Source of the DNA: Aeropyrum camini SY1 = JCM 12091
GTDB lineage: Archaea > Thermoproteota > Thermoprotei_A > Sulfolobales > Acidilobaceae
Assembly (NCBI RefSeq): GCF_000591035.1
Contig: NC_022521.1
Location: 744,001-808,000, forward strand
Length of the DNA: 64,000 nucleotides
Reading direction: 5' to 3'
Shown: in pieces, positions 1 through 64,000 of the stretch
Position numbering within the stretch: the first letter of the stretch is position 1
Layout of the letters: every line of letters starts with the position of its first letter
The notes under the pieces: model-generated
Databases searched by the model: none
What the model was told of the DNA's origin: nothing
Seen by the model: the letters and a program-made list of their open reading frames with translations, nothing else
Made by a program: the position numbers and the translations under genes

Positions 1-1
1 A

Positions 2-82
2 AACGGGGGAGAACTCTACAGGGTGTTGGAGGAAAGTCTCAGAAAGACGATGAGGTTTCTATTCGGAGGAGACCAGGGCTAG
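2..82 (+). CDS. C-terminal end of a protein that starts before the window
   Basis: An open frame enters from the left edge and gives 26 residues (ending FLFGGDQG) before a TAG at 80-82. The residue mix (ELYRVLEESLRKTM) looks like an amphipathic helix of a real protein. Nothing can be said about function from so short a piece. The other forward frame is also open to about 160 but reads as a low-quality Arg/Lys-rich sequence, so this frame is preferred. Confidence 0.45.
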   Translation, partial: NGGELYRVLEESLRKTMRFLFGGDQG

Positions 83-263
83 GTCACCCACTCAAACCAA
101 CGCGGCTGCGGGCAGAAACATTTAAAATGAAAAATTGTGAATTTTTATGGCAGAGCGAGTTGGATGTTTGATGTACTACTGCCACTTAGAGAGGCTTGTA
201 GGAGGCTTGGGATTAGTTGTCGTACGAAGAGGTGGATTTACTCTGACAAGATAAGGCGGTTAG

Positions 264-440
264 AACACCAATAGGCTGGTGGATCTGGGCGAATCCTCAT
301 CAGATGGGAGTCCTGTGCCGTTGGCCTCGACAGCCACCCATGACCCCATAACCCTTTCCTGAGGGTTATGGGCGATGTGGAGTAGGAAGTCCCTAGAGGT
401 GACATTAAACAACAGTAAAATGCATGGAATGACCCTCTAG
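264..440 (+). pseudogene. Probable remnant of the 3' end of a tnpB (IS200/IS605 family)
   Basis: The plus frame from 264 to the TAG at 438-440, broken by one TGA at 360-362, reads ...PVPLASTATHDPIT, then after the stop GLWAMWSRKSLEV and ...MHGMTL. That style of Arg/Trp-rich tail following an AST..HDPIT stretch resembles what I remember of C-terminal tails of archaeal OrfB/TnpB proteins; it is recognition from memory, not an alignment. The RuvC core and zinc finger expected upstream are not readable in any frame, so this would be a decayed 3' fragment. The segment carries three consecutive hairpins (345-372, 389-444, 458-496), the arrangement expected where the omega RNA scaffold overlaps the end of tnpB and the right end of the element. 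Alternatively it is an unrelated structured non-coding segment. Confidence 0.4.
345..372 (+). repeat. 11-bp perfect inverted repeat (hairpin 1)
   Basis: CCCATAACCCT at 345-355 is exactly complemented by AGGGTTATGGG at 362-372, with a six-base loop TTCCTG. It lies inside the putative tnpB tail and spans its internal TGA. A perfect 11-bp stem is unlikely by chance here and fits a folded RNA such as a TnpB guide-RNA scaffold. Confidence 0.8.
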
Positions 441-444
441 GGAC
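389..444 (+). repeat. 11-bp perfect inverted repeat (hairpin 2)
   Basis: GTCCCTAGAGG at 389-399 is exactly complemented by CCTCTAGGGAC at 434-444. The 34-base interval is A-rich. The right arm covers the final codons and TAG of the putative tnpB remnant. Such a long-loop stem could be a structural RNA helix or a transposon-end palindrome. Confidence 0.75.
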
Positions 445-457
445 AAACGGAAGAGTA

Positions 458-496
458 AAACACACCAGGGGCTCTAGGCCCCTGGGGGCTGTGTTT
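458..496 (+). repeat. Nested palindrome, candidate IS right-end hairpin
   Basis: CCAGGGGC (465-472) pairs with GCCCCTGG (478-485) around a five-base loop TCTAG, and an outer arm AAACACA (458-464) pairs with TGTGTTT (490-496) after a short GGGC bulge. IS200/IS605 elements carry an imperfect subterminal hairpin near the right end that is recognised by TnpA; this one sits just past the putative tnpB stop. It could equally act as a terminator for the minus-strand small gene that ends at 517. Confidence 0.6.
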
Positions 497-516
497 ACAT
501 AGTTTTCTATCGTTGT

Positions 517-756
517 TTATGGTGGGCTACCGTATATGGGGTCTAAGTCTCCGTCGTAATCTAGCTCATTGTTGCATAAGCCTTTTTCTCCCTCGGCCGT
601 AACGTTTAGGTGCTGGAGGTTGTGTTCTTCAAGGATTGGCATTAGCTGTAGGATGATTTGTGGTAGGCGGTAGGGGTTTGTCCTTATAGTGAAGTCTATC
701 TTAATCGTCATTTCCCACTCTCTCATCTCCCCTAGGCTCTTCTGGGCCTCGGGCAT
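517..756 (-). CDS. Small protein of unknown function (79 aa)
   Basis: I do not recognise this family. The ATG at 756 is preceded on the minus strand by GGGGAG nine bases upstream, a good ribosome binding site. The product has an alternating polar/apolar middle (TIKIDFTIRTNPYRLPQIILQLMPIL) and an acidic C-terminus (NELDYDGDLDPIYGSPP); there is no membrane segment or Cys cluster. It lies 77 bases downstream of the membrane hydrolase gene on the same strand and may be co-transcribed with it. Internal ATGs at 726 and 711 are possible starts but lack a suitably spaced ribosome binding site. Confidence 0.55.
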   Translation of the reverse strand: MPEAQKSLGEMREWEMTIKIDFTIRTNPYRLPQIILQLMPILEEHNLQHLNVTAEGEKGLCNNELDYDGDLDPIYGSPP

Positions 757-833
757 CTTGCCCTGCTCCCCAGCCCCACAGCCAGGGCGGGGCTGGCGTG
801 TCTTACTATATCGCCTGTCCTACCTTAAATTGT

Positions 834-2594
834 TTACGCCTCCCCCTCTCCCCGGGTTGCCCTTCTCTTCGCCGCTATGGCTGCGGCGAGTATGAGTATG
901 TAGGCCGCCTCCACCGGTATTATCGTGGCGGGTATTGGTTGGAGGGCGTTCTCGCTGACAAGGCCGAGGACGAGCCTCATTAGTATGTAGGGTGGGAGGG
1001 ATAGGGCGAGGTAGAGGGCGGCAGAGGCTATCGAGGCCCACCTGCTGTTTGAGAGTAGATATGCAGCCGCCAGTAGGGGTGTGAGGGCTGCTGATAGCGT
1101 CATGAGCTCCAACGTTGGCAGGCCTAGGGTGAGGGAGGGCGTCACCCCAAACCTCTCCATCAGGCTGAGCATGCCCAGGCTGAACCTGCCTGGCCAGTGC
1201 CAGTAGGCTATTGTGTAGGCGGCTGCCGTGGCGTAGGCCGCCGCCGCGGCCGCTGGCCAGCGTGGTAGCCGTTGTCTCGAGGCGTAGAAGCCGGCGAGCA
1301 CCGTGGCGGCGAGGAGGAGGACCGCAGGGGCTATCCTGGGGGGGCTCCAGGGTAGGCTGGTTGCGAGGACCTCGCCGGAGGCTCTGGCCACCGCTTCACC
1401 GCCGAGTATGAGGGGTATGATGGGTATGCCCGGGAGGAAGGCTAGGCCGTCGCTGGAGGGCCTCCACTCCACGCCCCCCGTAAGGAGGGTTGTCCACCCC
1501 GCCTCGGCCCGAGAGCCCTCTCGGAGGAGGGCTGATGCAGCCTCCACTCCGCCCTCTCTGAACTCCTCCAGCACCCTGAGGGCCGAGTCCATCCAGCCGG
1601 GGGCGGGCTGGTAGTGGTTGTTGTTGCCGCTGAAGGCGACTGCGACAGTGGCCCCGGCCTGCCTCAATGCCTCAACGGTGGCGGCTAGACCCTCTGTGGG
1701 GAAGTACTCGTCGTGGCCGGAGAAGAGTATGTAGAACGCCTTACCCTCTAGGAGGCCCTTGCTGGCTGCAAGCTTTATGTAGGAGAGGGGGTCTGAGGAT
1801 GAGAGCTTCTCAACCGTCTCCCCGTCGACCGGGGCGTCGGAGGGGCCTACGAGGTTCGCCAGCCCGCCCGACTGGATCATGCAGGATAGGCAGCCCGAGG
1901 CCACTATCGGTATGGCTAGCGTGACGCTGGGGTGTAGGGAGGCTACAGTGTAGCTGGTGAGGCCGCCCATGGAGACGCCCATAACCGCTATTCTACCTGG
2001 CTCCGCCCCCAACGCCTCGGCAGCTTCAACCGCGCGGACCCCGCTCAGGTAGACGTAGTAGAGGAAGAACTCGCCGGGCTCCAGGGTGGTCGCCCTGTCC
2101 CTCCACGACTCGCCGCCGGGTATGCAGGACTCCCCGTGGCCCGCTGCGTCTATGGAGAGCACCTTAAACCCCCTTAGAGCGAGTTCGTAGGCTATCTTAT
2201 ACCCCCCTAGGGTCTCTTCGAAGAACGTGTGGTCGCCCCCGAGGCCGTGGACTAGCAGTATCCATGGACCCTCAGAGGAGGGGGAGCCGTATAGCCACCC
2301 GTATATCCTGCAGTCGGGGGTTCCGGGGAGTAGGCTGAAGGATATTTTAGCCACGCTTATAGTGGAGCCCCTGTAGCTCGCGGCCTCAAAGCTCTCAACC
2401 CTAACGTCAAGCCCTCTCGACCAGTCGAACCCCCATAGCTCCCGGTAGAGGTCCTCGCCGAGCGGGGGAGGGGTTATGTAGGTGTCTTGGGAGGGGTCGA
2501 GGACAGTGTAGAGGTTTATGTAGCCTATGAAGAGGAGCAGAAGGAATACGGCCGCCGCAACCCTATGGAAAGCCAACCAGAACCACCTTGACAT
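834..2594 (-). CDS. Alpha/beta hydrolase with N-terminal anchor and C-terminal membrane domain (586 aa)
   Basis: The first 30 residues form a membrane anchor (AAAVFLLLLFIGYINLY). An alpha/beta-hydrolase domain follows: oxyanion-region motif LLVHGLGGDH near residue 115, nucleophile elbow GVSMGG near 205, likely acid in SGHDEYFP near 275, and likely base His in NNNHYQP near 305. The last ~200 residues are several hydrophobic helices (PPRIAPAVLLLAATVLAG onward). The hydrolase half resembles the prolyl-oligopeptidase/dienelactone-type superfamily, so an esterase or peptidase acting at the outer face of the membrane is inferred; the substrate is unknown. The added polytopic C-terminal domain is unusual for this fold. 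The gene stands alone except for the small gene at 517-756. Confidence 0.75.
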   Translation of the reverse strand: MSRWFWLAFHRVAAAVFLLLLFIGYINLYTVLDPSQDTYITPPPLGEDLYRELWGFDWSRGLDVRVESFEAASYRGSTISVAKISFSLLPGTPDCRIYGWLYGSPSSEGPWILLVHGLGGDHTFFEETLGGYKIAYELALRGFKVLSIDAAGHGESCIPGGESWRDRATTLEPGEFFLYYVYLSGVRAVEAAEALGAEPGRIAVMGVSMGGLTSYTVASLHPSVTLAIPIVASGCLSCMIQSGGLANLVGPSDAPVDGETVEKLSSSDPLSYIKLAASKGLLEGKAFYILFSGHDEYFPTEGLAATVEALRQAGATVAVAFSGNNNHYQPAPGWMDSALRVLEEFREGGVEAASALLREGSRAEAGWTTLLTGGVEWRPSSDGLAFLPGIPIIPLILGGEAVARASGEVLATSLPWSPPRIAPAVLLLAATVLAGFYASRQRLPRWPAAAAAAYATAAAYTIAYWHWPGRFSLGMLSLMERFGVTPSLTLGLPTLELMTLSAALTPLLAAAYLLSNSRWASIASAALYLALSLPPYILMRLVLGLVSENALQPIPATIIPVEAAYILILAAAIAAKRRATRGEGEA

Positions 2595-2749
2595 GCAGCT
2601 ACCGCCGAGCCCGGCATAAGCAATAGGGTTTAGATTATGATCCGGGGGTTTTCAGCATGGCATGTTGCCTGTGTAAATATACGACAAGTTTTACCAAGCT
2701 TTCAGCAGCCTCCAACGGGAGGATGGTGGAGGGGAGGGGATGGGGTTGG

Positions 2750-2956
2750 CTAGATGGTGGCATTCACATTCATGCCTCCACAGACTTTGCACCGTATGAA
2801 GGCGAAGCTGATCTCGCTCGCAACCCTACGCCCCAAGAGGTCCTCAGTACCCTCGGTAGCCTCACCGGAAAACCTCTTCTCAGGCTCGAGAGGGCTCTGT
2901 AACAGGGAGTAGGTGCCTCCTGTAGAAGACTTTATAGGCACCGCGTATTCCCGCAA
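2750..2956 (-). CDS. Possible small protein with one CxxC (68 aa)
   Basis: I do not recognise it. The minus-strand ATG at 2956 opens a frame of codons that match local usage (GAG, AGG, CTC, ATA) and ends FIRCKVCGGMNVNATI. A single CxxCGG near the C-terminus suggests half of a zinc ribbon, but no second Cys pair is present. The ribosome binding site is weak. An overlapping plus-strand frame at 2657-2902 looks like its shadow. It is the only candidate gene in the 700-base gap between the hydrolase and the ABC operon. Confidence 0.35.
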   Translation of the reverse strand: MREYAVPIKSSTGGTYSLLQSPLEPEKRFSGEATEGTEDLLGRRVASEISFAFIRCKVCGGMNVNATI

Positions 2957-3245
2957 TCCCTGCTTCCAACAATCGTCCAGCCCACTGGCTGCTTGGGCTG
3001 GGGGAGGTCCTCAAAACTCACGTTGCCGGGAAGTGGAAGTGTGGGAGGGCAGCCTTCATAGCAACAGTCCCTCACTACTTAATGTCTCCCTCTTGCATCT
3101 ATTGTCAACTGATTTCCCGCTATTTTATGGGTATTTTCGGGATTTCAACTGTTGATCCCCCGCTGGTTATCCCACTTTCGGCTGTGTAATGTGTTGCTCT
3201 CGGTTCGGGGCTTCGGGCATATTTGTGTATAGATGCATTGCTACA
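2957..3245. other. Intergenic stretch with no supported gene
   Basis: Short plus-strand frames at 2913-3155 and 3189-3389 have no ribosome binding site and an un-protein-like composition. I see no tRNA, repeat or stable hairpin. The right end is AT-rich and leads into the promoter at 3246. Confidence 0.5.
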
Positions 3246-3259
3246 CTATATATACTTTC
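3246..3259 (+). promoter_or_regulatory. TATA box for the ABC export operon
   Basis: CTATATATACTTTC is a clear archaeal TATA element. Transcription would be expected to start about 3277, giving a leader of about 30 bases before the ATG at 3308, which has GGGGGCGG just upstream. Confidence 0.55.
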
Positions 3260-3307
3260 AGGAGTTTCTCCATATTATGCTAGGCTTATCGGGGCTAGGG
3301 GGCGGTT

Positions 3308-5869
3308 ATGGCTTTGGGTTTGTTCGGGGTTTTTCTCTCTGCCAGGATGTTTCTCGGACGTAGGAGGATTGTGGCTGTGCTTGTTGTGACTATCATGCTT
3401 CTCGCCAGCATACCCTACATGGCGGGAGCCGTGTCGAGGCTTGGATCAACCATCATGTTGGACACGTTCCTCGAGAGGTCTAGGCCCCACCTGGCGCTGC
3501 ACCTGTGGTTCCCCGGCCCGGTGGATAGCGGGGTTTTGGATGGGGCTTCTCTAGATGTGTCGGGCTCTCTGGAGAGGCTGGGTTTCGAGGCCTGGTCACG
3601 TGTATATGTTGTTGAGGCTGGTCTGGCGGTTGTTGGGGAGCAGGGAGGAGGGGGGCCTCCTGTGCCCTCTCACCCCTCTGATGAGGTTGTGCGCGTGCTT
3701 GACGATACCATCATGATTAATGGACGGGTTTACAGGGTCGTTCCCATCTACCTCGTAATAGCCCCGCGGAGCCTCGACCCCGGTGCTCTTGGCTTAGCTG
3801 GGGAGAAGATTCCAATCTCTAGCCCGGGAGGGGGTGTTGTGGACGTGGTTGTTGCTTCGGCGCACCCTCTAGCCTCTACCACAGTTGAAGTGGGAGGCTT
3901 CCAGGTCCTGGGGGTTGACTACAGGGTGCTAGGGCATGCTCCAGCCGGACTAGGGATCGCGGTAGAGTCTATAACTTCCTACAGGCTCTACGATGACGGT
4001 TTTGGGATGTACAGGGCCTGGGGCTACGCTATTTTCCTCTATACGGCATCCGACGATCCAGAGGTGCTCGCCCTCGGTATAGCAAGTAGGTACGCAGAGG
4101 CGGCTTCCTCGGGCGAGGTCCTGTCCAGGGAGCTGGCGGAGGCCGTTGAGCAGGCTGCACGGGGAGGGCCAGCCGTTCTCCCTCCGAGGCCTCTGATCGA
4201 GGCCATGGATAACGGTCTGAGCCCCGAGGCTGCTGGGCGTCTGGTGTCGATGGTTATCATGGCTGACTACAAGCCAGGGAGCCTTGTAGACTATGTAATA
4301 CAGGGCGACGTCAACCGTTTCCTCAGCCAGGTGGAAGCCAGGATTGGGGAGAGTCTGCTTGAAGATGCTGGAGTATGTCTGGCGGGGCTCGACATTGTTG
4401 GTCAGTACGTGCGGACAGGCGGGTCAACCCCCCTCTGCAGCCCCGGCGCCGGGGGGGCCAGCTATAAAGCCCTCGCCCAGGCAGTCATACTAGCTCCCCC
4501 AATCGGGGGAGGCCTATTCCTCCTGCAGAGTATCGCCTCCCTCGCAGTAGTCTCCGCGGTCCTCGCAGCCCTCCTAGTCTCGGCCCTCCAGGCTGGGACA
4601 GCTGTTATCCAGTGGATACTGGGTGACATGAGGCCCTGGCTAGCCCTAGCCATAGCCCGGGGCGCCGGCACGGCCACCCTCAGAGCCTCACTAGCCCTGG
4701 CCGTGGCCGTGCTAGCGGTTTTCTCGATACTACTCGGTGGAGTGGCCTCATCCATCTCCATACCCGTGATGGCCTCAGCCCTCTTGGGCTATAGCGGCGT
4801 GCTAGATGTGTGGACCCTACTCTCCAGCCCCGGGCTCTGGATATCCTCCCTGACTGTCGCGGTTCTCGGCGTCGGCGTGGCCCTCATGTCTAAGTTGGGC
4901 GGGCTTAGGGATATCAGCCCTGTGGAGGCGGTGAGGAGGGTTGAAGCTTTGGAGAGGGGGCACAGTGCTAGGGGGCGTAGGGTCCAGGTTCTACTAGTAG
5001 CCCTGGCGATAGCCTCCACAGCCCTAGGCCTCCACGGGGACCCCGAGGCTGTGCTTAACTGGGTGACCGATAGGCTTGGCGGTATTGTGGCGCTCCCTCT
5101 GGCTTTCATACTGCTCGCCGCCTTCTTCCTATCGCCCCTGGCTCCCGCCATACTCGTGTCAACCGTATCAACCGCCCTGGCTGGCGGACAAGGGGCCTAC
5201 ATACTTCTCGCCAGGCTCCCCACTAGACTTCTACCCCGGCTATTCCCAGGCTTCACAGCCTCATCTGCCCTGAAGATGAGAGATAGGATGGCGGCGTCGT
5301 CAAGGGTGATGGCTCTAGCCTTCGCAGCGCTTATATCCTTCGCTCTCGCACACGGGTTCGCACTATCCCTTGAGGAAACCGTTGCAAGACTGGCCCGGGG
5401 ACCCTATGACCTAGTCTCCCTCGTAGCCGCCTCCAGAGCTATGGCCGCCGCGTCACTCCTGGCCGCCGCAGCGGCGGCTGCAGTATATCTGGCCACAGCC
5501 TACGCAGGTGTAGCTGGAACCGTTGAGGTCCTCGAGAGGGAGGCTGTCGTCCTGAGGGCGAGGGGCGCGGGTAGGAGGGAGGTTGCAGCCTTCATATACG
5601 GCAGCCTCCTACCGCTCGTGCTCTACTCCGCAGCCGTGGGACTAGCTGCCGGGATTGTAGGAGGTGTCTCCCTCCTGGCAACATTCAAGACGGCCAGCCT
5701 GACCGTCTCACCCGATATACCTGGCGAGATAGGCCTTCCCCTGCCAACCCCAACGGCTCCCGCAGTAGCCTTAGCGATACTACCCTTAGCCGCAGCCCTC
5801 CTGCTACCGATGGCGACGAGTGCAATCGCAACCCGCGAATCAGACCTAGCCCGGGCCCTAAGGTCATGA
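3308..5869 (+). CDS. FtsX/MacB-type ABC transporter permease (853 aa)
   Basis: The protein begins with a membrane segment (VAVLVVTIMLLASIPYM), followed by a ~350-residue extracellular region, a first group of helices around residues 395-530, a soluble loop with SPVEAVRRVEAL typical of FtsX-like permeases, and a second group of helices from about 590 to the end. That is the duplicated layout of FtsX-domain permeases of the MacB/LolC type. The stop overlaps the ATG of the ATPase gene in ATGA, so the two are translationally coupled. It is probably the membrane half of an exporter or lipoprotein/peptide-handling system; the substrate is not evident. Confidence 0.85.
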   Translation: MALGLFGVFLSARMFLGRRRIVAVLVVTIMLLASIPYMAGAVSRLGSTIMLDTFLERSRPHLALHLWFPGPVDSGVLDGASLDVSGSLERLGFEAWSRVYVVEAGLAVVGEQGGGGPPVPSHPSDEVVRVLDDTIMINGRVYRVVPIYLVIAPRSLDPGALGLAGEKIPISSPGGGVVDVVVASAHPLASTTVEVGGFQVLGVDYRVLGHAPAGLGIAVESITSYRLYDDGFGMYRAWGYAIFLYTASDDPEVLALGIASRYAEAASSGEVLSRELAEAVEQAARGGPAVLPPRPLIEAMDNGLSPEAAGRLVSMVIMADYKPGSLVDYVIQGDVNRFLSQVEARIGESLLEDAGVCLAGLDIVGQYVRTGGSTPLCSPGAGGASYKALAQAVILAPPIGGGLFLLQSIASLAVVSAVLAALLVSALQAGTAVIQWILGDMRPWLALAIARGAGTATLRASLALAVAVLAVFSILLGGVASSISIPVMASALLGYSGVLDVWTLLSSPGLWISSLTVAVLGVGVALMSKLGGLRDISPVEAVRRVEALERGHSARGRRVQVLLVALAIASTALGLHGDPEAVLNWVTDRLGGIVALPLAFILLAAFFLSPLAPAILVSTVSTALAGGQGAYILLARLPTRLLPRLFPGFTASSALKMRDRMAASSRVMALAFAALISFALAHGFALSLEETVARLARGPYDLVSLVAASRAMAAASLLAAAAAAAVYLATAYAGVAGTVEVLEREAVVLRARGAGRREVAAFIYGSLLPLVLYSAAVGLAAGIVGGVSLLATFKTASLTVSPDIPGEIGLPLPTPTAPAVALAILPLAAALLLPMATSAIATRESDLARALRS

Positions 5870-6801
5870 GGTGGCTGGGGATGGTGGGGGAGAGTAGGGA
5901 GGACATCGCTGTTATCGTGGAGGGCGTTGTTAAGATCTACGAGTCTCGTGGGGAGAGGGTTGTCGCCCTCAGGGAGGTCGGCCTGGCGGTGGCGAGGGGC
6001 GAGGTCCTCGCCATAATGGGCCCCTCGGGCTCAGGCAAGACCACCCTGCTGAACATAATAGCCGGTATAGACAGGCCGAACGCTGGAAGGGTTGTTGTGG
6101 ACGGCTTCGAGGTGTCAGGCGCGGGAGAGGAGGAGCTGAGGAGGTTCCGGCTGGAGAGGGTGGGGTATGTGTTCCAGCAGCACAACCTCATACCCACCCT
6201 AACCGCCCTGGAGAACATACTACTCCCCATGTCCATGGCGGGAAGGCCCAGCAGGAGCCGCGGCCTCGAGCTACTCAAGAAGGTGGGGCTCGAGGGGAAG
6301 GAGGGCCGGTATCCTGAGGAGCTGAGCGGTGGCGAGCAGCAGAGGCTCGCGGTTGCGGTGGCCCTCGCCAACGATCCTCCAATAATCGTGGCGGACGAGC
6401 CTACGGGTGAGCTTGACATTGCAACGGGCGAGAGGATTGTGAGGATACTTCTCGAGGAGGCCCACGGCCGTGGCAAGACTGTTGTCCTCACCACACACGA
6501 CCCGCGGGTTGCCCGGATGGCCGATAGGGTGGCCGTCCTGGAGGACGGGAGGCTCCGGGGCATCTACAGCCCCCAGAGGATAGCGGGGGGCGCGGGCCTG
6601 GGTGAGGTTGAGGCCGAGAAGGCTGTAGAGGCTGCTCTTAGAAAGATGATGGAGGAGGCTAGGCTGAAGCTGAGGGAGGCTGAGGAGAGGTTCAGGAGAG
6701 GGGAGATAGGGATAGATGAGCTTATAAATATATACACCAGGTCTAGGGCGCTGGAAGAGGCTGTTAGGGAGGAGCTTTCAAGACTGGGGGTCACAGCCTA
6801 G
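5866..6801 (+). CDS. ABC transporter ATP-binding protein, MacB/LolD type (311 aa)
   Basis: Walker A is GPSGSGKTT near residue 53, the Q-loop is YVFQQHN, the signature is LSGGEQQR near 155 and Walker B is IIVADEPTGELD, followed by the H-loop TTHDPR. The PTGELD form is typical of the ATPases that partner FtsX-like permeases. About 75 extra residues follow the nucleotide-binding domain; they are charged and helical (RLKLREAEERFRRGEIGIDELI), resembling a short-C-terminal-domain (SHOCT-like) helix. The ATG overlaps the stop of the upstream permease, so this is the ATPase of that transporter. Confidence 0.9.
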   Translation: MRWLGMVGESREDIAVIVEGVVKIYESRGERVVALREVGLAVARGEVLAIMGPSGSGKTTLLNIIAGIDRPNAGRVVVDGFEVSGAGEEELRRFRLERVGYVFQQHNLIPTLTALENILLPMSMAGRPSRSRGLELLKKVGLEGKEGRYPEELSGGEQQRLAVAVALANDPPIIVADEPTGELDIATGERIVRILLEEAHGRGKTVVLTTHDPRVARMADRVAVLEDGRLRGIYSPQRIAGGAGLGEVEAEKAVEAALRKMMEEARLKLREAEERFRRGEIGIDELINIYTRSRALEEAVREELSRLGVTA

Positions 6802-6809
6802 CCCGGGGG

Positions 6810-7565
6810 GTGAACGGGGGTTTGGGCGCTGCTGAGCCTGCTGTTGAGGTGAGGAGCATCTGGAAGAGGCTAGGCGGCAGGTGGGTTCTCAGGGATGTGA
6901 GCCTCACCGTCCCCCGGGGTGTCGTGTACGGTGTGGTTGGGCCCAACGGCGCCGGGAAGACGACGCTGTTCAGGGTCATCCTAGGGCTGTATAGGGCTGA
7001 GAGGGGGAGTGTTAGGCTCCTCGGAGAGCATGTGGAGAGGGCGGGCCCTGGCCTCTTCAGGAGGGTGGCCTATCTTCCCGAGGATGGAGAGCCCTATAGG
7101 AACATGACTGGCCTAGAGTTCCTGAGGCTCTACGCCTCTATCTACGGTGTGGAGGAACCCGAGGGGTATCTGGAAGAGGCCTCCAGGCTGTCAGGCCTGG
7201 GCGAGAGGCTTGGGGATAGGGTTAGGTCGTACAGCAAGGGCATGAGGAGGCGCCTCCTGGTGGCGGCTATGCTAGCCCTCAAACCCTCCCTGGCGGTCCT
7301 AGACGAGCCGACTGCCGGGCTAGACCCGGTGTATAGTGTGGGTATCAGGAGGCTCCTGGGGGAGTACAGCTCGAGGCACGGGGTCACAGTGCTCCTATCG
7401 AGCCACAACATGTATGAGGTGGAGAGCGTGTGCAGCGAGATAGCCATGATATCCCGGGGCGGCATAGTCTACACAGGCACCCCCAGGGGGGCTGTAGAGA
7501 AGACTGGCGCCGCGAACCTGGAGGAGGCCTACGTAGCCCTAGTCTCAGGAGGGGGCGGCGGGTGA
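6810..7565 (+). CDS. ABC-2 type transporter ATP-binding protein (251 aa)
   Basis: Walker A GPNGAGKTT, signature YSKGMRRRL and Walker B LAVLDEPTAGLD mark an ABC ATPase of the ABC-2 (NatA/CcmA-like) class; the YSKGM signature is characteristic of that class. The GTG start at 6810 lies eight bases past the previous stop. Its TGA overlaps the GTG of the next gene, tying it to that permease as a second exporter in the same operon. Confidence 0.9.
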   Translation: MNGGLGAAEPAVEVRSIWKRLGGRWVLRDVSLTVPRGVVYGVVGPNGAGKTTLFRVILGLYRAERGSVRLLGEHVERAGPGLFRRVAYLPEDGEPYRNMTGLEFLRLYASIYGVEEPEGYLEEASRLSGLGERLGDRVRSYSKGMRRRLLVAAMLALKPSLAVLDEPTAGLDPVYSVGIRRLLGEYSSRHGVTVLLSSHNMYEVESVCSEIAMISRGGIVYTGTPRGAVEKTGAANLEEAYVALVSGGGGG

Positions 7566-8878
7566 GCCTAAGGAGGGTTCTCCCCTTATTCATGGTGAAG
7601 GAGCTGAAGGAGGTCCTCAGGGACCGGACCCTCCTCTTCAACCTAGTCCTCTCACCAATGCTCGGCGTGATCGTGTGGATCGTCATAGTGGAGGCTATAT
7701 TCTCGGGCTCCATAGCACCGCCAGCGAGTGACGGGGGGATGCCGAGTGTTGAGGGTCTAGCGGTTGTTGACCTCGACCAAACCCCCCTCTCCCAGGCAAT
7801 AGCCAAGGCCCTGGGCGGGAGGGAGGCTGGGAGTGTTGACGAGGCGGTTAAAGTGGGGGCGAGGCTGGTGCTGGTGATACCCGAGGGCTTCACCTCCAGC
7901 CTGCAGCAAGGCGAGAGGGCGGGAGTGAAGCTTTACATCATGGCGGGTGAGGTCCTCAGTGACGAGGGGGTCCTCGGTGTTTTCCGCTACAGCGGTCTAG
8001 TCGAGGCTATAGACCAGGCTCTCGAGCTAGTGGCTAGGCAGGTGCTTGGCATACCCTCAGCTGAGGACCTGGTTAGAGTGGAGGAGAAGCCCCTCGGGAT
8101 CCTCCAGGGCAACCCCGCCTCACACCTCCTGATACTGTTCATGCTGCTAATGGCCTCCTTCATAATAGGCTCGTTCCTCCTACAGGTCTCCGCCATAACG
8201 GTCGGCTACGACAGGGAGCAGAGGACCCTTGAGCTCCTCCTCGCAACACCCCTGAGAACCCGGGGTTACGTGGCGGTGAGGCTCGCTGGCGCAGCCGCGA
8301 TGGCGTCAGTGGGCCTCATATCCCTCATAGCGAGCTTCGCCCTCATGATTGTATACGCTGCGGTTAGGATACCCTCGGCCGTAGGAGGAGAGGTCACAGC
8401 GGGAGAGCTTGCGTCGCTCCTCGGGGAGGCCGCGGAGAGGCTCGCCCCCACTCCCGGACAAGTCCTAATGGCTCTGGCTGGAATTGGGGCCGCAGCCATA
8501 TATACTCTCACCCTAGGCCTCATCCTAGGCTTTATAGGGGCTGGGGATGTGAAGTCGGCGCAGACGGCCTCGGGGATGTCAGTGTTCATATTATTTATAC
8601 TACTTTTCCCCCTGGCCGCTGTACCCTACAGGCTACCTCACGCGATCCCCCTGGCCCTACACCCCATAACAGCTGCGCCAGCCGCCTACCTGGCCTATGC
8701 TAACGGGGACACTGACATGGCCCTGGCTATGCTCGCCTCGACGCTGGCAGGCTCCGCAGTAGCAGTGGCGGCTGCGGTGTGGCTCTCTAGGCCGGAGAGG
8801 CTCTTGGCACTAGGCTCGGACGGGGGAGGCATTTTTGGACTCTTACGCCGCATAGGAAGGTCTAGTCGAGAGAGCTAG
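7562..8878 (+). CDS. ABC-2 type permease, NatB-like (438 aa)
   Basis: The start chosen is the GTG at 7562, which overlaps the TGA of the ATPase gene; sequence before it in the same frame is the ATPase gene read out of frame. The N-terminus (VKELKEVLRDRTLLFNLVLSPMLG) is the typical opening of an ABC-2 permease: an amphipathic KELK..LRDR segment leading into helix 1. A ~160-residue extracytoplasmic domain follows, then about five helices with the conserved EQRTLELLLATPL between them, as in NatB and related Na+ or multidrug exporters. The substrate is unknown. This closes the four-gene operon. Confidence 0.88.
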   Translation: MSLRRVLPLFMVKELKEVLRDRTLLFNLVLSPMLGVIVWIVIVEAIFSGSIAPPASDGGMPSVEGLAVVDLDQTPLSQAIAKALGGREAGSVDEAVKVGARLVLVIPEGFTSSLQQGERAGVKLYIMAGEVLSDEGVLGVFRYSGLVEAIDQALELVARQVLGIPSAEDLVRVEEKPLGILQGNPASHLLILFMLLMASFIIGSFLLQVSAITVGYDREQRTLELLLATPLRTRGYVAVRLAGAAAMASVGLISLIASFALMIVYAAVRIPSAVGGEVTAGELASLLGEAAERLAPTPGQVLMALAGIGAAAIYTLTLGLILGFIGAGDVKSAQTASGMSVFILFILLFPLAAVPYRLPHAIPLALHPITAAPAAYLAYANGDTDMALAMLASTLAGSAVAVAAAVWLSRPERLLALGSDGGGIFGLLRRIGRSSRES

Positions 8879-8879
8879 A

Positions 8880-9488
8880 TTACCCAGTTCCTAGAACATG
8901 CATAACACTGTCCGCTTCAGCCATAGCCGCTGGCCCGCATGCCTCTGAACATCGCTTGAGCAGCCTCTCCCCGGCCAGGAAAAGCCCTAGTGCCTGAACT
9001 GCGAGTCCCAGGGGGTTTAGAAGGCCTAATGTCGCTATCGTCAAGGCGTTAATTAGGATGCCTGAGGAAACGAGTAGGATTTCGATTCGGCCGCTCACCG
9101 CATTCAGCCTCGAGAGTGCGGCTGCTCCCGATGCAAGTGTAATAGCCACTGCTGCAAGATAGGTCAGGAGGCCGGTTAATATGATTTCAGCCGAGAGAAC
9201 GGGGTTCAGGAAAGCGAGAGATAGAACCCCAGCCGAGACTAGCATGGGAGAGGCTACGAAAAGCCTGGATAAGATCTGAAGAAGCCTTTTATCCTCATCC
9301 TTCTCGGCAAGAAATGCTCCTTCACGAACGACAAAATGGCTTTTCATCATGTAGTAGAGCCATGCAGCAAAGCTAGCAAGGGCTAGCTGACCTAGTGTGA
9401 GTTTTAAAACTACCTCTCCGAACCCTCCAAGATCCAAGTAGACCTGGTTCTGGAGGAGCCGGGCAAAATTGCTCCAGCCCGACACCAA
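8880..9488 (-). CDS. 3' part of a frameshifted multi-pass membrane protein
   Basis: These ~202 residues contain four or five hydrophobic helices and end LKRCSEACGPAAMAEADSVMHVL. The end matches the pattern of the neighbouring protein at 9826-10650 (GKRLEGALETSYGRARAAEANHVM), so the two are paralogues. The paralogue has an N-terminal third that is missing here but is encoded just upstream in another frame (to 9685). The junction is a run of four T on the minus strand (A at 9487-9490); one more T would join ...KEEVF to LVSGW.... The gene is therefore either inactivated or miscalled by one base. The family is not recognised with confidence; archaeal DUF973-like proteins are a possibility. Confidence 0.6.
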   Translation of the reverse strand: MVSGWSNFARLLQNQVYLDLGGFGEVVLKLTLGQLALASFAAWLYYMMKSHFVVREGAFLAEKDEDKRLLQILSRLFVASPMLVSAGVLSLAFLNPVLSAEIILTGLLTYLAAVAITLASGAAALSRLNAVSGRIEILLVSSGILINALTIATLGLLNPLGLAVQALGLFLAGERLLKRCSEACGPAAMAEADSVMHVLGTG

Positions 9489-9490
9489 AA

Positions 9491-9685
9491 CACCTCTTCC
9501 TTTGTAGGGTTCGGCCAGCCAGGGGAAAGGATCGAGGATATAATGGTGATGAACACTACCATGAGTGTAGCTGAGGACCTAGCGGCCAGGCCTAGAACAC
9601 TGGCTACACTATAAGCTATTAGATTGAAGTATCCTTTATTAAGCATGTCTTCTCTCTGGCTAGTAATGCTAGTACTAGTCTTCAT
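9491..9685 (-). CDS. 5' part of the same frameshifted membrane protein
   Basis: The ATG at 9685 opens a segment with one clear membrane helix (SSATLMVVFITIISSIL) that matches the N-terminal helix of the paralogue at 9826-10650. It reads well to ...NPTKEEV at about 9491, after which the original frame becomes Cys/Arg/Ser-rich nonsense running to 9410. Joining it to the 8880-9488 frame restores a ~268-residue protein, close to the 274 of the paralogue. See the companion entry for the slip site. Confidence 0.5.
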
Positions 9686-9722
9686 CGAGTGCCTCCGGCG
9701 TCATGATACAAATTGTTTGACC

Positions 9723-9741
9723 CGCCATTGAAACAATGGCG
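9723..9741. repeat. 8-bp perfect hairpin between the two paralogous membrane genes
   Basis: CGCCATTG and CAATGGCG flank an AAA loop. It lies 38 bases upstream of the gene starting at 9685 and 85 bases past the end of the 9826-10650 gene, both on the minus strand. It may be a terminator-like structure or an operator. Confidence 0.5.
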
Positions 9742-9825
9742 TCTAGTACTAATATCTTAAGTAGCTACACGATCCTGCTAAAGTCCGTGGGAAACGTTTA
9801 AAAGTAAAAAGCTTCTCATTTCACT

Positions 9826-10650
9826 CTAAAAGGAGTTCCTCATGACATGGTTTGCCTCCGCCGCCCTAGCCCTGCCATAGCTGGTTTCCAAGGCCCCTTC
9901 TAGCCTCTTACCTACCACCACAAGCCCTACCACAAGACCTCCTGGCCCGAGAGGACTTATGGGCATGTCGGGGTTTGCTAGGGTTACCCAGGTGACAGCT
10001 AGTGAGAATATGGTTAGGAGTACGGCTGGAGGTGTAACCTGCCCTAAGGGGTGTATATGTTGTACAGCCCAAGTCACCGCCACGGCAATGGCTAGAAGGT
10101 AGAATGTTATTGAGGCTACTAGTAGTGGCCTGGTTAAACCGTGCTCCTCGACTATCGAGTAGGGGCTTGGCAGCTTGAGAGCTTGATAAAGAGCGTACAC
10201 TAGCGAAGCCGCTAGTAGCGCTAGCGTTACGGCCAGACTGGCTGCGATTAGCCTAGCGAACAGGGCGTCGCTCCCCCGCTTGAGTAGGAAAAAGGTCCTC
10301 CTCAATCTCTTTAGGCTTGACAGGCTGAAGTATGACAGTATCCCTAGTGACGTCAGCGTGAGTACCAGCAGGAATACCACTGCAGCAATGTAGGCGAAGC
10401 CCGAGATGCCCGGCCCCCTCTCCCCGAAACTCTTTTTCAGCTTTTCAGCTAGGCTGCCGAAAGGGTTAAGTACCTCCTCGAGTGGAGCGTCGCCCGGATT
10501 ATCTCCCACTATCAGGTATCTGAGGAGGGTTATGGATAGTGAGAATACCAGTAGGGCTAGGGACCCCATGATAAAATGGTTTATAGCGTCTTTTGCTGCG
10601 AAAGCGGCTAAGCTTCTGAAATTTTGGTTGTCCCGACTAACATATCCCAT
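9826..10650 (-). CDS. Multi-pass membrane protein, intact paralogue (274 aa)
   Basis: Six or so hydrophobic helices are visible: FIMGSLALLVFSLSITLL, GFAYIAAVVFLLVLTL, LIAASLAVTLALLAASLVYAL, LLVASITFYLLAIAVAVTW, AVLLTIFSLAVTWV and LVVGLVVVG. A cytoplasmic Lys/Arg cluster (LKRLRRTFFLLKR) sits in the middle. No catalytic motif is seen and I cannot assign a function. It is the intact relative of the frameshifted gene downstream, a tandem duplication. The upstream spacer is very AT-rich and holds a TTTAAATT promoter candidate near 10690. Confidence 0.65.
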   Translation of the reverse strand: MGYVSRDNQNFRSLAAFAAKDAINHFIMGSLALLVFSLSITLLRYLIVGDNPGDAPLEEVLNPFGSLAEKLKKSFGERGPGISGFAYIAAVVFLLVLTLTSLGILSYFSLSSLKRLRRTFFLLKRGSDALFARLIAASLAVTLALLAASLVYALYQALKLPSPYSIVEEHGLTRPLLVASITFYLLAIAVAVTWAVQHIHPLGQVTPPAVLLTIFSLAVTWVTLANPDMPISPLGPGGLVVGLVVVGKRLEGALETSYGRARAAEANHVMRNSF

Positions 10651-10807
10651 AAACTGTACCCCGGAATCTATTTTTCAATACTACAATTTAAATTCTTATA
10701 TTTAAGAGTATGCGATAATAAAACATATTCCATAATAGCAGTACATTACATGTTGAGAACCTGAAGCGGGTTTCTAGCCGCAATAGCAATGCCATAATTA
10801 GTTTTCC

Positions 10808-10841
10808 AATATATTCTTATTCTTATAAATATATTCTTATA
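10808..10841. repeat. AT-rich direct repeats (ATTCTTAT units)
   Basis: AATATATTCTTAT occurs at 10808-10820 and again at 10828-10840, exactly 20 bases apart, about two helical turns. The core ATTCTTAT also occurs at 10819 and at 10692. The block lies in the 281-base spacer between the divergent 9826-10650 gene and the hemerythrin-like gene and partly overlaps a TATA candidate (CTTATAAAAAC near 10836). Evenly phased copies suggest a regulator site. Confidence 0.6.
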
Positions 10842-10931
10842 AAAACATTTTAAAACAGTCTATATAGCTGGGAAGCAACCCGGGCTAGATTTTAAACGGG
10901 AGCCTATGACCCTAACCCCGGGGAGTTTGGG

Positions 10932-11483
10932 TTGGAGGGGTTCGAAACCCATGTTGTCGATAGTCTTATAGACGATCACAGGTATATCCTGCAGGCTCTG
11001 GACGTGCTTGAGGAGTCCGTGGAGCTCCTCGCCCAGGGGAGGCTGCCGCCCTCCACTGTGGCCAGGCTCGCCCGGTTTCTGGAGGAGTTCGCCGACGGCT
11101 GCCACCACGCCAAGGAGGAGGCGGCTCTCTTCCCCTGTATGGAGGCCCGCGGCCATCCCTTCAGGGAGGGTGGTTTGAAGAGGCTGACGTGCGACCACGG
11201 TGTGGCTAGGTACCTCCTGCGGGGCCTCCTGCTCGAGCTAGAGAAGCTCGAGCGGGGGGAGGGTTCTGTTGAGAGGGTTAAGGGCTATGCGGCCAGGTAT
11301 GTGGAGCTCATCAGGCGGCATATAGACTATGAGGACCTGGAGGTTTTTGAGGAGGCTAGAAGGCTTGTGGCGCATGGAGAGATGGTTGGGGAGGCTGGGA
11401 GGATCGACAGGGAGACCGGTAGGGACAGGTTGATAGACGAGTTTTACAGGCTCAGAGACGAGGTTGAAAGGGCGGGTGGGTAG
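10932..11483 (+). CDS. Hemerythrin-like HHE-domain protein (183 aa)
   Basis: A four-helix bundle with the metal-ligand pattern of hemerythrin/HHE domains is seen: DDHRYI near residue 17, GCHHAKEEAALFP near 62, TCDHG near 87 and RRHIDYED near 120. Such proteins bind a di-iron centre and sense or carry O2, NO or act in iron-sulfur repair. The TTG at 10932 has CGGGGAG six bases upstream. The protein is soluble. It is followed after 23 bases by a metallo-beta-lactamase-fold gene on the same strand, so the two probably form a unit. Confidence 0.85.
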   Translation: MEGFETHVVDSLIDDHRYILQALDVLEESVELLAQGRLPPSTVARLARFLEEFADGCHHAKEEAALFPCMEARGHPFREGGLKRLTCDHGVARYLLRGLLLELEKLERGEGSVERVKGYAARYVELIRRHIDYEDLEVFEEARRLVAHGEMVGEAGRIDRETGRDRLIDEFYRLRDEVERAGG

Positions 11484-11506
11484 GTAGCGGCGGCGGGGAC
11501 AGGTTT

Positions 11507-12136
11507 ATGGAGGCCCTCGAGAAGCTATCCCTCGGCATACTCCGGGTCAACACCTACGTAGCCGCCGCCCGGGGGGAGTGCCTGGTTATAGACCCTGGGG
11601 GTGCTGAGGTTCTCGACCTGCTCTCCCGCCTCGGCTGCCGCGACGTGGTTGTAGCAATCACCCACGGCCACTTCGACCACGTGGCTGCCGTGGAACCCCT
11701 GGTGGCCCGCGGCGCTGTCGTGGCGGCACACCCTCTGGCGCCTAGGGTTGCCGAGGCCTATGCGGAGCTCGGGGTAAAGATGGGCTACCTAACCGCTACC
11801 CCGAGGTTCGGCGTCGACATCGAGCTCAGCGAGGGCAAGACGCTCGAGGCCGCGGGCCTTAGCCTCAGGATACTATACACCCCGGGTCACAGCCCCGACC
11901 ACATAGTCCTCCACGAGCCGAGGCTTCGGCTGGCCTTCACAGGAGACCTAATATTCATGGGGTCTATAGGCCGGGTGGATATAGCCCTGGGAGACCCAGC
12001 GGCTATGGAGAGGAGTCTGGCGAGGATTGCGAGGGAGCTCCCTCCCGAGACGAGGCTCCTCCCGGGCCACGGCCCAGAGACTACGCTGGGGCGCGAGCTC
12101 CTCCACAACCCCTACCTCCAACGCCTAAGTCCTTGA
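11507..12136 (+). CDS. Metallo-beta-lactamase-fold hydrolase, glyoxalase II-like (209 aa)
   Basis: The metal ligands are complete: THGHFDHV near residue 53 (HxHxDH), GHSPDH near 125, the bridging Asp in FTGDLIF near 145 and LLPGHGP near 184. Length and motifs match the stand-alone glyoxalase II/hydroxyacylglutathione hydrolase-like family; in archaea the substrate is usually unknown because glutathione is absent. The N-terminus NTYVAAARGECLVIDPGG is typical. It lies just downstream of the hemerythrin-like gene. Confidence 0.88.
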   Translation: MEALEKLSLGILRVNTYVAAARGECLVIDPGGAEVLDLLSRLGCRDVVVAITHGHFDHVAAVEPLVARGAVVAAHPLAPRVAEAYAELGVKMGYLTATPRFGVDIELSEGKTLEAAGLSLRILYTPGHSPDHIVLHEPRLRLAFTGDLIFMGSIGRVDIALGDPAAMERSLARIARELPPETRLLPGHGPETTLGRELLHNPYLQRLSP

Positions 12137-12193
12137 GCCGGGCTGGAGGGTATTACAGCCTCTGGGCTAACGATCTCTCTATAGGGTGGTTGC

Positions 12194-13019
12194 GTGGCCG
12201 ACACCGCCTTCAGGCTTGGCCTGGTTTTGAGTGTTGCAGGCGCATCTGTCAAGGTAGCGGGTAGCCTGGCCTACGGCTCCAAGGCTCTCCTGGTGGACGG
12301 GGCTACGTGCATCGCCGGTATAGCGGCTGGTATAGCGGCCCTCTACTGGCTCCGCGCCTCCCAGGCCCCGCCCGATGCTGACCACCATTTCGGGGCATGG
12401 GAGGCTCGCTTTCGGAGGCGTCTCCTTCATGCTTGTGGCGTATGGTGTGGCCGCGGGCTTCGGGCTTGCATACCTCGCCAGGCCCGGGGCCTACGAGGTA
12501 GGGTTCGGCGCCGCGGTTCTCGGGCTTCTGGGCCTCATCCTCTACACCGGGGCGGTGGCGGCGTTCAGGAGGAGCCCGATCGTAGGAGGGGCTATGGCCG
12601 CCTTCACCGCGTCCGAGATCTTCGAGAGCATAGTGTCAACCGTCTCAGCCTTGGGGGGCTTCGGCCTCGGCTACCTGGTTGACTATATTGGGGCATGGGC
12701 TATAGAGGCCTACCTCCTATACGAGCTCCAGGCCCACGCCAGAAGCCTTGTGCACCACCTCTCCGACATGGCCTCTGAAGAGGCCGCCTCCCAGGTCAGG
12801 AGGGAGCTGGAGGCGAGGGGATTCAGGGTCGTCAGCGTCAGGGTAAGGACGGTGGTGCCAGGGAGGTATCATGGAGACGCAATCGTCCTACCGCCCTGTG
12901 GGATGGACCCTCTCGCCGCGGACATGCTCGCGGACGAGGCTGTCTACGCCCTTAGGAGGATGGGGGTGGACTTGACGGTGCATGTTGATTTGAGCGGCCG
13001 CCTCTCCAGGAGGGAGTGA
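12194..13019 (+). CDS. Frameshifted CDF (cation efflux)-like membrane protein
   Basis: The GTG at 12194 follows GGGTGG by four bases. The first frame gives two helices and PPDADHHFG; the continuation HGRLAFGG...and four more helices plus a ~90-residue soluble C-terminal domain are in the next frame to 13019. The join is a run of four G at 12392-12395; with three, the protein reads DHHFGHGRLAFG, the cytosolic loop typical of CDF transporters (DHxxGHGR). The canonical metal-site residues are altered: VDGATCIAG in place of DxxHSxxD, and FTASEIFES in place of HxxxD. It may therefore be a divergent, non-zinc CDF-like protein. The shift may be real or an error in the sequence. Confidence 0.65.
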
Positions 13020-13101
13020 GCCTCGGACGGCCCGGGGGGGTTTGGGGCGTTAAAGTCAAGTGCCACCGCAGTCCCAGCTTTCACCGGGGTGGGCGTGGGG
13101 G

Positions 13102-14145
13102 TTGGGTGGGTGCAGGTTTGACGTGGCTCTGAACTTCCCCATGGATGGTGGAGTCTCCGAGGTCCTCTCGGGCCTCAGGGTCTACTCGCCTCAGGCGAGG
13201 TCCTCTGTTCGGGATATGTGGGGTGTTGTGAGGTCCTCCCGCGTCTTCATAAACGCCTTCAGCCCTGTGGACGCCAGCCTCCTCAGGGATAGGGGGTGCC
13301 TCGAGCTCATAATATTGGCGAGCACGGGCTATGACCATGTGGACGTTGGTGCCGCTGGGGAGGCTGGGGTGTGTGTGGCGAACCAGCCGGAGGTTATTAC
13401 CGAGGCTGTGGCCGAGTATGTGGTGGGCGCTGTGCTCGCCGCTCTCAGGGGGGTGGTTGCAGGCCACATCTATACCCCCCGGTGGGCCCGGGAGGGGTGG
13501 CCTTCCCACATCTCCGGGCTGCTCCTCAGGGGGAGGAGCGTCGGCCTCCTTGGGGCTGGTAGGATTGGCCAGAGCGTTGCTTTCAAGCTAGCCGCCCTCG
13601 GCGCCGGCCCGTTCTACTACTACAGCAGGGGCAGGAAGCCGGCGCTGGAGGCTGTTCTGGGGGCTAGGCGGCTTGAGCCCCCTGAGCTGTTCTCCAGGTC
13701 CTACATACTGGTCAATAGCCTGCCGCTCACAAGCGAGACCCGGGGGTTCGTGAAGGCTGGCCTACTGCGCCTTCTACCCCGGGGCGCCGTCTATGTTAAC
13801 GTGGGGAGGGGTGGCACCGAGGAGCCGGGGGCTGTTGAGGCCGTGGCGTCTGAGAGGGAGGACCTCTACTTCGTCCTCGACGTACACCCCGAGGAGCCCC
13901 TCCCTCCTGATAGCGGGAGGATGGGCCTCCACAGCAGCCCCCGGGCGATAATAACGCCCCACATAGCGGGGGCTTCGAGGGAGAGCATGGCCGCTACCAG
14001 GCTTCTCGCGGCGATGCAGGCTAGGGACTACCTGGAGAGGGGCTGCGTCTGGAACCCCGTCAACGGGGCGTGCAGAGAGTGCCCCTCACAGAGGCTTGGG
14101 CTGGATGAGGCTATAGCCATGGCCCGCAGGCTCCTCGGGGTCTAG
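13102..14145 (+). CDS. D-isomer-specific 2-hydroxyacid dehydrogenase (about 347 aa)
   Basis: The Rossmann nucleotide-binding motif is LLGAGRIGQS near residue 155. The catalytic Arg lies in YVNVGRGG near 235, the acid partner in FVLDVHPEEP near 265 and the His in ITPHIAGAS near 290. This is the D-lactate/glyoxylate/phosphoglycerate dehydrogenase family; the substrate cannot be told. The TTG at 13102, with GGGGTGG ~10 bases upstream, is preferred because FDVALNF is the usual first strand; an in-frame GTG at 13060 is possible. A C-terminal tail with three Cys (WNPVNGACRECPSQ) is unusual for the family. Confidence 0.85.
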   Translation: MGGCRFDVALNFPMDGGVSEVLSGLRVYSPQARSSVRDMWGVVRSSRVFINAFSPVDASLLRDRGCLELIILASTGYDHVDVGAAGEAGVCVANQPEVITEAVAEYVVGAVLAALRGVVAGHIYTPRWAREGWPSHISGLLLRGRSVGLLGAGRIGQSVAFKLAALGAGPFYYYSRGRKPALEAVLGARRLEPPELFSRSYILVNSLPLTSETRGFVKAGLLRLLPRGAVYVNVGRGGTEEPGAVEAVASEREDLYFVLDVHPEEPLPPDSGRMGLHSSPRAIITPHIAGASRESMAATRLLAAMQARDYLERGCVWNPVNGACRECPSQRLGLDEAIAMARRLLGV

Positions 14146-15428
14146 AGGACTAGCCTCTCCTGCTCGTACCTCCTCCCCTCGAGGCCCATCCACCTCACCG
14201 GCATCTCGACCCCGTCGTATAGCTCTACGGTCTCTAGTCCGAGGGCGACGGCGGCGGCGACGCGGCCTATGCTGTCGCTCTTCATTATGCCGCTCCCGCT
14301 CGTCCCCGCCGCCACTACTATCCCGCTGTCCCAAGGCTCGAACACGACGGGGTTGGCGTCGAAGCTTATGTCGTAGTGGCCCGCCCACCCGCCGCTGGGG
14401 TAGGTGTCCTGGAACTGGGGTAGGTAGAGGGAGAGTATGGGTAGGATGGCGAGACTGTAGTAGTGCTCCTCCGGCTGGGGGTCCTCCTCGAGGGCGAAGG
14501 GCCTCCCCAGGTTGTCGCTCAGCTGCACCCAGAAGCTCTGCTCCCGGGGGGCGGGCCTTACTAGGACCCTTTTCGGAAGTATTATGAGAGGTGGAGCCCC
14601 CGCGCCGGAGAGGTCGCCCTCCCTCATGATCCTCCCGAGGCCCTCGGTCGAGGCTGAGACCCGGAAGACCATTCTCTTCTTCGGCCTGCTGAAAGTGTCT
14701 ATCCCCAGGGGGTTCAGGAGCCTGTTGCTCCACACACCAGCAGCTACAACCAACTTACCGCCCACCTCAACCCTGGTGCCGTCGCTGAGCGTGACTGCGG
14801 AGGCCCTGGCCTCCTGCCAGGGGAGTGGTTCACCCTCGATGCCCAGCTCGACCCTCGGCTTGAGCTCGACACCTACAACCCTCCTTCCGAACAGGAACTC
14901 AACCCCGGCCCCGGAGGCCCGGCGGTAGTAGTAGTCTACAACCTTCTCGGCGTCTAGGAACCCGGCGCTCCTTATGAGCACCGCCCCCTCAACATCACCC
15001 ACACCCAGGACCTCGGCCTCCTCGCCCCCCGACACCCTAGTCCTCATGCCGAGCCTCTTCTCAAGCTCCTCCGGGGGTATGATGAGGTAGTCTCTCCCCT
15101 CCTCCCCCGCCTCCTTCAGAGGCCCTTCAACCTCCCTCCACCTCTCCCTGTCGAACACGAAGAGGTAGCCGGACTTGACGAGCCCCAGGTCCTCGCCCCT
15201 CTTCTGGGCGTCCTCGAACAGCCTCACCGTCGAGCCCGCGACCAGCCTGTTCATCGTGCTGGAGAAGAAGGTCCTGAAGGCCGCCATGCTCCTCCCGCTA
15301 TCCCCCGAGCCCGGGGCGTGGCCGGCCTCGACTACGAGAACTCTACCGCCGCTCCAGAGCCTGAGGTAGTAGGCGGCTGCGAGGCCAACAACGCCAGCGC
15401 CGACCACTACATAGTCGAAACGCGGCAA
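14142..15428 (-). CDS. FAD-dependent oxidoreductase of the DAO family (428 aa)
   Basis: The dinucleotide-binding motif VVGAGVVGLAAAYYL is at the very N-terminus, followed by an acidic strand end VLVVEAG and GDSGRSMAAFR, a pattern of sarcosine oxidase/glycine oxidase/glycerol-3-phosphate dehydrogenase-type flavoproteins. A second conserved region GGKLVVAAGVWSN occurs near 235 and a C-terminal VVAAGTSGSGIMKS binds FAD. The start is the TTG at 15428, eight bases after GGAGGTG; a TTG at 15488 is in frame but has no ribosome binding site. Its 3' end overlaps the convergent dehydrogenase gene by four bases. An amine or 2-hydroxyacid is the likely substrate. Confidence 0.85.
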   Translation of the reverse strand: MPRFDYVVVGAGVVGLAAAYYLRLWSGGRVLVVEAGHAPGSGDSGRSMAAFRTFFSSTMNRLVAGSTVRLFEDAQKRGEDLGLVKSGYLFVFDRERWREVEGPLKEAGEEGRDYLIIPPEELEKRLGMRTRVSGGEEAEVLGVGDVEGAVLIRSAGFLDAEKVVDYYYRRASGAGVEFLFGRRVVGVELKPRVELGIEGEPLPWQEARASAVTLSDGTRVEVGGKLVVAAGVWSNRLLNPLGIDTFSRPKKRMVFRVSASTEGLGRIMREGDLSGAGAPPLIILPKRVLVRPAPREQSFWVQLSDNLGRPFALEEDPQPEEHYYSLAILPILSLYLPQFQDTYPSGGWAGHYDISFDANPVVFEPWDSGIVVAAGTSGSGIMKSDSIGRVAAAVALGLETVELYDGVEMPVRWMGLEGRRYEQERLVL

Positions 15429-15534
15429 TAAAGCACGCACCTCCAGGTACGGGCTCTCCTCGTGACTAGTGTTAGGGTGGAGGGGCAATATTCTAGAGTA
15501 GGGGCACCGTTATGAGCCGCCCCGCGGAGCCTTC

Positions 15535-15987
15535 TTAGGACGACCTTGTTCTCAGTAGTCGTTTAACCCTGTCCTCAAGATCCTCAAGGCTCTGGGGTCT
15601 GCGGCCTAGGGCCGCCTCCACCTCCTCAGCGAGGCCTAGCCTATCAACCACCAGCGCCGAGGACCTGGATAGGGCTTGCCTCCAAACAGGCTTCCTTAGA
15701 GCCTCCCGGAACTCCTCCGGGGTCATAGGAATTATCTCGACACCCTCCCCCACAACACCCGAAACCATGTCAAACCTGTCGAGGAGCCTGACACCCCGGA
15801 ACCTCGGCGAAACAACCAGCAGATCTATATCGCTCCACCTGTTGAAATCCCCTCTAGCGAAGCTGCCGAAAAGTATTACAGTAGCATCCCCTAGGTGCTC
15901 CACAATCCTCGAGGCGGCCATCCTCGCCTTCTCCAGGGCAGAAAGCCACTCGTCAAACCTCTCCCTAGGCACCCTCACACTCCTCAC
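15535..15987 (-). CDS. MNT-type nucleotidyltransferase (150 aa)
   Basis: The polymerase-beta-fold signature ILFGSFARGDFNRWSDIDLLVV (GSxxxG...DxD) is near residues 38-60. Small proteins of this type are the MNT partners of HEPN proteins; in studied pairs the MNT acts as antitoxin by nucleotidylating the HEPN toxin. The upstream HEPN gene overlaps it by 23 bases. Several GTG codons (15987, 15978, 15972) could be the start. The C-terminal half is helical and charged. Confidence 0.85.
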   Translation of the reverse strand: MRSVRVPRERFDEWLSALEKARMAASRIVEHLGDATVILFGSFARGDFNRWSDIDLLVVSPRFRGVRLLDRFDMVSGVVGEGVEIIPMTPEEFREALRKPVWRQALSRSSALVVDRLGLAEEVEAALGRRPQSLEDLEDRVKRLLRTRSS

Positions 15988-16441
15988 CCAGACACTCCTC
16001 CACAGCCCTATACACCCTCACCGAGCATTCCAAAGCCTCCTCCGCATCCCTGCGAGTGTAGTTCTCGAAGGGGGTAGCACCGCCTGGCCAGGCGTCTGGA
16101 TACCGCGTCGGCACATACATCTTATTGAGAAGAGCTATACAATCCCTTAGATCCTCAAGGCCCGGGCAAAGGCTCTTCGCCCTCCTCCACAGGCCCATAA
16201 GGTCGTGGCCGAAAGACTCCACCCCACCAGCCCTGAGTACAGCCTTTAGAGAGTACTCTGCAGCCTGGTTAGCCTTGAAACACGCCCAGCTATAGAAACC
16301 ACCGTCATAGTCGGACCTGACAGACTCCAGCGTGTACCGCGCCTGCCTCAGCCACCTATCCGCCTCCTCGCAGTCTAGAACCAACCAAACCCCACCCCGC
16401 AGGCAGGCCCTGAGGGGCTCGGCACAGTACGCGCTCTCCAC
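15965..16441 (-). CDS. HEPN-domain protein (up to 158 aa)
   Basis: The segment ADRWLRQARYTLESVRSDYDGGFYSWACFKANQAAEYSLKAVL is diagnostic for the PF05168-type HEPN domain, ending in MYVPTRYPD. The canonical Rx4-6H ribonuclease motif is not seen, as is common in this subfamily paired with MNT proteins. The GTG at 16441 would add ~20 residues; a TTG at about 16384 just before VLDCEEADRWL is a plausible true start. With the overlapping MNT gene this is a typical archaeal toxin-antitoxin-like pair. The Cys-rich N-terminus is unusual. Confidence 0.85.
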   Translation of the reverse strand: MESAYCAEPLRACLRGGVWLVLDCEEADRWLRQARYTLESVRSDYDGGFYSWACFKANQAAEYSLKAVLRAGGVESFGHDLMGLWRRAKSLCPGLEDLRDCIALLNKMYVPTRYPDAWPGGATPFENYTRRDAEEALECSVRVYRAVEECLGEECEGA

Positions 16442-16499
16442 AGCCCCCCGTCCACGGGGGGCTTGGCTCCCGGATTCCTCCTCACCGCCCCCGCCTAGT

Positions 16500-17672
16500 C
16501 TATTGGAGGCCTAGGGTTTCAAGCTGTTTCAGCACGTATCCTCTTATGTCGTCGAGGCTGGGCAATCTCTGGGTGAGGCGGCCGTCCTCGAGGTACTTCT
16601 GGGTGAGGGGTTCGCAGTCCGTCGGCTCTTCTCCAAGCCTCGCCACCCTCCTCTCCCCCTGGCATTGGACTATTGACCTGGCGCCGGGGAGCTTGCCCCT
16701 CTTAGTCCTGGGCCTCCACTCTCCATTCTCGTAGACTTCCACCACGTCCATGCTTATGTCGATGTTGGGTGCGGCCGCTATAGTGGTGCCGACTCCGAAG
16801 CCGTCGGCCACGTCCCTGAGCTCGGCCACCTTCTCCTCGTCGAGGCCCCCGCTAACGAATATCTTGACGTGCCTGTAGCCGTGTATGTCGAGGGCCCATC
16901 TAACCTCCTCCACGATATCCCTCATCCTCCCCCTCCTGCTGCCAGGCGTGTCGAGTCTCACGCCGGCGAGGACCTCTCCCAGCTCCCTAGCCGCCATCAG
17001 GGCCTCCTCTCTCTCGTCCCAGAACGTGTCCACGAGCGCTATGATGGGGGTCTCGCCCTTGAACGTCTCTGCAAAAGCCCTCCACGCCTCAACCTGGCTC
17101 CCGAACACTATTATGAGGGCGTGGGGCATGGTGCCCCGAGGCTCGACGCCTAGGTAGTCCCTGCTCAAAACACCGCTGACACCGTCGAGCCCCCCTATGA
17201 GGGCTGCTCTATCCGCTGCCGGCTGTACGGCCGGGTGTAGAGCCCTGAGGCCGAAGAAGAGCACAGTCTTACCCTTACCAGCAGCTAGCCTGACCCTCGC
17301 AGCCTTGGTGGCTATGCTGGTGGAGAACCTGAGGAGGCCTAGCAGAGCCGTCTCAAACAAGATTATATCCTGGAACCTGCCCTCGACGACCATTAGAGGG
17401 TCTTTCCTCCGGAACACCGTCCCCTCGGGGATGCTGTATACTGTCACGGGCTTTCCCTGGAGGAGGGCTAGGGCCTCCTCGAGCCCAGCGTAGACCGCCC
17501 ACTCATAACCCCGGGGGAGGCTGTAGGCGTGGACCTCCATCCTAACCCTCTTCCCGCCCACACCATACTTCTCCGCCACGTGCCTAGTCCTGATGAAGTA
17601 GATGTCGGTGGCCCTCCCGCCAAGTATCTCGCCTAGGCTGGCCATATAGAGACGGGGCCCCCTCTCCCCCAA
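16500..17672 (-). CDS. Nicotinate phosphoribosyltransferase (390 aa)
   Basis: It converts nicotinate and PRPP to nicotinate mononucleotide in NAD salvage. The archaeal short form is recognised by RATDIYFIRTRHVAEKYG near the N-terminus, by FFGLRALHP and GTMPHAL (catalytic His region) mid-protein, by ALVDTFWDEREEAL and RLDTPGSRRG in the barrel, and by KIFVSGGLDEEKV phosphate-binding strand. Cysteines near the C-terminus (IVQCQGERR, EPTDCEPL) match the small Zn-knuckle seen in archaeal homologues. The TTG at 17672 gives a ~16-base leader from the promoter at 17711; an ATG at 17645 is the alternative. Confidence 0.88.
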   Translation of the reverse strand: MGERGPRLYMASLGEILGGRATDIYFIRTRHVAEKYGVGGKRVRMEVHAYSLPRGYEWAVYAGLEEALALLQGKPVTVYSIPEGTVFRRKDPLMVVEGRFQDIILFETALLGLLRFSTSIATKAARVRLAAGKGKTVLFFGLRALHPAVQPAADRAALIGGLDGVSGVLSRDYLGVEPRGTMPHALIIVFGSQVEAWRAFAETFKGETPIIALVDTFWDEREEALMAARELGEVLAGVRLDTPGSRRGRMRDIVEEVRWALDIHGYRHVKIFVSGGLDEEKVAELRDVADGFGVGTTIAAAPNIDISMDVVEVYENGEWRPRTKRGKLPGARSIVQCQGERRVARLGEEPTDCEPLTQKYLEDGRLTQRLPSLDDIRGYVLKQLETLGLQ

Positions 17673-17710
17673 CCATCAACACCAGAAACAAACCTGTCGC
17701 CCGGGCGCGG

Positions 17711-17719
17711 ATTTATAGA
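17711..17719 (-). promoter_or_regulatory. TATA box for the nicotinate phosphoribosyltransferase gene
   Basis: On the minus strand CTATAAATCC is a good TATA element. The expected start of transcription is near 17688, sixteen bases before the TTG at 17672. Confidence 0.5.
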
Positions 17720-17725
17720 AGCCTC

Positions 17726-18301
17726 CTAACCGCCAGAAGCGCCAGAACCCGTGCGCTCTCCTGCTGCAGCCCCGGCCTGGGGTGTGGCTGGTGAAAGAGC
17801 TGCTGTGAGTATTGAGACGGTGTAGAGTGTCAGCCCGATAGCCCTAGCTATGCTTGAGAAGGCTCCGAACACAGGCAGCAGCCGGCCCTCCCCTCCCGGA
17901 GCCAGGTAGTGGGGAGCGAGGCTCAGCAGGAGGCCCATTGTCTGGGCTACGGCTCCTGCTACGCACGCGGCCCTGGCGGCCCGGGATCCAGAGGCGGAGG
18001 CAACCAGCCACACCCCAGCGCTGGACAACAGTATGCCGAGGATGGCGGTGGCTAGCATAATCATGGCTACACTGCGGAGCAGCTCTACAGCACTACCTCC
18101 CCCGAATGCCCCGGAGTATATCGCATAGCCGTAGACCGCACTCCTCACCGCTGATATGAGGAAGAATATAGATAAGAGTAGGAAGCCCAATGGGCCCCGG
18201 CTCCCCGGTGCCAGTAGACCCGCTGGAGAGCCCACGATGGATACGACCAGGGAGAAGGCCGTGATTGCGAGGTTGAATAAGTTCAGCGTCTCCGGCTCCA
18301 T
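17726..18301 (-). CDS. Four- to five-helix membrane protein of unknown function (191 aa)
   Basis: Hydrophobic helices are LFNLAITAFSLVVSIVG, LGFLLLSIFFLISAVRSAVYGYAI, SVAMIMLATAILGILLSSAGVWLVA, ARAACVAGAVAQTMGLLLSL and AIGLTLYTVSILTAAL, followed by a short Ala/Gly/Ser-rich tail. I do not recognise the family. The ATG at 18301 is chosen because the frame upstream is an Arg/Ser-rich read-through of the small gene at 18283-18411, whose stop overlaps this start by 19 bases. Confidence 0.6.
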   Translation of the reverse strand: MEPETLNLFNLAITAFSLVVSIVGSPAGLLAPGSRGPLGFLLLSIFFLISAVRSAVYGYAIYSGAFGGGSAVELLRSVAMIMLATAILGILLSSAGVWLVASASGSRAARAACVAGAVAQTMGLLLSLAPHYLAPGGEGRLLPVFGAFSSIARAIGLTLYTVSILTAALSPATPQAGAAAGERTGSGASGG

Positions 18302-18411
18302 AACCCCAGGCCGAAGAACATGAGGGCTACAGCAGCGGATAATACCCCGGCGAGAGCGAGCCCTGCTAGGCCTATGGGAGCCACTATGGCTGCGGGAAGG
18401 GCCTCCCCCAA
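18283..18411 (-). CDS. Very small membrane protein (42 aa)
   Basis: A TTG at 18411 opens LGEALPAAIVAPIGLAGLAL... then ALMFFGLGLWSRRR and a TGA at 18283. The residues are almost entirely hydrophobic with a positively charged C-terminal cap, as expected of one long or two short membrane helices. Codon choice (GCC, CTC, ATA, GGG) follows the neighbours. Its stop overlaps the ATG of the next membrane gene, suggesting coupling. There is no clear ribosome binding site, so it may be expressed from a leaderless message or be chance. Confidence 0.4.
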   Translation of the reverse strand: MGEALPAAIVAPIGLAGLALAGVLSAAVALMFFGLGLWSRRR

Positions 18412-18474
18412 GCCTTGAACCCAAATTCCCTTAAGTTGAGGTCCTCAGCGACTTATCCTTCCAGGCTGTAAGCG

Positions 18475-18882
18475 CTAGCCCCGCCCGCTGAGCCTCCTCA
18501 CATAGAACAAGGTTACCCCAAGAAGCACCAGCGTTATTACGCCTCCCGTCACAGCAGCCCCCACCTGCCCACCCCTAAAAGCCTCGAGCGAGGCTAGAGC
18601 GACCACGAGCGCGGCGAGGCCGTCTACCAGGGCCATGGGTGCCGAGAGTATCCTGGCCACCGTCCCTCCGCGGAGGGAGGATACTATGAAGACTATGTTC
18701 CCCACTATAAACATTCCGAGCGTGATAACAAGGTATATGAGGAATATCACCAGGGCGCCCAGGCCCCCTCCCCGAGCCTCCGAGTAGACGTATCCCAGGA
18801 GCACGACGCCGCCGACAGTGAGCAGGAAGCCTAGTATGCTGCCTATGGCCGAAGCCACGCCGACTATACCACGGACACCCAC
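18475..18882 (-). CDS. Four-helix membrane protein of unknown function (135 aa)
   Basis: Four helices are seen: ASAIGSILGFLLTVGGVVLLGYV, LGALVIFLIYLVITLGMFIVGNIVFIV, LVDGLAALVVALASLEAF and AAVTGGVITLVLLGVTLFYV, ending in VRRLSGRG. The GTG at 18882 follows GGGGGG by seven bases. I do not recognise the family. It is followed downstream by two further small membrane genes on the same strand, so the three may form one unit. Confidence 0.6.
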   Translation of the reverse strand: MGVRGIVGVASAIGSILGFLLTVGGVVLLGYVYSEARGGGLGALVIFLIYLVITLGMFIVGNIVFIVSSLRGGTVARILSAPMALVDGLAALVVALASLEAFRGGQVGAAVTGGVITLVLLGVTLFYVRRLSGRG

Positions 18883-18917
18883 GCTTCAGCCCCCCGTTGA
18901 CGGTGTCTTGCTCCCCG

Positions 18918-19580
18918 CTAATAGAGGGGCTTCCTCGGCCTCAGCACCGTGTAGATCATGTGGACCCAGCTGCCGCAGAGTATCCTGGAGTGAAGGAGGG
19001 ATAGCTCCACCCTTATCTCCTCCCCGTCGAACACTCCTGGGCACTCAGCCAGCCCTACACCCCCGCCGAACATGAAGGGGGCTATGGTGACCCTTACCTC
19101 GTCAACCAGCCCCTTCTCCAGCATGGCGCAGTTCAGACCCCCTCCACCCTCCACCATTAAAACCCTCACGCCCAGCTCCTCCCGCAGAACTTCGACAGCC
19201 CTATCTAGATCCACCCTCCCCCTCCCTGCTTCAACAATCCTCACACCCCTCTCTAGGTATGGCCTGAGCCTCTCGCTGCTGTGGCCCTCGGTAGTTATGA
19301 GCACACTCCCCCTGCGGAGACCCGCGACTTCCGGAGGAACCCTGAGCCTCGAATCCACTATAACCCTTAGTGGGCTCCTCCCGGGGACGAGCCTCACGTT
19401 TAGCCTAGGCTTATCAACCACCGCGGTCCTGCTGCCCACCATGACTGCGCCTGCTGAAGCCCTATACCTGTGCTGGAGCTCGAAGTCCTCCCTACAGCTG
19501 AGGAGGCTGTACCCGGTGACGCTGGCGATCCTGCCGTCGAGGGTTGCTGTGCTGAAAATAAATGTGTAGGGTCTGGCCAA
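18918..19580 (-). CDS. 2,5-diamino-6-ribosylamino-4(3H)-pyrimidinone 5'-phosphate reductase (220 aa)
   Basis: This is a RibD C-terminal (RibD_C) domain protein. It opens RPYTFIFSTATLDGRIAS, continues with AVMVGSRTAVVDKPRLNVR and PLRVIVDSRLRVP, and has MVEGGGGLNCAMLEKGLVDEV near residue 150, all typical of the stand-alone archaeal reductase that reduces the ribosyl side chain in riboflavin/F420 deazaflavin precursor synthesis with NAD(P)H. Length is normal for the family. No other riboflavin gene is adjacent. Confidence 0.88.
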   Translation of the reverse strand: MARPYTFIFSTATLDGRIASVTGYSLLSCREDFELQHRYRASAGAVMVGSRTAVVDKPRLNVRLVPGRSPLRVIVDSRLRVPPEVAGLRRGSVLITTEGHSSERLRPYLERGVRIVEAGRGRVDLDRAVEVLREELGVRVLMVEGGGGLNCAMLEKGLVDEVRVTIAPFMFGGGVGLAECPGVFDGEEIRVELSLLHSRILCGSWVHMIYTVLRPRKPLY

Positions 19581-19595
19581 GCAATGGCACCCGTG

Positions 19596-19889
19596 TCATC
19601 CTGGTGGGGGGGATAGGGTTTTAGAGAGTATGCCCGCTATATGCTCCGCCGCCTCCCGAAGGCTGGGGTGGAGGCTTTTCCTCTCGAGCACAAGCCTCCC
19701 CTCCCTGTCCAGCCTCGCGAGGCCTGCCACGAGGAAGTGGTCTACAGCCTTCTCAACTTCCTCCGGGGAGAATAGTGCTGGGCTCCTGCCGCTGTACACC
19801 TTGGCGAGCTCCAACACTTCGCCAGGGGTGCGGGGCCCTAGCCAGAGCACGCCTAGAAGAAATTCCCTCCTGGTTAGTGGGGGGGTCAA
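19596..19889 (-). CDS. Small wHTH-like protein (97 aa)
   Basis: I do not recognise the family. The sequence TRREFLLGVLWLGPRTPGEVLELAKVY...FSPEEVEKAVDHFLVAGLARLDREGRLVLERKSL has the helix-helix-turn-helix-wing pattern of a winged-helix protein, with the wing at GLARLDREGRLVL. It may be a small regulator. It lies 15 bases upstream of the riboflavin-pathway reductase gene on the same strand and may be co-transcribed. Confidence 0.55.
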   Translation of the reverse strand: MTPPLTRREFLLGVLWLGPRTPGEVLELAKVYSGRSPALFSPEEVEKAVDHFLVAGLARLDREGRLVLERKSLHPSLREAAEHIAGILSKTLSPPPG

Positions 19890-19996
19890 AGTATGCTCAC
19901 CCTGTCCACGGTTGTTAATGCCAGGCCAAACGGGGGGTCTCCGAGAGTGTTTTCCTTCACCGGGGGCTGTGGGGTTGGAGCCTCTGGGATACCCGT

Positions 19997-20022
19997 GTAA
20001 TACGCGGTGTAGCCGGTATTAC
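19997..20022. repeat. 7-bp inverted repeat upstream of the HD-domain gene
   Basis: GTAATAC (19997-20003) and GTATTAC (20016-20022) are exact complements separated by twelve bases. It lies in the 257-base gap between the divergent wHTH-like gene and the HD gene and may be an operator. The rest of the gap shows no tRNA or other gene. Confidence 0.4.
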
Positions 20023-20146
20023 TCTGGACTCCCTGCTCTGGGCTCTAAAACCTACGTCTTAGAGGTAATACTCAAATTAGCCTTGCGGCCCAGGAGTAGT
20101 TCTATGGGTTTAAAGGCTTAGCCCGGGTTTGTGTGGTGCTAATTTG

Positions 20147-22078
20147 ATGCCTCGAGGAGGCGCCGGGGGGGTTAAGTCTAAGATTGTCAAGGACGTGGTC
20201 CACCAGTTTATAGAGCTGCCGTCGGACCTTGTGGCCACCATAGTAGACAGGCCCCTCTTCCAGAGGCTCAGGAGGGTGAGGCAGCTGAGCCTGGCGGACT
20301 ACGTCTACCCGGGAGCGGTGCATACGAGGTTTGAGCATAGCCTGGGAGTCGCCTACACTATGAGGAGGGCCCTCCACCACATTGTGAAGAACGTTGAGGA
20401 GATAGTGATGCCCTCCGTCGCCGAGTATATAGAGGACGAGTACCCCCTGAAGGGGGGCCTCCAGAAGAGGCTCCAAGGCTTTGCCACCAACCTCATAAGG
20501 GATGTTACGCAGGCCCTCCGGAATATGGAGGGGGAGGCCGTTGTGGCCGCTCTCCTCCACGACTCGGGCCACATTATGGCGAGCCATATAGCCGAGCAGG
20601 CCCTCCACGACCCGCTGATCATGGTTGCCCCTAGGGCCGTCCGGGAGCTGCCCCTCCTGGAGGAGCACGAGGACCTCACCATAAAGATCGTGTCGAAGCT
20701 TGCCGAAGAGGATGTGGAGATCCTCTATGGAAATAGGAGGGTGGACCTGCGGAGGGTTGTTGAGATACTCAGGCTGGCCTACTCCCGAGGTGAGTGGGAG
20801 AGGAGGTGTATGCGGGACGCCGAGTACCAGGCACCCGCAGCACCCGGTGGACTCGGGGAGAGCGCGGGGGCTTCCCGCTACGCCACGGTAGCGGCGATGT
20901 GCATCATAGCACAGCTCCTGAGCTCTGGCATCGACGTGGACAGGGCTGACTATATAATCAGGGACAGCATACATACTGGGAGCCTCTCGGGGATATACGA
21001 TATTAACCGCTACTACGCTGTTCTCACCCTTGTCCCGGAGGCTAGGCACACACACTCCACCCTCAAAGCCTCCCTCCGCCTGGGGATTCTGGAGAAGGGT
21101 GTCACGGTTATAGAGAACATGCTTCTGGCCAGGATCTACATGTACAGCGACGTCTACCTCCACGACGTCTCAATGATATACTCGGCCATGCTCTCTAGGG
21201 TGATAAGCCTGCTATACATAGCCGCCGCCCACCTCCAGGCCGACGCGAGGGAGGGCTTGATAGCCGGGAGGGAGGAGGCTAGGAGGCTCCTAGAAAAGTA
21301 CCCCGCCCTCGAGGCCCTAGCTCGGCTCCAGCACGGGGTGGATAGGGAGAGTCTCAGCAGCCTTGAGGAGATTCTCTCCATGGCCACCGACGACACGTTG
21401 TTCGAGGCTATGACAAGGATAGCGTTCGGCAGGGCAGAGGATCTCGCCGGATACATTACAGCCCTAGGCGATAAGCTTCAGACCAGCGACAGGAGGGCCA
21501 GGTCCTGGTATAGGGAGGCCTGCCTGGCCCTCCATCTGCTGTCCTACGGGGTCGTGGCGCGCCGCCATGTAGACGCCCTCATATCCGGGAGCGAGGGCAT
21601 AGTGCCGAGGCTCATAGAGGCTATAGAGAGCGAGAGCCCACACATAACGGGGCTCCTCCGCCGCAACACAACACCCCTGGTAACCCTCTCATGGTCCTCC
21701 TACAAGCCGTACCAGAAGGACCATACGGGTGGTAGGATATACGTCTTCAGGAAGCGCTACCCCCTCGAGCCTGTCGAAATAGCCTCCTCCGACCAGGCCC
21801 GCGTATCCAGAGAGCTCGAGGGAAAGTCATACTCCAAACTACTGATAACATACCCCTCTCTAAACATGTCCAGCCAGGGTGTGAGGCATCGCCGGGAGGA
21901 GCCGCAGATCTGGAGGTACAGGAAGGGGAAGCTCTCAGCAGACCTTGCAAGGGGATCCACACTCTACAGGCTGCTGGAGAGGAGCTGTGGTGTCAGCGAG
22001 GGGGAGGCGAGGAGGACCCTCCAGTCCGCCGCTGCTAGGGCCAAGGACCTCGCGCTGGACCTGTTTAGATACGTGTAG
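20147..22078 (+). CDS. HD-domain phosphohydrolase, SAMHD1/dGTPase-like (643 aa)
   Basis: The HD metal site is complete: RFEHSLG near residue 66, LLHDSGH near 140 and the downstream Asp in DVDRADYIIRD near 265, with the flanking FQRLRRVRQLSLADYVYPGAVHTR typical of SAMHD1/YpfH-type enzymes. The expected activity is hydrolysis of (d)NTPs or related phosphomonoesters. About 350 residues follow the catalytic domain; they are mostly helical and unassigned, longer than in most archaeal relatives. The ATG at 20147 is preferred to a TTG at 20129. Confidence 0.82.
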   Translation: MPRGGAGGVKSKIVKDVVHQFIELPSDLVATIVDRPLFQRLRRVRQLSLADYVYPGAVHTRFEHSLGVAYTMRRALHHIVKNVEEIVMPSVAEYIEDEYPLKGGLQKRLQGFATNLIRDVTQALRNMEGEAVVAALLHDSGHIMASHIAEQALHDPLIMVAPRAVRELPLLEEHEDLTIKIVSKLAEEDVEILYGNRRVDLRRVVEILRLAYSRGEWERRCMRDAEYQAPAAPGGLGESAGASRYATVAAMCIIAQLLSSGIDVDRADYIIRDSIHTGSLSGIYDINRYYAVLTLVPEARHTHSTLKASLRLGILEKGVTVIENMLLARIYMYSDVYLHDVSMIYSAMLSRVISLLYIAAAHLQADAREGLIAGREEARRLLEKYPALEALARLQHGVDRESLSSLEEILSMATDDTLFEAMTRIAFGRAEDLAGYITALGDKLQTSDRRARSWYREACLALHLLSYGVVARRHVDALISGSEGIVPRLIEAIESESPHITGLLRRNTTPLVTLSWSSYKPYQKDHTGGRIYVFRKRYPLEPVEIASSDQARVSRELEGKSYSKLLITYPSLNMSSQGVRHRREEPQIWRYRKGKLSADLARGSTLYRLLERSCGVSEGEARRTLQSAAARAKDLALDLFRYV

Positions 22079-22168
22079 ACAAGGTAACGGTCCCCCAGCC
22101 CTCCCTCCGGATATATTCGCCCCTCCAACAAACCCTGATCCTGGGTTCCACGGGGTGTTCGCTCCAAG

Positions 22169-22669
22169 TTGCCGGCCAGGATAGTTGGGAAGCCCGAGTA
22201 CCTGCCGGACCCCGTCTGGGAGGCAGTTGTGAGGCTCCACGGTGCGGTAGACCCGGAGACCGGCCACCTCATATGCCACCACTACCCTATAGCCCTCCAG
22301 CTTGTCGAGACCAGTGAGGGAGCCGTGCCTGCGGTGATGGTTGGCGATTGTATACTAGTCGTGGTCGGCTCCACCTACGTGTCCAGGCTTCTCACAGAGG
22401 CTAGGGAGTCCCGTCTCGAAGAGCTGGGTGCAGACCAAGCCAGGGTGGGCGGCGTGAGGGTGCCGGCGGAGGCTATAGCCCATGTCCTCTCAAGCCTCCG
22501 CGACTGGAGAGCTCAGGCCAGGTTCTATACTATCACACTAGAGAGAGGGGAGCATAGTGAGGACGCGGTTATAGCCGTCTTCACCGGCGGAGGGGAGGAG
22601 TGGGCGGCTGTTCTTACTGAGTGCGGGAGGGGAGGGGAGGAGAGGAAATCCGACACATTCTACCTCTAG
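22169..22669 (+). CDS. Protein of unknown function (166 aa)
   Basis: I do not recognise it. The sequence is a soluble alpha/beta protein with a His-rich early segment (ETGHLICHHYPIALQL), a strand-rich middle (AVMVGDCILVVVGSTYVS) and a charged C-terminal tail (GRGGEERKSDTFYL). The TTG at 22169 is preceded by a TATA-like GGATATATTCG near 22112. The gene overlaps or abuts the deacetylase-fold gene, which points to a joint transcript. Confidence 0.6.
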   Translation: MPARIVGKPEYLPDPVWEAVVRLHGAVDPETGHLICHHYPIALQLVETSEGAVPAVMVGDCILVVVGSTYVSRLLTEARESRLEELGADQARVGGVRVPAEAIAHVLSSLRDWRAQARFYTITLERGEHSEDAVIAVFTGGGEEWAAVLTECGRGGEERKSDTFYL

Positions 22670-22689
22670 CCCCCAGGGGGTGCTCCGCC

Positions 22690-23721
22690 CTGTCTGATGA
22701 CCCGAGGCTGTACTATACTGCAGTCTTCAAGATGCACATTCCCCCGCGCGGGAGCGGGCACCTAGAGGAGCCTAGGCGGCTGGACAGGGCGGTGGCCGCC
22801 ATAAAGAGGAGCGGGTTGCTAGGTAGGCTTGAGAAGGTTGAGCCCGGCTTCGGGAGCCTCAGGGTTTTCGAGGAGGTCCACGACCCGCTGTACATTCGGG
22901 GCCTCCTCTCGGAGCTTGAAGCCTCCCTCGACTCCTACTTCATCGATAGCGACACTTACATAAGCCCGGGAACCCAGGCAGCTCTCGAAGCCCTTGCATC
23001 CGCTGTTGAAGAGGCGTCCGAGCATGTTGTAGAGGGAGGCAAGGCCCTGGTGCTCGGGAGGCCGCCGGGCCATCACGCTGGCGTTGCAGGCCCTGGACTC
23101 GGCGCGCCGAGCCTTGGGGGGAGTCTGGTGAATGCTGCGGCGGCGATAGCATATAGGCTGGCGAAGAGGGGGCTCAAGGTTCTTATAGTGGACTTCGACG
23201 CCAACCACGGAAACGGCACCCAGGAGATACTCCAGGCGCTGCCTATGGGCGAGAGAATCTTCCACCTCGATATACACCAGGACTGGAGGAAGAGCTTCCC
23301 GTGGACGGGGGAGCCGGGAGTCACGGGGGACGGAGCCGCCCTTAATATAGTGCTGCCAGAGGGTTCTGGAGACGACATAATGCTAGCCCTCCTGGAGGGG
23401 CTGGAGCCCATGATAAGAGACTCGGCGCCAGACGCCCTAGTGGCCAGCATGGGGTTCGACGGCTACACAGGCGACAGCCCCCTCACGCTCACCAAGCTAA
23501 CGGCTAACACCTACTACTCCCTAGGCAGGCTTGCCTCAGGCTATCCAGTCGCGGCGGTGCTCGAGACGGGCTTTGGAAGAGGGTTGGAGCAGGGGCTCCC
23601 AGCCTTCGTAGCCGGCCTCCTGGGACTAGGGAACCCTGCGGGGGAGGAGGCTACGGAAAGCTCGGTGGAGGTGTGGAGAGAGTTTCTGGAGCTGAATAAG
23701 GAGGTTGTGGAGGCGGGTTAG
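22690..23721 (+). CDS. Histone deacetylase/acetoin utilisation superfamily protein (about 343 aa)
   Basis: Metal and catalytic motifs of the arginase-deacetylase fold are present: GRPPGHHAG near residue 122 (tandem His), VDFDANHGNGTQEIL near 170 (Asp/His ligands) and ASMGFDGYTGDSPL near 255 (Asp ligand). The catalytic Tyr loop is represented by ETGFGRGL near 295. The likely role is deacetylation of a protein Lys or an acetylated polyamine. The start is uncertain: a CTG at 22690 lies seven bases after GGGGGTG, a GTG at 22621 would overlap the previous gene, and an ATG at 22732 would remove the first strand (LYYTAVFK). Confidence 0.85.
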   Translation: MSDDPRLYYTAVFKMHIPPRGSGHLEEPRRLDRAVAAIKRSGLLGRLEKVEPGFGSLRVFEEVHDPLYIRGLLSELEASLDSYFIDSDTYISPGTQAALEALASAVEEASEHVVEGGKALVLGRPPGHHAGVAGPGLGAPSLGGSLVNAAAAIAYRLAKRGLKVLIVDFDANHGNGTQEILQALPMGERIFHLDIHQDWRKSFPWTGEPGVTGDGAALNIVLPEGSGDDIMLALLEGLEPMIRDSAPDALVASMGFDGYTGDSPLTLTKLTANTYYSLGRLASGYPVAAVLETGFGRGLEQGLPAFVAGLLGLGNPAGEEATESSVEVWREFLELNKEVVEAG

Positions 23722-25157
23722 ACCCTGTTCCTCAGGATGAGAATGTAGCCCGCCAGAGCAACCACAGCAAGTCCAGCGACCCCCGCCAGGGCTGTGAGCT
23801 TGTTCTCGTTTAGCAACCCCCCTCCCCCTCCAGGCGTCTCTGCGGCCTGCTGGATAGTTGAGGACTGTTGCTGGGTGTAGCCTACGAGTAGCACCACCCT
23901 CTTGAGGCTGTCGATGTTGTCCCCTGTGACCTCGAGCCTATCCGTCACAGCCCCGTCAATATATAAGGCGTTGTCTCCCTGGGTGGAAAGCACTACACTA
24001 TACTCCTCCGGCCCGGAGGCCGCGGCTACCAGGTAGAGCTTCCTATGGGCCTCGAACGCCATTACAGGGTAGTCTGTGTAACCCTCCACCTCCGCCTCCA
24101 GGGTGAAGGCGCCCTGTGAAACCTCTGCTATAATCCGGAGGCTATTGACGCCGGCTAGAAGGCCTGCTAGGGAGGCCAGGCCGCCGCTGGCCCCAGCCTC
24201 GGCTTCCAGCGTGAATTCGCCGTTGGAGACTGTTAGGGATGCTGTGAGGCTCCCCTCTCCATCACTGGCGGATGCTAGGGCGGCCGCCGCCATTGCGAGC
24301 CGTTGCCCGGCCCTGGCTTCTATCGAGAATTCTATGGTTGGCTGTGCCGAGTCTTGTATCCGCACGTCTACTTCAACACCCTCTATCTCGTCCAGGCGCT
24401 CAAGCACGTCTACAATATGCTCTATAACATCATCGGCGGCCTCCTCGTCACCAGCCTCCACGACGGCAGAGCCCTCTACCACTAGGAGACCCTGTCCTCC
24501 CGCCTCCTCGGGGGGGCTGTATTCTATGGACCCGCTGAACTCTATGTTGACATCCCCCTCATGCTCCGGGCCTAGCAGCGCCTGGGCACTGCCTGATACT
24601 GTGGCCTGGAAGCTCCCTGTAAACCCTCCTTCATCCCCCGTCTCCAGCGTTATCTCGAAAGACTTTTCCAGCCGGCCCTCTCCAGCCAGCTCTCCATTGT
24701 CTTTGCATTCGACCCCGCTCCACGAGGCACCTGCCTCTACAGAGGCTTCTACGACTCCCTGGGAAAGTGTTAGGCTCGCACTAAGGTTCTGCTCGAGGTT
24801 CTCGACGCTGCATTCCTCTACGGTGATCTCGCCGCTAGCCTGGAGATACGCGTCCAGATCGTCACCATTATATCCTATATCTATGGTGAGCTCCTCAACG
24901 CGGAGCCACTCACCCCAGCTAGCCTCCCCTCCCGCCCCTATCACAGTCCTGTATCCCGTGCTCCAGAAGACGCTTTCTCCGCTAAAGCTAGTTAGACTCA
25001 ACTCGGGAAGCTTCCAGGAGTAGAGGTTCAAGGCCTTGTCTTCGTCGCCAGCGACCGCAACAGCAGCGGGGGCAAGTGCTGATGCTAGTAGAACTGCTAA
25101 GGCTAGGTACGCTATCGAGGTCGAGTATACAGTAGACACCCTACTGCCAGCTCCCAC
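23718..25157 (-). CDS. Secreted, membrane-anchored beta-rich surface protein (479 aa)
   Basis: A signal peptide (IAYLALAVLLASALAPAAVAVAG) is followed by ~400 acidic, Ser/Gly/Glu-rich residues and a C-terminal membrane helix (LAGVAGLAVVALAGYILILRNRV). The body contains a repeated pattern of the type ASLTxSxGxxxxxxEAGAS (near 140, 315 and 350), suggesting beta-strand repeats. It is probably tethered at the S-layer face. The GTG at 25157 follows AAGGGGG by six bases and is preferred to a TTG at 25190. Four bases of its 3' end overlap the convergent deacetylase-fold gene. Function is unknown; it is divergent from the nitrate reductase operon. Confidence 0.7.
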   Translation of the reverse strand: MGAGSRVSTVYSTSIAYLALAVLLASALAPAAVAVAGDEDKALNLYSWKLPELSLTSFSGESVFWSTGYRTVIGAGGEASWGEWLRVEELTIDIGYNGDDLDAYLQASGEITVEECSVENLEQNLSASLTLSQGVVEASVEAGASWSGVECKDNGELAGEGRLEKSFEITLETGDEGGFTGSFQATVSGSAQALLGPEHEGDVNIEFSGSIEYSPPEEAGGQGLLVVEGSAVVEAGDEEAADDVIEHIVDVLERLDEIEGVEVDVRIQDSAQPTIEFSIEARAGQRLAMAAAALASASDGEGSLTASLTVSNGEFTLEAEAGASGGLASLAGLLAGVNSLRIIAEVSQGAFTLEAEVEGYTDYPVMAFEAHRKLYLVAAASGPEEYSVVLSTQGDNALYIDGAVTDRLEVTGDNIDSLKRVVLLVGYTQQQSSTIQQAAETPGGGGGLLNENKLTALAGVAGLAVVALAGYILILRNRV

Positions 25158-25353
25158 TTCAAACCCCCTTACTGGAAAGTGTCTATACAAGATATTATGG
25201 CTTTAACGCCTCAGGCTGGTCTACCTAGCGCTTTAATTTTTTTAATTTTTGAACAATTCCCAGTATTAAGCCTCGGGTAGAAAAAATTGGGGTAATCCAC
25301 CGTTCGATATTGCTCTTCTCGGTAACGAGCTGGAGTGCTTGAACTGAAAATGC

Positions 25354-25384
25354 GTTTAACAGAGCTGTTTAACATTGTTTACTA
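25354..25384 (+). promoter_or_regulatory. Direct repeats upstream of narG, candidate regulator site
   Basis: GTTTAACA occurs at 25354-25361 and 25367-25374, with a weaker copy GTTTACTA at 25377-25384. They lie just upstream of a TATA candidate ATTTATAATT (25392-25401) and of narG, in the 354-base AT-rich spacer between the surface-protein gene and narG. A repeat set directly before the TATA region is where an archaeal activator would bind. The rest of the spacer holds an oligo-T stretch (25231-25250) and no gene. Confidence 0.45.
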
Positions 25385-25511
25385 TTTAATTATTTATAAT
25401 TCCAGCCTATGTATCAGGCTCCCCGCCAGTCTAGGTTTCCAGGCTTCTTTCATATTCTACAATAATTATGTAAATGTAATGTGGCCTTATTGCCTGGAGG
25501 GTGAGATTCTT

Positions 25512-28500
25512 TTGTCACAGCAGAAGGGGGAGGGCAATAGCGGCTCTCGTGTAAAACTGAGTAGGCGAGGCTTTCTGAAGGCTCTAGCGGCCGCGGGCCT
25601 CCTTTCAAGCCTCGGACCGCTCGCCTCCGCCCTATCCAACAGTAGGTATCTCACAACGATCGAGACCCCCAGGCTCGGCTATCCCGAGGACCTCAGGGGG
25701 TGGGAGAAGTTCTACAGGGACATGTGGGCCTACGATAAGGTGGCGAGGAGCACTCACGGCGTCAACTGCACCGGGAGCTGTAGCTGGATGGTTTACGTTA
25801 AAGACGGTATAGTGGCTTACGAGCTTCAGGCGGGTGATTACCCGGATATAGGTCCGAGCTATCCCAACTACGAGCCGAGAGGCTGCCCCCGGGGTGCAAG
25901 CTTCTCCTGGTATCTCTATAGCCCTCTGAGGGTGAAGTACCCATACGTTAGGAAGCCTCTCCTCGAGCTGTGGAGGGAGGCTAGGAGCAGCTACAGCGAC
26001 CCTGTGGAGGCCTGGGCAAGCATAGTTGAAGACCCTGAGAAGAGGAGTAGGTATGTGAGGGCTAGGGGCCTTGGAGGCTGGGTTAGGGCTGACTGGGATA
26101 CCGTGCTGGAGATCATAGCCTCGGCCCTGGTGTACACCATAAAGAAGTACGGCCCCGACAGGATATTCGGCTTCACCCCAATACCCGCTATGAGCCCTGT
26201 GAGCTATGCTAGCGGAGCCAGGTTCATAGAACTAATCGGAGGCTCTATGGGCAGCTTCTACGACTGGTACGCCGACCTCCCTCCAGCGAGCCCCCAGGTC
26301 TGGGGGGAGCAGACTGATGTGCCGGAGAGTGCAGACTGGTTCAACGCAGCATACATAATAAACTTCGGCACCAACATACCTATGACCAGGACTCCCGACG
26401 CCCAGTTCTTCACGGAGGTTAGGTACAAGGGCACTAAGATCGTGGTGGTGAGCCCGGACTTCAGCGAGCATACGAGGTTCGCAGACGTCTGGGTCCCCAT
26501 CAAGGAGGGTACAGACGGGGCTTTCGCCCTCGCCATGGCGCATGTGATCCTCAGGGAGTACTATGTCGAGAGGCAGGTGGACTTCTTTATAGACTATGTC
26601 AAGAGTTTCACAGACCTCCCATTCCTGGTAGTGCTTGAGCCCTATGAAGGCGGCTACAGGCCGGGCAAGTTCCTGAGACTCTCCGACCTACACCCCGATG
26701 AGTACTATAGCGAGGACTATGGTGGAGAGCCTAACAAGGAGTGGAAGCTCCTCATATACGACTCAAACACCGGCAGGCCGAGGCTTGTGAACGGGAGCAT
26801 AGGCTACCGGTGGGACGGCAGCGGCAAGTGGAACCTGAAGCTGGAGGACCCTGTAACCGGGGGGCCTGTGGACCCGAAGCTCTCCTTCATAGACGATAGC
26901 GATGAGGTGGTGATGGTAAAGTTCCCGGTGTTCGGGGCCTCCTTCGGCGAGAAGGGCATAGTGGAGAGGGGCGTGCCAGCGAAGAGGGTGAAGCTCGCCG
27001 ACGGCAGCGAGGCCTTTGTGGCCACAGTGTTCGACCTCCTAGCAGCATACTTGGGCGTGGACAGAGGGCTGCCCGGCGACTATCCGGCGGGATACGATGA
27101 TAAGAAACCCTACACCCCGGCGTGGCAGGAGGACATAACCGGTGTTAGCAGGGAGCTGGCAATAAGGCTGGCGAGGGAGTGGGCTGACACCGCTATTAAG
27201 ACCCAGGGCAGGGTCATGGTTATGCTCGGCCCCGGCGTTAACCACTGGTTCCACAGCGACCTCCACTACAGGGCTATACTGACCCTGGTCAAGCTCGCTG
27301 GGGCGGAAGGCAGGAACGGAGGCGGCTGGGCCCACTACGTAGGCCAGGAGAAGATAAGGACTATAGCCGGGTGGGCGAAGCTAGCGTTCGCCCTAGACTG
27401 GATAGGCCCGCCGAGGCACCAGAACAGCCCGAGCTTCTACTACGTCCACACGGACCAGTGGAGGTACGATAGGCTAACCACCGAATACTACGAGGCGCCC
27501 TGGGGCGATGTGAGGGAGAGGATGAAGTGTAGCCACCCGATGGACTGCAACATTAAGGCGGCGAGGCTAGGATGGCTACCCTTCTACCCCCAGTTCAACA
27601 GGAGCACTCTGGAGCTGGCTGCCGAGGCTAGGAGGATCGGCAAAGACCCTGTGCAGCATGTGGTGGACCTTCTGAAGAGCGGCCAGCTCAAGCTGGCGAT
27701 AGAGGATCCGGACGCTCCTGAGAACTGGATTAGGGTCATGTTCGTATGGAGGGCTAACCTGCTCGGGAGCAGCAGCAAGGGCCACGAGTACTTCCTCAAG
27801 CACATGCTGGGCAGCCCTATGGCGCAGGCGATGAGCGAGGAGGTGGACAGGAGCCTGATCAAGGAGGTTGTATGGAGAGCCGCCCCTGAGGGGAAGCTGG
27901 ACCTTCTAGTCGCCATAGACTTCAGGATGGCCACGACGCCGATATACGCGGACATAGTCCTACCAGCCGCCACATGGTATGAGAAGTACGACCTAAGCAT
28001 GACGGACCTCCACTCGTTCCTACACCCGTTCACACCGGCGGTTGACCCACTCTGGGAGAGCAAGACAGACTGGGACATTTTCAAGGAGCTGGCCAAGAAG
28101 TTCAGCGAGATAGCCGCCAGCCACTTCACCGAGGAGGTTGAGGACATTGTGGCAAGGCCCCTGTGGCATGACACGCCCATGGAGATAGCCCAGCCATACG
28201 GGGTTGAGAAGGACTGGAAGTATGGGGAGACGGAGCCGGTGCCGGGCAGGACAATGTGGGACCTCAAGGTCGTCAAGAGAGACTACAAGAACGTATACAA
28301 GATGTTTATAAGCTTAGGCCCGAAGGCGAGGAAGGCGGGAGTCAAGGGTGTAGCCTACGACACCAGCGACATCTACGAGGTTCTGAAACAGGACCTGGGA
28401 GTGGTGTATTGGGAGCAGTGCCCCGACGGGTGTCCAAGTGTTGAGAGCGATAAGAATGCTGCCGAGGCTATACTAGCCTTGAGCCCAGAGGCCAACGGCC

Positions 28501-29363
28501 TGCTGGGCGAGAGGAGCTTCGCCAGCCTCGAGTCAAAGACGGGTGTCCCCCTCAGGGATCTGGCCAAGAGTAGGGAGTGGTACAGGTTCGACGACCTGGT
28601 GGGCCAGCCAAGAAGATCCCACACCAGCCCGATGTGGAGCGGTATAGAGGACTTCAACAGGGCCTACGCGCCCTTCACCATCAACAGAGAGAAGCTGGTG
28701 CCTTGGAGAACACTCTCCGGCAGGCAGCACTTCTACATAGACCATGACTGGTTCCTAGCACTAGGAGAGATGCTGCCGACCTACAAGCCGCCGCTGGACC
28801 CTGTCATGCTGGGCTACCTTAGGAACGCCGCGGCCAAGCTAGGGATAACCCAGATGAACGGCTACAGGGTCGAGGAGGGCGGTAGGAGGTACCTTCTGCT
28901 CAGGTATCTAACGCCCCACGGTAAGTGGAACATACACAGCGAGTTCTGGGACAACTTGAGGATGCTGACCCTCTTCAGAGGCGGCCAGGTTGTGTGGCTG
29001 AACGACGAGGACGCCAGGTGGGCGGGGATAGAGGACAACGACTGGGTTGAGATAGTGAACGACAATGGAGTGATAGTATCAAGGGTGGCCACGAGTCCGA
29101 GGATACCTAAGGGCGTCGCAATAATGTACCACGCCCAGGAGAGACACATCTATGTTAGGCCGAGCAAGCTGACGGGCAAGAAGGGTGGTATACACAACAG
29201 CGTAACCAGGGCCGACCTAAAAGTTAACCTGATGGTGGGAGGCTACGCTCAGCTCAGCTACTTCTTCAACTACTACGGCCCCACCGGGGTTAACAGGGAC
29301 ACCATGGTGATAGTGTACCTGCACGACAAGCTAGGCTCCAAGGCACCCCAGCCTGGAGCCTAG
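25512..29363 (+). CDS. narG: Nitrate reductase catalytic (alpha) subunit (about 1283 aa)
   Basis: A twin-arginine signal SRRGFLKAL at residues 17-25 followed by a hydrophobic stretch shows export folded through Tat, so the active site faces outward as in other archaeal Nar enzymes. The FS0 [4Fe-4S] ligands are H82, C86, C90 and C125. The stretch YADLPPASPQVWGEQTDVPE carries D255, the expected molybdenum ligand of NarG. The molybdopterin-binding domains follow in normal order and the length matches the family. The TTG at 25512 lies eight bases after GGAGGGTGA; an in-frame upstream extension to 25335 is AT-rich and not protein-like. It reduces nitrate to nitrite in respiration. Confidence 0.95.
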   Translation: MSQQKGEGNSGSRVKLSRRGFLKALAAAGLLSSLGPLASALSNSRYLTTIETPRLGYPEDLRGWEKFYRDMWAYDKVARSTHGVNCTGSCSWMVYVKDGIVAYELQAGDYPDIGPSYPNYEPRGCPRGASFSWYLYSPLRVKYPYVRKPLLELWREARSSYSDPVEAWASIVEDPEKRSRYVRARGLGGWVRADWDTVLEIIASALVYTIKKYGPDRIFGFTPIPAMSPVSYASGARFIELIGGSMGSFYDWYADLPPASPQVWGEQTDVPESADWFNAAYIINFGTNIPMTRTPDAQFFTEVRYKGTKIVVVSPDFSEHTRFADVWVPIKEGTDGAFALAMAHVILREYYVERQVDFFIDYVKSFTDLPFLVVLEPYEGGYRPGKFLRLSDLHPDEYYSEDYGGEPNKEWKLLIYDSNTGRPRLVNGSIGYRWDGSGKWNLKLEDPVTGGPVDPKLSFIDDSDEVVMVKFPVFGASFGEKGIVERGVPAKRVKLADGSEAFVATVFDLLAAYLGVDRGLPGDYPAGYDDKKPYTPAWQEDITGVSRELAIRLAREWADTAIKTQGRVMVMLGPGVNHWFHSDLHYRAILTLVKLAGAEGRNGGGWAHYVGQEKIRTIAGWAKLAFALDWIGPPRHQNSPSFYYVHTDQWRYDRLTTEYYEAPWGDVRERMKCSHPMDCNIKAARLGWLPFYPQFNRSTLELAAEARRIGKDPVQHVVDLLKSGQLKLAIEDPDAPENWIRVMFVWRANLLGSSSKGHEYFLKHMLGSPMAQAMSEEVDRSLIKEVVWRAAPEGKLDLLVAIDFRMATTPIYADIVLPAATWYEKYDLSMTDLHSFLHPFTPAVDPLWESKTDWDIFKELAKKFSEIAASHFTEEVEDIVARPLWHDTPMEIAQPYGVEKDWKYGETEPVPGRTMWDLKVVKRDYKNVYKMFISLGPKARKAGVKGVAYDTSDIYEVLKQDLGVVYWEQCPDGCPSVESDKNAAEAILALSPEANGLLGERSFASLESKTGVPLRDLAKSREWYRFDDLVGQPRRSHTSPMWSGIEDFNRAYAPFTINREKLVPWRTLSGRQHFYIDHDWFLALGEMLPTYKPPLDPVMLGYLRNAAAKLGITQMNGYRVEEGGRRYLLLRYLTPHGKWNIHSEFWDNLRMLTLFRGGQVVWLNDEDARWAGIEDNDWVEIVNDNGVIVSRVATSPRIPKGVAIMYHAQERHIYVRPSKLTGKKGGIHNSVTRADLKVNLMVGGYAQLSYFFNYYGPTGVNRDTMVIVYLHDKLGSKAPQPGA

Positions 29364-29396
29364 TTTTTACGGGGTGGTGCTTAGTAGGGGGTGTGG

Positions 29397-30800
29397 ATGA
29401 AGATGGTCAGGGCTCAGCTCTCCATGGTAATGGTGCTGGATAAGTGTATAGGCTGCCATACATGCAGCCTAACCTGCAAGAACGTTTGGACCAACAGGGA
29501 GGGCCTGGAGTACGCCTGGTGGAACAACGTGGAGACCAGACCTGGCGTAGGCTACCCGAAGACCTGGGAGAACCAGGAGAAGTATGGCGGCGGCTGGGTA
29601 CTGAAGAACGGGAAGCTCAGGCTGAGGCTTGAGACAGGAAGGTTCAAGACTCCCGGCAAGGACGACTATTACGAGCCCTTCACGTACAACTACGAGAACC
29701 TGTTCTCCGAGGAGCTCTCGGATCAGCAGCCCCACGCCGACCCGATAAGCATGTACAGCGGCGAAAAGATCGATGTGCAGTGGGGCCCCAACTTCGACGA
29801 CGACCTCGCAGGAGGCGACATCACGATACCGGCCGACCCCAACTGGGCGGGGATAGACAAGGCCATATACAAGGAGTTCAAGAACGTCTTCATGTTCTAC
29901 CTCCCCAGGATATGCAACCACTGCCTCAACCCGAGCTGCCTCGCGGCCTGCCCAAGGAAGAGCGTGTACAAGAGGCCGGAGGACGGTATAGTTCTGATAG
30001 ACCAGACCCGATGTAGAGGCTACAGGCAGTGCGTCCAAGCCTGCCCCTACAAGAAGGTCTACTACAACTGGAAGACCGGTAAGAGTGAGAAGTGCATATT
30101 CTGCTTCCCAAGGATTGAAACGGGCCAACCGCCTGTCTGCGCCCTAACATGCGTCGGTAAAATAAGGTACGTGGGGGTGGTGCTCTACGACGAGGAGAGG
30201 GTTCTGGAGGCGGCGAAAGCCCCTGAGGACCAGCTAGTCGCGCTCCAGAGAGACATAATACTAGACCCCTTCGACCCCCAGGTTGTGAAGGCGGCAAGGG
30301 AGGCCGGCGTGCCCGACAACTTCATAGAGGCCGCGAGGAAGAGCCCAGTGTATTATATGTTCAAGAAGTGGGAGATAGCCCTGCCGCTGCACCCGGAGTT
30401 CCGAACCTTACCCATGGTGTTCTACGTCCCCCCGCTAAACCCTGTTGTAACCGTGCTAGACAGGAACGGCAAGTACAGTGCAGACTACGACAGTATACTA
30501 CCAACGATAGACAAGCTGAGGATACCAATAAGATACCTGGCCAACATGTTCGCCGCCGGCAACGAGGAGGAGGTCAGGAAAGCCCTCAAGAGGCTTCTAG
30601 CGATAAGAGAGTTCTTCAGGCAGATAGAGGTTGAGGGTAAGAGCAGGAGCGAGGCGGCCTGGGTGCTCGAGGAGAGCGGCCTCACAGTGGAGGACGCGGA
30701 CATGATGTTCAGGTGGCTGGCTGTCAGCAGGGACAGGTTCGTTATACCAACAGCCAAGAAGGAGCTCCGCATCAGGCTCCCCAGCAGGGGCGGTAGGTAG
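29397..30800 (+). CDS. narH: Nitrate reductase iron-sulfur (beta) subunit (467 aa)
   Basis: Four Cys clusters are present: CIGCHTCSLTC near the N-terminus, CNHCLNPSCLAACP near 178, CRGYRQCVQACP near 210 and CIFCFPR...CALTCVG near 235-250. In the third cluster a Trp-type replacement typical of NarH is represented by Y in CRGYRQC, consistent with one [3Fe-4S] and three [4Fe-4S] centres. No signal peptide is present; the subunit would be co-exported with NarG. The ATG at 29397 follows GGGGG by six bases. It passes electrons from the haem subunit to NarG. Confidence 0.95.
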   Translation: MKMVRAQLSMVMVLDKCIGCHTCSLTCKNVWTNREGLEYAWWNNVETRPGVGYPKTWENQEKYGGGWVLKNGKLRLRLETGRFKTPGKDDYYEPFTYNYENLFSEELSDQQPHADPISMYSGEKIDVQWGPNFDDDLAGGDITIPADPNWAGIDKAIYKEFKNVFMFYLPRICNHCLNPSCLAACPRKSVYKRPEDGIVLIDQTRCRGYRQCVQACPYKKVYYNWKTGKSEKCIFCFPRIETGQPPVCALTCVGKIRYVGVVLYDEERVLEAAKAPEDQLVALQRDIILDPFDPQVVKAAREAGVPDNFIEAARKSPVYYMFKKWEIALPLHPEFRTLPMVFYVPPLNPVVTVLDRNGKYSADYDSILPTIDKLRIPIRYLANMFAAGNEEEVRKALKRLLAIREFFRQIEVEGKSRSEAAWVLEESGLTVEDADMMFRWLAVSRDRFVIPTAKKELRIRLPSRGGR

Positions 30801-30820
30801 GCAGAGGGGGGTGGGGTGCT

Positions 30821-31786
30821 TTGGTTGCTATGGCTCGCCGCAGTCTAGCCCTGCTCGCCCTTATGGCCCTAGCGGCCCTCATAGCAGGTGTGGCGGGGTT
30901 CGCCGTAGTCACAGCCCAGGCTCCAGCTATAAACGCAGTGTATGTCGAGGGGGCTATACCCCTCGACCCCGAGGACGGGTTCTGGCAGCAGATTGAGAAG
31001 GCGGAGGTGTCACTCGTCTCCCAGAACATAGTCTATCCCATGACAGGCTACGAAGACGTTAGAACACTCCGCGTCGCAGCGGCTGTAAGCAGCGAGGGCC
31101 TACTGGCGATATACCTGGAGTGGGACGACCCCACTATGGACGTGCCCCAGCCAGGCGGTATCGACCAGTATCCGGACAAGGTTGCCGTTCAGTTCCCACT
31201 CACGACAGACTCCCTACCCTACATCTGCATGGGCACCACCGAGCAGCCGGTGAGCATAGTGCTTTGGAGCAGCGCTGGCAAGACGGAGACGCTGATAGCT
31301 GGGAGCGCCTACGGCATGGACCCCGAGCATAGGGAGGCTCTCGGGCTCCACAGCGTCCCCACAAGCCCCATAGAGCTAGCGCCCCCCGAGGCCCAGGTCT
31401 GGGGATCGAGCGCCGTATATAAAGATGGTAAGTGGATGGTTTTGCTCTACAGGCCCACAGGCTCGATACACGAGCTCGTGCCCACGCTAGTTCCTGGGAG
31501 CGAGACATCAGTCGCCTTCGCTGTATGGCAGGGTGGCAAGGCCGAGGTTGGCGGTAAGAAGAGCACCAGCGCCTGGTTCGTTATGAAGCTTGGCATGCCT
31601 AAGGCGGCTCCCGGCGAGACTGAGACGGTTACGGAGACTCAGCCGGCGGAGACGGTGTACGAGACGGTCACCGAAACCGTGGCTAGGGGTGGCCTTGGCC
31701 TGGCTCTCGCCGGCTTCATAGCCGGGTTGATAGTATATACTGTGGGTGTAGCGGCGTACGTCTACCTAGTCAGGCCGAAGAGGTAA
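30821..31786 (+). CDS. Haem-b-binding gamma-type subunit, EB_dh family (321 aa)
   Basis: An N-terminal signal peptide (LLALMALAALIAGVAGFAVV) and a C-terminal membrane helix (GLALAGFIAGLIVYTVGVAAYVYLV) frame a ~230-residue soluble domain. The body (AINAVYVEGAIPLDPEDGFWQQ..., LRVAAAVSSEGLLAIYLEWDD, DKVAVQFPL, CMGTTEQPVSIVLW) matches the ethylbenzene dehydrogenase/selenate reductase gamma-subunit pattern that holds one haem b. A Thr/Glu-rich linker (ETVTETQPAETVYETVTETV) precedes the anchor. It likely takes electrons to NarH on the outside of the membrane. The start may be TTG 30821 or ATG 30830. Confidence 0.85.
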   Translation: MVAMARRSLALLALMALAALIAGVAGFAVVTAQAPAINAVYVEGAIPLDPEDGFWQQIEKAEVSLVSQNIVYPMTGYEDVRTLRVAAAVSSEGLLAIYLEWDDPTMDVPQPGGIDQYPDKVAVQFPLTTDSLPYICMGTTEQPVSIVLWSSAGKTETLIAGSAYGMDPEHREALGLHSVPTSPIELAPPEAQVWGSSAVYKDGKWMVLLYRPTGSIHELVPTLVPGSETSVAFAVWQGGKAEVGGKKSTSAWFVMKLGMPKAAPGETETVTETQPAETVYETVTETVARGGLGLALAGFIAGLIVYTVGVAAYVYLVRPKR

Positions 31787-31797
31787 ACTCGGGTTAC

Positions 31798-31816
31798 TTC
31801 CCAAACGTTTTTTGGG
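31798..31816 (+). terminator. Possible terminator after the narGH-gamma unit
   Basis: CCCAAACG followed by a run of six T and GGG forms a short hairpin with an oligo-T stretch, just after the haem subunit gene. With the TATA candidate at 31901 it suggests that transcription is divided here. Confidence 0.4.
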
Positions 31817-31900
31817 TGTATGCATTGCCTATACTCCTCCTCGCATGTATAGCCGTTGGGTTTTCCCGTGTTGAGCCTTAGCCCGTTGTAACATGGAGGC

Positions 31901-31911
31901 GGATATTTACG
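31901..31911 (+). promoter_or_regulatory. TATA box for narM-narJ
   Basis: GGATATTTACG is a fair archaeal TATA element; a start of transcription near 31932 would coincide with the GTG at 31931 and give a leaderless message. This supports a second transcription unit for the last two nar genes. Confidence 0.4.
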
Positions 31912-31930
31912 GGGGCTTGCTTAATTGAGG

Positions 31931-32749
31931 GTGGTTTGGTTGGAGAGTCTGGTGGGCTCTTCGAGGTGGCTTGACGCACTCCGGGTATTGAGTCTGGAGT
32001 GGCTTCGCATCGCGGTCCCGGTGTTGCTGGGTGTTTACCTGGCTGAGCTCATCTTCAATAGGGTTCTGTTCAGGGTAATCATTTTCATTCCATATGGTGA
32101 GGCTCAAGACGTTGTCGGCAGCCTGATAACAGCTTCTGGGGTCACGGCTGTTAACCTCAGTGTCCTAGCCTCCCTTGCCACTCTTCTATCACTCCCGCTG
32201 TATATGGATAGGTTTAGGTACGTCCCTCTTGTTATCGCCGCCTTCTACTTCTTCGACTACCTGGGGATTGCCAGGCTCTACTGGACTCTCCCCCTCCTGT
32301 CTGCATACATTTTGGCTGTTGATCCTAGGCGGGTGGCGGAGGCCCTCTTCCTAGGGGGCCTCGCCCTGAACTCCATGATAGTCAGCCCGGAGCTAGACAC
32401 CGCTCTCAATATAGCATGGCTGGTACTCCCCCTCACATACTTAGCCGCCGTGAGAAGGCTACACACCCCCAAGGGTAAGACGCTCATCCTAGTTTCGGCG
32501 GCCACCCTCCTAAGCCTCCTCCTCGCAGCTGGCAACACTTATATAACCGGGCAGATACTGGTGTTTGCTATGAAGCTACTGTCACCGTGGCTCCTCCCAC
32601 CAGCCATAATACTCTACAGCCTCACGGGGAGCCCAGGGCTTCTGGGAGTGTTGATGACGGGCCCGGGCGTGCAGATATCCAGCCAGGTTCTTGTAGTATC
32701 TAGCCTATACCTGCTGGAGCTTAACAAGAGGAGGTGGGAGGCAGTATGA
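31931..32749 (+). CDS. NarM-like polytopic membrane protein of the nitrate reductase cluster (272 aa)
   Basis: Seven or eight hydrophobic helices are visible (IAVPVLLGVYLAELIFN, AVNLSVLASLATLLSLPLYM, LVIAAFYFFDYLGIARLYW, LALNSMIVSPELDTALNIAWLVL and others). No haem-ligand His pairs of the NarI type are evident. Its place between the haem subunit and NarJ matches the hydrophobic NarM protein described in archaeal nar clusters, which is thought to be a membrane anchor or quinol-side partner. An in-frame TTG at 31925 is also possible. Assignment rests mainly on position. Confidence 0.65.
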   Translation: MVWLESLVGSSRWLDALRVLSLEWLRIAVPVLLGVYLAELIFNRVLFRVIIFIPYGEAQDVVGSLITASGVTAVNLSVLASLATLLSLPLYMDRFRYVPLVIAAFYFFDYLGIARLYWTLPLLSAYILAVDPRRVAEALFLGGLALNSMIVSPELDTALNIAWLVLPLTYLAAVRRLHTPKGKTLILVSAATLLSLLLAAGNTYITGQILVFAMKLLSPWLLPPAIILYSLTGSPGLLGVLMTGPGVQISSQVLVVSSLYLLELNKRRWEAV

Positions 32750-33282
32750 GACTGACGTTGAAGACTCTAAGCATAATATTCAGCTATCCCGGCGAGGACC
32801 TAGAGGAGCTGGCTAGGAACAGGGAGGTGGTTGGGACTCTACTCGCCGGGGAGGATGAGGAGGCTGCGAGCCTAATAATCAAGTTCCTGGAGAAGCTAAA
32901 CCTCGGGAGGGCTGACGAGGAGTATGTGGCCGTGTTCGAGATGCCCCCGAAGTGCAGTCTCTACGCCCACACCTACCTGCTGAAGGGCAAGGAGGATATG
33001 GTGGGGCAGCTCCTGCTCGAGGTTAAGAGCCACTATAAGGCTAAGCAGCTCGACGTGCCCGTGGAGAGGGAGATCCCCACTTACCTTCCCGCTATGCTTG
33101 AGTATCTAGCTCTGGTTTACGATGATGATGCTAAGGCTGCCCGCCGCTTCGCGAAGAAATATATACAGCCGTGGGTTGGAGAGCTAGCGGCATGCCTCGA
33201 GAGGAACGGGAGCCTGTGGAGCCTTCCGGCCAGGGCTTTAAAAAGGGTTGTGGATGAAATTGTGGGGGGGCGGGGCCTCTAG
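32746..33282 (+). CDS. NarJ/TorD-type molybdoenzyme chaperone (178 aa)
   Basis: The protein is an all-helical TorD/NarJ-family member: it opens LKTLSIIFSYPGEDLEEL and has the conserved VPVEREIPTYLPAMLEYLALVY segment, the counterpart of the DxxPDHLPxxLEF motif. It would bind the Tat signal of NarG and assist cofactor insertion before export. The ATG at 32746 overlaps the TGA of the previous gene (ATGA). Its stop overlaps the convergent livF stop by four bases. Confidence 0.85.
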   Translation: MRLTLKTLSIIFSYPGEDLEELARNREVVGTLLAGEDEEAASLIIKFLEKLNLGRADEEYVAVFEMPPKCSLYAHTYLLKGKEDMVGQLLLEVKSHYKAKQLDVPVEREIPTYLPAMLEYLALVYDDDAKAARRFAKKYIQPWVGELAACLERNGSLWSLPARALKRVVDEIVGGRGL

Positions 33283-34061
33283 ACCCACCTCTTCTTCCGC
33301 CTATACCACTTTACCTGGGCGTAGCTTGTCCTCTTGCCCATACCGAGGTAGAACTCAGCCACATCCTTGTCCAGCCTAAGCTCCTCCGCAGACCCCTCTA
33401 GGACTATCCTCCCGTTCTCAATAACGTAACCGTAGTCGGAGATCTCCAGCGCTTTCTTCGCGTTCTGCTCCGCCAGAAGTATTGTGAGGCCCTCCTCCCG
33501 GTGGAGCATCTTTATTGTGGCGTATATCTGGGACGTTATCTTGGGCGCTAGTCCGAGGCTCGGCTCGTCAAGCATCAGGAGCTTAGGCCTGTAGAGGAGG
33601 GCCATGGCTATCGCTAGCATCTGCTGCTCCCCGCCGCTGAGGTTGCCCGCCCTCTCCCTCAGCCTCTCCTTGAGCCTGGGGAAGTAGCTCAACACGCTCC
33701 TAATATCGTCTCTGGAAGCCCCAGCTGCGTAGGCAACGCTGGCTAGATTCTCCTCTGTGGTAAGCTCCTTGAAGATCCTCCTGCCTTCCATGACGTATAT
33801 GACTCCCTTCCTCGCGATCTCATCCGGCTCCCTATTGGTTATATCCTCTCCCTCAAGCTCGATGGAACCCCTGGTCACCCTCCCCCTCTCATACTTGATA
33901 ACCCCAGATACAGCCTTCAGGAGGGTTGTCTTGCCAGCACCGTTCGGGCCTATTAGACAGGTTATACTCCCCTTCTCAACGGAGAGGCTGAGGTTCTTTA
34001 TCACCAGTATGAATGGGTGGTACATTATCTCGACGTTGTTGACGTTGAGGAGAGGCCCCAA
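33279..34061 (-). CDS. livF: Branched-chain amino acid-type ABC transporter ATP-binding protein, LivF family (260 aa)
   Basis: Walker A is GPNGAGKTT near residue 38, the signature is NLSGGEQQM and Walker B is LLMLDEPSLGLAP, the SLGLAP form being diagnostic of LivF. EGRRIFKELTTEENL is the typical Q-loop region. It is the last gene of the minus-strand operon livG-acs-livH-livM-livK-livF and forms a heterodimer with LivG to power uptake. Confidence 0.92.
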   Translation of the reverse strand: MGPLLNVNNVEIMYHPFILVIKNLSLSVEKGSITCLIGPNGAGKTTLLKAVSGVIKYERGRVTRGSIELEGEDITNREPDEIARKGVIYVMEGRRIFKELTTEENLASVAYAAGASRDDIRSVLSYFPRLKERLRERAGNLSGGEQQMLAIAMALLYRPKLLMLDEPSLGLAPKITSQIYATIKMLHREEGLTILLAEQNAKKALEISDYGYVIENGRIVLEGSAEELRLDKDVAEFYLGMGKRTSYAQVKWYRRKKRWV

Positions 34062-34068
34062 CCCCGGG

Positions 34069-35349
34069 CTAACCTCCCTCCTCTATCGTATACCTCGCAC
34101 AGTCAACCTCGCTGGGCGCCTCGAACTTGCCCATTAGCTGTAGCTCGCCGTTTTCGCCCAGCTTTATTATGAACACTTTCCTATACGCCAGGTGGAACCC
34201 TGGCTCGTAGTCTATAGTGTCTGCTGTAATGCCGCCGAGGTTGAAGGTGTTAGCCTCCAACGCCTCCTTCAGCGCCTCTCCACCCCTCTCCTGGAGGTCC
34301 TGCGAGTCCACGGACTCGATAGCCTTTATCAGGAGCCAGACGTTTACGAAGCCCTGCACTACCCGGAGGTTTATCTGGTCCTCGGATACACCATTCATCC
34401 TTGCGGCCTCAAATATAGTCTTTATGCCCTCCACATCCTGGCCGAACATGGGGTATATGAAGGGTGAGATACCGAAGACCTTGCCGTAGCCACCCTCGCC
34501 TATGAGCTGGGGGCTCCTCTCGTCGAAGCCCCAGACATTTGTAAGGAGTAGGGCGTCAAGCCCCACCTTAGCCATAGCCCTACCGAGGAGGCTGCAGCTG
34601 CTTATGGTGTTGCCGCACCACACATAGTCCGGGTCGGCGGAGAGCATCTCCCTGGCTATCCTCTCGGCATCGGCCTCAGTAGCCCTTAGGGGGAGGTCGT
34701 AGTCGCCTACTATCTGGAGCCCGAGAGCGGAAGCCGCCTTTTTAATGGCCCCTATTGGGCTCCTGGAGTACGCCACCTTGCTGTCATAGGCCAGCGCCAG
34801 CTTGCCCTGGCCGAACTCGCTGGCCAGGAAGGCGAGGCCGGAGCAGGCTTGTGTGCTGTAGTCTGGGGCGGGGTAGAAGTTGAAGGGCTTTACGAGAAGC
34901 TTGGCCGAATAGCTTGCGGAGATGTACGTTATCTTGTCGGTTGCCACCTGGTCGGAGAGCTTCTCGGTGTCGGCGGTTCCCCATCCAATCACAGCTATGA
35001 CTCCATACCTGTCCCTAAACTCCCTGTAGTACTCCTCGGCTGTTGTGGGGTTGTAGGCGTAATCCCTTTTTATATAGTTGATGTTTACCCTGACCCCGTC
35101 CTTAGTGTATATCCCCTTCTCGTTGAAATACTTGAAGGCGAGCTCCGCCCCGAGGGCGTAGCCTTTGCCCACGTCGCTAGTAGGGCCTGTCTCGTCGACC
35201 AGGAGCCCCACGTTTATGGTTATTGTTTTCTCTCCACCCGCACCGCCAGCAGCCTCTTCCCCTCCCATTAAGAAGTAGGCTGCCGCCGCTATGATAACGA
35301 GAACTACCACTGCGGCTGCCGCGTAGATGAGGGTCCTATTCTGGGCCAC
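34069..35349 (-). CDS. livK: Periplasmic-type substrate-binding protein of the Liv transporter (426 aa)
   Basis: An N-terminal membrane anchor (LIYAAAAVVVLVIIAAAAYFLM) is followed by a Gly/Ala linker and a type I periplasmic-binding fold: INVGLLVDETGPTSDVGKGYALGAELAFKYFNEKG is the classical opening of Leu/Ile/Val-binding proteins. The GTG at 35349 follows GAGGTG by eight bases. It is anchored to the outer face of the membrane and hands a ligand to LivHM. The ligand may be an amino acid or an aromatic/aliphatic acid, given the acyl-CoA synthetase in the operon. Confidence 0.9.
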   Translation of the reverse strand: MAQNRTLIYAAAAVVVLVIIAAAAYFLMGGEEAAGGAGGEKTITINVGLLVDETGPTSDVGKGYALGAELAFKYFNEKGIYTKDGVRVNINYIKRDYAYNPTTAEEYYREFRDRYGVIAVIGWGTADTEKLSDQVATDKITYISASYSAKLLVKPFNFYPAPDYSTQACSGLAFLASEFGQGKLALAYDSKVAYSRSPIGAIKKAASALGLQIVGDYDLPLRATEADAERIAREMLSADPDYVWCGNTISSCSLLGRAMAKVGLDALLLTNVWGFDERSPQLIGEGGYGKVFGISPFIYPMFGQDVEGIKTIFEAARMNGVSEDQINLRVVQGFVNVWLLIKAIESVDSQDLQERGGEALKEALEANTFNLGGITADTIDYEPGFHLAYRKVFIIKLGENGELQLMGKFEAPSEVDCARYTIEEGG

Positions 35350-35403
35350 TTTAAGGACACCTCATATTCTATTAAACAGACGTTTTCAATCAGAGGATTT
35401 AAA

Positions 35404-35412
35404 TTTTTTATA
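35404..35412 (-). promoter_or_regulatory. TATA box upstream of livK
   Basis: The minus strand carries CTTTTATAAAAAATTT in the 93-base AT-rich spacer between livM and livK. Transcription would start near 35383, so livK-livF may have an extra internal promoter to make more binding protein. Confidence 0.5.
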
Positions 35413-35442
35413 AAAGAGAATTTGTATACTAAAGGTCAAGTT

Positions 35443-36489
35443 CTAATAGCTATAAGGCCATAGCCTGAAGTACTCTTTAACCCGCCTGAGAACGGCTATG
35501 AGGCCCTCTGGCTCGGCTATGATGAAAGCAACTATCAGGAAGCCGAGTACAATATACTTTGCCGAGGAGGCTATGACGGTGAGCCCCAGGCCTACGAGGA
35601 AGGGTGTGATGGTGCTCTCCATCATAGTCCAACCCGTCCTCATAACCAGAACGCCCAACAGGCTCCCCCACACAACCCTACCAGGACCGCCTATCAACAC
35701 CATACCCAGAAGCTCGATCGAGTTTACCAGGGTGAACCCCTCCCAGCCTATTCCAGAGCTGTATATGGCGTAGAGGCCTCCAGCAACACCCGCGTAGAAG
35801 CCGCCTATCGCGAAGGCCGTGGCCTTGACTAGCTGAACGTTTATGCCTATAGCCTCGGCGGCGACATCATTATCCCTCACAGCCTTCATGGCCCTGCCAA
35901 GGCTGGAGCGGCCTATATTGGCCGCTGCAAGGGCCATGACAACTGCTATGGCCAGGATTAAGTAATAGAGGGCTGTGGGGTCTGTCAGGCTTATGCCAAG
36001 GAGTGTCTTCGACTCGGGGGGCACGGGGGTGTACTGGTCGGGGTCTATCCTGGAATAGACATACTCTAGTATGAGCTGGGCAGCCAGGCTGGCCATTGCG
36101 AGGTAGTATTCCTTCAGCCTGAAGCTCGGGAGGCTGAGTACTATCCCCAGGAGGGCTGCGGCGACTCCGGCGAGCGGGAGGATGACGACGGAGTTGACCC
36201 CTAGGTGGAGGGCTGCGTTCGCTACTGTATAGGCCCCTATACCCATCAAGGCTGCGTGCGCTAGGGATATCTGGCCGGCGAGGCCAAGGGTTATGTTTAG
36301 GCCTATAGCCGCTATCCAGAAGATCATCATCACGACCAGCAGGTTGAGATAGTATTTTCCAATTAGGAATGGCGCGGCTACGGCGGCTGCAGCGGCGAGT
36401 ATTAGAGCGGCCCAGTGTATAGGGTACCTGAAGATGGCCATATCAGCCTCGTAACTCTCCTTAAACACGCCAGCGGGCACCAGCCACAC
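35443..36489 (-). CDS. livM: Liv-type ABC transporter permease, LivM family (348 aa)
   Basis: About ten hydrophobic helices are present. The region LNITLGLAGQISLAHAALMGIGAYTVA near residue 65 and LGRAMKAVRDNDVAAEAIGINVQLVKATAFAIGGFYAGVAGGLYA near 200 are the conserved LivM segments, the latter contacting the ATPase. The gene begins eight bases after livH ends. A methionine 16 codons downstream (MAIFRYPIHW) is an alternative start. Confidence 0.92.
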   Translation of the reverse strand: MWLVPAGVFKESYEADMAIFRYPIHWAALILAAAAAVAAPFLIGKYYLNLLVVMMIFWIAAIGLNITLGLAGQISLAHAALMGIGAYTVANAALHLGVNSVVILPLAGVAAALLGIVLSLPSFRLKEYYLAMASLAAQLILEYVYSRIDPDQYTPVPPESKTLLGISLTDPTALYYLILAIAVVMALAAANIGRSSLGRAMKAVRDNDVAAEAIGINVQLVKATAFAIGGFYAGVAGGLYAIYSSGIGWEGFTLVNSIELLGMVLIGGPGRVVWGSLLGVLVMRTGWTMMESTITPFLVGLGLTVIASSAKYIVLGFLIVAFIIAEPEGLIAVLRRVKEYFRLWPYSY

Positions 36490-36496
36490 CCCCAGT

Positions 36497-37390
36497 CTAG
36501 AGCCTCTCTATCCTCTCACTACCGAAGAGGCCGTAGGGCTTGACGAGGAGGACTAGAAGCAGTATGAAGAAGGCTATGTCCCTCCCTATCCCAGGTAGGT
36601 AGGGGTCTAGAATCTTGCTGGCGACCTGCTCGGCGAGGCCTAGGAAGACCCCTCCCACGACTATGCCTCCCAGGCTGTCAAGCCCTGCTATCAAGCTCGC
36701 CGCAAGCGCTATGATGGCGAAGAACTCTAGGTCGGGCGATATCTGGGTTTTTATGGCGAGGAGGAGGCTGGCAAGGCCGCTTACGAGGCCTGCCAGGGCC
36801 CAGCCAGCTAGCATGAGCCTCCTAACAGGCAGCCCATAGGCGGCCGCCCCCTCAGCATCCTCCGCCACACCCCTCATAGCTGCTCCGAAGCTGGTCTTCC
36901 TATGCAGTAACACCACACCCGCCAGCACTGCGATGGAGCCTAGGAAGGCTACTACGTCGTTGGTGCCTACTGTTAGAAACCCTAGCCTATACACCTCTGG
37001 ATAGAACGGGAGGACGGCCACCTCCCCCTTCCCGACTATAAGCACGACACCCTTGAGCATGTAGAATAGGCCTAGGGTCGCCCCGATGAGGGCTATGGGC
37101 GGCCGGCCTAGAAGAGGCCTCGCCACAAGCCTCTCCATAGCCATGCTCACCGCTATGCTGGCGGCGAGGGCTATGGCCAAGGCTGCTGCGAGGTTGCCTG
37201 TTGCTATCGAGGCTACCCACGCTAGGTAAGCCGCGAGGAGAACGACCTCGGGTACGGCGAAGTTTATAGATTTGTTGACCCTGTATACAATGTTATACCC
37301 CAGGGCTATGAGCGAGTATAGGAGGCCCATGAGGACGCCCTGGAACACCAGATTGCCCCACTGCTCGAGGAGCCCCGGCACCCTCATCAC
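36497..37390 (-). CDS. livH: Liv-type ABC transporter permease, LivH family (297 aa)
   Basis: The conserved opening LVFQGVLMGLLYSLIALGYNIVYRVNKSINFAVPEVVLLAAYLAW and the coupling loop GAAMRGVAEDAEGAAAYGLPVRRLMLAGWALAGLVSGLASLL are those of LivH permeases. Roughly eight helices are visible. The start overlaps the end of the acyl-CoA synthetase gene, so translation is coupled. It pairs with LivM. Confidence 0.92.
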   Translation of the reverse strand: MMRVPGLLEQWGNLVFQGVLMGLLYSLIALGYNIVYRVNKSINFAVPEVVLLAAYLAWVASIATGNLAAALAIALAASIAVSMAMERLVARPLLGRPPIALIGATLGLFYMLKGVVLIVGKGEVAVLPFYPEVYRLGFLTVGTNDVVAFLGSIAVLAGVVLLHRKTSFGAAMRGVAEDAEGAAAYGLPVRRLMLAGWALAGLVSGLASLLLAIKTQISPDLEFFAIIALAASLIAGLDSLGGIVVGGVFLGLAEQVASKILDPYLPGIGRDIAFFILLLVLLVKPYGLFGSERIERL

Positions 37391-39342
37391 ACCTCGACGT
37401 CTATAATCTTGACCCTCCTAGTCACCTGGACCCTCCTCCCGTCCTCAAGCTTCATAGTTACCGTGAGCTCATACTCCTCGTCCCCTCTGTATATGGCTTC
37501 TATAAGGCCGGCATACCTGGACTCTATAACCATCCTCCGGAGCTTCCTGGTTCTAGTCATCTCCTCGTCGTCAGGGTGGAACTCCTTGAAGAGGCTCACG
37601 AACCTCCTGATCCTCTCCTTCTCCGGGAGCCTCCTGTTAACCTTCTCTATCTCCCTCTTGAGTAGCTGGAGGACCTCAGGCTTCTGCGAAAGGTCTGAGT
37701 AGCTCGTGAAGGGTATCCTCCTCCTCTCCGCCCACCTCGACACTATCTCGAAGTCTATGTTTACTAGGGCGGCTAGGTAGGGTTTTCCAGAGCCCACTAT
37801 AGCCGCCTCTCCTATGTACGGGCTGAACTTCAGCTTGTTCTGAATAACCTGGGGGGCCACTCTGGTTCCGTCGGAGAGGACTATTATCTCCTTAGCTCTA
37901 TCCAGAACCTTGAGGTGGCCGTCCTCAGTTATCACACCCACGTCGCCAGTCCTGAGCCACCCATCTACTATGGTCTTTGCCGTGGCCTCCTCGTTTTTGT
38001 AGTAACCCTTCATCATAGCCGGGCTCCTCATAAGTATCTCGCCGTCCTCGCTTATCCTAACCTCCGTGAGGGGCAGCGGCTTACCGACGGTGTCGGGCCT
38101 AACATCGTCGTCGGGGTGGACGACGGCTATACCCGCAACCTCGGTCTGACCGTATATCTGCTTAAGGTTCACCCCGAGGGAGTGGTAGAACATCACGTAG
38201 TCCTCGCCTATCATAGCCCCGCCCGTGTAAGCCCTCACAATCCTCTTGAGCCCGGCCTTATCCAGCACGGCTCTAAGGGCCAGCCAGTAGGCTATGAAGT
38301 ATAGGATCCTCCACGCTGCGGGCGGCCTGCTTCGCCCCTTAACAAGCCGCCTCCTAGCCGCCTCGTAGCCGATCTTGTACGCCAGCCTGAAGGCCGCCCT
38401 CTTGAGAGGGTCTGCATCGTCTATCCTCGCCATAATATCCTTGGCTATCCTCTCCCATATCCTAGGCGGCGAGAACATGAAGTGGGGGGCGATCTCTCTG
38501 AAGTCCCTCCACAGCGTGTGGGGAGTCTCCGGGAAGTTAACCTTGAACCCCCCTATCATGTGGTAGGGGATGCTCATCATTTGCTCCCCAATCCACGCTG
38601 TGGGCAGGAAGGAGACGTACTCCCAGTCCCCGCTGACGGGGTCAACGAGGTTAAGCTGGTGAGCCATGGCCAGCATGTTCTTGAACGATATCATGGCCAG
38701 CTTCGGCAGCCCTGTTGTGCCGCTTGTTGTGAATAACCCGCACACCATGTCCGGCTCCAGCTCGCCCATCAGCTTCCTAACCCTCTGGTCGCCCCCGTCA
38801 AGGTAGAGCTTCTTCCCCATCCTCATGATGTCGCCGAACGTGACTATTTTCGAGCCGACCATCCCCCGGTACTGGTGCAGCCCCTTGGCCTCATCAATAA
38901 TTATCTTATCAACATCAACGCCAGACTCCAGCACCCTGTCAAGCTGCTCCTGACCCTCTACCATCACGAACTTTGCATCACCCGCGTCGAGTAGGTAGCC
39001 CACCTCGTCGCTCAGGCTGTCCCGGTATATCCCCATGGCCCTGCCTCCCAGGAGCTGGACGCCGACCTCGTATATCACCCAGGAGGGCCTGTTGAACGTT
39101 ATGAAAGCACCTGTCTCCCCCGGGCCGAGGCCGAGGCTCTCCAGGGCTAGTGCCGCGTAGGCCACCCTCGTGTAGTAGTCACGCCAGGTATACCTCCTCC
39201 AGATCCCATACCTCTTCCACCTGAATGCAACCCTGTCCGGCTGTGTTTTGGCCCTCCACTCGAGTAGCCAGGGGAAGGTGGACTCGTAGATCTCTCCCTC
39301 CCAAGGCTTCTCGCGCTGCCTCTCCACGCTGCGGGCCTCCAC
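37387..39342 (-). CDS. Long-chain-type acyl-CoA synthetase inside the liv operon (651 aa)
   Basis: AMP-binding enzyme motifs are present: the P-loop CGLFTTSGTTGLPKLAMISF near residue 210, AYTGGAMIGEDYVMFYHSLG, YGQTEVAG near 400, the GWLRTGDVG hinge and DRAKEIIVLSDGTRVAP near 500. The C-terminus carries an extension as in FadD15-like enzymes. It ligates a carboxylic acid to CoA with ATP. Its position between livG and livH, with overlapping ends on both sides, ties it to the transported substrate. Confidence 0.92.
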   Translation of the reverse strand: MEARSVERQREKPWEGEIYESTFPWLLEWRAKTQPDRVAFRWKRYGIWRRYTWRDYYTRVAYAALALESLGLGPGETGAFITFNRPSWVIYEVGVQLLGGRAMGIYRDSLSDEVGYLLDAGDAKFVMVEGQEQLDRVLESGVDVDKIIIDEAKGLHQYRGMVGSKIVTFGDIMRMGKKLYLDGGDQRVRKLMGELEPDMVCGLFTTSGTTGLPKLAMISFKNMLAMAHQLNLVDPVSGDWEYVSFLPTAWIGEQMMSIPYHMIGGFKVNFPETPHTLWRDFREIAPHFMFSPPRIWERIAKDIMARIDDADPLKRAAFRLAYKIGYEAARRRLVKGRSRPPAAWRILYFIAYWLALRAVLDKAGLKRIVRAYTGGAMIGEDYVMFYHSLGVNLKQIYGQTEVAGIAVVHPDDDVRPDTVGKPLPLTEVRISEDGEILMRSPAMMKGYYKNEEATAKTIVDGWLRTGDVGVITEDGHLKVLDRAKEIIVLSDGTRVAPQVIQNKLKFSPYIGEAAIVGSGKPYLAALVNIDFEIVSRWAERRRIPFTSYSDLSQKPEVLQLLKREIEKVNRRLPEKERIRRFVSLFKEFHPDDEEMTRTRKLRRMVIESRYAGLIEAIYRGDEEYELTVTMKLEDGRRVQVTRRVKIIDVEV

Positions 39343-39344
39343 AG

Positions 39345-40304
39345 CTACTCACCCAGGTACGCCTTCCTCACCCTCTCATCGGCCACAGCCTCGTGCGGGG
39401 GACCCTCGAATATGACCTTGCCATAGTCCATCACCACCACCCTGTCACATATATCTGTGACAACCTCCATGTCATGCTCTATAAGGACCATGGTGGTGTG
39501 CATCGTCTCGCTCGTCTCGATCACCGCCCTGACGATATCCTCCTTCTCCTCCTTCGAGAGCCCAGCCATAGGCTCATCCATCAGCACCACCTCCGGGTTC
39601 TGGGCAAGGGCGCCCGCCAGGTCGACCTTCTTCTGTATGCCCGGGGGGAGTGAGCCTATCGGGCTGTGTCTGTACTTGTGGAGGTCGAGCAGGTCGATGA
39701 CATGCTCGGCCCTCTCCCTAGCCTCCACCTCCCACCTTTTAGCTCTGAAGGCCCAGAGCGCCTTCTCTATAATGCTTCCCCGGGTCCAGGGGTGGAGCCT
39801 AACCATGATATTCTCAAGGACTGTCATGCCGTGGAATAACTCGCTGTGTTGGAAGGTCCTTGATATGCCTAGTAGCGTGCGCTGGTGGGGCCTAAGCCCA
39901 GTTATATCCCTACCTTTAAAGTACACCTTTCCCTTCTGTGGTTTGTAGACGCCTGTTATAACGTTTAGGAGGCTGGTCTTGCCAGCCCCGTTGGGGCCTA
40001 TAATACCCAGAATTTCCCCCCGCCTAACCTCTACGCTCACGCCATCTAGCGCGGTCACGCCGCCGAACCTGAGTGTTATACCCTCCGTCCAGAGAACTGG
40101 CTTTCCAATCTGCCTGGGCCTAGTGTACAGCTCTCCGTAGTCCCACACCCTATCGAACTTGTATTTCTCGACGGTAGATGGAGAGGACAATGTTGCGTTG
40201 TCCCCCGATAGTGGGATAGGATCTTTAGGCGGGAAATAATGAGGGTTTCTAGTGATGTAAATGCACCATCTGGATAGCCTGTTCAAGCCTTGTATATACT
40301 TCAT
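39345..40304 (-). CDS. livG: Liv-type ABC transporter ATP-binding protein, LivG family (319 aa)
   Basis: Walker A is GPNGAGKTS, the Q-loop GISRTFQHSELFHGMTVLENIMV, the signature-like LPPGIQKKVDLAGAL (the usual LSGGQQ is replaced by LPPGIQ), and Walker B VVLMDEPMAGLSKEE, the MAGL form being typical of LivG. About 70 residues precede the domain (RWCIYITRNPHYFPPKDP...), longer than in bacterial LivG. The altered signature motif is notable because it contacts ATP in the partner's site. It is the first gene of the minus-strand operon. Confidence 0.9.
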   Translation of the reverse strand: MKYIQGLNRLSRWCIYITRNPHYFPPKDPIPLSGDNATLSSPSTVEKYKFDRVWDYGELYTRPRQIGKPVLWTEGITLRFGGVTALDGVSVEVRRGEILGIIGPNGAGKTSLLNVITGVYKPQKGKVYFKGRDITGLRPHQRTLLGISRTFQHSELFHGMTVLENIMVRLHPWTRGSIIEKALWAFRAKRWEVEARERAEHVIDLLDLHKYRHSPIGSLPPGIQKKVDLAGALAQNPEVVLMDEPMAGLSKEEKEDIVRAVIETSETMHTTMVLIEHDMEVVTDICDRVVVMDYGKVIFEGPPHEAVADERVRKAYLGE

Positions 40305-40313
40305 TAAGACTGG

Positions 40314-40324
40314 GAAAGTTTATC
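40314..40324 (+). promoter_or_regulatory. TATA-like element for the divergent acyl-CoA synthetase gene
   Basis: AAGTTTATCCC centred near 40319 predicts a transcription start near 40345, next to the ATG at 40347. This supports that ATG as a leaderless start codon for the synthetase, whose downstream frame is then off by one base. Confidence 0.4.
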
Positions 40325-40346
40325 CCCCATACCCCGGCACCGGTTT

Positions 40347-41886
40347 ATGGTGTTAAACCTCGCCCACCAAGCCCTGGGAGGAGTTCTGGCCCCCCTACGC
40401 TCCCCGGGATATCGACGCCCTTAGAGCCAGGTTCACTCCTGTGCATGAGGAGATATTCAAGAGGTCATCCCGAGAGGGCTGCGCCCTTATCCAGGCGGAG
40501 ACAGGCTACTGCTACACCTGGAGGAGCCTTGCCTCCTTTATAGAGAGGGTTGGGGGCTGGCTCCAGTCCAGGGGGGCTGGGCTTGGAGCCCAGGTGGCTG
40601 TAGCCTCTGAGAACCTCGTAGAGGCTATAGCCTTCTCCCTCGCCGTCCTGGCCTCGGGCGCTAGGCTCGTCTTAATAGACCCTCTGACTGTGGGCGAGGA
40701 CCTGGTTTGGCAGTTGGAGGGGCGTGGGGGGCTGGAGACTCTGGCTGCAAGCAGGAGCTTCCTGGAGAGGAATAGGGAGGCCGTGGCGAGGATAGATAAT
40801 ATAAAGACTGTGGTGGAGCTCTCCAACAACCCCCAGCCCCTCGAGGTTGAGGGTGTAGAGTCACTGGGCCTCGGCGAGGTCCTCTCGAGCTCCGTGACGC
40901 TTGAGGGGGATGTAGGGCCTGAGGACGACTCGTTCTCGATATACTATGCAGGTATAGCCGGGAGGACCATGCAGGCCATACACACCCACCTCGGCCTCTG
41001 GATGGGGTCTAAGGTTTTCGCGGGCACAGCTGGAATAGACAGGGACACGGTTAGCCTGCTGGCCACACCCTTCACCCACGTCCTGGGCCTGCAGGCATCT
41101 CTCATAGCCCCTCTCATCCAGGGGGCCGTCGTGGTAGCAATGCAGAAGTGGAACCCGAAGCTGGCGGGGGAGCTCATATCAAAGGGGGCTGTGAACTACC
41201 TTGCTGGCGTCCCCCTCATGTTCCAGCAGCTGCTGGAGCAGGGCGCCGCTGGAGGCCTAAGGCTGGCGGTCTCCGCTGGAGCTCCTCTCCCGCCAGAGCT
41301 GCAGAAGAGGTTTGGCAGCGAGGCGGGCACCCCACTGCTCCAGGCCTACGGCATGAGCGAGAGCCTAATACTAACTTTCCAGACGCCCGGCATTGGGGGG
41401 GTTGAGGGCACTATCGGGGTGCCTCTCCCCGGTGTCGATATTTCCCTCCTGGCCGAAGACGGAGGCGTAAAGCCTCCCCCAGGAGTCGGGGAGCTGCTGG
41501 CCCAGGCACCCTGGGTTATGAAGGGTTACGAGTTTGAAGAGGAGAACTCCAAGGCTTTTGTCGACGGGTGGCTGAGGACGGGTGACATAATAGAGGTCAC
41601 CGGACAGGGTCTCATGTTCTTCCGGGGGGTCAGGAAGAGGATAATCAAGTATAAGGGCTACGCCATACTTGCCAGGGATCTGGAGGTCATACTTGAGTCT
41701 CACCCCGACGTCGTCGAGGCTAGGGTGTGGGGCGAGCCCGCCGGGGATGTGGGCCAAATACCCGTCGCCAGGGTAGTACTTAGAGCGGGCTCCACAGCAT
41801 CGCCAGAGGAGCTTATGGAGTACGTTAACAGGAGGGTCTCATTCTACAAGAAGATAAGGCGGGTAGATATAGAGGGTTACAGGTAA
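40347..41886 (+). CDS. Second AMP-dependent acyl-CoA synthetase, with an apparent one-base shift at its 5' end
   Basis: The main frame is uninterrupted from 40357 to 41886 and includes the family motifs DDSFSIYYAGIAGRTMQAIHTH (a degenerate P-loop lacking the STGTTGxPK core), LQAYGMSESL, GWLRTGDIIEV and FFRGVRKRIIKYKGYAI. The first supported start codon in this frame is the GTG at 40441, yet the 28 codons before it (PTKPWEEFWPPYAPRDIDAL...) read like protein. The ATG at 40347 lies one base out of frame; losing one A of the AAA at 40355-40357 would give MVLTSPTKPWEEF. The modified P-loop may mean altered adenylation. The gene is divergent from livG. Confidence 0.82.
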
Positions 41887-41912
41887 GCGCAGTACCCCCC
41901 CCACGAGACTCC

Positions 41913-41921
41913 AAATATTTA
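41913..41921 (+). promoter_or_regulatory. TATA box for the MoxR-DUF58 operon
   Basis: CAAATATTTACC precedes GGAAGGAGG and an ATG at 41946. Transcription would begin about 41940-41946. Confidence 0.45.
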
Positions 41922-41945
41922 CCCTTCATACTGGAAGGAGGCATC

Positions 41946-41963
41946 ATGGGATATAGCCGTTGA
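41946..41963 (+). other. Five-codon leader ORF with stop overlapping the next start
   Basis: An ATG at 41946 follows GGAAGGAGG by four bases, the best ribosome binding site in the neighbourhood, but encodes only MGYSR before a TGA at 41961-41963. That TGA overlaps the TTG (41960-41962) that opens the DUF4129 frame. Either ribosomes reinitiate at the TTG or one base is missing and the true protein starts at this ATG. Confidence 0.45.
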
Positions 41964-42496
41964 TACCGCCCGAGGCTAGGCACGTCATACCCCTCCCGCC
42001 TCTAGAAACCACGGCAGCCCCTGCCCCCGTCGGCGAGGGCGGTGGCGGAGCTACCTACACAGGGGTAGTCACGATTCCTTACGTAAACGTCGGTAGCCCT
42101 GAAGCCTCTGGAGCAGGCCTCCTGTACATCGCAGCCATCGTCGCCATACTCTTCATGGCCGTCGTCCTCCTGGGCGGCGCCAGCGGGGGGAGGAGGGTGG
42201 CCGGGTTCTCCCCTGCGGCTGTTGTTGGCGGGTTGAGGAGGGCTTGGAGCTACTTCTACCCGGGTAGGAAGAGGAGCCTCCGTCTAGCGCTCGAGGCTAT
42301 GTATGAGAAGGCCCTGTCGCGGGGGGCTAGGATAGCAAGGTCTATGACGCCTAGGGAGGCTGCGGAAGAGGCTGAGGCCTCAGGCGTCAGAGCGCGGGAG
42401 CTTGTAGAGCTTTATTACTCTGGCGTTTACGCCCCGGGCGAGCCGAGCGAGGAGATGGTGAGGAGGGCCTGGAGGCTGGCCAGGGATGAGGGCTAG
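41960..42496 (+). CDS. DUF4129-type single-pass membrane protein (178 aa)
   Basis: An extracellular Pro/Ala/Gly-rich N-terminus is followed by one membrane helix (GAGLLYIAAIVAILFMAVVLL) and a cytoplasmic helical domain with SMTPREAAEEAEASGV...LVELYYSGVYAPGEPSEEMVRRAWRLA, the DUF4129 pattern. DUF4129 proteins occur in MoxR-DUF58 operons and may link the AAA+ ATPase to a surface process. The start is a TTG coupled to the five-codon leader; its TAG overlaps the next gene by eleven bases. Confidence 0.75.
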   Translation: MIPPEARHVIPLPPLETTAAPAPVGEGGGGATYTGVVTIPYVNVGSPEASGAGLLYIAAIVAILFMAVVLLGGASGGRRVAGFSPAAVVGGLRRAWSYFYPGRKRSLRLALEAMYEKALSRGARIARSMTPREAAEEAEASGVRARELVELYYSGVYAPGEPSEEMVRRAWRLARDEG

Positions 42497-43574
42497 AGCA
42501 ATCCTCCTATTCACACTCATAACAGGGCTGGTCCTCTCTGGGGCTGCCGTGGACGCGGCCATGAGGGGGGAGTTGAGGATCTATACCTCCACTTCACCAT
42601 CGAACCCCTCAGTCTACGGGGCCAGCGAGTTCTACGAGGCCGCTAGGGAGTCCTACGGCGCGATGCTTATCAGGAGTATTGAGGAGTTGGATGGGCTGGC
42701 GGCGGATAGAGGGGGGTCGATAGTTTACGTCGTAATAGCCCCCGACAAGCCATTCACGTATGAGGAATACCAGGTGTTAAGCCGACTGGCATCCCAGGGC
42801 AGGCTAAAGATGCTCGTGATGGACGAGACCATAGTCTCCAACTGGCTTCTCGAGAGGATGGCTGGGGTGAGGATTTCGGGGGAGGAGCTGGTTAGGCCCG
42901 GCGCCTCCGGGGGGTGGCAGTATATAGTTGAGGTCGACTGCGGCCCCCTCGGGGCTGGTCTAGCGTCTAAGCCGAGCTTCATAGAGGTGGATGGCGGAGG
43001 CGAGCCCCTCTGCACCTCCAGAGGGTTGGAGGAGGACAGGGTTCTAGCTGTTAAGGTTGAGAGAGGCGGCTTCAATGCTTTGGTGGTGGCCGACTCGAGC
43101 ATGTGTGCCAACTTCATGCTAGACCCCCCGCCGTGGCTGGGCGATGGCAACAGGAGCCTCTGCCTCGGCCTGCTCAGCCTGCTCGTTGAGCCCGGGGATG
43201 TTGTGGTGTTCGACGACGCCCACTATAAGGGGCTCCCAATATACTTCAGGTATGGCCAGGCCCTCGCCGGGCTGGCGGCAGTGCCGTCGAGAGCATTATC
43301 CTCAATGTGGAGTATAAATCAGTATGCAACCCTAGCGTCCATAATAGTCTTCTCAACCGTCATAGCGGCGCTGGCTAGACCGTGGAGGCCTCTGGAGAGG
43401 GGTGTTGGTGATGAGGCGTTGGAGAAGCTAGCCCTCTACGCCCTCCACGAGGCCGCTAGGAGGGACCGCCTCCTGAGGCTGTGCCTAGCCCTGGGGCCTG
43501 CCTTGAGGATAAGGCCTCTTAGGCGCCTCCTACTCGAAAGGGCTTATAGGGTTCTGGGTGTTAAGGGTGGATAA
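42486..43574 (+). CDS. DUF4350-like membrane protein (362 aa)
   Basis: A signal-anchor ([20 protein letters not shown]) precedes a ~250-residue extracellular domain with an alternating strand/helix pattern ([59 protein letters not shown]) resembling the glutamine-amidotransferase-like DUF4350 fold. A second membrane helix ([17 protein letters not shown]) and a cytoplasmic Arg-rich tail follow. DUF4350 proteins typically sit between DUF4129 and MoxR genes, as here. Confidence 0.75.
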
Positions 43575-44487
43575 GGTTTTCTCGCGCATTAGCGAGGAGG
43601 TTTCCAAGGTTATAGTCGGGAAGCAGCGGGAGATAAGGCTAGTGCTGGCCGCTCTCACCGCCCGGGGTCACGTTCTGCTGGAGGGCGTACCGGGCGTAGC
43701 TAAGACCACTATGGCTAGGGCCATAGCCAGGGCCACTGGCCTCAGGTTCTCCAGGATCCAGTTCACCCCTGACATGCTGCCGAGCGATGTCATAGGTACT
43801 ATGGTGTACGACCAGAGGACTGGAGAGTTCGTTTTTAGGCGTGGTCCTGTTTTTGCTAATGTTGTTCTTGCTGATGAGGTTAACCGTGCTAACCCTCGTA
43901 CCCAGAGTGCTTTCTTGGAGGCTATGCAGGAGGGGCAGGTTACTGTTTGGGGTGAGACCCACAGGCTCCCCAACCCCTTCATAGTACTCGCCACAATGAA
44001 CCCCATAGAGCTCGAGGGAGTCTACCCACTACCAGAAGCACAACTAGACCGATTCATGGCCCGCGTCGTAGTGGGGCATCCGTCGCCCGAGGAGCTAGTA
44101 GAGATTATGGATAGGTATAGGAGTATAACAGAGTTCCCTGTGGAGCCCGTCGCGAGGCCCGAGGACATAGTGGCGGCTCAGGAGGCTGTGTGGAAGATCC
44201 ACGTAGACAGAAACGTAAAGCTGTATATAGCGAGGATTGTTGAGGAGACCCACAAACACCCAGCCGTCCAGCTAGGAGGCTCACCCAGGGCAGCCCTCTC
44301 TATAATGATGCTCTCCCGAGGCCTAGCCCTGCTAGACGGGCTTGGCTACGTCATCCCCGACCATGTCAAGGAGGCGGCGAAGGCTGCACTCCCCCACAGG
44401 CTCATCCTCACTACAGAGGCCAAGCTGGAGGGGGTCAGGCCTGAGTCGGTTGTAGAGGACATACTCTCCTCCGTCGAGACACCCTAA
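43558..44487 (+). CDS. MoxR-family AAA+ ATPase (309 aa)
   Basis: Walker A is [11 protein letters not shown] near residue 42, Walker [13 protein letters not shown] near 103, sensor 1 LATMNPIE near 138 and the arginine-finger region [13 protein letters not shown] near 155. MoxR ATPases act as chaperones that activate or insert cofactors into partner proteins, usually with a VWA/DUF58 protein encoded next door. The GTG start overlaps the previous gene by 17 bases. Codons at about 43828-43958 (GTT, GCT, CGT, CTT) differ strikingly from the GC-ending usage of the rest. Confidence 0.92.
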
Positions 44488-44513
44488 CATGAAAGCCGGG
44501 GGGTCAGGCCGGG

Positions 44514-45761
44514 TTGCCGGTGATGCTCACCAGGAGGGGCTGGAGCCTTCTGCTGGCGTCGGGCATATCCTCAGCCGGGGCTCTGGCCACGGGAGACCCA
44601 ATGCTCCTCGCCTCTAGCCTCCTGGGCATCCTCGCCCTAGGCCTCTCCATGCTATACTCCAAGCGTATTCACACACTCCTAAGCCGAGCCCGGGTCTCTA
44701 GGGCCACGGGCCATATCAAGGCGGTGGAGGGGGCTAGGGTGAGGATAGCCTTCAGGGTTGAGGCGCCACACGGCCTCCCCCGAGGGACTGTTGTGAGGGA
44801 CTCCCCGCCGAGGCGGGTTGTCGTCGTGGGGGAGCCCGAGGCTTTAGTCGAATCGACACCGGGCGGGGTTGTTGAGGCGTGGTACGAGGTCAGGCCCTCA
44901 GTGGGCAGCCACAGGTGGTCTGAGGTTGAAGTCTACGCCAAAGCCCCCGGAGAGCTTGCGGTGGCGAGCGTTAGACACTCCCTCCCTGTGCTGCTGCAGG
45001 CGGCTCCTAGCCGGAGGGCTTTAGAGCAGGTTAGGCTTAGGCTAGCCGCCCTGACTGGCTATTCGAAGCCGGTCAACAGGAGGTGGCCCCTAGGCTACGA
45101 GTTCCTGGAGCTTAGGGAGTACCAGCCCGGTGATGATCCCCGCCTGATACACTGGCCATCAACAGCCAGGGCGGGGACGCTGGTCGTCAGGGAGACTGCA
45201 ATGGAGACTAGGCTCAACATGACAATCGTTCTGGACGCCAGCGGCGAGATGTGGATAGGCGGGCCGCTAGCCTCTCCGATAGACCACGCCGCCAGGCTGA
45301 CACTCGCCCTCGCGTCGCTAGCTTGGGAGTCAGGCGGCTCAGCCTCGGTCTTCCTCTTTAACGGGTGGAGCTGCTTCGAGGCCAGGGGGGCTATGGACAC
45401 AGCCTCCCTCGCCACAGTGCTCTCGAGGCTCCAGGAGGGTCACGGCCGCTCCACGGAAGGGCTGGCTAGCTGTGCCCGTAAAGCATCCTCAATGAGGCCC
45501 CGGAGGCCCCTCATACTCGTCACTGGCCCGGGGGTCAACCTAGCCTGGCTTGTGAAGAGGGTGGAGGAGTCTCCCCGGCCACCAACTCCTCTCATCCTCT
45601 ACGCACTCATGACACCGACAGGAAGCTCTCCAGAGGAGAGGCTTGTAAGGGCTGGAGCCCTCCGTGAAGCGGAGGCTGTTGGAGGTAGGAGGGTGGTTGC
45701 TGGCGGGTGGCTGGAGTCCAGCATTAAACTCCTTAAGACTCTGGAGGTGTATAGCCCTTGA
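44514..45761 (+). CDS. DUF58 protein (415 aa)
   Basis: Two N-terminal helices (LLLASGISSAGALATG, LLASSLLGILALGLSMLY) lead to a beta-rich region and the DUF58 signature YEFLELREYQPGDDPRLIHWPSTARAGTLVVRE near residue 200, followed by a VWA-like domain with a partial MIDAS start MTIVLDASGEM. The Ser of the usual DxSxS is changed to DASGEM. It is the expected partner of the MoxR ATPase just upstream. The start may be TTG 44514, GTG 44520 or ATG 44523. Confidence 0.88.
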   Translation: MPVMLTRRGWSLLLASGISSAGALATGDPMLLASSLLGILALGLSMLYSKRIHTLLSRARVSRATGHIKAVEGARVRIAFRVEAPHGLPRGTVVRDSPPRRVVVVGEPEALVESTPGGVVEAWYEVRPSVGSHRWSEVEVYAKAPGELAVASVRHSLPVLLQAAPSRRALEQVRLRLAALTGYSKPVNRRWPLGYEFLELREYQPGDDPRLIHWPSTARAGTLVVRETAMETRLNMTIVLDASGEMWIGGPLASPIDHAARLTLALASLAWESGGSASVFLFNGWSCFEARGAMDTASLATVLSRLQEGHGRSTEGLASCARKASSMRPRRPLILVTGPGVNLAWLVKRVEESPRPPTPLILYALMTPTGSSPEERLVRAGALREAEAVGGRRVVAGGWLESSIKLLKTLEVYSP

Positions 45762-46477
45762 GGGAGGATATCCGGGGGGATATGGCGGTTCTCGCCTTTG
45801 GCGCGGCGGCGGCTGCAGCTGCCTACGCCACAATGGGGCTCCTGGCCTCGGCCACTATAGCGCTCTCCACGGGGCTAGCGCTAGCTTTAGCCAGGCTAGC
45901 CGGCTCTAGCGAGGCTGGGGGGCTCTCGGCGGTTCTCCTGGGGCTAGCCGCCTATGCTGCTGGCGCCAGAGCGGGAGCTATTATGGTCCTGGGCGGCGTG
46001 GCCTCTCTAGCCCTAGGCCGCCCTGGGTCCCTCAAGCTGGCGCCTGCGGCAGCAATAGCCACACTCCTAGCGGGGGTTGCGTGGCTTTCAAGCCTGAGGG
46101 CGGACTACATATCATGGAGGGCTATCTACCTCTGGGCAATCACAGGCGCTCTTGCCGCGGCGTTAGTTATGGCTGGCCGGGGGAGGAGCTCTCCAGCATG
46201 GCAGATAGCCTGGATAATAAGGCAGCTGACACTCACGCCCCCAACCCTCAGGAGGCTGGGAGCAGCGCTGCTATCCCTCTACCCGGTGCTGCTGGCAGCG
46301 GCGGGCAGTTATCCCGCTGCTATCCTAATAGGGGCTGTTACACTAGTGACGTGGCGTAGGCTTGGCGTCGAGACTGCGGCGTTAGCTAGCCTCACACTCG
46401 GGGCTCTAGCAGGGCTTGCCGGGGCTGTGGACTATGGCGTGGCGGTCGAGAGAATAAACTCTCTGCTCCAGCACTAA
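45758..46477 (+). CDS. Polytopic membrane protein of the MoxR operon (239 aa)
   Basis: About seven short hydrophobic helices are separated by minimal loops; the composition is dominated by Ala, Leu and Gly. No family is recognised. The TTG start overlaps the TGA of the DUF58 gene (TTGA), so it belongs to the same operon and may be the membrane partner of that complex. A fragment of ~15 aa on the cytoplasmic side (AGRGRSSPAWQIAW) is the only charged stretch. Confidence 0.65.
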   Translation: MREDIRGDMAVLAFGAAAAAAAYATMGLLASATIALSTGLALALARLAGSSEAGGLSAVLLGLAAYAAGARAGAIMVLGGVASLALGRPGSLKLAPAAAIATLLAGVAWLSSLRADYISWRAIYLWAITGALAAALVMAGRGRSSPAWQIAWIIRQLTLTPPTLRRLGAALLSLYPVLLAAAGSYPAAILIGAVTLVTWRRLGVETAALASLTLGALAGLAGAVDYGVAVERINSLLQH

Positions 46478-46485
46478 ACCCCCGG

Positions 46486-46695
46486 GTGGTGTGGAAAGTG
46501 GCTGGCAGGATACTCGGGCAAACCGTTTCCAGGAGATCCTTCCTCGGCGGCCTTGTTCTAGCAGTCTCGGGCATATTCTTCTTCGGGGTGAGCGTCTACA
46601 CCATCTACCAGGGGAGCATCGCCGCCAGCCTCCTATCAGCCGCGATAGGCCTTGTTCTCGTGAGCCTAGGGGCTGATATGATGATGAGGGAGTAG
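46486..46695 (+). CDS. Small two-helix membrane protein (69 aa)
   Basis: Two helices (FLGGLVLAVSGIFFFGVSVYTIY and ASLLSAAIGLVLVSLGADM) follow a basic N-terminus containing SRRSFLGG, which resembles a Tat motif but is more likely a positive-inside anchor. It begins nine bases after the preceding stop (GTG 46486 or 46489) and is probably the last gene of the MoxR operon. The family is not recognised. Confidence 0.6.
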   Translation: MVWKVAGRILGQTVSRRSFLGGLVLAVSGIFFFGVSVYTIYQGSIAASLLSAAIGLVLVSLGADMMMRE

Positions 46696-46771
46696 TGGGG
46701 TATGTTTGGATAAAAACAATGTGTATGAGTGTATGATTGAAGGTGCCTCTCCTGCTTTGCAGGCGTCTCCG

Positions 46772-46942
46772 CTAGGCTTTCCCTAGCACTCTATAGAAGA
46801 CCTTGCCGGTGTAGGGGCTCTTTGCCTTGGCGAACCTGAACTTGCCCCTCTTTGTCTCCTTTATTTCTACTTCGTAGTTGTCGGTCTCGTAGTACTTCTT
46901 AGCGACTAGGTCGAAGAACTTTATCTTCTCCTTCTTGGGCAT
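46772..46942 (-). CDS. CC1-like crenarchaeal chromatin protein (56 aa)
   Basis: The product, opening MPKKEKIKFFDLVAKKYYETD and ending AKSPYTGKVFYRVLGKA, is a basic ~6.5-kDa protein with alternating strands and a KETKRGKFRF segment. Size, charge and the pattern fit CC1, the ss/dsDNA-binding chromatin protein reported from Thermoproteus tenax with homologues restricted to Pyrobaculum and Aeropyrum. That match is from memory of the family and not from an alignment. The ATG at 46942 lies ~20 bases from a strong TATA box, so the message should be nearly leaderless. It is divergent from the SSB gene. Confidence 0.75.
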   Translation of the reverse strand: MPKKEKIKFFDLVAKKYYETDNYEVEIKETKRGKFRFAKAKSPYTGKVFYRVLGKA

Positions 46943-46956
46943 CTTTCAGCACCGTG

Positions 46957-46967
46957 ATTTATATATA
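46957..46967 (-). promoter_or_regulatory. TATA box for the CC1-like gene
   Basis: The minus strand has TATATATAAAT, a near-ideal archaeal TATA element. Spacing puts the start of transcription within a few bases of the ATG at 46942. A strong box fits an abundant chromatin protein. Confidence 0.65.
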
Positions 46968-47103
46968 GACTAAGTGTTATTTAAGCTTTAGCGGCCGGTA
47001 TTCTGTTATGAAGTCTACCCCAGTGTAATACCCCCGCGTCCTTCAGCCCGTCCGCGAGACGCCCGACTATATGGCTTAGCATGCGTAATACGGGGGAGGA
47101 CAG

Positions 47104-47111
47104 ATATAAAA
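47104..47111 (+). promoter_or_regulatory. TATA box for the SSB gene
   Basis: GATATAAAAGG is a strong archaeal TATA element. Transcription should start near 47133, leaving about 17 bases before the TTG at 47150, which has GAGG four bases upstream. Confidence 0.65.
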
Positions 47112-47149
47112 GGCCTGGCGACACCTGCCTGAGTGGAGCATGAGGAGCG

Positions 47150-47608
47150 TTGGAAGGAGATAGAACCCGAATTATGGATCTTAAGGAGGGTCTTAGGAAC
47201 ATCTCGATCTCCGGCCGTGTCCTAGAGGCGGGAGAACCGAAGATGGTTGAGACCAAGAGAGGGCCTGCGACCCTGAGTGAAGCCGTCATAGGCGATGAGA
47301 GCGGGAGAGTTAAGGTGACCCTCTGGGGTAGCCATGCGGGCACGCTTAAAGAGGGTGAGGCCGTTAAGATAGAGGGAGCATGGACCACCAGCTACAGGGG
47401 TAAGGTCCAGGTTAACGTCGGCAGGGAGTCTACAATAGAGAGGGTGGAGTCTGACGAGGTGCCGCAGGCCAGCGACATACCCGAAGAGATGCCGGAAGCC
47501 CAGTATAGGGGCTTCGGCCAGAGGCAGCCGTATAGGGGAGGCGGCTTCGGAGGCTTCAGAGGCGGTGGCTACCAGCCCCGCAGGGGCGGCGGTAGGAGGA
47601 GGTTCTAG
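47150..47608 (+). CDS. ssb: Crenarchaeal single-stranded DNA-binding protein (SSB), single OB fold (152 aa)
   Basis: The OB fold (residues ~12-105) reads ISISGRVLEAGEPKMVETKRGPATLSEAVIGDESGRVKVTLWG, close in pattern to Sulfolobus SSB, with conserved aromatic LWG and AWTTSYRGKVQVNVG. A flexible Gly/Arg-rich tail (GGGFGGFRGGGYQPRRGGGRRRF) ends the protein; in Sulfolobus SSB the tail is more acidic at its very end, which is missing here. It coats ssDNA in replication and repair. The TTG at 47150 has the ribosome binding site; an ATG at 47174 is the alternative. Confidence 0.9.
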   Translation: MEGDRTRIMDLKEGLRNISISGRVLEAGEPKMVETKRGPATLSEAVIGDESGRVKVTLWGSHAGTLKEGEAVKIEGAWTTSYRGKVQVNVGRESTIERVESDEVPQASDIPEEMPEAQYRGFGQRQPYRGGGFGGFRGGGYQPRRGGGRRRF

Positions 47609-47664
47609 CCTAGGTTAGAAACCTTCCTCCACCTAGCATACAGTTGAGGATAAAGGACGAGATA

Positions 47665-47677
47665 CTTTGACCCTATT
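47665..47677 (+). terminator. Oligo-T stretch after SSB
   Basis: CCTATTTTTGAAC lies about 60 bases after the SSB stop, in the gap before the convergent GNAT gene. Archaeal termination commonly occurs at such T runs without a hairpin. Confidence 0.35.
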
Positions 47678-47709
47678 TTTGAACTTTCTGTAGTCTCGTC
47701 GGGGAGGCA

Positions 47710-48306
47710 TCATCTCTCCCCACGTCTCTTCTCCCCTGTCGACGGGGCTATTCTGCGGGCCGCGGCCTCTACGTCGACTTCAACCCTGACTAGCCCTGGC
47801 TGCTCTCGCAACGTTCTAGCCCCAAGCTTTCTCGCCAGTGTTATGGCCCTCTGGTTGTCTGAGAGGACGTAGCCATAGAGCTTCCTGACGCCCGCCAGCT
47901 TGAGTACTGATATCATTACTCTGGCGAGGGCGGAGCCGAGGCCGTGGCCCTGGTAGTCCTCCCTAACTATTATACCCCCTTCAGCTGCTCCAGTCTTCTC
48001 GTCCACAAAGCTCTCAGCCATACCTACAATATCGCCTGTCTCTAGGTCCTCGGCCACTATAACTAGCGTGCACCTGTCGCTGAGCAGCCTTTCTATGTAG
48101 GGGTCGAAGTACCTAACGACCGCGAAGAATCTCGTGTAGATCGTCTCCTCCGAGAGGCTATTGTAGAAGCGGAGGAGCTTTTCCTTGTCCCCGGGGCAGA
48201 GCCCGCGTATCCTGACTCGGCGGCCGCCTCTGAGGGTGACAGTGCCGAACTCTTCACCGCAGAGGGGGCACGCCTCCTGGGTGTGATGTGAGGACTGGGG
48301 CTGCAA
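47710..48306 (-). CDS. GNAT-family N-acetyltransferase (198 aa)
   Basis: The acetyl-CoA-binding motif is IVREDYQGHGLGSALARVMI near residue 130, followed by KLYGYVLSDNQRAITLARKLGA, a standard GNAT C-terminal half. The N-terminus has a CPLCGEEF knuckle but no second Cys pair of zinc-ribbon type (a single further Cys follows at RGLCPGD). The closest relatives are the stand-alone GNAT domains that resemble the acetyltransferase part of Pat-type enzymes; the substrate is unknown. Confidence 0.85.
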   Translation of the reverse strand: MQPQSSHHTQEACPLCGEEFGTVTLRGGRRVRIRGLCPGDKEKLLRFYNSLSEETIYTRFFAVVRYFDPYIERLLSDRCTLVIVAEDLETGDIVGMAESFVDEKTGAAEGGIIVREDYQGHGLGSALARVMISVLKLAGVRKLYGYVLSDNQRAITLARKLGARTLREQPGLVRVEVDVEAAARRIAPSTGEKRRGER

Positions 48307-48349
48307 TGGGAGCGCCTCCTTAGTGGAATCTGTTGTGTCTTAGAGTGTA

Positions 48350-49531
48350 TTAGCTTCTAACCGCCTTAACCCTGGGAGACCGGCGGAGGAGGCCTATAAT
48401 CCAGTAGGAGGCTATCTCAGCCTCCCTCCTACCACCCCGGATGGCAGCCTCGACCGTGAGACCCTTCACCGAGACCTTGAGGGGCTTGAGGCCGAGGGCT
48501 TCTAGGAGGCGGGCTACCTCCCTATCGCTAGCAGGGGGGAGCCTGGATAGGTCCCCGCAGGGGCCTAGCCTGCAGGCCGCGCAACCCTGCCGGTGGCTCT
48601 CTATGTTGGCGCTGCAGCTCGCGGGGAGGACTTTAAACCCTATCTCTCTCGCCTTCAACGCTATCTTCTCCTTAAGGTCCCTCGAGTATATGGGCAGCTG
48701 CTCTCCCCTCCTCGGCCAGCGGGCCAGCCGCCTCTCTATCTCCCCCATATCGACGGCCCCCGAGGCCCTCAGCCGGCGCAGTATCCCCTCTGCAACACGT
48801 AGGGTACCCAGGACCACCTTGTCTACTCCCGCGTAAGCAGCCCGGGAGAGTATGTCCTCCGCCTCCCTGTCCGTCACCCCGGGTATTATAGGTCTGAGGA
48901 AGAGTGTAGCGCTCAAACCAGCCTCCACGAGCCTCCTCATGAACTCCATCCTCTCCTCAGGCGGGGAGGCACCGGGCTCGAGGGCTTTCCAGAGCCTCAG
49001 CGTAGTCATGGATACTAGAACGTCTATCCGGGGATCAGCCGCCTCAACAAACTTCTCGAGCAGCCTGCCCTTCAGACCCGTCTTAGTGGAAACCTGCTGA
49101 GGGTTGCCTAGCCACCTCCTCGTGGACTCGAGATACTCTATAGCGCGCCAGGCCGTCTCCCTCATGAAAGGCTCTGTAACGCTGCCGAACGCGAGCAGAG
49201 TCCCCCTGGGGCCTGGGGCTACGTACGGGTTTAGGGCGAGGGCTAGAGCTAGCTCCTCCCCAGACAGGGGGTAGGGCTGGGGCTTGCCAGTGAAGCCCAT
49301 ATCGTATATATAACAGTATAGGCAGCCGTAGCTGCAGCCAACTCCGGTATGCACCGTCATCCCACATGGTATAGGCCTCCTCCGCGCATGCCAGTCCCTT
49401 GAGGCCCTCCTAAACCCCTCCTCGCCGACCCTACGCCTGAGCTCCTCGACGATAGCCTCCTTAGCGTAAACAGCATCCACAAGGCTATTGACGCCATCCA
49501 CAGGACAGCCACCCCCAGGCGCCTCAGCCAA
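48350..49531 (-). CDS. Radical SAM protein (393 aa)
   Basis: The [4Fe-4S]/SAM motif is GCSYGCLYCYIYDMG (CxxxCxxC) near residue 69, on a segment opening PCGMTVHTGVG. FGSVTEPFMRETAW and VSTKTGLKGRLLEKF are typical of the Rv2578c/SplB-like archaeal radical SAM group. A C-terminal cluster of five Cys (SCSANIESHRQGCAACRLGPCGDL) may bind a second Fe-S centre. The reaction is unknown. It is followed on the same strand by the GNAT gene. Confidence 0.85.
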   Translation of the reverse strand: MAEAPGGGCPVDGVNSLVDAVYAKEAIVEELRRRVGEEGFRRASRDWHARRRPIPCGMTVHTGVGCSYGCLYCYIYDMGFTGKPQPYPLSGEELALALALNPYVAPGPRGTLLAFGSVTEPFMRETAWRAIEYLESTRRWLGNPQQVSTKTGLKGRLLEKFVEAADPRIDVLVSMTTLRLWKALEPGASPPEERMEFMRRLVEAGLSATLFLRPIIPGVTDREAEDILSRAAYAGVDKVVLGTLRVAEGILRRLRASGAVDMGEIERRLARWPRRGEQLPIYSRDLKEKIALKAREIGFKVLPASCSANIESHRQGCAACRLGPCGDLSRLPPASDREVARLLEALGLKPLKVSVKGLTVEAAIRGGRREAEIASYWIIGLLRRSPRVKAVRS

Positions 49532-49656
49532 ATGCCTTCAACTCATCCCTCCGGCTCGTCGTTGTCGGGAGTAGACATCATCGGCTGCGCAGGCCTGAGG
49601 CCTCCAGCGTGATATATGTGATCCCAGGCTATTCTATATACCCCGGCTGGCATGTC

Positions 49657-51714
49657 ATGCCCCGGCTTAGGGTTGGGATCGATGTTGGAGGCACCTTTAC
49701 AGATGTTGTAGTGTATGACGGGGGGCTGAGGGTCCACAAAGTCCCCACCACACCTAGAAGGCCTGTCGAGGGGGTCGTGAAGGGGCTCTCTGCGGCTGTG
49801 GATAGCCCGGGTGATGTCGAGGTCCTCGTCCACGCCACCACCATAGGCACCAACATGTTCCTAGGGCAGGTCGGCCTCGAGCCGCCGAAGGTCGCCCTCT
49901 TTACGAACGAGGGTTTCAGGGACATAGTGGAGATTGGCAGGCAGAACAGGCCCAGCCTGTACAACCTCCTCTACGAGAAGCCCTCACCACTGGCCCCCAG
50001 GGACCTGAGAATAGGTGTTAGGGGCAGGATAGGGCCTGACGGGAGTGAGATCGAGCCTCTCGACCTGGAGACGGTTAGATACTGGGCCCCGCGCCTCTGC
50101 AGGGAGGGGGTAAGGGTCTACGCCATCTCATTCCTCCACAGCTACCGCAACCCCCACCATGAGAGGCTTGCCGCGGAGGCGGTCAGGCGGGAGTGCCCCG
50201 GGGCCTATGTTGTGACGGGCCACGAGGTAGACCCTCAACCTATGGAGTATGAGAGGACTAGCACAGCCCTCGTCAACGCGGTCCTCAAGCCCGTCCTCTC
50301 GAGCTATCTTGAGGAGATGCTGGTGAGCCTTCGCGATAGAGGGTTCAGGGGTGTACTGCTGGTTATGCAGAGCAACGGCGGGGTGGCTAGTGTTGAGGAG
50401 GCTGTTGATAGGCCAGCAGCTTTCATCGAGAGCGGGCCCAGCGCTGGAGCAGTGGCCGTAGCCTACTTCTCGAGGCTTCAGGCCGTCGATAAGGCCATAG
50501 GCTTCGACATGGGAGGGACGACGGCTAAGGCCTCAAGCATCATAGGCGGTGAGCCCGAGCTGGTTGACGTCTACGAGGTGGGAGGTAAGGTACACATGGG
50601 GAAGACCGTGAGGGGGAGCGGCTACCCCGTCAGGTACCCCCACGTAGACCTGGCGGAGGTGAGCGCGGGCGGGGGCACCATCGCCTGGGTAGACCCGGGC
50701 GGGGGCTTAAGGGTTGGGCCTGCAAGCGCTGGAGCCGACCCGGGCCCCGCCTGCTATGGGAGGGGAGGGGTCAAGCCCACGGTCACCGACGCCAACCTGA
50801 TTCTCGGCAGGCTGCCCGGGAGGCTGGCCGGGGGGCTCAGGCTCGACCTGGAGCTAGCTGTGAAAGCCGTTGAGAAACATGTTGCGGACCCCCTGGGGAT
50901 GGACGTGGTGGAGGCTGCATGGGCTATAGTTAAGCTGGCCAACACGATAATGTCGAGGGCTATAAGCCTCGTGACTGTGGAGAGGGGACACGACCCCCGG
51001 GAATTCACTATGTACGCCTTCGGCGGTGCAGGTCCGATGCACGCCGCCGAGCTGGCTGAGGAGCTCGGTGTTAGAAGGGTTATCGTCCCCCCAGCCCCAG
51101 GTGTGTTCAGCGCTCTGGGACTGCTGGTAGCCGACTACAGGCATAGTTTCCATGCTGGGATAGCTAAACCTGCTGGGAGAGTCTCTGAGGAGGAGCTGGA
51201 GAGGGTTTTCGGCATGCTCGAGGAGAGGGCAAGGCGGGTTCTAGACGGGGAGGGCGTGCCCGGCGATAGGAGGTCCTACACGAGGCTCCTCGAGATGAAG
51301 TATTGGGGTCAAGCATATACCCTGAGGGTCCCATACAGGGGTAGCGTTGCCGACGCGGTCAAGGACTTCCACGGGATTCACGAGGCCAGATACGGCTTCA
51401 GCAGCCCCGAGGAGGAGGTCGAGATAGTTGTTGCCAGGCTGGAGGCCGTGGGGGTTACGGATAAACCTGTTTTTAGGGCGCCGGGAAAGGGGGGTTCTGG
51501 CGAGGCTGAGCCGGCGGGCAGCCGCGGCGTGTTCTTCAGCGGTAGGTGGATGGAGTCGAGTGTTTACCGTTTAGAGGACCTGGGCGTTGGCTCGCGGCTA
51601 GATGGGCCCGCCGTGGTGGAGGCGCCGGACTCCACCATAGTCATCCCACCGGGCTGGAGCGCGTTCGTGGATAGACTGGGCTCGATCGTGATGAAGGTGG
51701 GGAGCGGTGGTTGA
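49657..51714 (+). CDS. hyuA: Hydantoinase/5-oxoprolinase A-type subunit (685 aa)
   Basis: It opens RVGIDVGGTFTDVVVYDGG, the actin-fold phosphate loop of N-methylhydantoinase/oxoprolinase A. Later motifs are HATTIGTNMFL, GFDMGGTTAKAS near residue 280, and TMYAFGGAGPMHAAELAEELGVRRVIVPPAPGVFSALGLL near 455. The enzyme pair hydrolyses a cyclic amide (hydantoin or 5-oxoproline) with ATP, or as acetone/acetophenone carboxylase relatives carboxylates a ketone. The ATG at 49657 directly precedes the first strand. Its end overlaps the B subunit gene by eight bases. Confidence 0.9.
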   Translation: MPRLRVGIDVGGTFTDVVVYDGGLRVHKVPTTPRRPVEGVVKGLSAAVDSPGDVEVLVHATTIGTNMFLGQVGLEPPKVALFTNEGFRDIVEIGRQNRPSLYNLLYEKPSPLAPRDLRIGVRGRIGPDGSEIEPLDLETVRYWAPRLCREGVRVYAISFLHSYRNPHHERLAAEAVRRECPGAYVVTGHEVDPQPMEYERTSTALVNAVLKPVLSSYLEEMLVSLRDRGFRGVLLVMQSNGGVASVEEAVDRPAAFIESGPSAGAVAVAYFSRLQAVDKAIGFDMGGTTAKASSIIGGEPELVDVYEVGGKVHMGKTVRGSGYPVRYPHVDLAEVSAGGGTIAWVDPGGGLRVGPASAGADPGPACYGRGGVKPTVTDANLILGRLPGRLAGGLRLDLELAVKAVEKHVADPLGMDVVEAAWAIVKLANTIMSRAISLVTVERGHDPREFTMYAFGGAGPMHAAELAEELGVRRVIVPPAPGVFSALGLLVADYRHSFHAGIAKPAGRVSEEELERVFGMLEERARRVLDGEGVPGDRRSYTRLLEMKYWGQAYTLRVPYRGSVADAVKDFHGIHEARYGFSSPEEEVEIVVARLEAVGVTDKPVFRAPGKGGSGEAEPAGSRGVFFSGRWMESSVYRLEDLGVGSRLDGPAVVEAPDSTIVIPPGWSAFVDRLGSIVMKVGSGG

Positions 51715-53362
51715 CAAGGTTACTGTAGAGGTTATCCGGCACGCTGCAATCTACGCGAGCGAGGAGATGGGTATCGTGTTGAGGAACACCTCTTACAGCC
51801 CTAACATTAAGGATAGGATGGATCATACCTGCGCCGTGCTCACGCCCAGCGGCGACCTAGTGGCCCAGGCGGAGCACATCCCCGTCCATATCGGGAGCAT
51901 GGCTATCGGCGTGAAGTCGACGGTCAAGCATCTGGAAAAGGCTGGGGAGGCTCTAGAGCCGGGCGACATAGTAATAGTAAACGACCCCTACATATCCGGC
52001 ACCCACTTGAACGACGTGACCCTCCTTAAACCGGTTTACCATGGCGGCGAGCCTGTAGCTATAGTTGCTAACAAGGCCCACCATGTAGACGTGGGGGGCC
52101 TCAACCCGGGTAGCGTTGGGGGGAGTGTCAAGGAGCTTATTCAGGAGGGAGTCGTCATCCCCCCTGTAAAACTGGCCAGGCGGGGCAGGCTAGACTCAGG
52201 GCTAGTGCGGCTGCTGGCTGGGAACGTTAGAACCCCCCGCTACTTCAAGGGCGACCTCAAGGCCCAGATAGCGGCTCTGAACGTTGGAGAACGGAGGATT
52301 AGGGAGCTGGCGGAAAAATATTCTCCCCGAGCGCTGCTTGAGGCGTGGGACGAGATCCTAAGCTACACGGAGGAGTATACTAGGAGGAGGGTTGAAAGCC
52401 TAGGTGTGACGGGGTCCTGGGAGGCTAGCGATATCCTAGAGCTATCGAGGGGGGAGGCTGTCGTCAAGGCAAGGCTCACCATACTGGGTGGTGGGGTTGA
52501 GGTGGACTTCACAGGCTCGTCGCCCCAGGTGGATGAGCCGATTAACGCCGTATACGGGGTGACCGCCGCCGCTACCTCCTTCGCCTTAAAGGCGGTTATA
52601 GACCCGGATATGCCGGTTAACCAAGGCTTCTTCCGGGTGGTCAAGGTTATAGCCCCCGAGGGGACGATAGTCAACCCTGTCAAGCCTGCACCAGTTAGCG
52701 GGGGGAATACGGAGACGAGCCAGAGGATAGCCGATGTTGTGTTCAGGGCTCTGGCGAGGGCCCTGCCGGGCAGGGTCCCGGCGGCTAGCTGCGGCAGCAT
52801 GACTAACGTTATGCTGGGAGGACCTGGCTGGGCCTTCTACGAGACTGTTGCATGTGGTGAGGGGGCGAGGCCTGTTAGGGACGGCTACGACGGTGTGCAG
52901 ACAAACATGACTAACACTCTAAACACGCCCATCGAGAGGATGGAGGCGGAGTATCCCGTTCTCTTCGTCAAATACGAGCTGAGGAGGGACAGCGAGGGCC
53001 CCGGGAGGTGGAGGGGGGGCCTAGGCGTCGTTAGGGCCTTCAAGCTCACAGGGGGCAAGGCGACACTGACAGTATACGCCCAGAGATGCAGGTCGAGGCC
53101 GTGGGGGCTTGAGGGCGGGTCTCCAGGAGAGCCCGCTGGACACTACCTGGTAAGGAGGGACGGGTCAAGGATGGATCTGGGGTGTATGTCTACGGTTGAG
53201 ATTGTAGAGGGTGACACAGTGTATATACAAACGCCCGGTGGCGGAGGCTATGGAGACCCCTGCGGGAGGGATAGGGGCCTTATCGAGAGGGATCTTAGAG
53301 AGGGGAAGGTGTCGGAGGAGAAGGCAGCCCAAAGCTACTGCCACCGTACCAACGCCCTGTAG
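51707..53362 (+). CDS. hyuB: Hydantoinase/5-oxoprolinase B-type subunit (551 aa)
   Basis: The sequence DRMDHTCAVLTPSGDLVAQAEHIPVHIGSM near residue 38 and GDIVIVNDPYISGTHLNDVTLLKPVYH are diagnostic of HyuB. VSGGNTETSQRIADVV, the Gly-rich PGRWRGGLGVVRAF and the terminal VYIQTPGGGGYGDP complete the family pattern. It forms the complex with the A subunit whose gene overlaps its GTG start. Confidence 0.92.
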   Translation: MVDKVTVEVIRHAAIYASEEMGIVLRNTSYSPNIKDRMDHTCAVLTPSGDLVAQAEHIPVHIGSMAIGVKSTVKHLEKAGEALEPGDIVIVNDPYISGTHLNDVTLLKPVYHGGEPVAIVANKAHHVDVGGLNPGSVGGSVKELIQEGVVIPPVKLARRGRLDSGLVRLLAGNVRTPRYFKGDLKAQIAALNVGERRIRELAEKYSPRALLEAWDEILSYTEEYTRRRVESLGVTGSWEASDILELSRGEAVVKARLTILGGGVEVDFTGSSPQVDEPINAVYGVTAAATSFALKAVIDPDMPVNQGFFRVVKVIAPEGTIVNPVKPAPVSGGNTETSQRIADVVFRALARALPGRVPAASCGSMTNVMLGGPGWAFYETVACGEGARPVRDGYDGVQTNMTNTLNTPIERMEAEYPVLFVKYELRRDSEGPGRWRGGLGVVRAFKLTGGKATLTVYAQRCRSRPWGLEGGSPGEPAGHYLVRRDGSRMDLGCMSTVEIVEGDTVYIQTPGGGGYGDPCGRDRGLIERDLREGKVSEEKAAQSYCHRTNAL

Positions 53363-53452
53363 GCGGAGAGCATTGTTACCGATCCTCAACACCATGGTCT
53401 AGCAGCACGATTTTAGACCCGCCGGCCCAGCTAAATACCCTGGTGGCCCGCG

Positions 53453-53764
53453 ATGGCTTACGCAATTGTTAACTACATTAGGGCGGAGACGCCTGAGGCT
53501 TTTGAGAAGGTCGTTGAATCTTTCAGGGATAGGGCAGGCCTTGTGGAGGGGAGAGAGGGCTTCAGATCACTCCAGGTCCTCGCGAACAGGGAGAGGCTTG
53601 AGGTCGTGGTAATCACGGTCTGGGAGTCTAAGGAGTATTTTGAGAAGTGGGTGGAGAGTAGGGAGTTCGAGGAGGCGCATAAGAGGGCTCGGAGAAGGCG
53701 GCTAGCTGGTACCAGCTCGGAAGGGGTGGAGTACGAGGTCCTCGATTTCGTGTGCAAAGGCTGA
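53453..53764 (+). CDS. ABM-domain (antibiotic biosynthesis monooxygenase-like) protein (103 aa)
   Basis: The ferredoxin-like dimeric barrel is read from YIRAETPEAFEKVVESFRDRAGLVEGREGFRSLQVL and VVVITVWESKEYFEKWVESREFEEAHKRA, as in IsdG/HmoA-type haem-degrading or quinol monooxygenases. The conserved W and the His in EEAHKRA fit a haem-binding HmoA-like protein. A TATA-like CTAAATACC lies near 53430. It follows the hydantoinase genes on the same strand after 90 bases. Confidence 0.8.
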   Translation: MAYAIVNYIRAETPEAFEKVVESFRDRAGLVEGREGFRSLQVLANRERLEVVVITVWESKEYFEKWVESREFEEAHKRARRRRLAGTSSEGVEYEVLDFVCKG

Positions 53765-53830
53765 ACATACTTGCCTTTAGACAGCGCTGTATAACCCTCC
53801 ATATGCACACTCTATACCCGGTGCATCGTC

Positions 53831-54856
53831 TTGAGCCTGCTGGATACTCTAAGGGAGCTGGTTTTTACACCAGGGCCGAGCGGGTATGAGGACCTGGTAA
53901 GGAGCGTAGTGGTCTACAGGCTTAGGGAGCTCGGGCTTGACCCTGTTGTCGACGAGCTTGGAAACGTTGTGGTCAACCCCTCAGGCGGGGAGCCGAGGCT
54001 CCTGGCGGCCGCGCATATGGACGAGCTGGGCTTCCTAATAACGGGCGCCGGGGATGACGGCCTGCTGTCCTTCAGAAAGCTGGGCGGTATAGACGACAGG
54101 GTCCTCCCGGGCCAGCACGTCGAGATCCTGCTAGACGGGGGAGCGAGGATAGAGGGGGTTATAGGCATAACCCCACCCCACCTCCAGCTCGACCGGGCCG
54201 ATGCCGAGAAGCCTCTGCGATGGCACGAGCTAAGGATAGACATTGGCGTGCAGTCCAGGTCCGAGGCTGAGGAGCTGGGGGTGAAGCCTCTACAGCCAGC
54301 CGTGTTTAAGAAGCACTGGAGCATACTAGCCGGCGGCCGGGCGGTCGCCTCCCGCGGGTTCGACGACAGGGCGGGAGTCGCCCTCCTCCTCGAGCTGGCC
54401 AGGAGGGTGGCCGAGGGGGGCGTGGAGGCGGAGGGCCTTGCCCTGGCCTGGACTGTCCAGGAGGAGGTAGGGCTCCGGGGGGCCAGCTACGTGGCCTCCA
54501 GGCTGAAGCCCAGGGCCTTCCTGGCCGTAGACACCATGGCCTGCTGCCACCCCGCGGTGACAGGCCACACCAGGCCGGGTGGGGGGCCGGTGGTTAGGGC
54601 TATGGACAACCAGCATATAACACCGCGCTGGCTGGTCGAGCTCCTGGAGGAGGCGGCTAGGAGCGCTGGCTTAGGGCTGCAGTACGCCACGGCTGGCGGC
54701 ACGACGGACGCGGCGGCCTTCCAGAGGGCTGGAGTGCCCAGTGCGGCCCTAGGGATTCCCTTGAAGTACACTCACAGCACAGCCGAGGTCCTCTACCTAA
54801 GCGACCTTGAGGGCGCCCTCAGGCTCCTTGAACACCTGCCGGGGAGGCTGGGCTAG
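53831..54856 (+). CDS. M42-family aminopeptidase/deblocking peptidase (341 aa)
   Basis: Di-zinc ligands and catalytic residues are seen: AAHMDELGFL near residue 60 (His), GFDDRAGVALLLEL near 177 (Asp), TVQEEVGLRGA near 208 (catalytic Glu-Glu), DTMACCHPAV near 232 and the distal His in YTHSTAEV near 318. These tetrahedral (TET) peptidases trim peptides from the proteasome. The TTG at 53831 lies after a TATA-like TGTATAACC near 53790. CysCys in the MACCHP loop is a small deviation from the usual sequence. Confidence 0.88.
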   Translation: MSLLDTLRELVFTPGPSGYEDLVRSVVVYRLRELGLDPVVDELGNVVVNPSGGEPRLLAAAHMDELGFLITGAGDDGLLSFRKLGGIDDRVLPGQHVEILLDGGARIEGVIGITPPHLQLDRADAEKPLRWHELRIDIGVQSRSEAEELGVKPLQPAVFKKHWSILAGGRAVASRGFDDRAGVALLLELARRVAEGGVEAEGLALAWTVQEEVGLRGASYVASRLKPRAFLAVDTMACCHPAVTGHTRPGGGPVVRAMDNQHITPRWLVELLEEAARSAGLGLQYATAGGTTDAAAFQRAGVPSAALGIPLKYTHSTAEVLYLSDLEGALRLLEHLPGRLG

Positions 54857-56502
54857 GGGCCGAGTATCTCTCGGGCGGAGCGCGCCATCTTGACAGCCAG
54901 TTTTTCGAGGCTAAGCCTCCTCGGCCTCTCAACCCCGAGGTCCTCTAGGAGCCTCCTGGCCGCCAGCCAGCCGGGCAGCCCTGACACCCCGCCTCCGGGG
55001 TGGCTGGACGCCGAGGCTAGGTATAGGCCCTCTACACCCGGCACCCTGTAGTCCGACGCCTCGGGCAGCGGGCGGGAGGAGTATAGCTGGTCGAGCCTCA
55101 TGGATATGTGGAATATACTCCCCCCGGGGTTGCCGAGGGCCTCGTAGTCTCGGGGAGTGAGGACCTCGCTCCTGACACCCTCCCGGGGTAGGCTGAAGAC
55201 CCCCTCCAGAACCTGGAGCCCCCTCTCCCCGACCTCAGCCCTATCCTCCTCTCCCCACCTCCTAGCCCTCCTCCACGTGTACTGGAGGAAGATGCTAGCC
55301 AGGCTCCACCCCTCTGGCGCGAGGCTGGGGTCAACCAGGTTTAACACGTTTATGGAGAGCCAGGGCTCCCTGCTGACCCCACGCGACAGGGCGTCGCCGT
55401 ACGCCTTCTCGGCATACTCCATGCCGGGCATGGTTACGACGCTGCTCCTGTAGAGGTCCTCGCCTAGCCAGCTATACTCCCTCCGGGGCCTTAGGGGGCC
55501 CTTCACGGCCAGTATTATCTTGGAGGAAGCCCCCGACGACTCCAGACTCCTTATCCTCCTCGCCAGCCCCTTCTCAAGCTCTGCGACGGCGGGGAGGGCT
55601 TTCACGCTGGCCGCCCAGACCACCGCCCTCCTGGCCCTATACACCCTCCCGTCCGAGGTCCTCACGCCAACCGCCCTCCCACCACTAACCATGACCTCCT
55701 CAACCCTGGACCCCGCCTCAACCGAGGCACCAGCCCCGGCGGCGGCCTCGGCCAGAGCTAGGGCCAGCCTTCCCATGCCACCCTGCACGTACGCCCACTC
55801 ACCCCTCCTGCCGGTAGATACTCCCAGGTAGTGGTGGGCCAGCACAATACCCGTGCCCGGCGTCGAGGGCCCGGCCATCTCCCCTACCAGGGCGTCCTCG
55901 ACAAGCGCGGCACGCGCCTCCCAGCTCTCAAACCACTCCCCCAGGATCCTGGATGCAGGTGCCGTCAGCATCCACTGGGCAGCCTCGAGAGCCTCCTCCA
56001 CAATCCTGCCCACCAAAGGCGTCCTGGCGGCCCTGTAAACGTGCTCGATAGCCTCGCGCGGATGGAGGGGAGGGTGGCTGTATATCTCCTCGAGCAGCAC
56101 CCCAAGGGCGCTCCACAGCCTAGCCCACCCTAGGTAGGCCCGCCCGTCCGCAGGGGACACCCGGGAGAACTCCCTAGAGGTCCTCCCCGCGTCGCCGTAA
56201 ACCCTCAGAGCCCTACCACCGCCCAGCACCACGGTCATACCGGGCTCCTTGGGCAGAAGCCGAATCCTCCCCTCGATACCCGCCTCTCTCATGAGCCACC
56301 TCGGGTAGAGGCCGAGGACGTAGGCCCCGAGGGGCGCTGTAAAGCCGGGCCAGGGGGTGTATGAGGCTGAGAGGCCTCCTAGCCGTTCAGAGGCTTCGAG
56401 GAGGGCCACACTCAGGCCCCGCCTAGCTAGGATAGAGGCGGCCGTCAGCCCGTTGTGGCCACCACCTACTATAACCACGTCGAAAACTCTCTCGCCCCCC
56501 AA
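54853..56502 (-). CDS. CrtI/phytoene dehydrogenase-like FAD oxidoreductase (549 aa)
   Basis: The N-terminal FAD motif is VVIVGGGHNGLTAASILARRGLSVALLEASERLGG, and the C-terminus carries GVEGLYLASASSHPGGGVSGLPGWLAARRLL, both characteristic of the carotenoid desaturase/retinol saturase-like family. No other carotenoid gene is in the window, so the substrate may be an isoprenoid (for example archaeal lipid chains) or something else. Its end overlaps the convergent M42 gene by four bases. Confidence 0.88.
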   Translation of the reverse strand: MGGERVFDVVIVGGGHNGLTAASILARRGLSVALLEASERLGGLSASYTPWPGFTAPLGAYVLGLYPRWLMREAGIEGRIRLLPKEPGMTVVLGGGRALRVYGDAGRTSREFSRVSPADGRAYLGWARLWSALGVLLEEIYSHPPLHPREAIEHVYRAARTPLVGRIVEEALEAAQWMLTAPASRILGEWFESWEARAALVEDALVGEMAGPSTPGTGIVLAHHYLGVSTGRRGEWAYVQGGMGRLALALAEAAAGAGASVEAGSRVEEVMVSGGRAVGVRTSDGRVYRARRAVVWAASVKALPAVAELEKGLARRIRSLESSGASSKIILAVKGPLRPRREYSWLGEDLYRSSVVTMPGMEYAEKAYGDALSRGVSREPWLSINVLNLVDPSLAPEGWSLASIFLQYTWRRARRWGEEDRAEVGERGLQVLEGVFSLPREGVRSEVLTPRDYEALGNPGGSIFHISMRLDQLYSSRPLPEASDYRVPGVEGLYLASASSHPGGGVSGLPGWLAARRLLEDLGVERPRRLSLEKLAVKMARSAREILGP

Positions 56503-56668
56503 ACTTACCGCCCACGTTAATACCGTGGTCCAGCCCTGTAGATAACCTGAGGTGGAGGCAGCGGCTTCTTAATGCCCCTAGCTGTTAATTGTGTTGGAGG
56601 GGCGTGGTTGGAGTAGCTTCCCGCCGCAGAACACCCGTGGCCTGGTAGCTGCGGGATGGTGATACGCG

Positions 56669-57361
56669 ATGCTAAAGGATCTTCCCCAGGATGACTATAG
56701 GACTCTCCTGGACGCTCTTGCCGGGGGGTTTAGGAAGATATTCCTGAGCTACATGCTGTTCCTGCTTGTTCTAGTGGCCTGGCTAGCTGTGCTGGGTGCT
56801 TTCCTCCTCGTCGGTGTGACCCTTGAAGCCGTGTTCGGCTCTGGGCTCGAGGCCTTCGCCATCCTGGGTGTGGCCGCCTCCCTGCTAGCGACTGTCCTGC
56901 TCCTGATCATAGCCGCCTATGTATTCTATCGTGGCGCCGTTTACGTGAAGGAGGCTGTGAAAAGGTTGGGATCCCAGCAGGCAAAGTCGGACCTCACTCT
57001 GGGTGCTGAGCTCCTCTATATAGGCGGGGTTATAACTCTCGTCGGCGCCGCCCTAACAATCATCTTGGTGGGTATTCTGCTCCTCGCCGTCGGCGATATC
57101 ATATCGCTGATCGGAATAGGCTTCCTAGCCTACAAGCTCCGCGGCCTACACACTGAGCTGGAGACGCCCCTAAACATAACCCTCCTGGGGGCGGCGTTAC
57201 ACCTCCTAAGCTACATACCAGCCCTGTCAATAATGCTGCTGCCAGCCATTATACTCGAGATAATAGGCTTCCGCATGGTGTACACCACGTCAAAAAACCT
57301 CCTCCAGGAGGTCCAGGAGGAGGGGAGGCCTGTAGGCGAAGGCTCGACCACCCCCGCATAG
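56669..57361 (+). CDS. DUF996-like membrane protein 1 (230 aa)
   Basis: Five or six helices (YMLFLLVLVAWLAVLGAFLLV, ILGVAASLLATVLLLIIAAYVFY, ELLYIGGVITLVGAALTIILVGILLLAVGD, LNITLLGAALHLLSYIPALSIMLLPAIILEIIGF) in a pattern of repeated hydrophobic hairpins fit the archaeal DUF996 family, of unknown function. The ATG at 56669 follows GGGATGG. It ends nine bases before a second gene of the same type. Confidence 0.65.
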   Translation: MLKDLPQDDYRTLLDALAGGFRKIFLSYMLFLLVLVAWLAVLGAFLLVGVTLEAVFGSGLEAFAILGVAASLLATVLLLIIAAYVFYRGAVYVKEAVKRLGSQQAKSDLTLGAELLYIGGVITLVGAALTIILVGILLLAVGDIISLIGIGFLAYKLRGLHTELETPLNITLLGAALHLLSYIPALSIMLLPAIILEIIGFRMVYTTSKNLLQEVQEEGRPVGEGSTTPA

Positions 57362-57369
57362 GGTGTGGA

Positions 57370-58044
57370 GTGTTGGAGCCCGAGGAGGGTGGGGGAGGGG
57401 ATACACTGCTAGCCGCGCTTGGAGAGTTCTCGGCCCGCATGCTTTTATCCATAGCTCTCGCGCTAGCCTCTATAGTGCTGGCTGGTGCGTCTCTCGTCAG
57501 CATCAGATTTGTCGGGGTGCTGCTCAGCTATGGATCCAGCCTGCTAGGGCTCCCCGAGATCTCCGGGAGCACTATAGACTCTGTGGGAAAGTATACTTCC
57601 AACACGCTAATAGCAGTCGGAGGCCTAGCAGCCTCTCTCATAGCCTACCGTGCCTCCGGGATCCTCGAAGCCGCTCCAGAGGCTGTGGGGAGTGGGAGGG
57701 CCGGGGACGTTCGGCTAGCCGTCCTCCTGCTGAAAACAGGTTCTGCAATTGCCGCCGCCGGATCCATTCTCCTGCTGGCGGGTGTGGGTGAGGCTGTGTT
57801 GACGGCGGGTTTCATACTTTTCCAGAGCGGCCTAGCAATCATAGGCTACAGGATGCGCGGCCTTAGCAGGGGAATGGAGACAGCCTTAACCCTTCTCCTA
57901 GGGGGCGCCGCCGTGGCTCTGATAGGGGCGGTGGCTGGTGCTGGCTCAGCCCTGCTCGCGGGATTGGCTATGGAGGCAGCAGCATTCTACACACTAATGG
58001 GCTTGCATCGCGGGCCGGATGGTGTGGAGGGCGAAACTTTATGA
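57370..58044 (+). CDS. DUF996-like membrane protein 2 (224 aa)
   Basis: This is a diverged neighbour of the preceding protein, with the same number of helices (LLSIALALASIVLAGASLVSI, TLIAVGGLAASLIAYRASGIL, GSAIAAAGSILLLAGVGEAVLTAGFILFQSGLAIIGYRMRGL, ALTLLLGGAAVALIGAVAGAGSALLAGLAMEAAAFYTLMGL). The shared helix-loop pattern GFxxxxxGxxxIGYRMRGL / GFLAYKLRGL links the two. The start is a TTG at 57370. Its last codons overlap the TATA element of the reverse gyrase gene. Confidence 0.6.
   Translation: MLEPEEGGGGDTLLAALGEFSARMLLSIALALASIVLAGASLVSIRFVGVLLSYGSSLLGLPEISGSTIDSVGKYTSNTLIAVGGLAASLIAYRASGILEAAPEAVGSGRAGDVRLAVLLLKTGSAIAAAGSILLLAGVGEAVLTAGFILFQSGLAIIGYRMRGLSRGMETALTLLLGGAAVALIGAVAGAGSALLAGLAMEAAAFYTLMGLHRGPDGVEGETL
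58035..58044 (+). promoter_or_regulatory. TATA-like element for reverse gyrase
   Basis: AACTTTATGA spans the stop of the upstream gene; transcription would start near 58066-58068, coinciding with the GTG, so the gyrase message would be leaderless. Confidence 0.4.
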
Positions 58045-58065
58045 TTCCACGGCCCCGGCTTATCC

Positions 58066-61000
58066 GTGAATGGGTTGGTGTTTGTGGCTAGCGGCTGGGC
58101 CGTTTCCAGGGGGGTTTACAGGTATCTGTGCCCGAACTGCGGGGGGCCTAATACTGAGGAGAGGCTTTCGCAGGGCCTCCCATGCCCCAGATGCCTCCCC
58201 AGCATCCCGGGGAGGCGGGTTTCCAGCTGGTCTGGGCTGGCGAGGCTCCTGAAGAGGGAGGGCACCCTAGGGGCTGGCGTGAAGGCTATAGCCAGTCTTG
58301 AGGATGAGGCTAGGAGCCTCTGGCGCTTCTTCGAGAAGGCAGTCGGCTCCCCCCCATGGGGGGCTCAGAGGACCTGGGCTAAGAGGCTCGCCCGGGGGGA
58401 TAGCTTCAGCATAATAGCGCCAACAGGGGTGGGTAAGACTACCTTCGGCGCGGCGGCCGCCCTCTTCTACGCCTGTAGGAAGGGTATGAGGAGCTATATT
58501 ATACTGCCGACGACTACGCTGGCTGCCAATGTGGCGAAGAAGCTGGAGTCTATGGTGGAGTCAACCGGCTGCAGGAAGGCCAGGATACTGGTGATACACA
58601 GCAAGCTTAAGGCGGCTGAGAGGAGGGAGGCGTTGGAGAGGTTTGAGAACGGGGACTTCGATATACTCGTGACTACGGCCGCGTTCGCCAGGAAATACGT
58701 TGACAAGCTATCTGGCTACAGGTTTAGGCTGGTGTTTGTCGACGATGTCGACGCTGTTCTAAGGAGTGCTAGGAGCGTGGACGCGATACTCAGGATAGTG
58801 GGTTTCGACGAGGAGGCCATAGAAACCGGCCTCGAGGTCCTCAGGCTCCAGAGGGAGCAGGCGAGGCTGGTGTCGCTCCTCCAGAGCCCTAGGGAGGAGG
58901 TGAGGGAGGAGGCTAGGAAGAAGCTGCTCGAGGTTAAGAGGAGGCTGGAGAGCCTTGAGGCGGAGATAGAGGCGAAGAGGAAGGGTACAGCCAGCCTCAT
59001 CGTCAGCAGCGCCACAGGAAGGCCGCGGGGAGCGCGGGTGAGGCTCTTCAGGGTGCTCCTCAACTTCGAGGCGGGGGGCAGGGGGGATATAGGGCTCAGG
59101 AGGGTGGTGGACAGCTACACGTACCCACAGGACGGTGTTACGGAGAGGGTTGTAGAGCTAGTGAAAACCCTCGGCACAGGGGGGCTTGTCTACGTGCCGA
59201 TAGACATGGGTGTAGAATACGCCGAGAAGCTGGCCGAGGACCTCCGGCGGGCCGGGGTTAAGGCTGAGGCCTACCACGCTAAGAAGCCTCTGGAGCTGCT
59301 AGACAGGTTTGCGGAGGGTGAAATTGATGTACTGGTGGGCGTTGCAAACTACTACGGCACGCTGGTGAGGGGGATAGACTTACCGGCCAGGGTTAGGTAT
59401 GCCGTGTTCGCTGGAGTCCCTCGGCACAAGTTCGGGAGCGACATCGGAGACCCCCACCCATCCAGGCTCCTCAGGCTCCTCTCCATACTTGCGGAGAGCA
59501 GGATTGAGGAGGTTGCCAGCGCGGCCCGAAGCCACATGGGCAGGCTCAGGAGAATACTCAGGCTCCTCAGCCCGGCAGCCCTCCAGATGATAGCGGAGAG
59601 GGTGGCCCGGGGGGAGGTCGAGGGGGGGTACGACAAGCAGGTTCTCGACGCCTACAACTTCCTGAGGGAGGCTCTAAGGAGGGATGACGTGTGGGAGAGC
59701 CTACGGGAGCTTGATGTGGGCGTGGTGAGGGAGGGCGGGAGGACCTACATACTCGTCCCCGACCCTGCGACCTACCTCCAGGCGAGCGGGAGGACGAGCA
59801 GGCTCTATGCGGGCGGTATAACCCTGGGCCTTAGCGTCGTGGTCGTCGATAACGAGGCTGTCTTGAGAGGGCTTATGAAGAGGGTCTCGTGGATGGCCGA
59901 GGTCGAGTGGAGGAGGCTCGAGGACCTCGACCTCCACGCCGTTATCAGGGAGATAGACGAGGACAGGGAGAAGGTTAGGAAGGTTGTTAAAGGCCTCTAC
60001 AAGGGGGTGGAGCTTGTTAGGACTGCGCTGCTGGTCGTCGAGTCCCCCAACAAGGCTAGGACGATAGCCAGGTTCTTTGGACAGCCCAGCGTGAGGCTCC
60101 TCCCCGGGGGAGGGAGGGTTTATGAGGTGGCCACCGGGGACAGGATTCTCATGATAATGGCGAGCGGCGGCCACGTCTTCGACCTCGTCGTCAGGGTTGA
60201 CGGTAGGGATGTTGAGGTTGCTGGAGGCGAGCCTGAGAACGCTATCTTCGGCGTCCTTAGGTACAGGACCGGGGGCAACGGCGCCACAGCCTACACTCCG
60301 GTTTACACCAGCATAAAGAGGTGCCTCGAGTGCGGCTACCAGTTTGTGGAGGAATCTTCAAGGTGCCCCCGCTGCGGCAGCGAGCTGGTGAGGAACAGTC
60401 TAAGCACCATCGAGGACCTCCGCCGCGTCGCGTGGGAGGCCGACGAGGTCTATATAGGCACCGACCCAGATACCGAGGGGGAGAAGATAGGGTGGGACGT
60501 GGCCCTAGCCCTAAGGCCCTACGCCCCCAACATCAGGAGGCTCGAGTTCCACGAGGTGACTAAGAAGGCCATTCTTGAGGCACTCTCCAGCCCCAGGAGC
60601 TTCGACAAGAACCTGGTGGACGCTCAGGTGGTTAGGAGGGTTGAGGACAGGTGGATAGGCTTCACCCTCAGCCCCCTACTCTGGTGCGACTTCTGGCCCA
60701 GGTACTGTAGGCGGGTCCTGGAGGAGTACGGGGAGAAGAGGCCCCACATGGATAGGGAGAGGTGCGCCAGGTACAAGGCCTACTACAACCTGAGCGCCGG
60801 GAGGGTGCAGACACCCACGCTAGGGTGGGTTGTCGACAGGACCCTGGCTTACAGGAGGAAGGTGTGGCTCTACAGGGTGGTGCACGACTCCCAGGTCCTC
60901 TTTGCCGTGAGGAGCGACGACCCTGAGGTGCCTGAGAGTGTCAAGAGCGTGCTGGATAACTGGATTAAGCACCACAGGAAGACGGGTATAGAGCCGTGGC

Positions 61001-62196
61001 TCGATGTAAAGGTGGTTGTGGAGAAGGAGGAGTGGACGACGATAGCCCCCCCTCCACCCTATACAACCGACACTATGCTCAGGGACGCTAACAGGCTTCT
61101 CGGCCTCGGCTCTGCGGAGGCGATGAGGCTAGCCCAGGACCTCTTCGAGTGGGGACTCATAACATACCACAGGACGGACTCGACGAGGGTTAGCGACAGG
61201 GGTATGCAGGTTGCTAGGGAGTGGCTGGAAACGAGGTTTGGAGGCTTAGCCAGCAAGCTCTACAGGCCGCGGCGCTGGGGTGAGGGGGGTGCCCACGAGG
61301 CCATAAGGCCTGTGAGGCCTATCGACGTGGAGAGGCTCCAGCTCCTCGTGGAGGAGGGTGTTATAGAGCTTCCGGGTAGCCTCACGAGGAGGCACCTGAG
61401 GCTGTACGACATGATATTTAGGAGGTTCATGGCCAGCCAGATGAGGGAGGCCGACGCACTTAGAGTCGTTTACAGGCTCCACGTGCCGGAGCTCGACGGC
61501 TACATCCTCACCCTGGAGAGGGTGGTTGAGGTGGGCCGGCCAGGCGACGCCGAGGGAGTTACACGGGGCTTCACCCTCGTGTGGCCCTATGTCAGGCCAC
61601 AGCCGAGGCTAATTGAGGGTAGAGAGGCTTGGATAAGGGCGGTGGTTGAGGGCAGGCAGGTACCCCGGGCCTACCCGTACACCGAGGGGGAGATTGTGGA
61701 GGAGATGAAGACGAGGGGCATTGGGAGGCCTAGCACCTATGCAAAGATAGTTGAGACCCTATTCAGAAGGAGGTATGTTATAGAGATATCCAGGGAGGAG
61801 GGCAGGGGCGCTGGCTTCGTGGTGGCGACAAGCCGGGGCATAAGTGTCCACAACTACCTGACCAAAGAGCTCGCCGAGGCCGTTGAGGAGGAGTACGGCG
61901 CCAGGATAGCTGAGATACTCAGGAGGGTGCCCTCCCTCGTCTCCGAGACTAGGACTAGGGAGCTCGAGAGGGAGATGGATATGGTGGAGAGGGGGGAGGC
62001 TTCCAGGGATGATGTTCTAGACAGGGTCTTCAACGAGATATCGGACCTCGCACTCCTTTTAAACATCGAACACCCCACTAAGCATAGGAGCCCGGCGCGG
62101 GGTAATACACAGGGTAATACCTGGGTCTCGCGCTTCGTAACGTGCGCCGTAAAGACTCCCGAGGCAGCGAGAGTGTGGGGTGCAGAGGTGGGTTGA
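58066..62196 (+). CDS. rgy: Reverse gyrase (1376 aa)
   Basis: It introduces positive supercoils into DNA and is the hallmark of hyperthermophiles. In order: an N-terminal zinc finger (CPNCGG...CPRC), a helicase-like domain with Walker A APTGVGKTT (K124) and Walker B VFVDDVDAVL, a charged coiled linker, a second RecA-like half (LGTGGLVYVPIDMG, SGRTSRLYAGG), the TOPRIM domain (LLVVESPNKARTIARFF, DPDTEGE), a second zinc finger (CLECGYQF...CPRCGSEL), and the topoisomerase IA domain with catalytic Y1034 in WGLITYHRTDS. DDVD replaces the usual DEAD-like box, as in other reverse gyrases. A ~45-residue tail after LLLNIEHPTK is low in family resemblance. The start is the GTG at 58066. Confidence 0.95.
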   Translation: MNGLVFVASGWAVSRGVYRYLCPNCGGPNTEERLSQGLPCPRCLPSIPGRRVSSWSGLARLLKREGTLGAGVKAIASLEDEARSLWRFFEKAVGSPPWGAQRTWAKRLARGDSFSIIAPTGVGKTTFGAAAALFYACRKGMRSYIILPTTTLAANVAKKLESMVESTGCRKARILVIHSKLKAAERREALERFENGDFDILVTTAAFARKYVDKLSGYRFRLVFVDDVDAVLRSARSVDAILRIVGFDEEAIETGLEVLRLQREQARLVSLLQSPREEVREEARKKLLEVKRRLESLEAEIEAKRKGTASLIVSSATGRPRGARVRLFRVLLNFEAGGRGDIGLRRVVDSYTYPQDGVTERVVELVKTLGTGGLVYVPIDMGVEYAEKLAEDLRRAGVKAEAYHAKKPLELLDRFAEGEIDVLVGVANYYGTLVRGIDLPARVRYAVFAGVPRHKFGSDIGDPHPSRLLRLLSILAESRIEEVASAARSHMGRLRRILRLLSPAALQMIAERVARGEVEGGYDKQVLDAYNFLREALRRDDVWESLRELDVGVVREGGRTYILVPDPATYLQASGRTSRLYAGGITLGLSVVVVDNEAVLRGLMKRVSWMAEVEWRRLEDLDLHAVIREIDEDREKVRKVVKGLYKGVELVRTALLVVESPNKARTIARFFGQPSVRLLPGGGRVYEVATGDRILMIMASGGHVFDLVVRVDGRDVEVAGGEPENAIFGVLRYRTGGNGATAYTPVYTSIKRCLECGYQFVEESSRCPRCGSELVRNSLSTIEDLRRVAWEADEVYIGTDPDTEGEKIGWDVALALRPYAPNIRRLEFHEVTKKAILEALSSPRSFDKNLVDAQVVRRVEDRWIGFTLSPLLWCDFWPRYCRRVLEEYGEKRPHMDRERCARYKAYYNLSAGRVQTPTLGWVVDRTLAYRRKVWLYRVVHDSQVLFAVRSDDPEVPESVKSVLDNWIKHHRKTGIEPWLDVKVVVEKEEWTTIAPPPPYTTDTMLRDANRLLGLGSAEAMRLAQDLFEWGLITYHRTDSTRVSDRGMQVAREWLETRFGGLASKLYRPRRWGEGGAHEAIRPVRPIDVERLQLLVEEGVIELPGSLTRRHLRLYDMIFRRFMASQMREADALRVVYRLHVPELDGYILTLERVVEVGRPGDAEGVTRGFTLVWPYVRPQPRLIEGREAWIRAVVEGRQVPRAYPYTEGEIVEEMKTRGIGRPSTYAKIVETLFRRRYVIEISREEGRGAGFVVATSRGISVHNYLTKELAEAVEEEYGARIAEILRRVPSLVSETRTRELEREMDMVERGEASRDDVLDRVFNEISDLALLLNIEHPTKHRSPARGNTQGNTWVSRFVTCAVKTPEAARVWGAEVG

Positions 62197-62199
62197 GGG

Positions 62200-63123
62200 G
62201 TGAGGTTAGCTATCCTACACTCTAGGGTTAAACTAGCCGCGAAGAGGAGTAACGCCAGGAGACACTCAATACTTATTGAGAAGGTTGTTTCCACAAGGAC
62301 TGTCGACCTCATAGTCCTACCTTCATACCCCTTCACGGGCCCCCTCATAGGCTACTACCCCCCGAGCAAGGCCAGGCTCAAGCTAAGGGAGCTGGCGGAG
62401 AAGATCTCCGAGAAGAACATACCAGCTGGGCCGAGTGTGAGCTTCATGGCGAGGTGGAGCCAGGAATACGGGGTGTACATCCTCGGAGGCCCTATAATCG
62501 AGAGGGCCGGCCCAAGGGTCTACGTGACAACCGTCCTCACAGCCCCCGACGGCTCCATAGCTGGGAAGTATAGGAAGGTGTCGCTCACCGAGGAGGAGAG
62601 GGACATGGGGATAAGCCCTGGGAAGGAGCCGGGTATATTTAAGCTGAAGGTTAACGGCTCGGAGATTAGCCTGGGCGTGTTCAGCGACGAGGACCTCGCC
62701 ACCCCCGAGATATTCAGGCACCTCCAGCTGGGCGGCTCGAAGATGATTATCGGAACGATATTCCCCTACAACAGCGGCTTCCTGGGCGGCATTATAGACG
62801 ATGACGGTCTAGTCACCATGGACCACAACGTTGTAAAGACATTCCTCGAGGTGAGGAGCCGGGAGACGGGCGTCCCCATAATACTGGTCGGCAGCATAAT
62901 AGACAGCGGTGTAGAGACGCTGGCATACATGAGCACCATACCGGTGGAGCCAGATGAAGGCGTCATAGAGGACAAGATGTTCGGCCCCGATGACGAGTCC
63001 CCCATATTCATCGACTTGAACGAGAAAGCCACTAACCCGAGGAAGCCGCCGGAACACCTGAACATACTGGTGAAGAGCCTCTGCAGGAACAACTCCAGGC
63101 GTGGGGGAAACAAGGCCTTCTAA
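62200..63123 (+). CDS. Nitrilase-fold protein lacking catalytic residues (307 aa)
   Basis: The fold is recognisable from DLIVLPSYPFTG, GVYILGGPIIER, GSIAGKYRKVSL and EISLGVFSDEDLATPEIFRHLQLGGSKMII. Of the nitrilase triad Glu-Lys-Cys, only Lys (K126 in YRK) is in place: the Glu of LPE is Ser42 and the Cys of ICxD is Asp163. It is therefore unlikely to hydrolyse amides or nitriles and may serve a structural or binding role. It starts four bases after the reverse gyrase stop on the same strand, so the two are almost surely co-transcribed. Confidence 0.8.
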   Translation: MRLAILHSRVKLAAKRSNARRHSILIEKVVSTRTVDLIVLPSYPFTGPLIGYYPPSKARLKLRELAEKISEKNIPAGPSVSFMARWSQEYGVYILGGPIIERAGPRVYVTTVLTAPDGSIAGKYRKVSLTEEERDMGISPGKEPGIFKLKVNGSEISLGVFSDEDLATPEIFRHLQLGGSKMIIGTIFPYNSGFLGGIIDDDGLVTMDHNVVKTFLEVRSRETGVPIILVGSIIDSGVETLAYMSTIPVEPDEGVIEDKMFGPDDESPIFIDLNEKATNPRKPPEHLNILVKSLCRNNSRRGGNKAF

Positions 63124-63238
63124 CCCCCCTCTTGACAACAATATTTTCCGGTACTACGATGGTGGGATAGACTATAGACTGGGATACGTCCACGGTATAA
63201 GATTTCCGGAGCGGCCCAATGCCTACTAGGGCTCCTCG

Positions 63239-64000
63239 TTGCCGAGATTCAGCGGTGTAGCCGGCCTGCTGCTACCAGCCCTCGCGGCGATCTCGTGGGG
63301 CACCAACGCTGTCGCCGGGAGGTATCTTGTGGGCGGGGGGCACATCGACGGTGTAACCCTCACTCTAGTCAGGTTCGCCCTCGCAACACCGCTAATCGGC
63401 GTCTCCGCCTTCTACATTGCCCGCGACAAGATGTTTAACCCCGATAGGAGTCTGATGGGTTGGAGCGCTGTTCTAGGCCTCCTAGGGATAACAGGGTTTA
63501 ACATATTCTTCTACAGCGCTCTAGGCCATATGGACGCGAGCATCACAGCCCTGGTCACCGCCCTCGCAACACCCCTTACATACATGGCTGCTGTCGTCCT
63601 GGGGCTGGAGAAGGCGACCCTCCTCGCCACGGCCGGGGCACTAGTCTCGGTGGCCGGGACCTACCTCGTGCTATCTCCATCCCCCGGCTCCAACGTCAGC
63701 CTCCTAGGCTTCCTGCTGGCGTTCGGGGCGGCCCTCTCCTGGGTGGTATACACTATCATCCTCAGGGTCAAGCTGGCGGGTTATGACCAGAACGTTGTGA
63801 TGTTCTGGACATCCCTCTTCGGCACGATATTCACGATACCAGCCTATGCTGCACTAGCCCCCGGGGGAGGCCTAAGATTGGGCCCTGTGGAGGCTGCGCT
63901 GATACTATATGTTGCAGCGGTCCCCGGGGCTCTAGGCTACACGCTATGGAACCTGGGTGTTGAGAAGGTCGGGGCTTCTAAGAGCGCCGTCTTCATACCA
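63239..64000 (+). CDS. EamA/DMT-family transporter, cut off by the window edge
   Basis: The TTG at 63239 opens 254 codons to the window end with no stop. Eight or nine helices are visible (GLLLPALAAISWGTNAVAG, LTLVRFALATPLIGVSAFYI, WSAVLGLLGITGFNIFFYSAL, ASITALVTALATPLTYMAAVVLGLEK, LLATAGALVSVAGTYLVL, LGFLLAFGAALSWVVYTIILR and others), with the duplicated EamA layout and the conserved Glu of LGLEK. Members move metabolites or amino acids out of the cell; the substrate is unknown. No clear TATA box or ribosome binding site precedes the start. Confidence 0.85.
   Translation, partial: MPRFSGVAGLLLPALAAISWGTNAVAGRYLVGGGHIDGVTLTLVRFALATPLIGVSAFYIARDKMFNPDRSLMGWSAVLGLLGITGFNIFFYSALGHMDASITALVTALATPLTYMAAVVLGLEKATLLATAGALVSVAGTYLVLSPSPGSNVSLLGFLLAFGAALSWVVYTIILRVKLAGYDQNVVMFWTSLFGTIFTIPAYAALAPGGGLRLGPVEAALILYVAAVPGALGYTLWNLGVEKVGASKSAVFIP

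Follow-up and report, generated by a model that had tools for sequence, protein, structure and literature searches.

The window analysed here is the whole stretch of 64,000 nucleotides of Aeropyrum camini SY1, in which a CC1 gene (46772-46942, minus strand; ATG start, 56 aa, 6.7 kDa, pI 9.9) and an SSB gene (47150-47608, plus strand; TTG start, 152 aa) lie head to head on either side of a divergent spacer of 207 bp (46943-47149, assigned to no strand). Both open reading frames, their divergent orientation and the spacer given in the original prediction are borne out by the window sequence, and the CC1/SSB pair is a real gene pair at this place. The genome is a single contig of 1,595,994 bp, in which CC1 and SSB are each present as a single copy. 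The conserved neighbours are a 69-aa ORF that looks membrane-like by eye (46486-46695, plus strand), a GNAT acetyltransferase gene (47710-48306, minus strand) and a gene encoding a 393-aa protein (48350-49531, minus strand), for which radical SAM is a putative label given by eye. The gene order moxR, DUF58, membrane ORF, 69-aa ORF, CC1/SSB, GNAT, 393-aa protein is kept in three Aeropyrum genomes, single members being missed or lying beyond the fetched stretch, moxR, DUF58 and membrane being labels given by eye, and the 69-aa ORF being represented in the third genome by a 22-aa match only. Three further genomes of the window's genus (G028, G029 and G030; completeness 96, 76 and 82) are without CC1, SSB or the neighbouring GNAT gene. 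Their best SSB match has an E-value of 0.06, even with the threshold set at 10, and the 393-aa neighbour persists in them by itself, in different surroundings; a joint loss of the block or a gap in the assemblies would explain this.

The SSB of the window is an ordinary crenarchaeal SSB. It scores 231.4 bits against NCBIfam NF005050 (cut-off 176) and 25.9 against PF21473 (cut-off 24), and it matches the solved SSBs 7wcg, 2mna and 1o7i, which we take to be Sulfolobus proteins, at E-values of 2e-35 to 6e-35. Like the crenarchaeal SSBs represented by NF005050 and by these three structures, it comprises a single OB fold and a basic Gly/Arg-rich tail, the neighbouring gene being the sole notable difference. 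The tail (window positions 47500-47608) is basic rather than acidic and ends with GGRRRF in three Aeropyrum genomes. The TTG start at 47150 is in frame in all three genomes of the genus that carry the gene, and an in-frame ATG is found downstream, at 47174.

The CC1 protein itself is already known, since Luo 2007 and Hardy & Martin 2008 reportedly dealt with CC1 of T. tenax and with Ape1322b of A. pernix. The window CC1 shows 98% and 93% identity to copies from two congeneric genomes, the former being the copy of G026, presumably A. pernix. It is also homologous over its whole length to the CC1 of genome G319 (locus L150, 52% identity), and the CC1 rows constitute one group of the tree (100/100), so that alignment upholds the predicted CC1 identity as the family and structure matches do that of SSB. 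Genome G319 (1,841,542 bp), in which two loci give the same CC1 protein, fits the published T. tenax genome, where TTX_1853 and TTX_1420 have identical CC1 products (PMC3189178); the A. pernix CC1 is already published as Ape1322b, according to passages of another paper (PMC3585288). With a mass of 6715 Da, a pI of 9.9 and five strands in a predicted model, the window protein fits the description of CC1 as a basic protein of about 6 kDa rich in beta structure and resembles both known proteins in being small, basic and beta-rich; the T. tenax protein is described, in part of a 2014 review, as a monomer binding ssDNA and dsDNA (PMC4200833). The two situations differ in that the window CC1 is single and lies by an SSB gene, whereas in G319 CC1 has several copies and SSB gave no match. 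Searches by sequence in Pfam, NCBIfam and the PDB left CC1 unnamed, a weak PDB match to an antibody (E 0.0045) being taken for chance, and the named genome collection yielded one CC1 locus, in an Aeropyrum MAG.

The spacer contains three A/T runs of length at least 8 (46957-46967, 46977-46984 and 47104-47111), compared with 0.78 per kb across the window. The original prediction saw two near-ideal promoters there, of which one part stands: each side has a well-placed candidate TATA box. However, the most striking box, TATATATAAA, starts 25 nt before the CC1 ATG and is therefore too close to be its TATA box, which in archaea normally lies farther from the start codon. By the same spacing rule, the ATTTATATATA run (46957-46967, no strand) would be too near this ATG. 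The likely CC1 TATA box is CTTAAATA (46978-46985, minus strand, read 46985-46978), which is better placed than TATATATAAA, its TTAAAT lying 42 nt before the ATG; that of SSB is probably ATATAAAA (47104-47111, plus strand), whose TATAAA begins 45 nt ahead of the TTG. When the spacers of three Aeropyrum genomes are aligned, the identical columns per 25 amount to 22, 25, 24, 16, 9, 12, 17 and 20 between the window and G026, and to 18, 23, 16, 10, 4, 14, 10 and 10 between the window and Aeropyrum sp. Thus, the 62 CC1-proximal columns, which include a CC1 promoter block (46943-47003, minus strand), are conserved across the three spacers, the middle is variable, and only the closest pair (window and G026) shares the SSB promoter. 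No conserved element between the two promoters was found in this alignment. This pattern points to two separate promoters and lends no support to the shared regulation that had been proposed for the pair.

Comparison with other genomes confines the pair to one genus. Among 58 distinct genomes, represented by 87 loci (some of them shortened by contig ends), three have SSB at no more than about 1.5 kb from CC1, and all three (L001-L003) belong to the window's genus; of the 58, 46 are of the class, 43 of them with an SSB match, and 12 are of other families. Elsewhere, where both positions are given, different contigs or long distances separate the two genes, the closest pair being that of G115, at about 11 kb. 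A general CC1-SSB linkage is therefore rejected. Under an assumption of 1700 genes, two named genes would be adjacent by chance in about 0.0012 of cases per genome, i.e. about 3% over the 23 genera with CC1, and adjacency is for this reason weak as evidence of function. The pair appears as a local curiosity of Aeropyrum, from which no cooperation between CC1 and SSB can be concluded. Around 32 CC1 loci, other groups of neighbours are common to up to 8 loci, and their translations were read by eye as metabolic enzymes. In genus g112 (Thermoproteus-like), three genomes out of three have a CC1 copy at a distance of 0.8-1.0 kb from the RFC genes and of 3.3-3.6 kb from Orc1/Cdc6 (L212 3467-8336, L224 and L226, which are three of the seven CC1 loci fetched from these genomes).

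Such data could also be read as traces of a functional pair, CC1 and SSB being under shared control and used jointly on ssDNA at forks or in repair. Indeed, the head-to-head order is kept in three Aeropyrum genomes with CC1 copies 98% and 93% identical, chance adjacency is rare in any one genome, the three congeneric genomes without CC1 and SSB are also without the adjoining GNAT gene, and the g112 copies lie near replication genes; furthermore, a pair kept in one genus is what co-regulation also predicts, which counts against the explanation preferred here. However, the pair is missing from the other 55 of the 58 genomes, the region between the promoters holds no conserved element, the SSB promoter is unconserved in the third species, and no Orc1 or close RFC match was found at any of 13 CC1 loci in five g96 genomes, where L217, L218 and L229 have only 27-33% identical matches to the RFC large subunit. 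Joint functioning therefore seems improbable, and two genes with separate promoters remain the preferred reading of the locus. As a distinct observation, in genus g12 of the window's family, SSB lies tail to tail with Cren7 in the four genomes fetched (L207 1096-1883, L208, L209 and L210).

The distribution of CC1 also bears on the idea, invoked in the original prediction and left open by the T. tenax genome paper (PMC3189178), that CC1 compensates for the loss of SSB. A single-sequence search detected CC1 relatives in 50 of the 229 genomes of the class and an alignment search in 79 of them at an E-value of 0.01. Sixty of these 79 genomes, with E-values below 1e-8, were counted as having CC1 or a cysteine-less CC1-like protein, the 60 sequences being read in part. 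The matches of the 19 other genomes were read in part, and the weaker ones among those read turned out to be zinc ribbons with cysteines, Cren7 or chance matches; a match in a 401-aa frame (L094) was set aside as chance, and L089-L091, L093 and L095, which are Cren7 rows caught by the CC1 profile, were moved to the Cren7 set. SSB matches were found in 194 of the 229 class genomes and SSB-like matches in 339 of the 398 genomes of the phylum, absence of either protein meaning here absence from the positive rows (positives and negatives sum to the genomes searched). SSB is present in 55 of the 60 genomes of the class that carry CC1, the exceptions being G059, G061, G082, G100 and G113 (completeness 86, 65, 92 with contamination 7, 78 and 71). 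In the phylum search, five f34 genomes (G272, G303, G309, G329 and G334) have neither a crenarchaeal SSB match nor a CC1 row. All four combinations of CC1 and SSB thus occur, and therefore CC1 does not follow SSB loss; compensation is not borne out, and CC1 is rejected as a general SSB substitute by both its co-occurrence with SSB and the f34 genomes.

A more restricted proposal, in which CC1 would be an SSB stand-in in Thermoproteales and the Aeropyrum pair a relic of the hand-over, agrees best with family f25. None of its 18 genomes with CC1 rows is SSB-positive (a search at threshold 10 in five of them gave no match in four and an E-value of 0.0085 in G258), and 12 of the 13 among these 18 that are at least 95% complete hold 3-5 CC1 matches. 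The f34 genomes and the 55 CC1 genomes that keep SSB nevertheless argue against it, as does ThermoDBP, cited in part of a 2022 paper as the SSB replacement in most Thermoproteales (PMC8998557). Such a hand-over is thus very unlikely, and CC1 would rather be a chromatin protein beside Cren7, SSB being the main single-strand binder.

The origin of CC1 is better illuminated by its relatives. The CC1 profile caught cysteine-less proteins (FDVKAKKK...GKSPETG) as well as cysteine-bearing ones (FCVKCRKK...GKCPYCG), from which three sets of rows were hand-picked among the matches: CC1 itself (A5), cysteine-bearing relatives (A6) and cysteine-less relatives (A8). The Pfam family DUF5679 (PF18930) matches the 15 rows of A6 and 20 of the 21 rows of A8 (best E 4.3e-7; 28.4 for relative L036, gathering cut-off 27) and none of the 19 CC1 rows of A5, the window CC1 included; the link between CC1 and DUF5679 therefore runs through intermediates. 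DUF5679 zinc ribbons that bear the cysteines are present in the order and the phylum of the window, and G161 combines in one genome a copy without cysteines (L109) and one with four (L165). The families that contributed cysteine-less rows are f1-f4, f7, f18, f25, f38 and f65.

The two CxxC knuckles of DUF5679 are missing from the window CC1. In the alignment, the zinc ligands Cys 1 to Cys 4 of the relatives correspond to D11 (codon 46910-46912), A14 (46901-46903), S42 (46817-46819) and T45 (46808-46810), all on the minus strand. The ligand columns read D-A-S-T in 39 of 40 cysteine-less rows and D-E-S-T in the remaining one, while four cysteines are found in 12 of the 15 cysteine-bearing rows; within the latter set, L084 reads CCCD, probably through a gap shift around CPGDCG. 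Two other DUF5679 relatives, L159 (168-314, minus strand) and L166 (128-274, plus strand), have Cys-Asp-Cys-Cys at the ligand positions and are possible half-way forms.

Profile comparisons (hhalign) connect these sets. A8 aligns with A6 at an E-value of 2.3e-22 and 53% identity, CC1 with A8 at 2.3e-10, and CC1 with A6 at 3.3e-6 over 54 columns, with a probability of only 88%, compared with 0.085 for CC1 against SSB as a negative control. For none of the first three comparisons did any of 150 column shuffles do as well, and reversed controls were also far below. Against Cren7, CC1 reaches a probability of 20% over 20 columns, a value that none of 150 shuffles equalled; A6 beats all 150 shuffles over 11 columns, and the result of A8 was reached by one of 150. 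Direct homology of CC1 and Cren7 by sequence is thus weak, being confined to these 20 columns, and PF11520 (Cren7) matches neither the window CC1 nor the other 18 CC1 rows. Besides the group formed by CC1, a tree of 48 columns separates the other rows poorly; one and several losses of cysteines are indistinguishable in it, and the change is unrooted. The long branch that parts CC1 from the other rows (1.27 per column on one side of the midpoint and 0.82 on the other) would, like the low probability obtained against Cren7, be expected if CC1 resembled zinc ribbons and Cren7 through convergence among small basic beta-proteins. Nonetheless, the 54-column alignment is in register with both knuckles and unmatched by shuffles, graded intermediates exist between CC1 and the cysteine-bearing set, and the same replacements recur in almost all cysteine-less rows, which makes convergence unlikely and descent from a DUF5679-type zinc ribbon the favoured origin.

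The predicted fold is consistent with this origin. The AlphaFold2 model of CC1 (pLDDT 90.7) has strands at residues 7-11, 16-20, 24-30, 33-41 and 48-55, and that of a cysteine-bearing relative has five strands in the same order (87.6). CC1 therefore has in common with the DUF5679 zinc ribbons the knuckle positions, the profile similarity and a predicted five-strand fold, although these proteins bear four cysteines in most aligned rows and CC1 itself falls below the Pfam model. The residues replacing the ligands are at or beside the beta1/beta2 and beta4/beta5 turns of the CC1 model, i.e. the turns where passages of a 2018 paper place the knuckles of Cren7 (PMC5906684). In VIA-align, which covers only chains ranked by Foldseek, the CC1 model has Cren7 structures at ranks 1-11 (Z 5.3-6.0, 50-55 residues, 25-29% identity), modest scores, since a Z under 8 can mean a common arrangement only. 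The first of them is titled Sso6901, which we take to be Cren7, and they are followed by zinc-ribbon proteins (NrdR, ZPR1 and RNase P) at Z 3.7-3.9. Foldseek gives E-values of 0.27 or worse for Cren7 with the CC1 model. The best rows of the model of the cysteine-bearing relative are also Cren7, at an equally modest Z of 4.3-4.8, tied with others within 1. Cren7 is therefore the best structural match of the CC1 model, with five strands in common, but differs from it by the lack of a Pfam match and a profile match of 20 columns only; furthermore, the window genome has its own Cren7.

Taken together, these data make it quite probable that CC1 and an ordinary SSB are two single genes that became head-to-head neighbours in Aeropyrum, each under a promoter of its own, and that CC1 derives from a DUF5679-type zinc ribbon and has a Cren7-like, metal-free fold. 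The ancestor would have been a five-stranded sheet with two zinc knuckles, at the beta1/beta2 and beta4/beta5 turns. The knuckles would have stayed where they were, the four cysteines giving way to Asp, Ala, Ser and Thr, zinc being lost rather than gained, and the result would be a fold that is stable without metal, in a small basic beta-protein that probably coats DNA in A. camini. The origin of CC1 weighs more than its pairing with SSB. Kaur et al. 2018 trace both Cren7 and Sul7 back to zinc ribbons, Cren7 being one that lost its zinc, and, in the passages concerned, name CC1 in passing (PMC5906684). CC1 and Cren7, which look unrelated in sequence, may thus both stem from zinc ribbons that fold without metal. 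A somewhat bolder proposal, which we still hold to be rather likely, is that archaea have in CC1 a second chromatin protein, which derives from a zinc-stripped DUF5679 ribbon and belongs, as one branch, to an old and widespread family of metal-free zinc ribbons that has gone unrecognised, in parallel with Cren7 or akin to it, with D-A-S-T relatives in distant families of the phylum. If so, CC1-like proteins would reach well beyond the few Crenarchaea to which the 2014 review, in the relevant passages, assigns CC1, described there as having no sequence similarity to Sul7 and Cren7 (PMC4200833). The zinc-ribbon origin of CC1 is fairly well supported and apparently unreported: the literature searched, outside which most subscription papers fell, contains no report of it and no paper naming DUF5679. 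The D-A-S-T relatives probably include proteins of ammonia oxidisers (family f18). Two cysteine-less CC1-like proteins of this family, L154 (129-359, plus strand) and L155 (134-364, plus strand), carry a C-terminal extension that ends with a CxCxxxC cluster.
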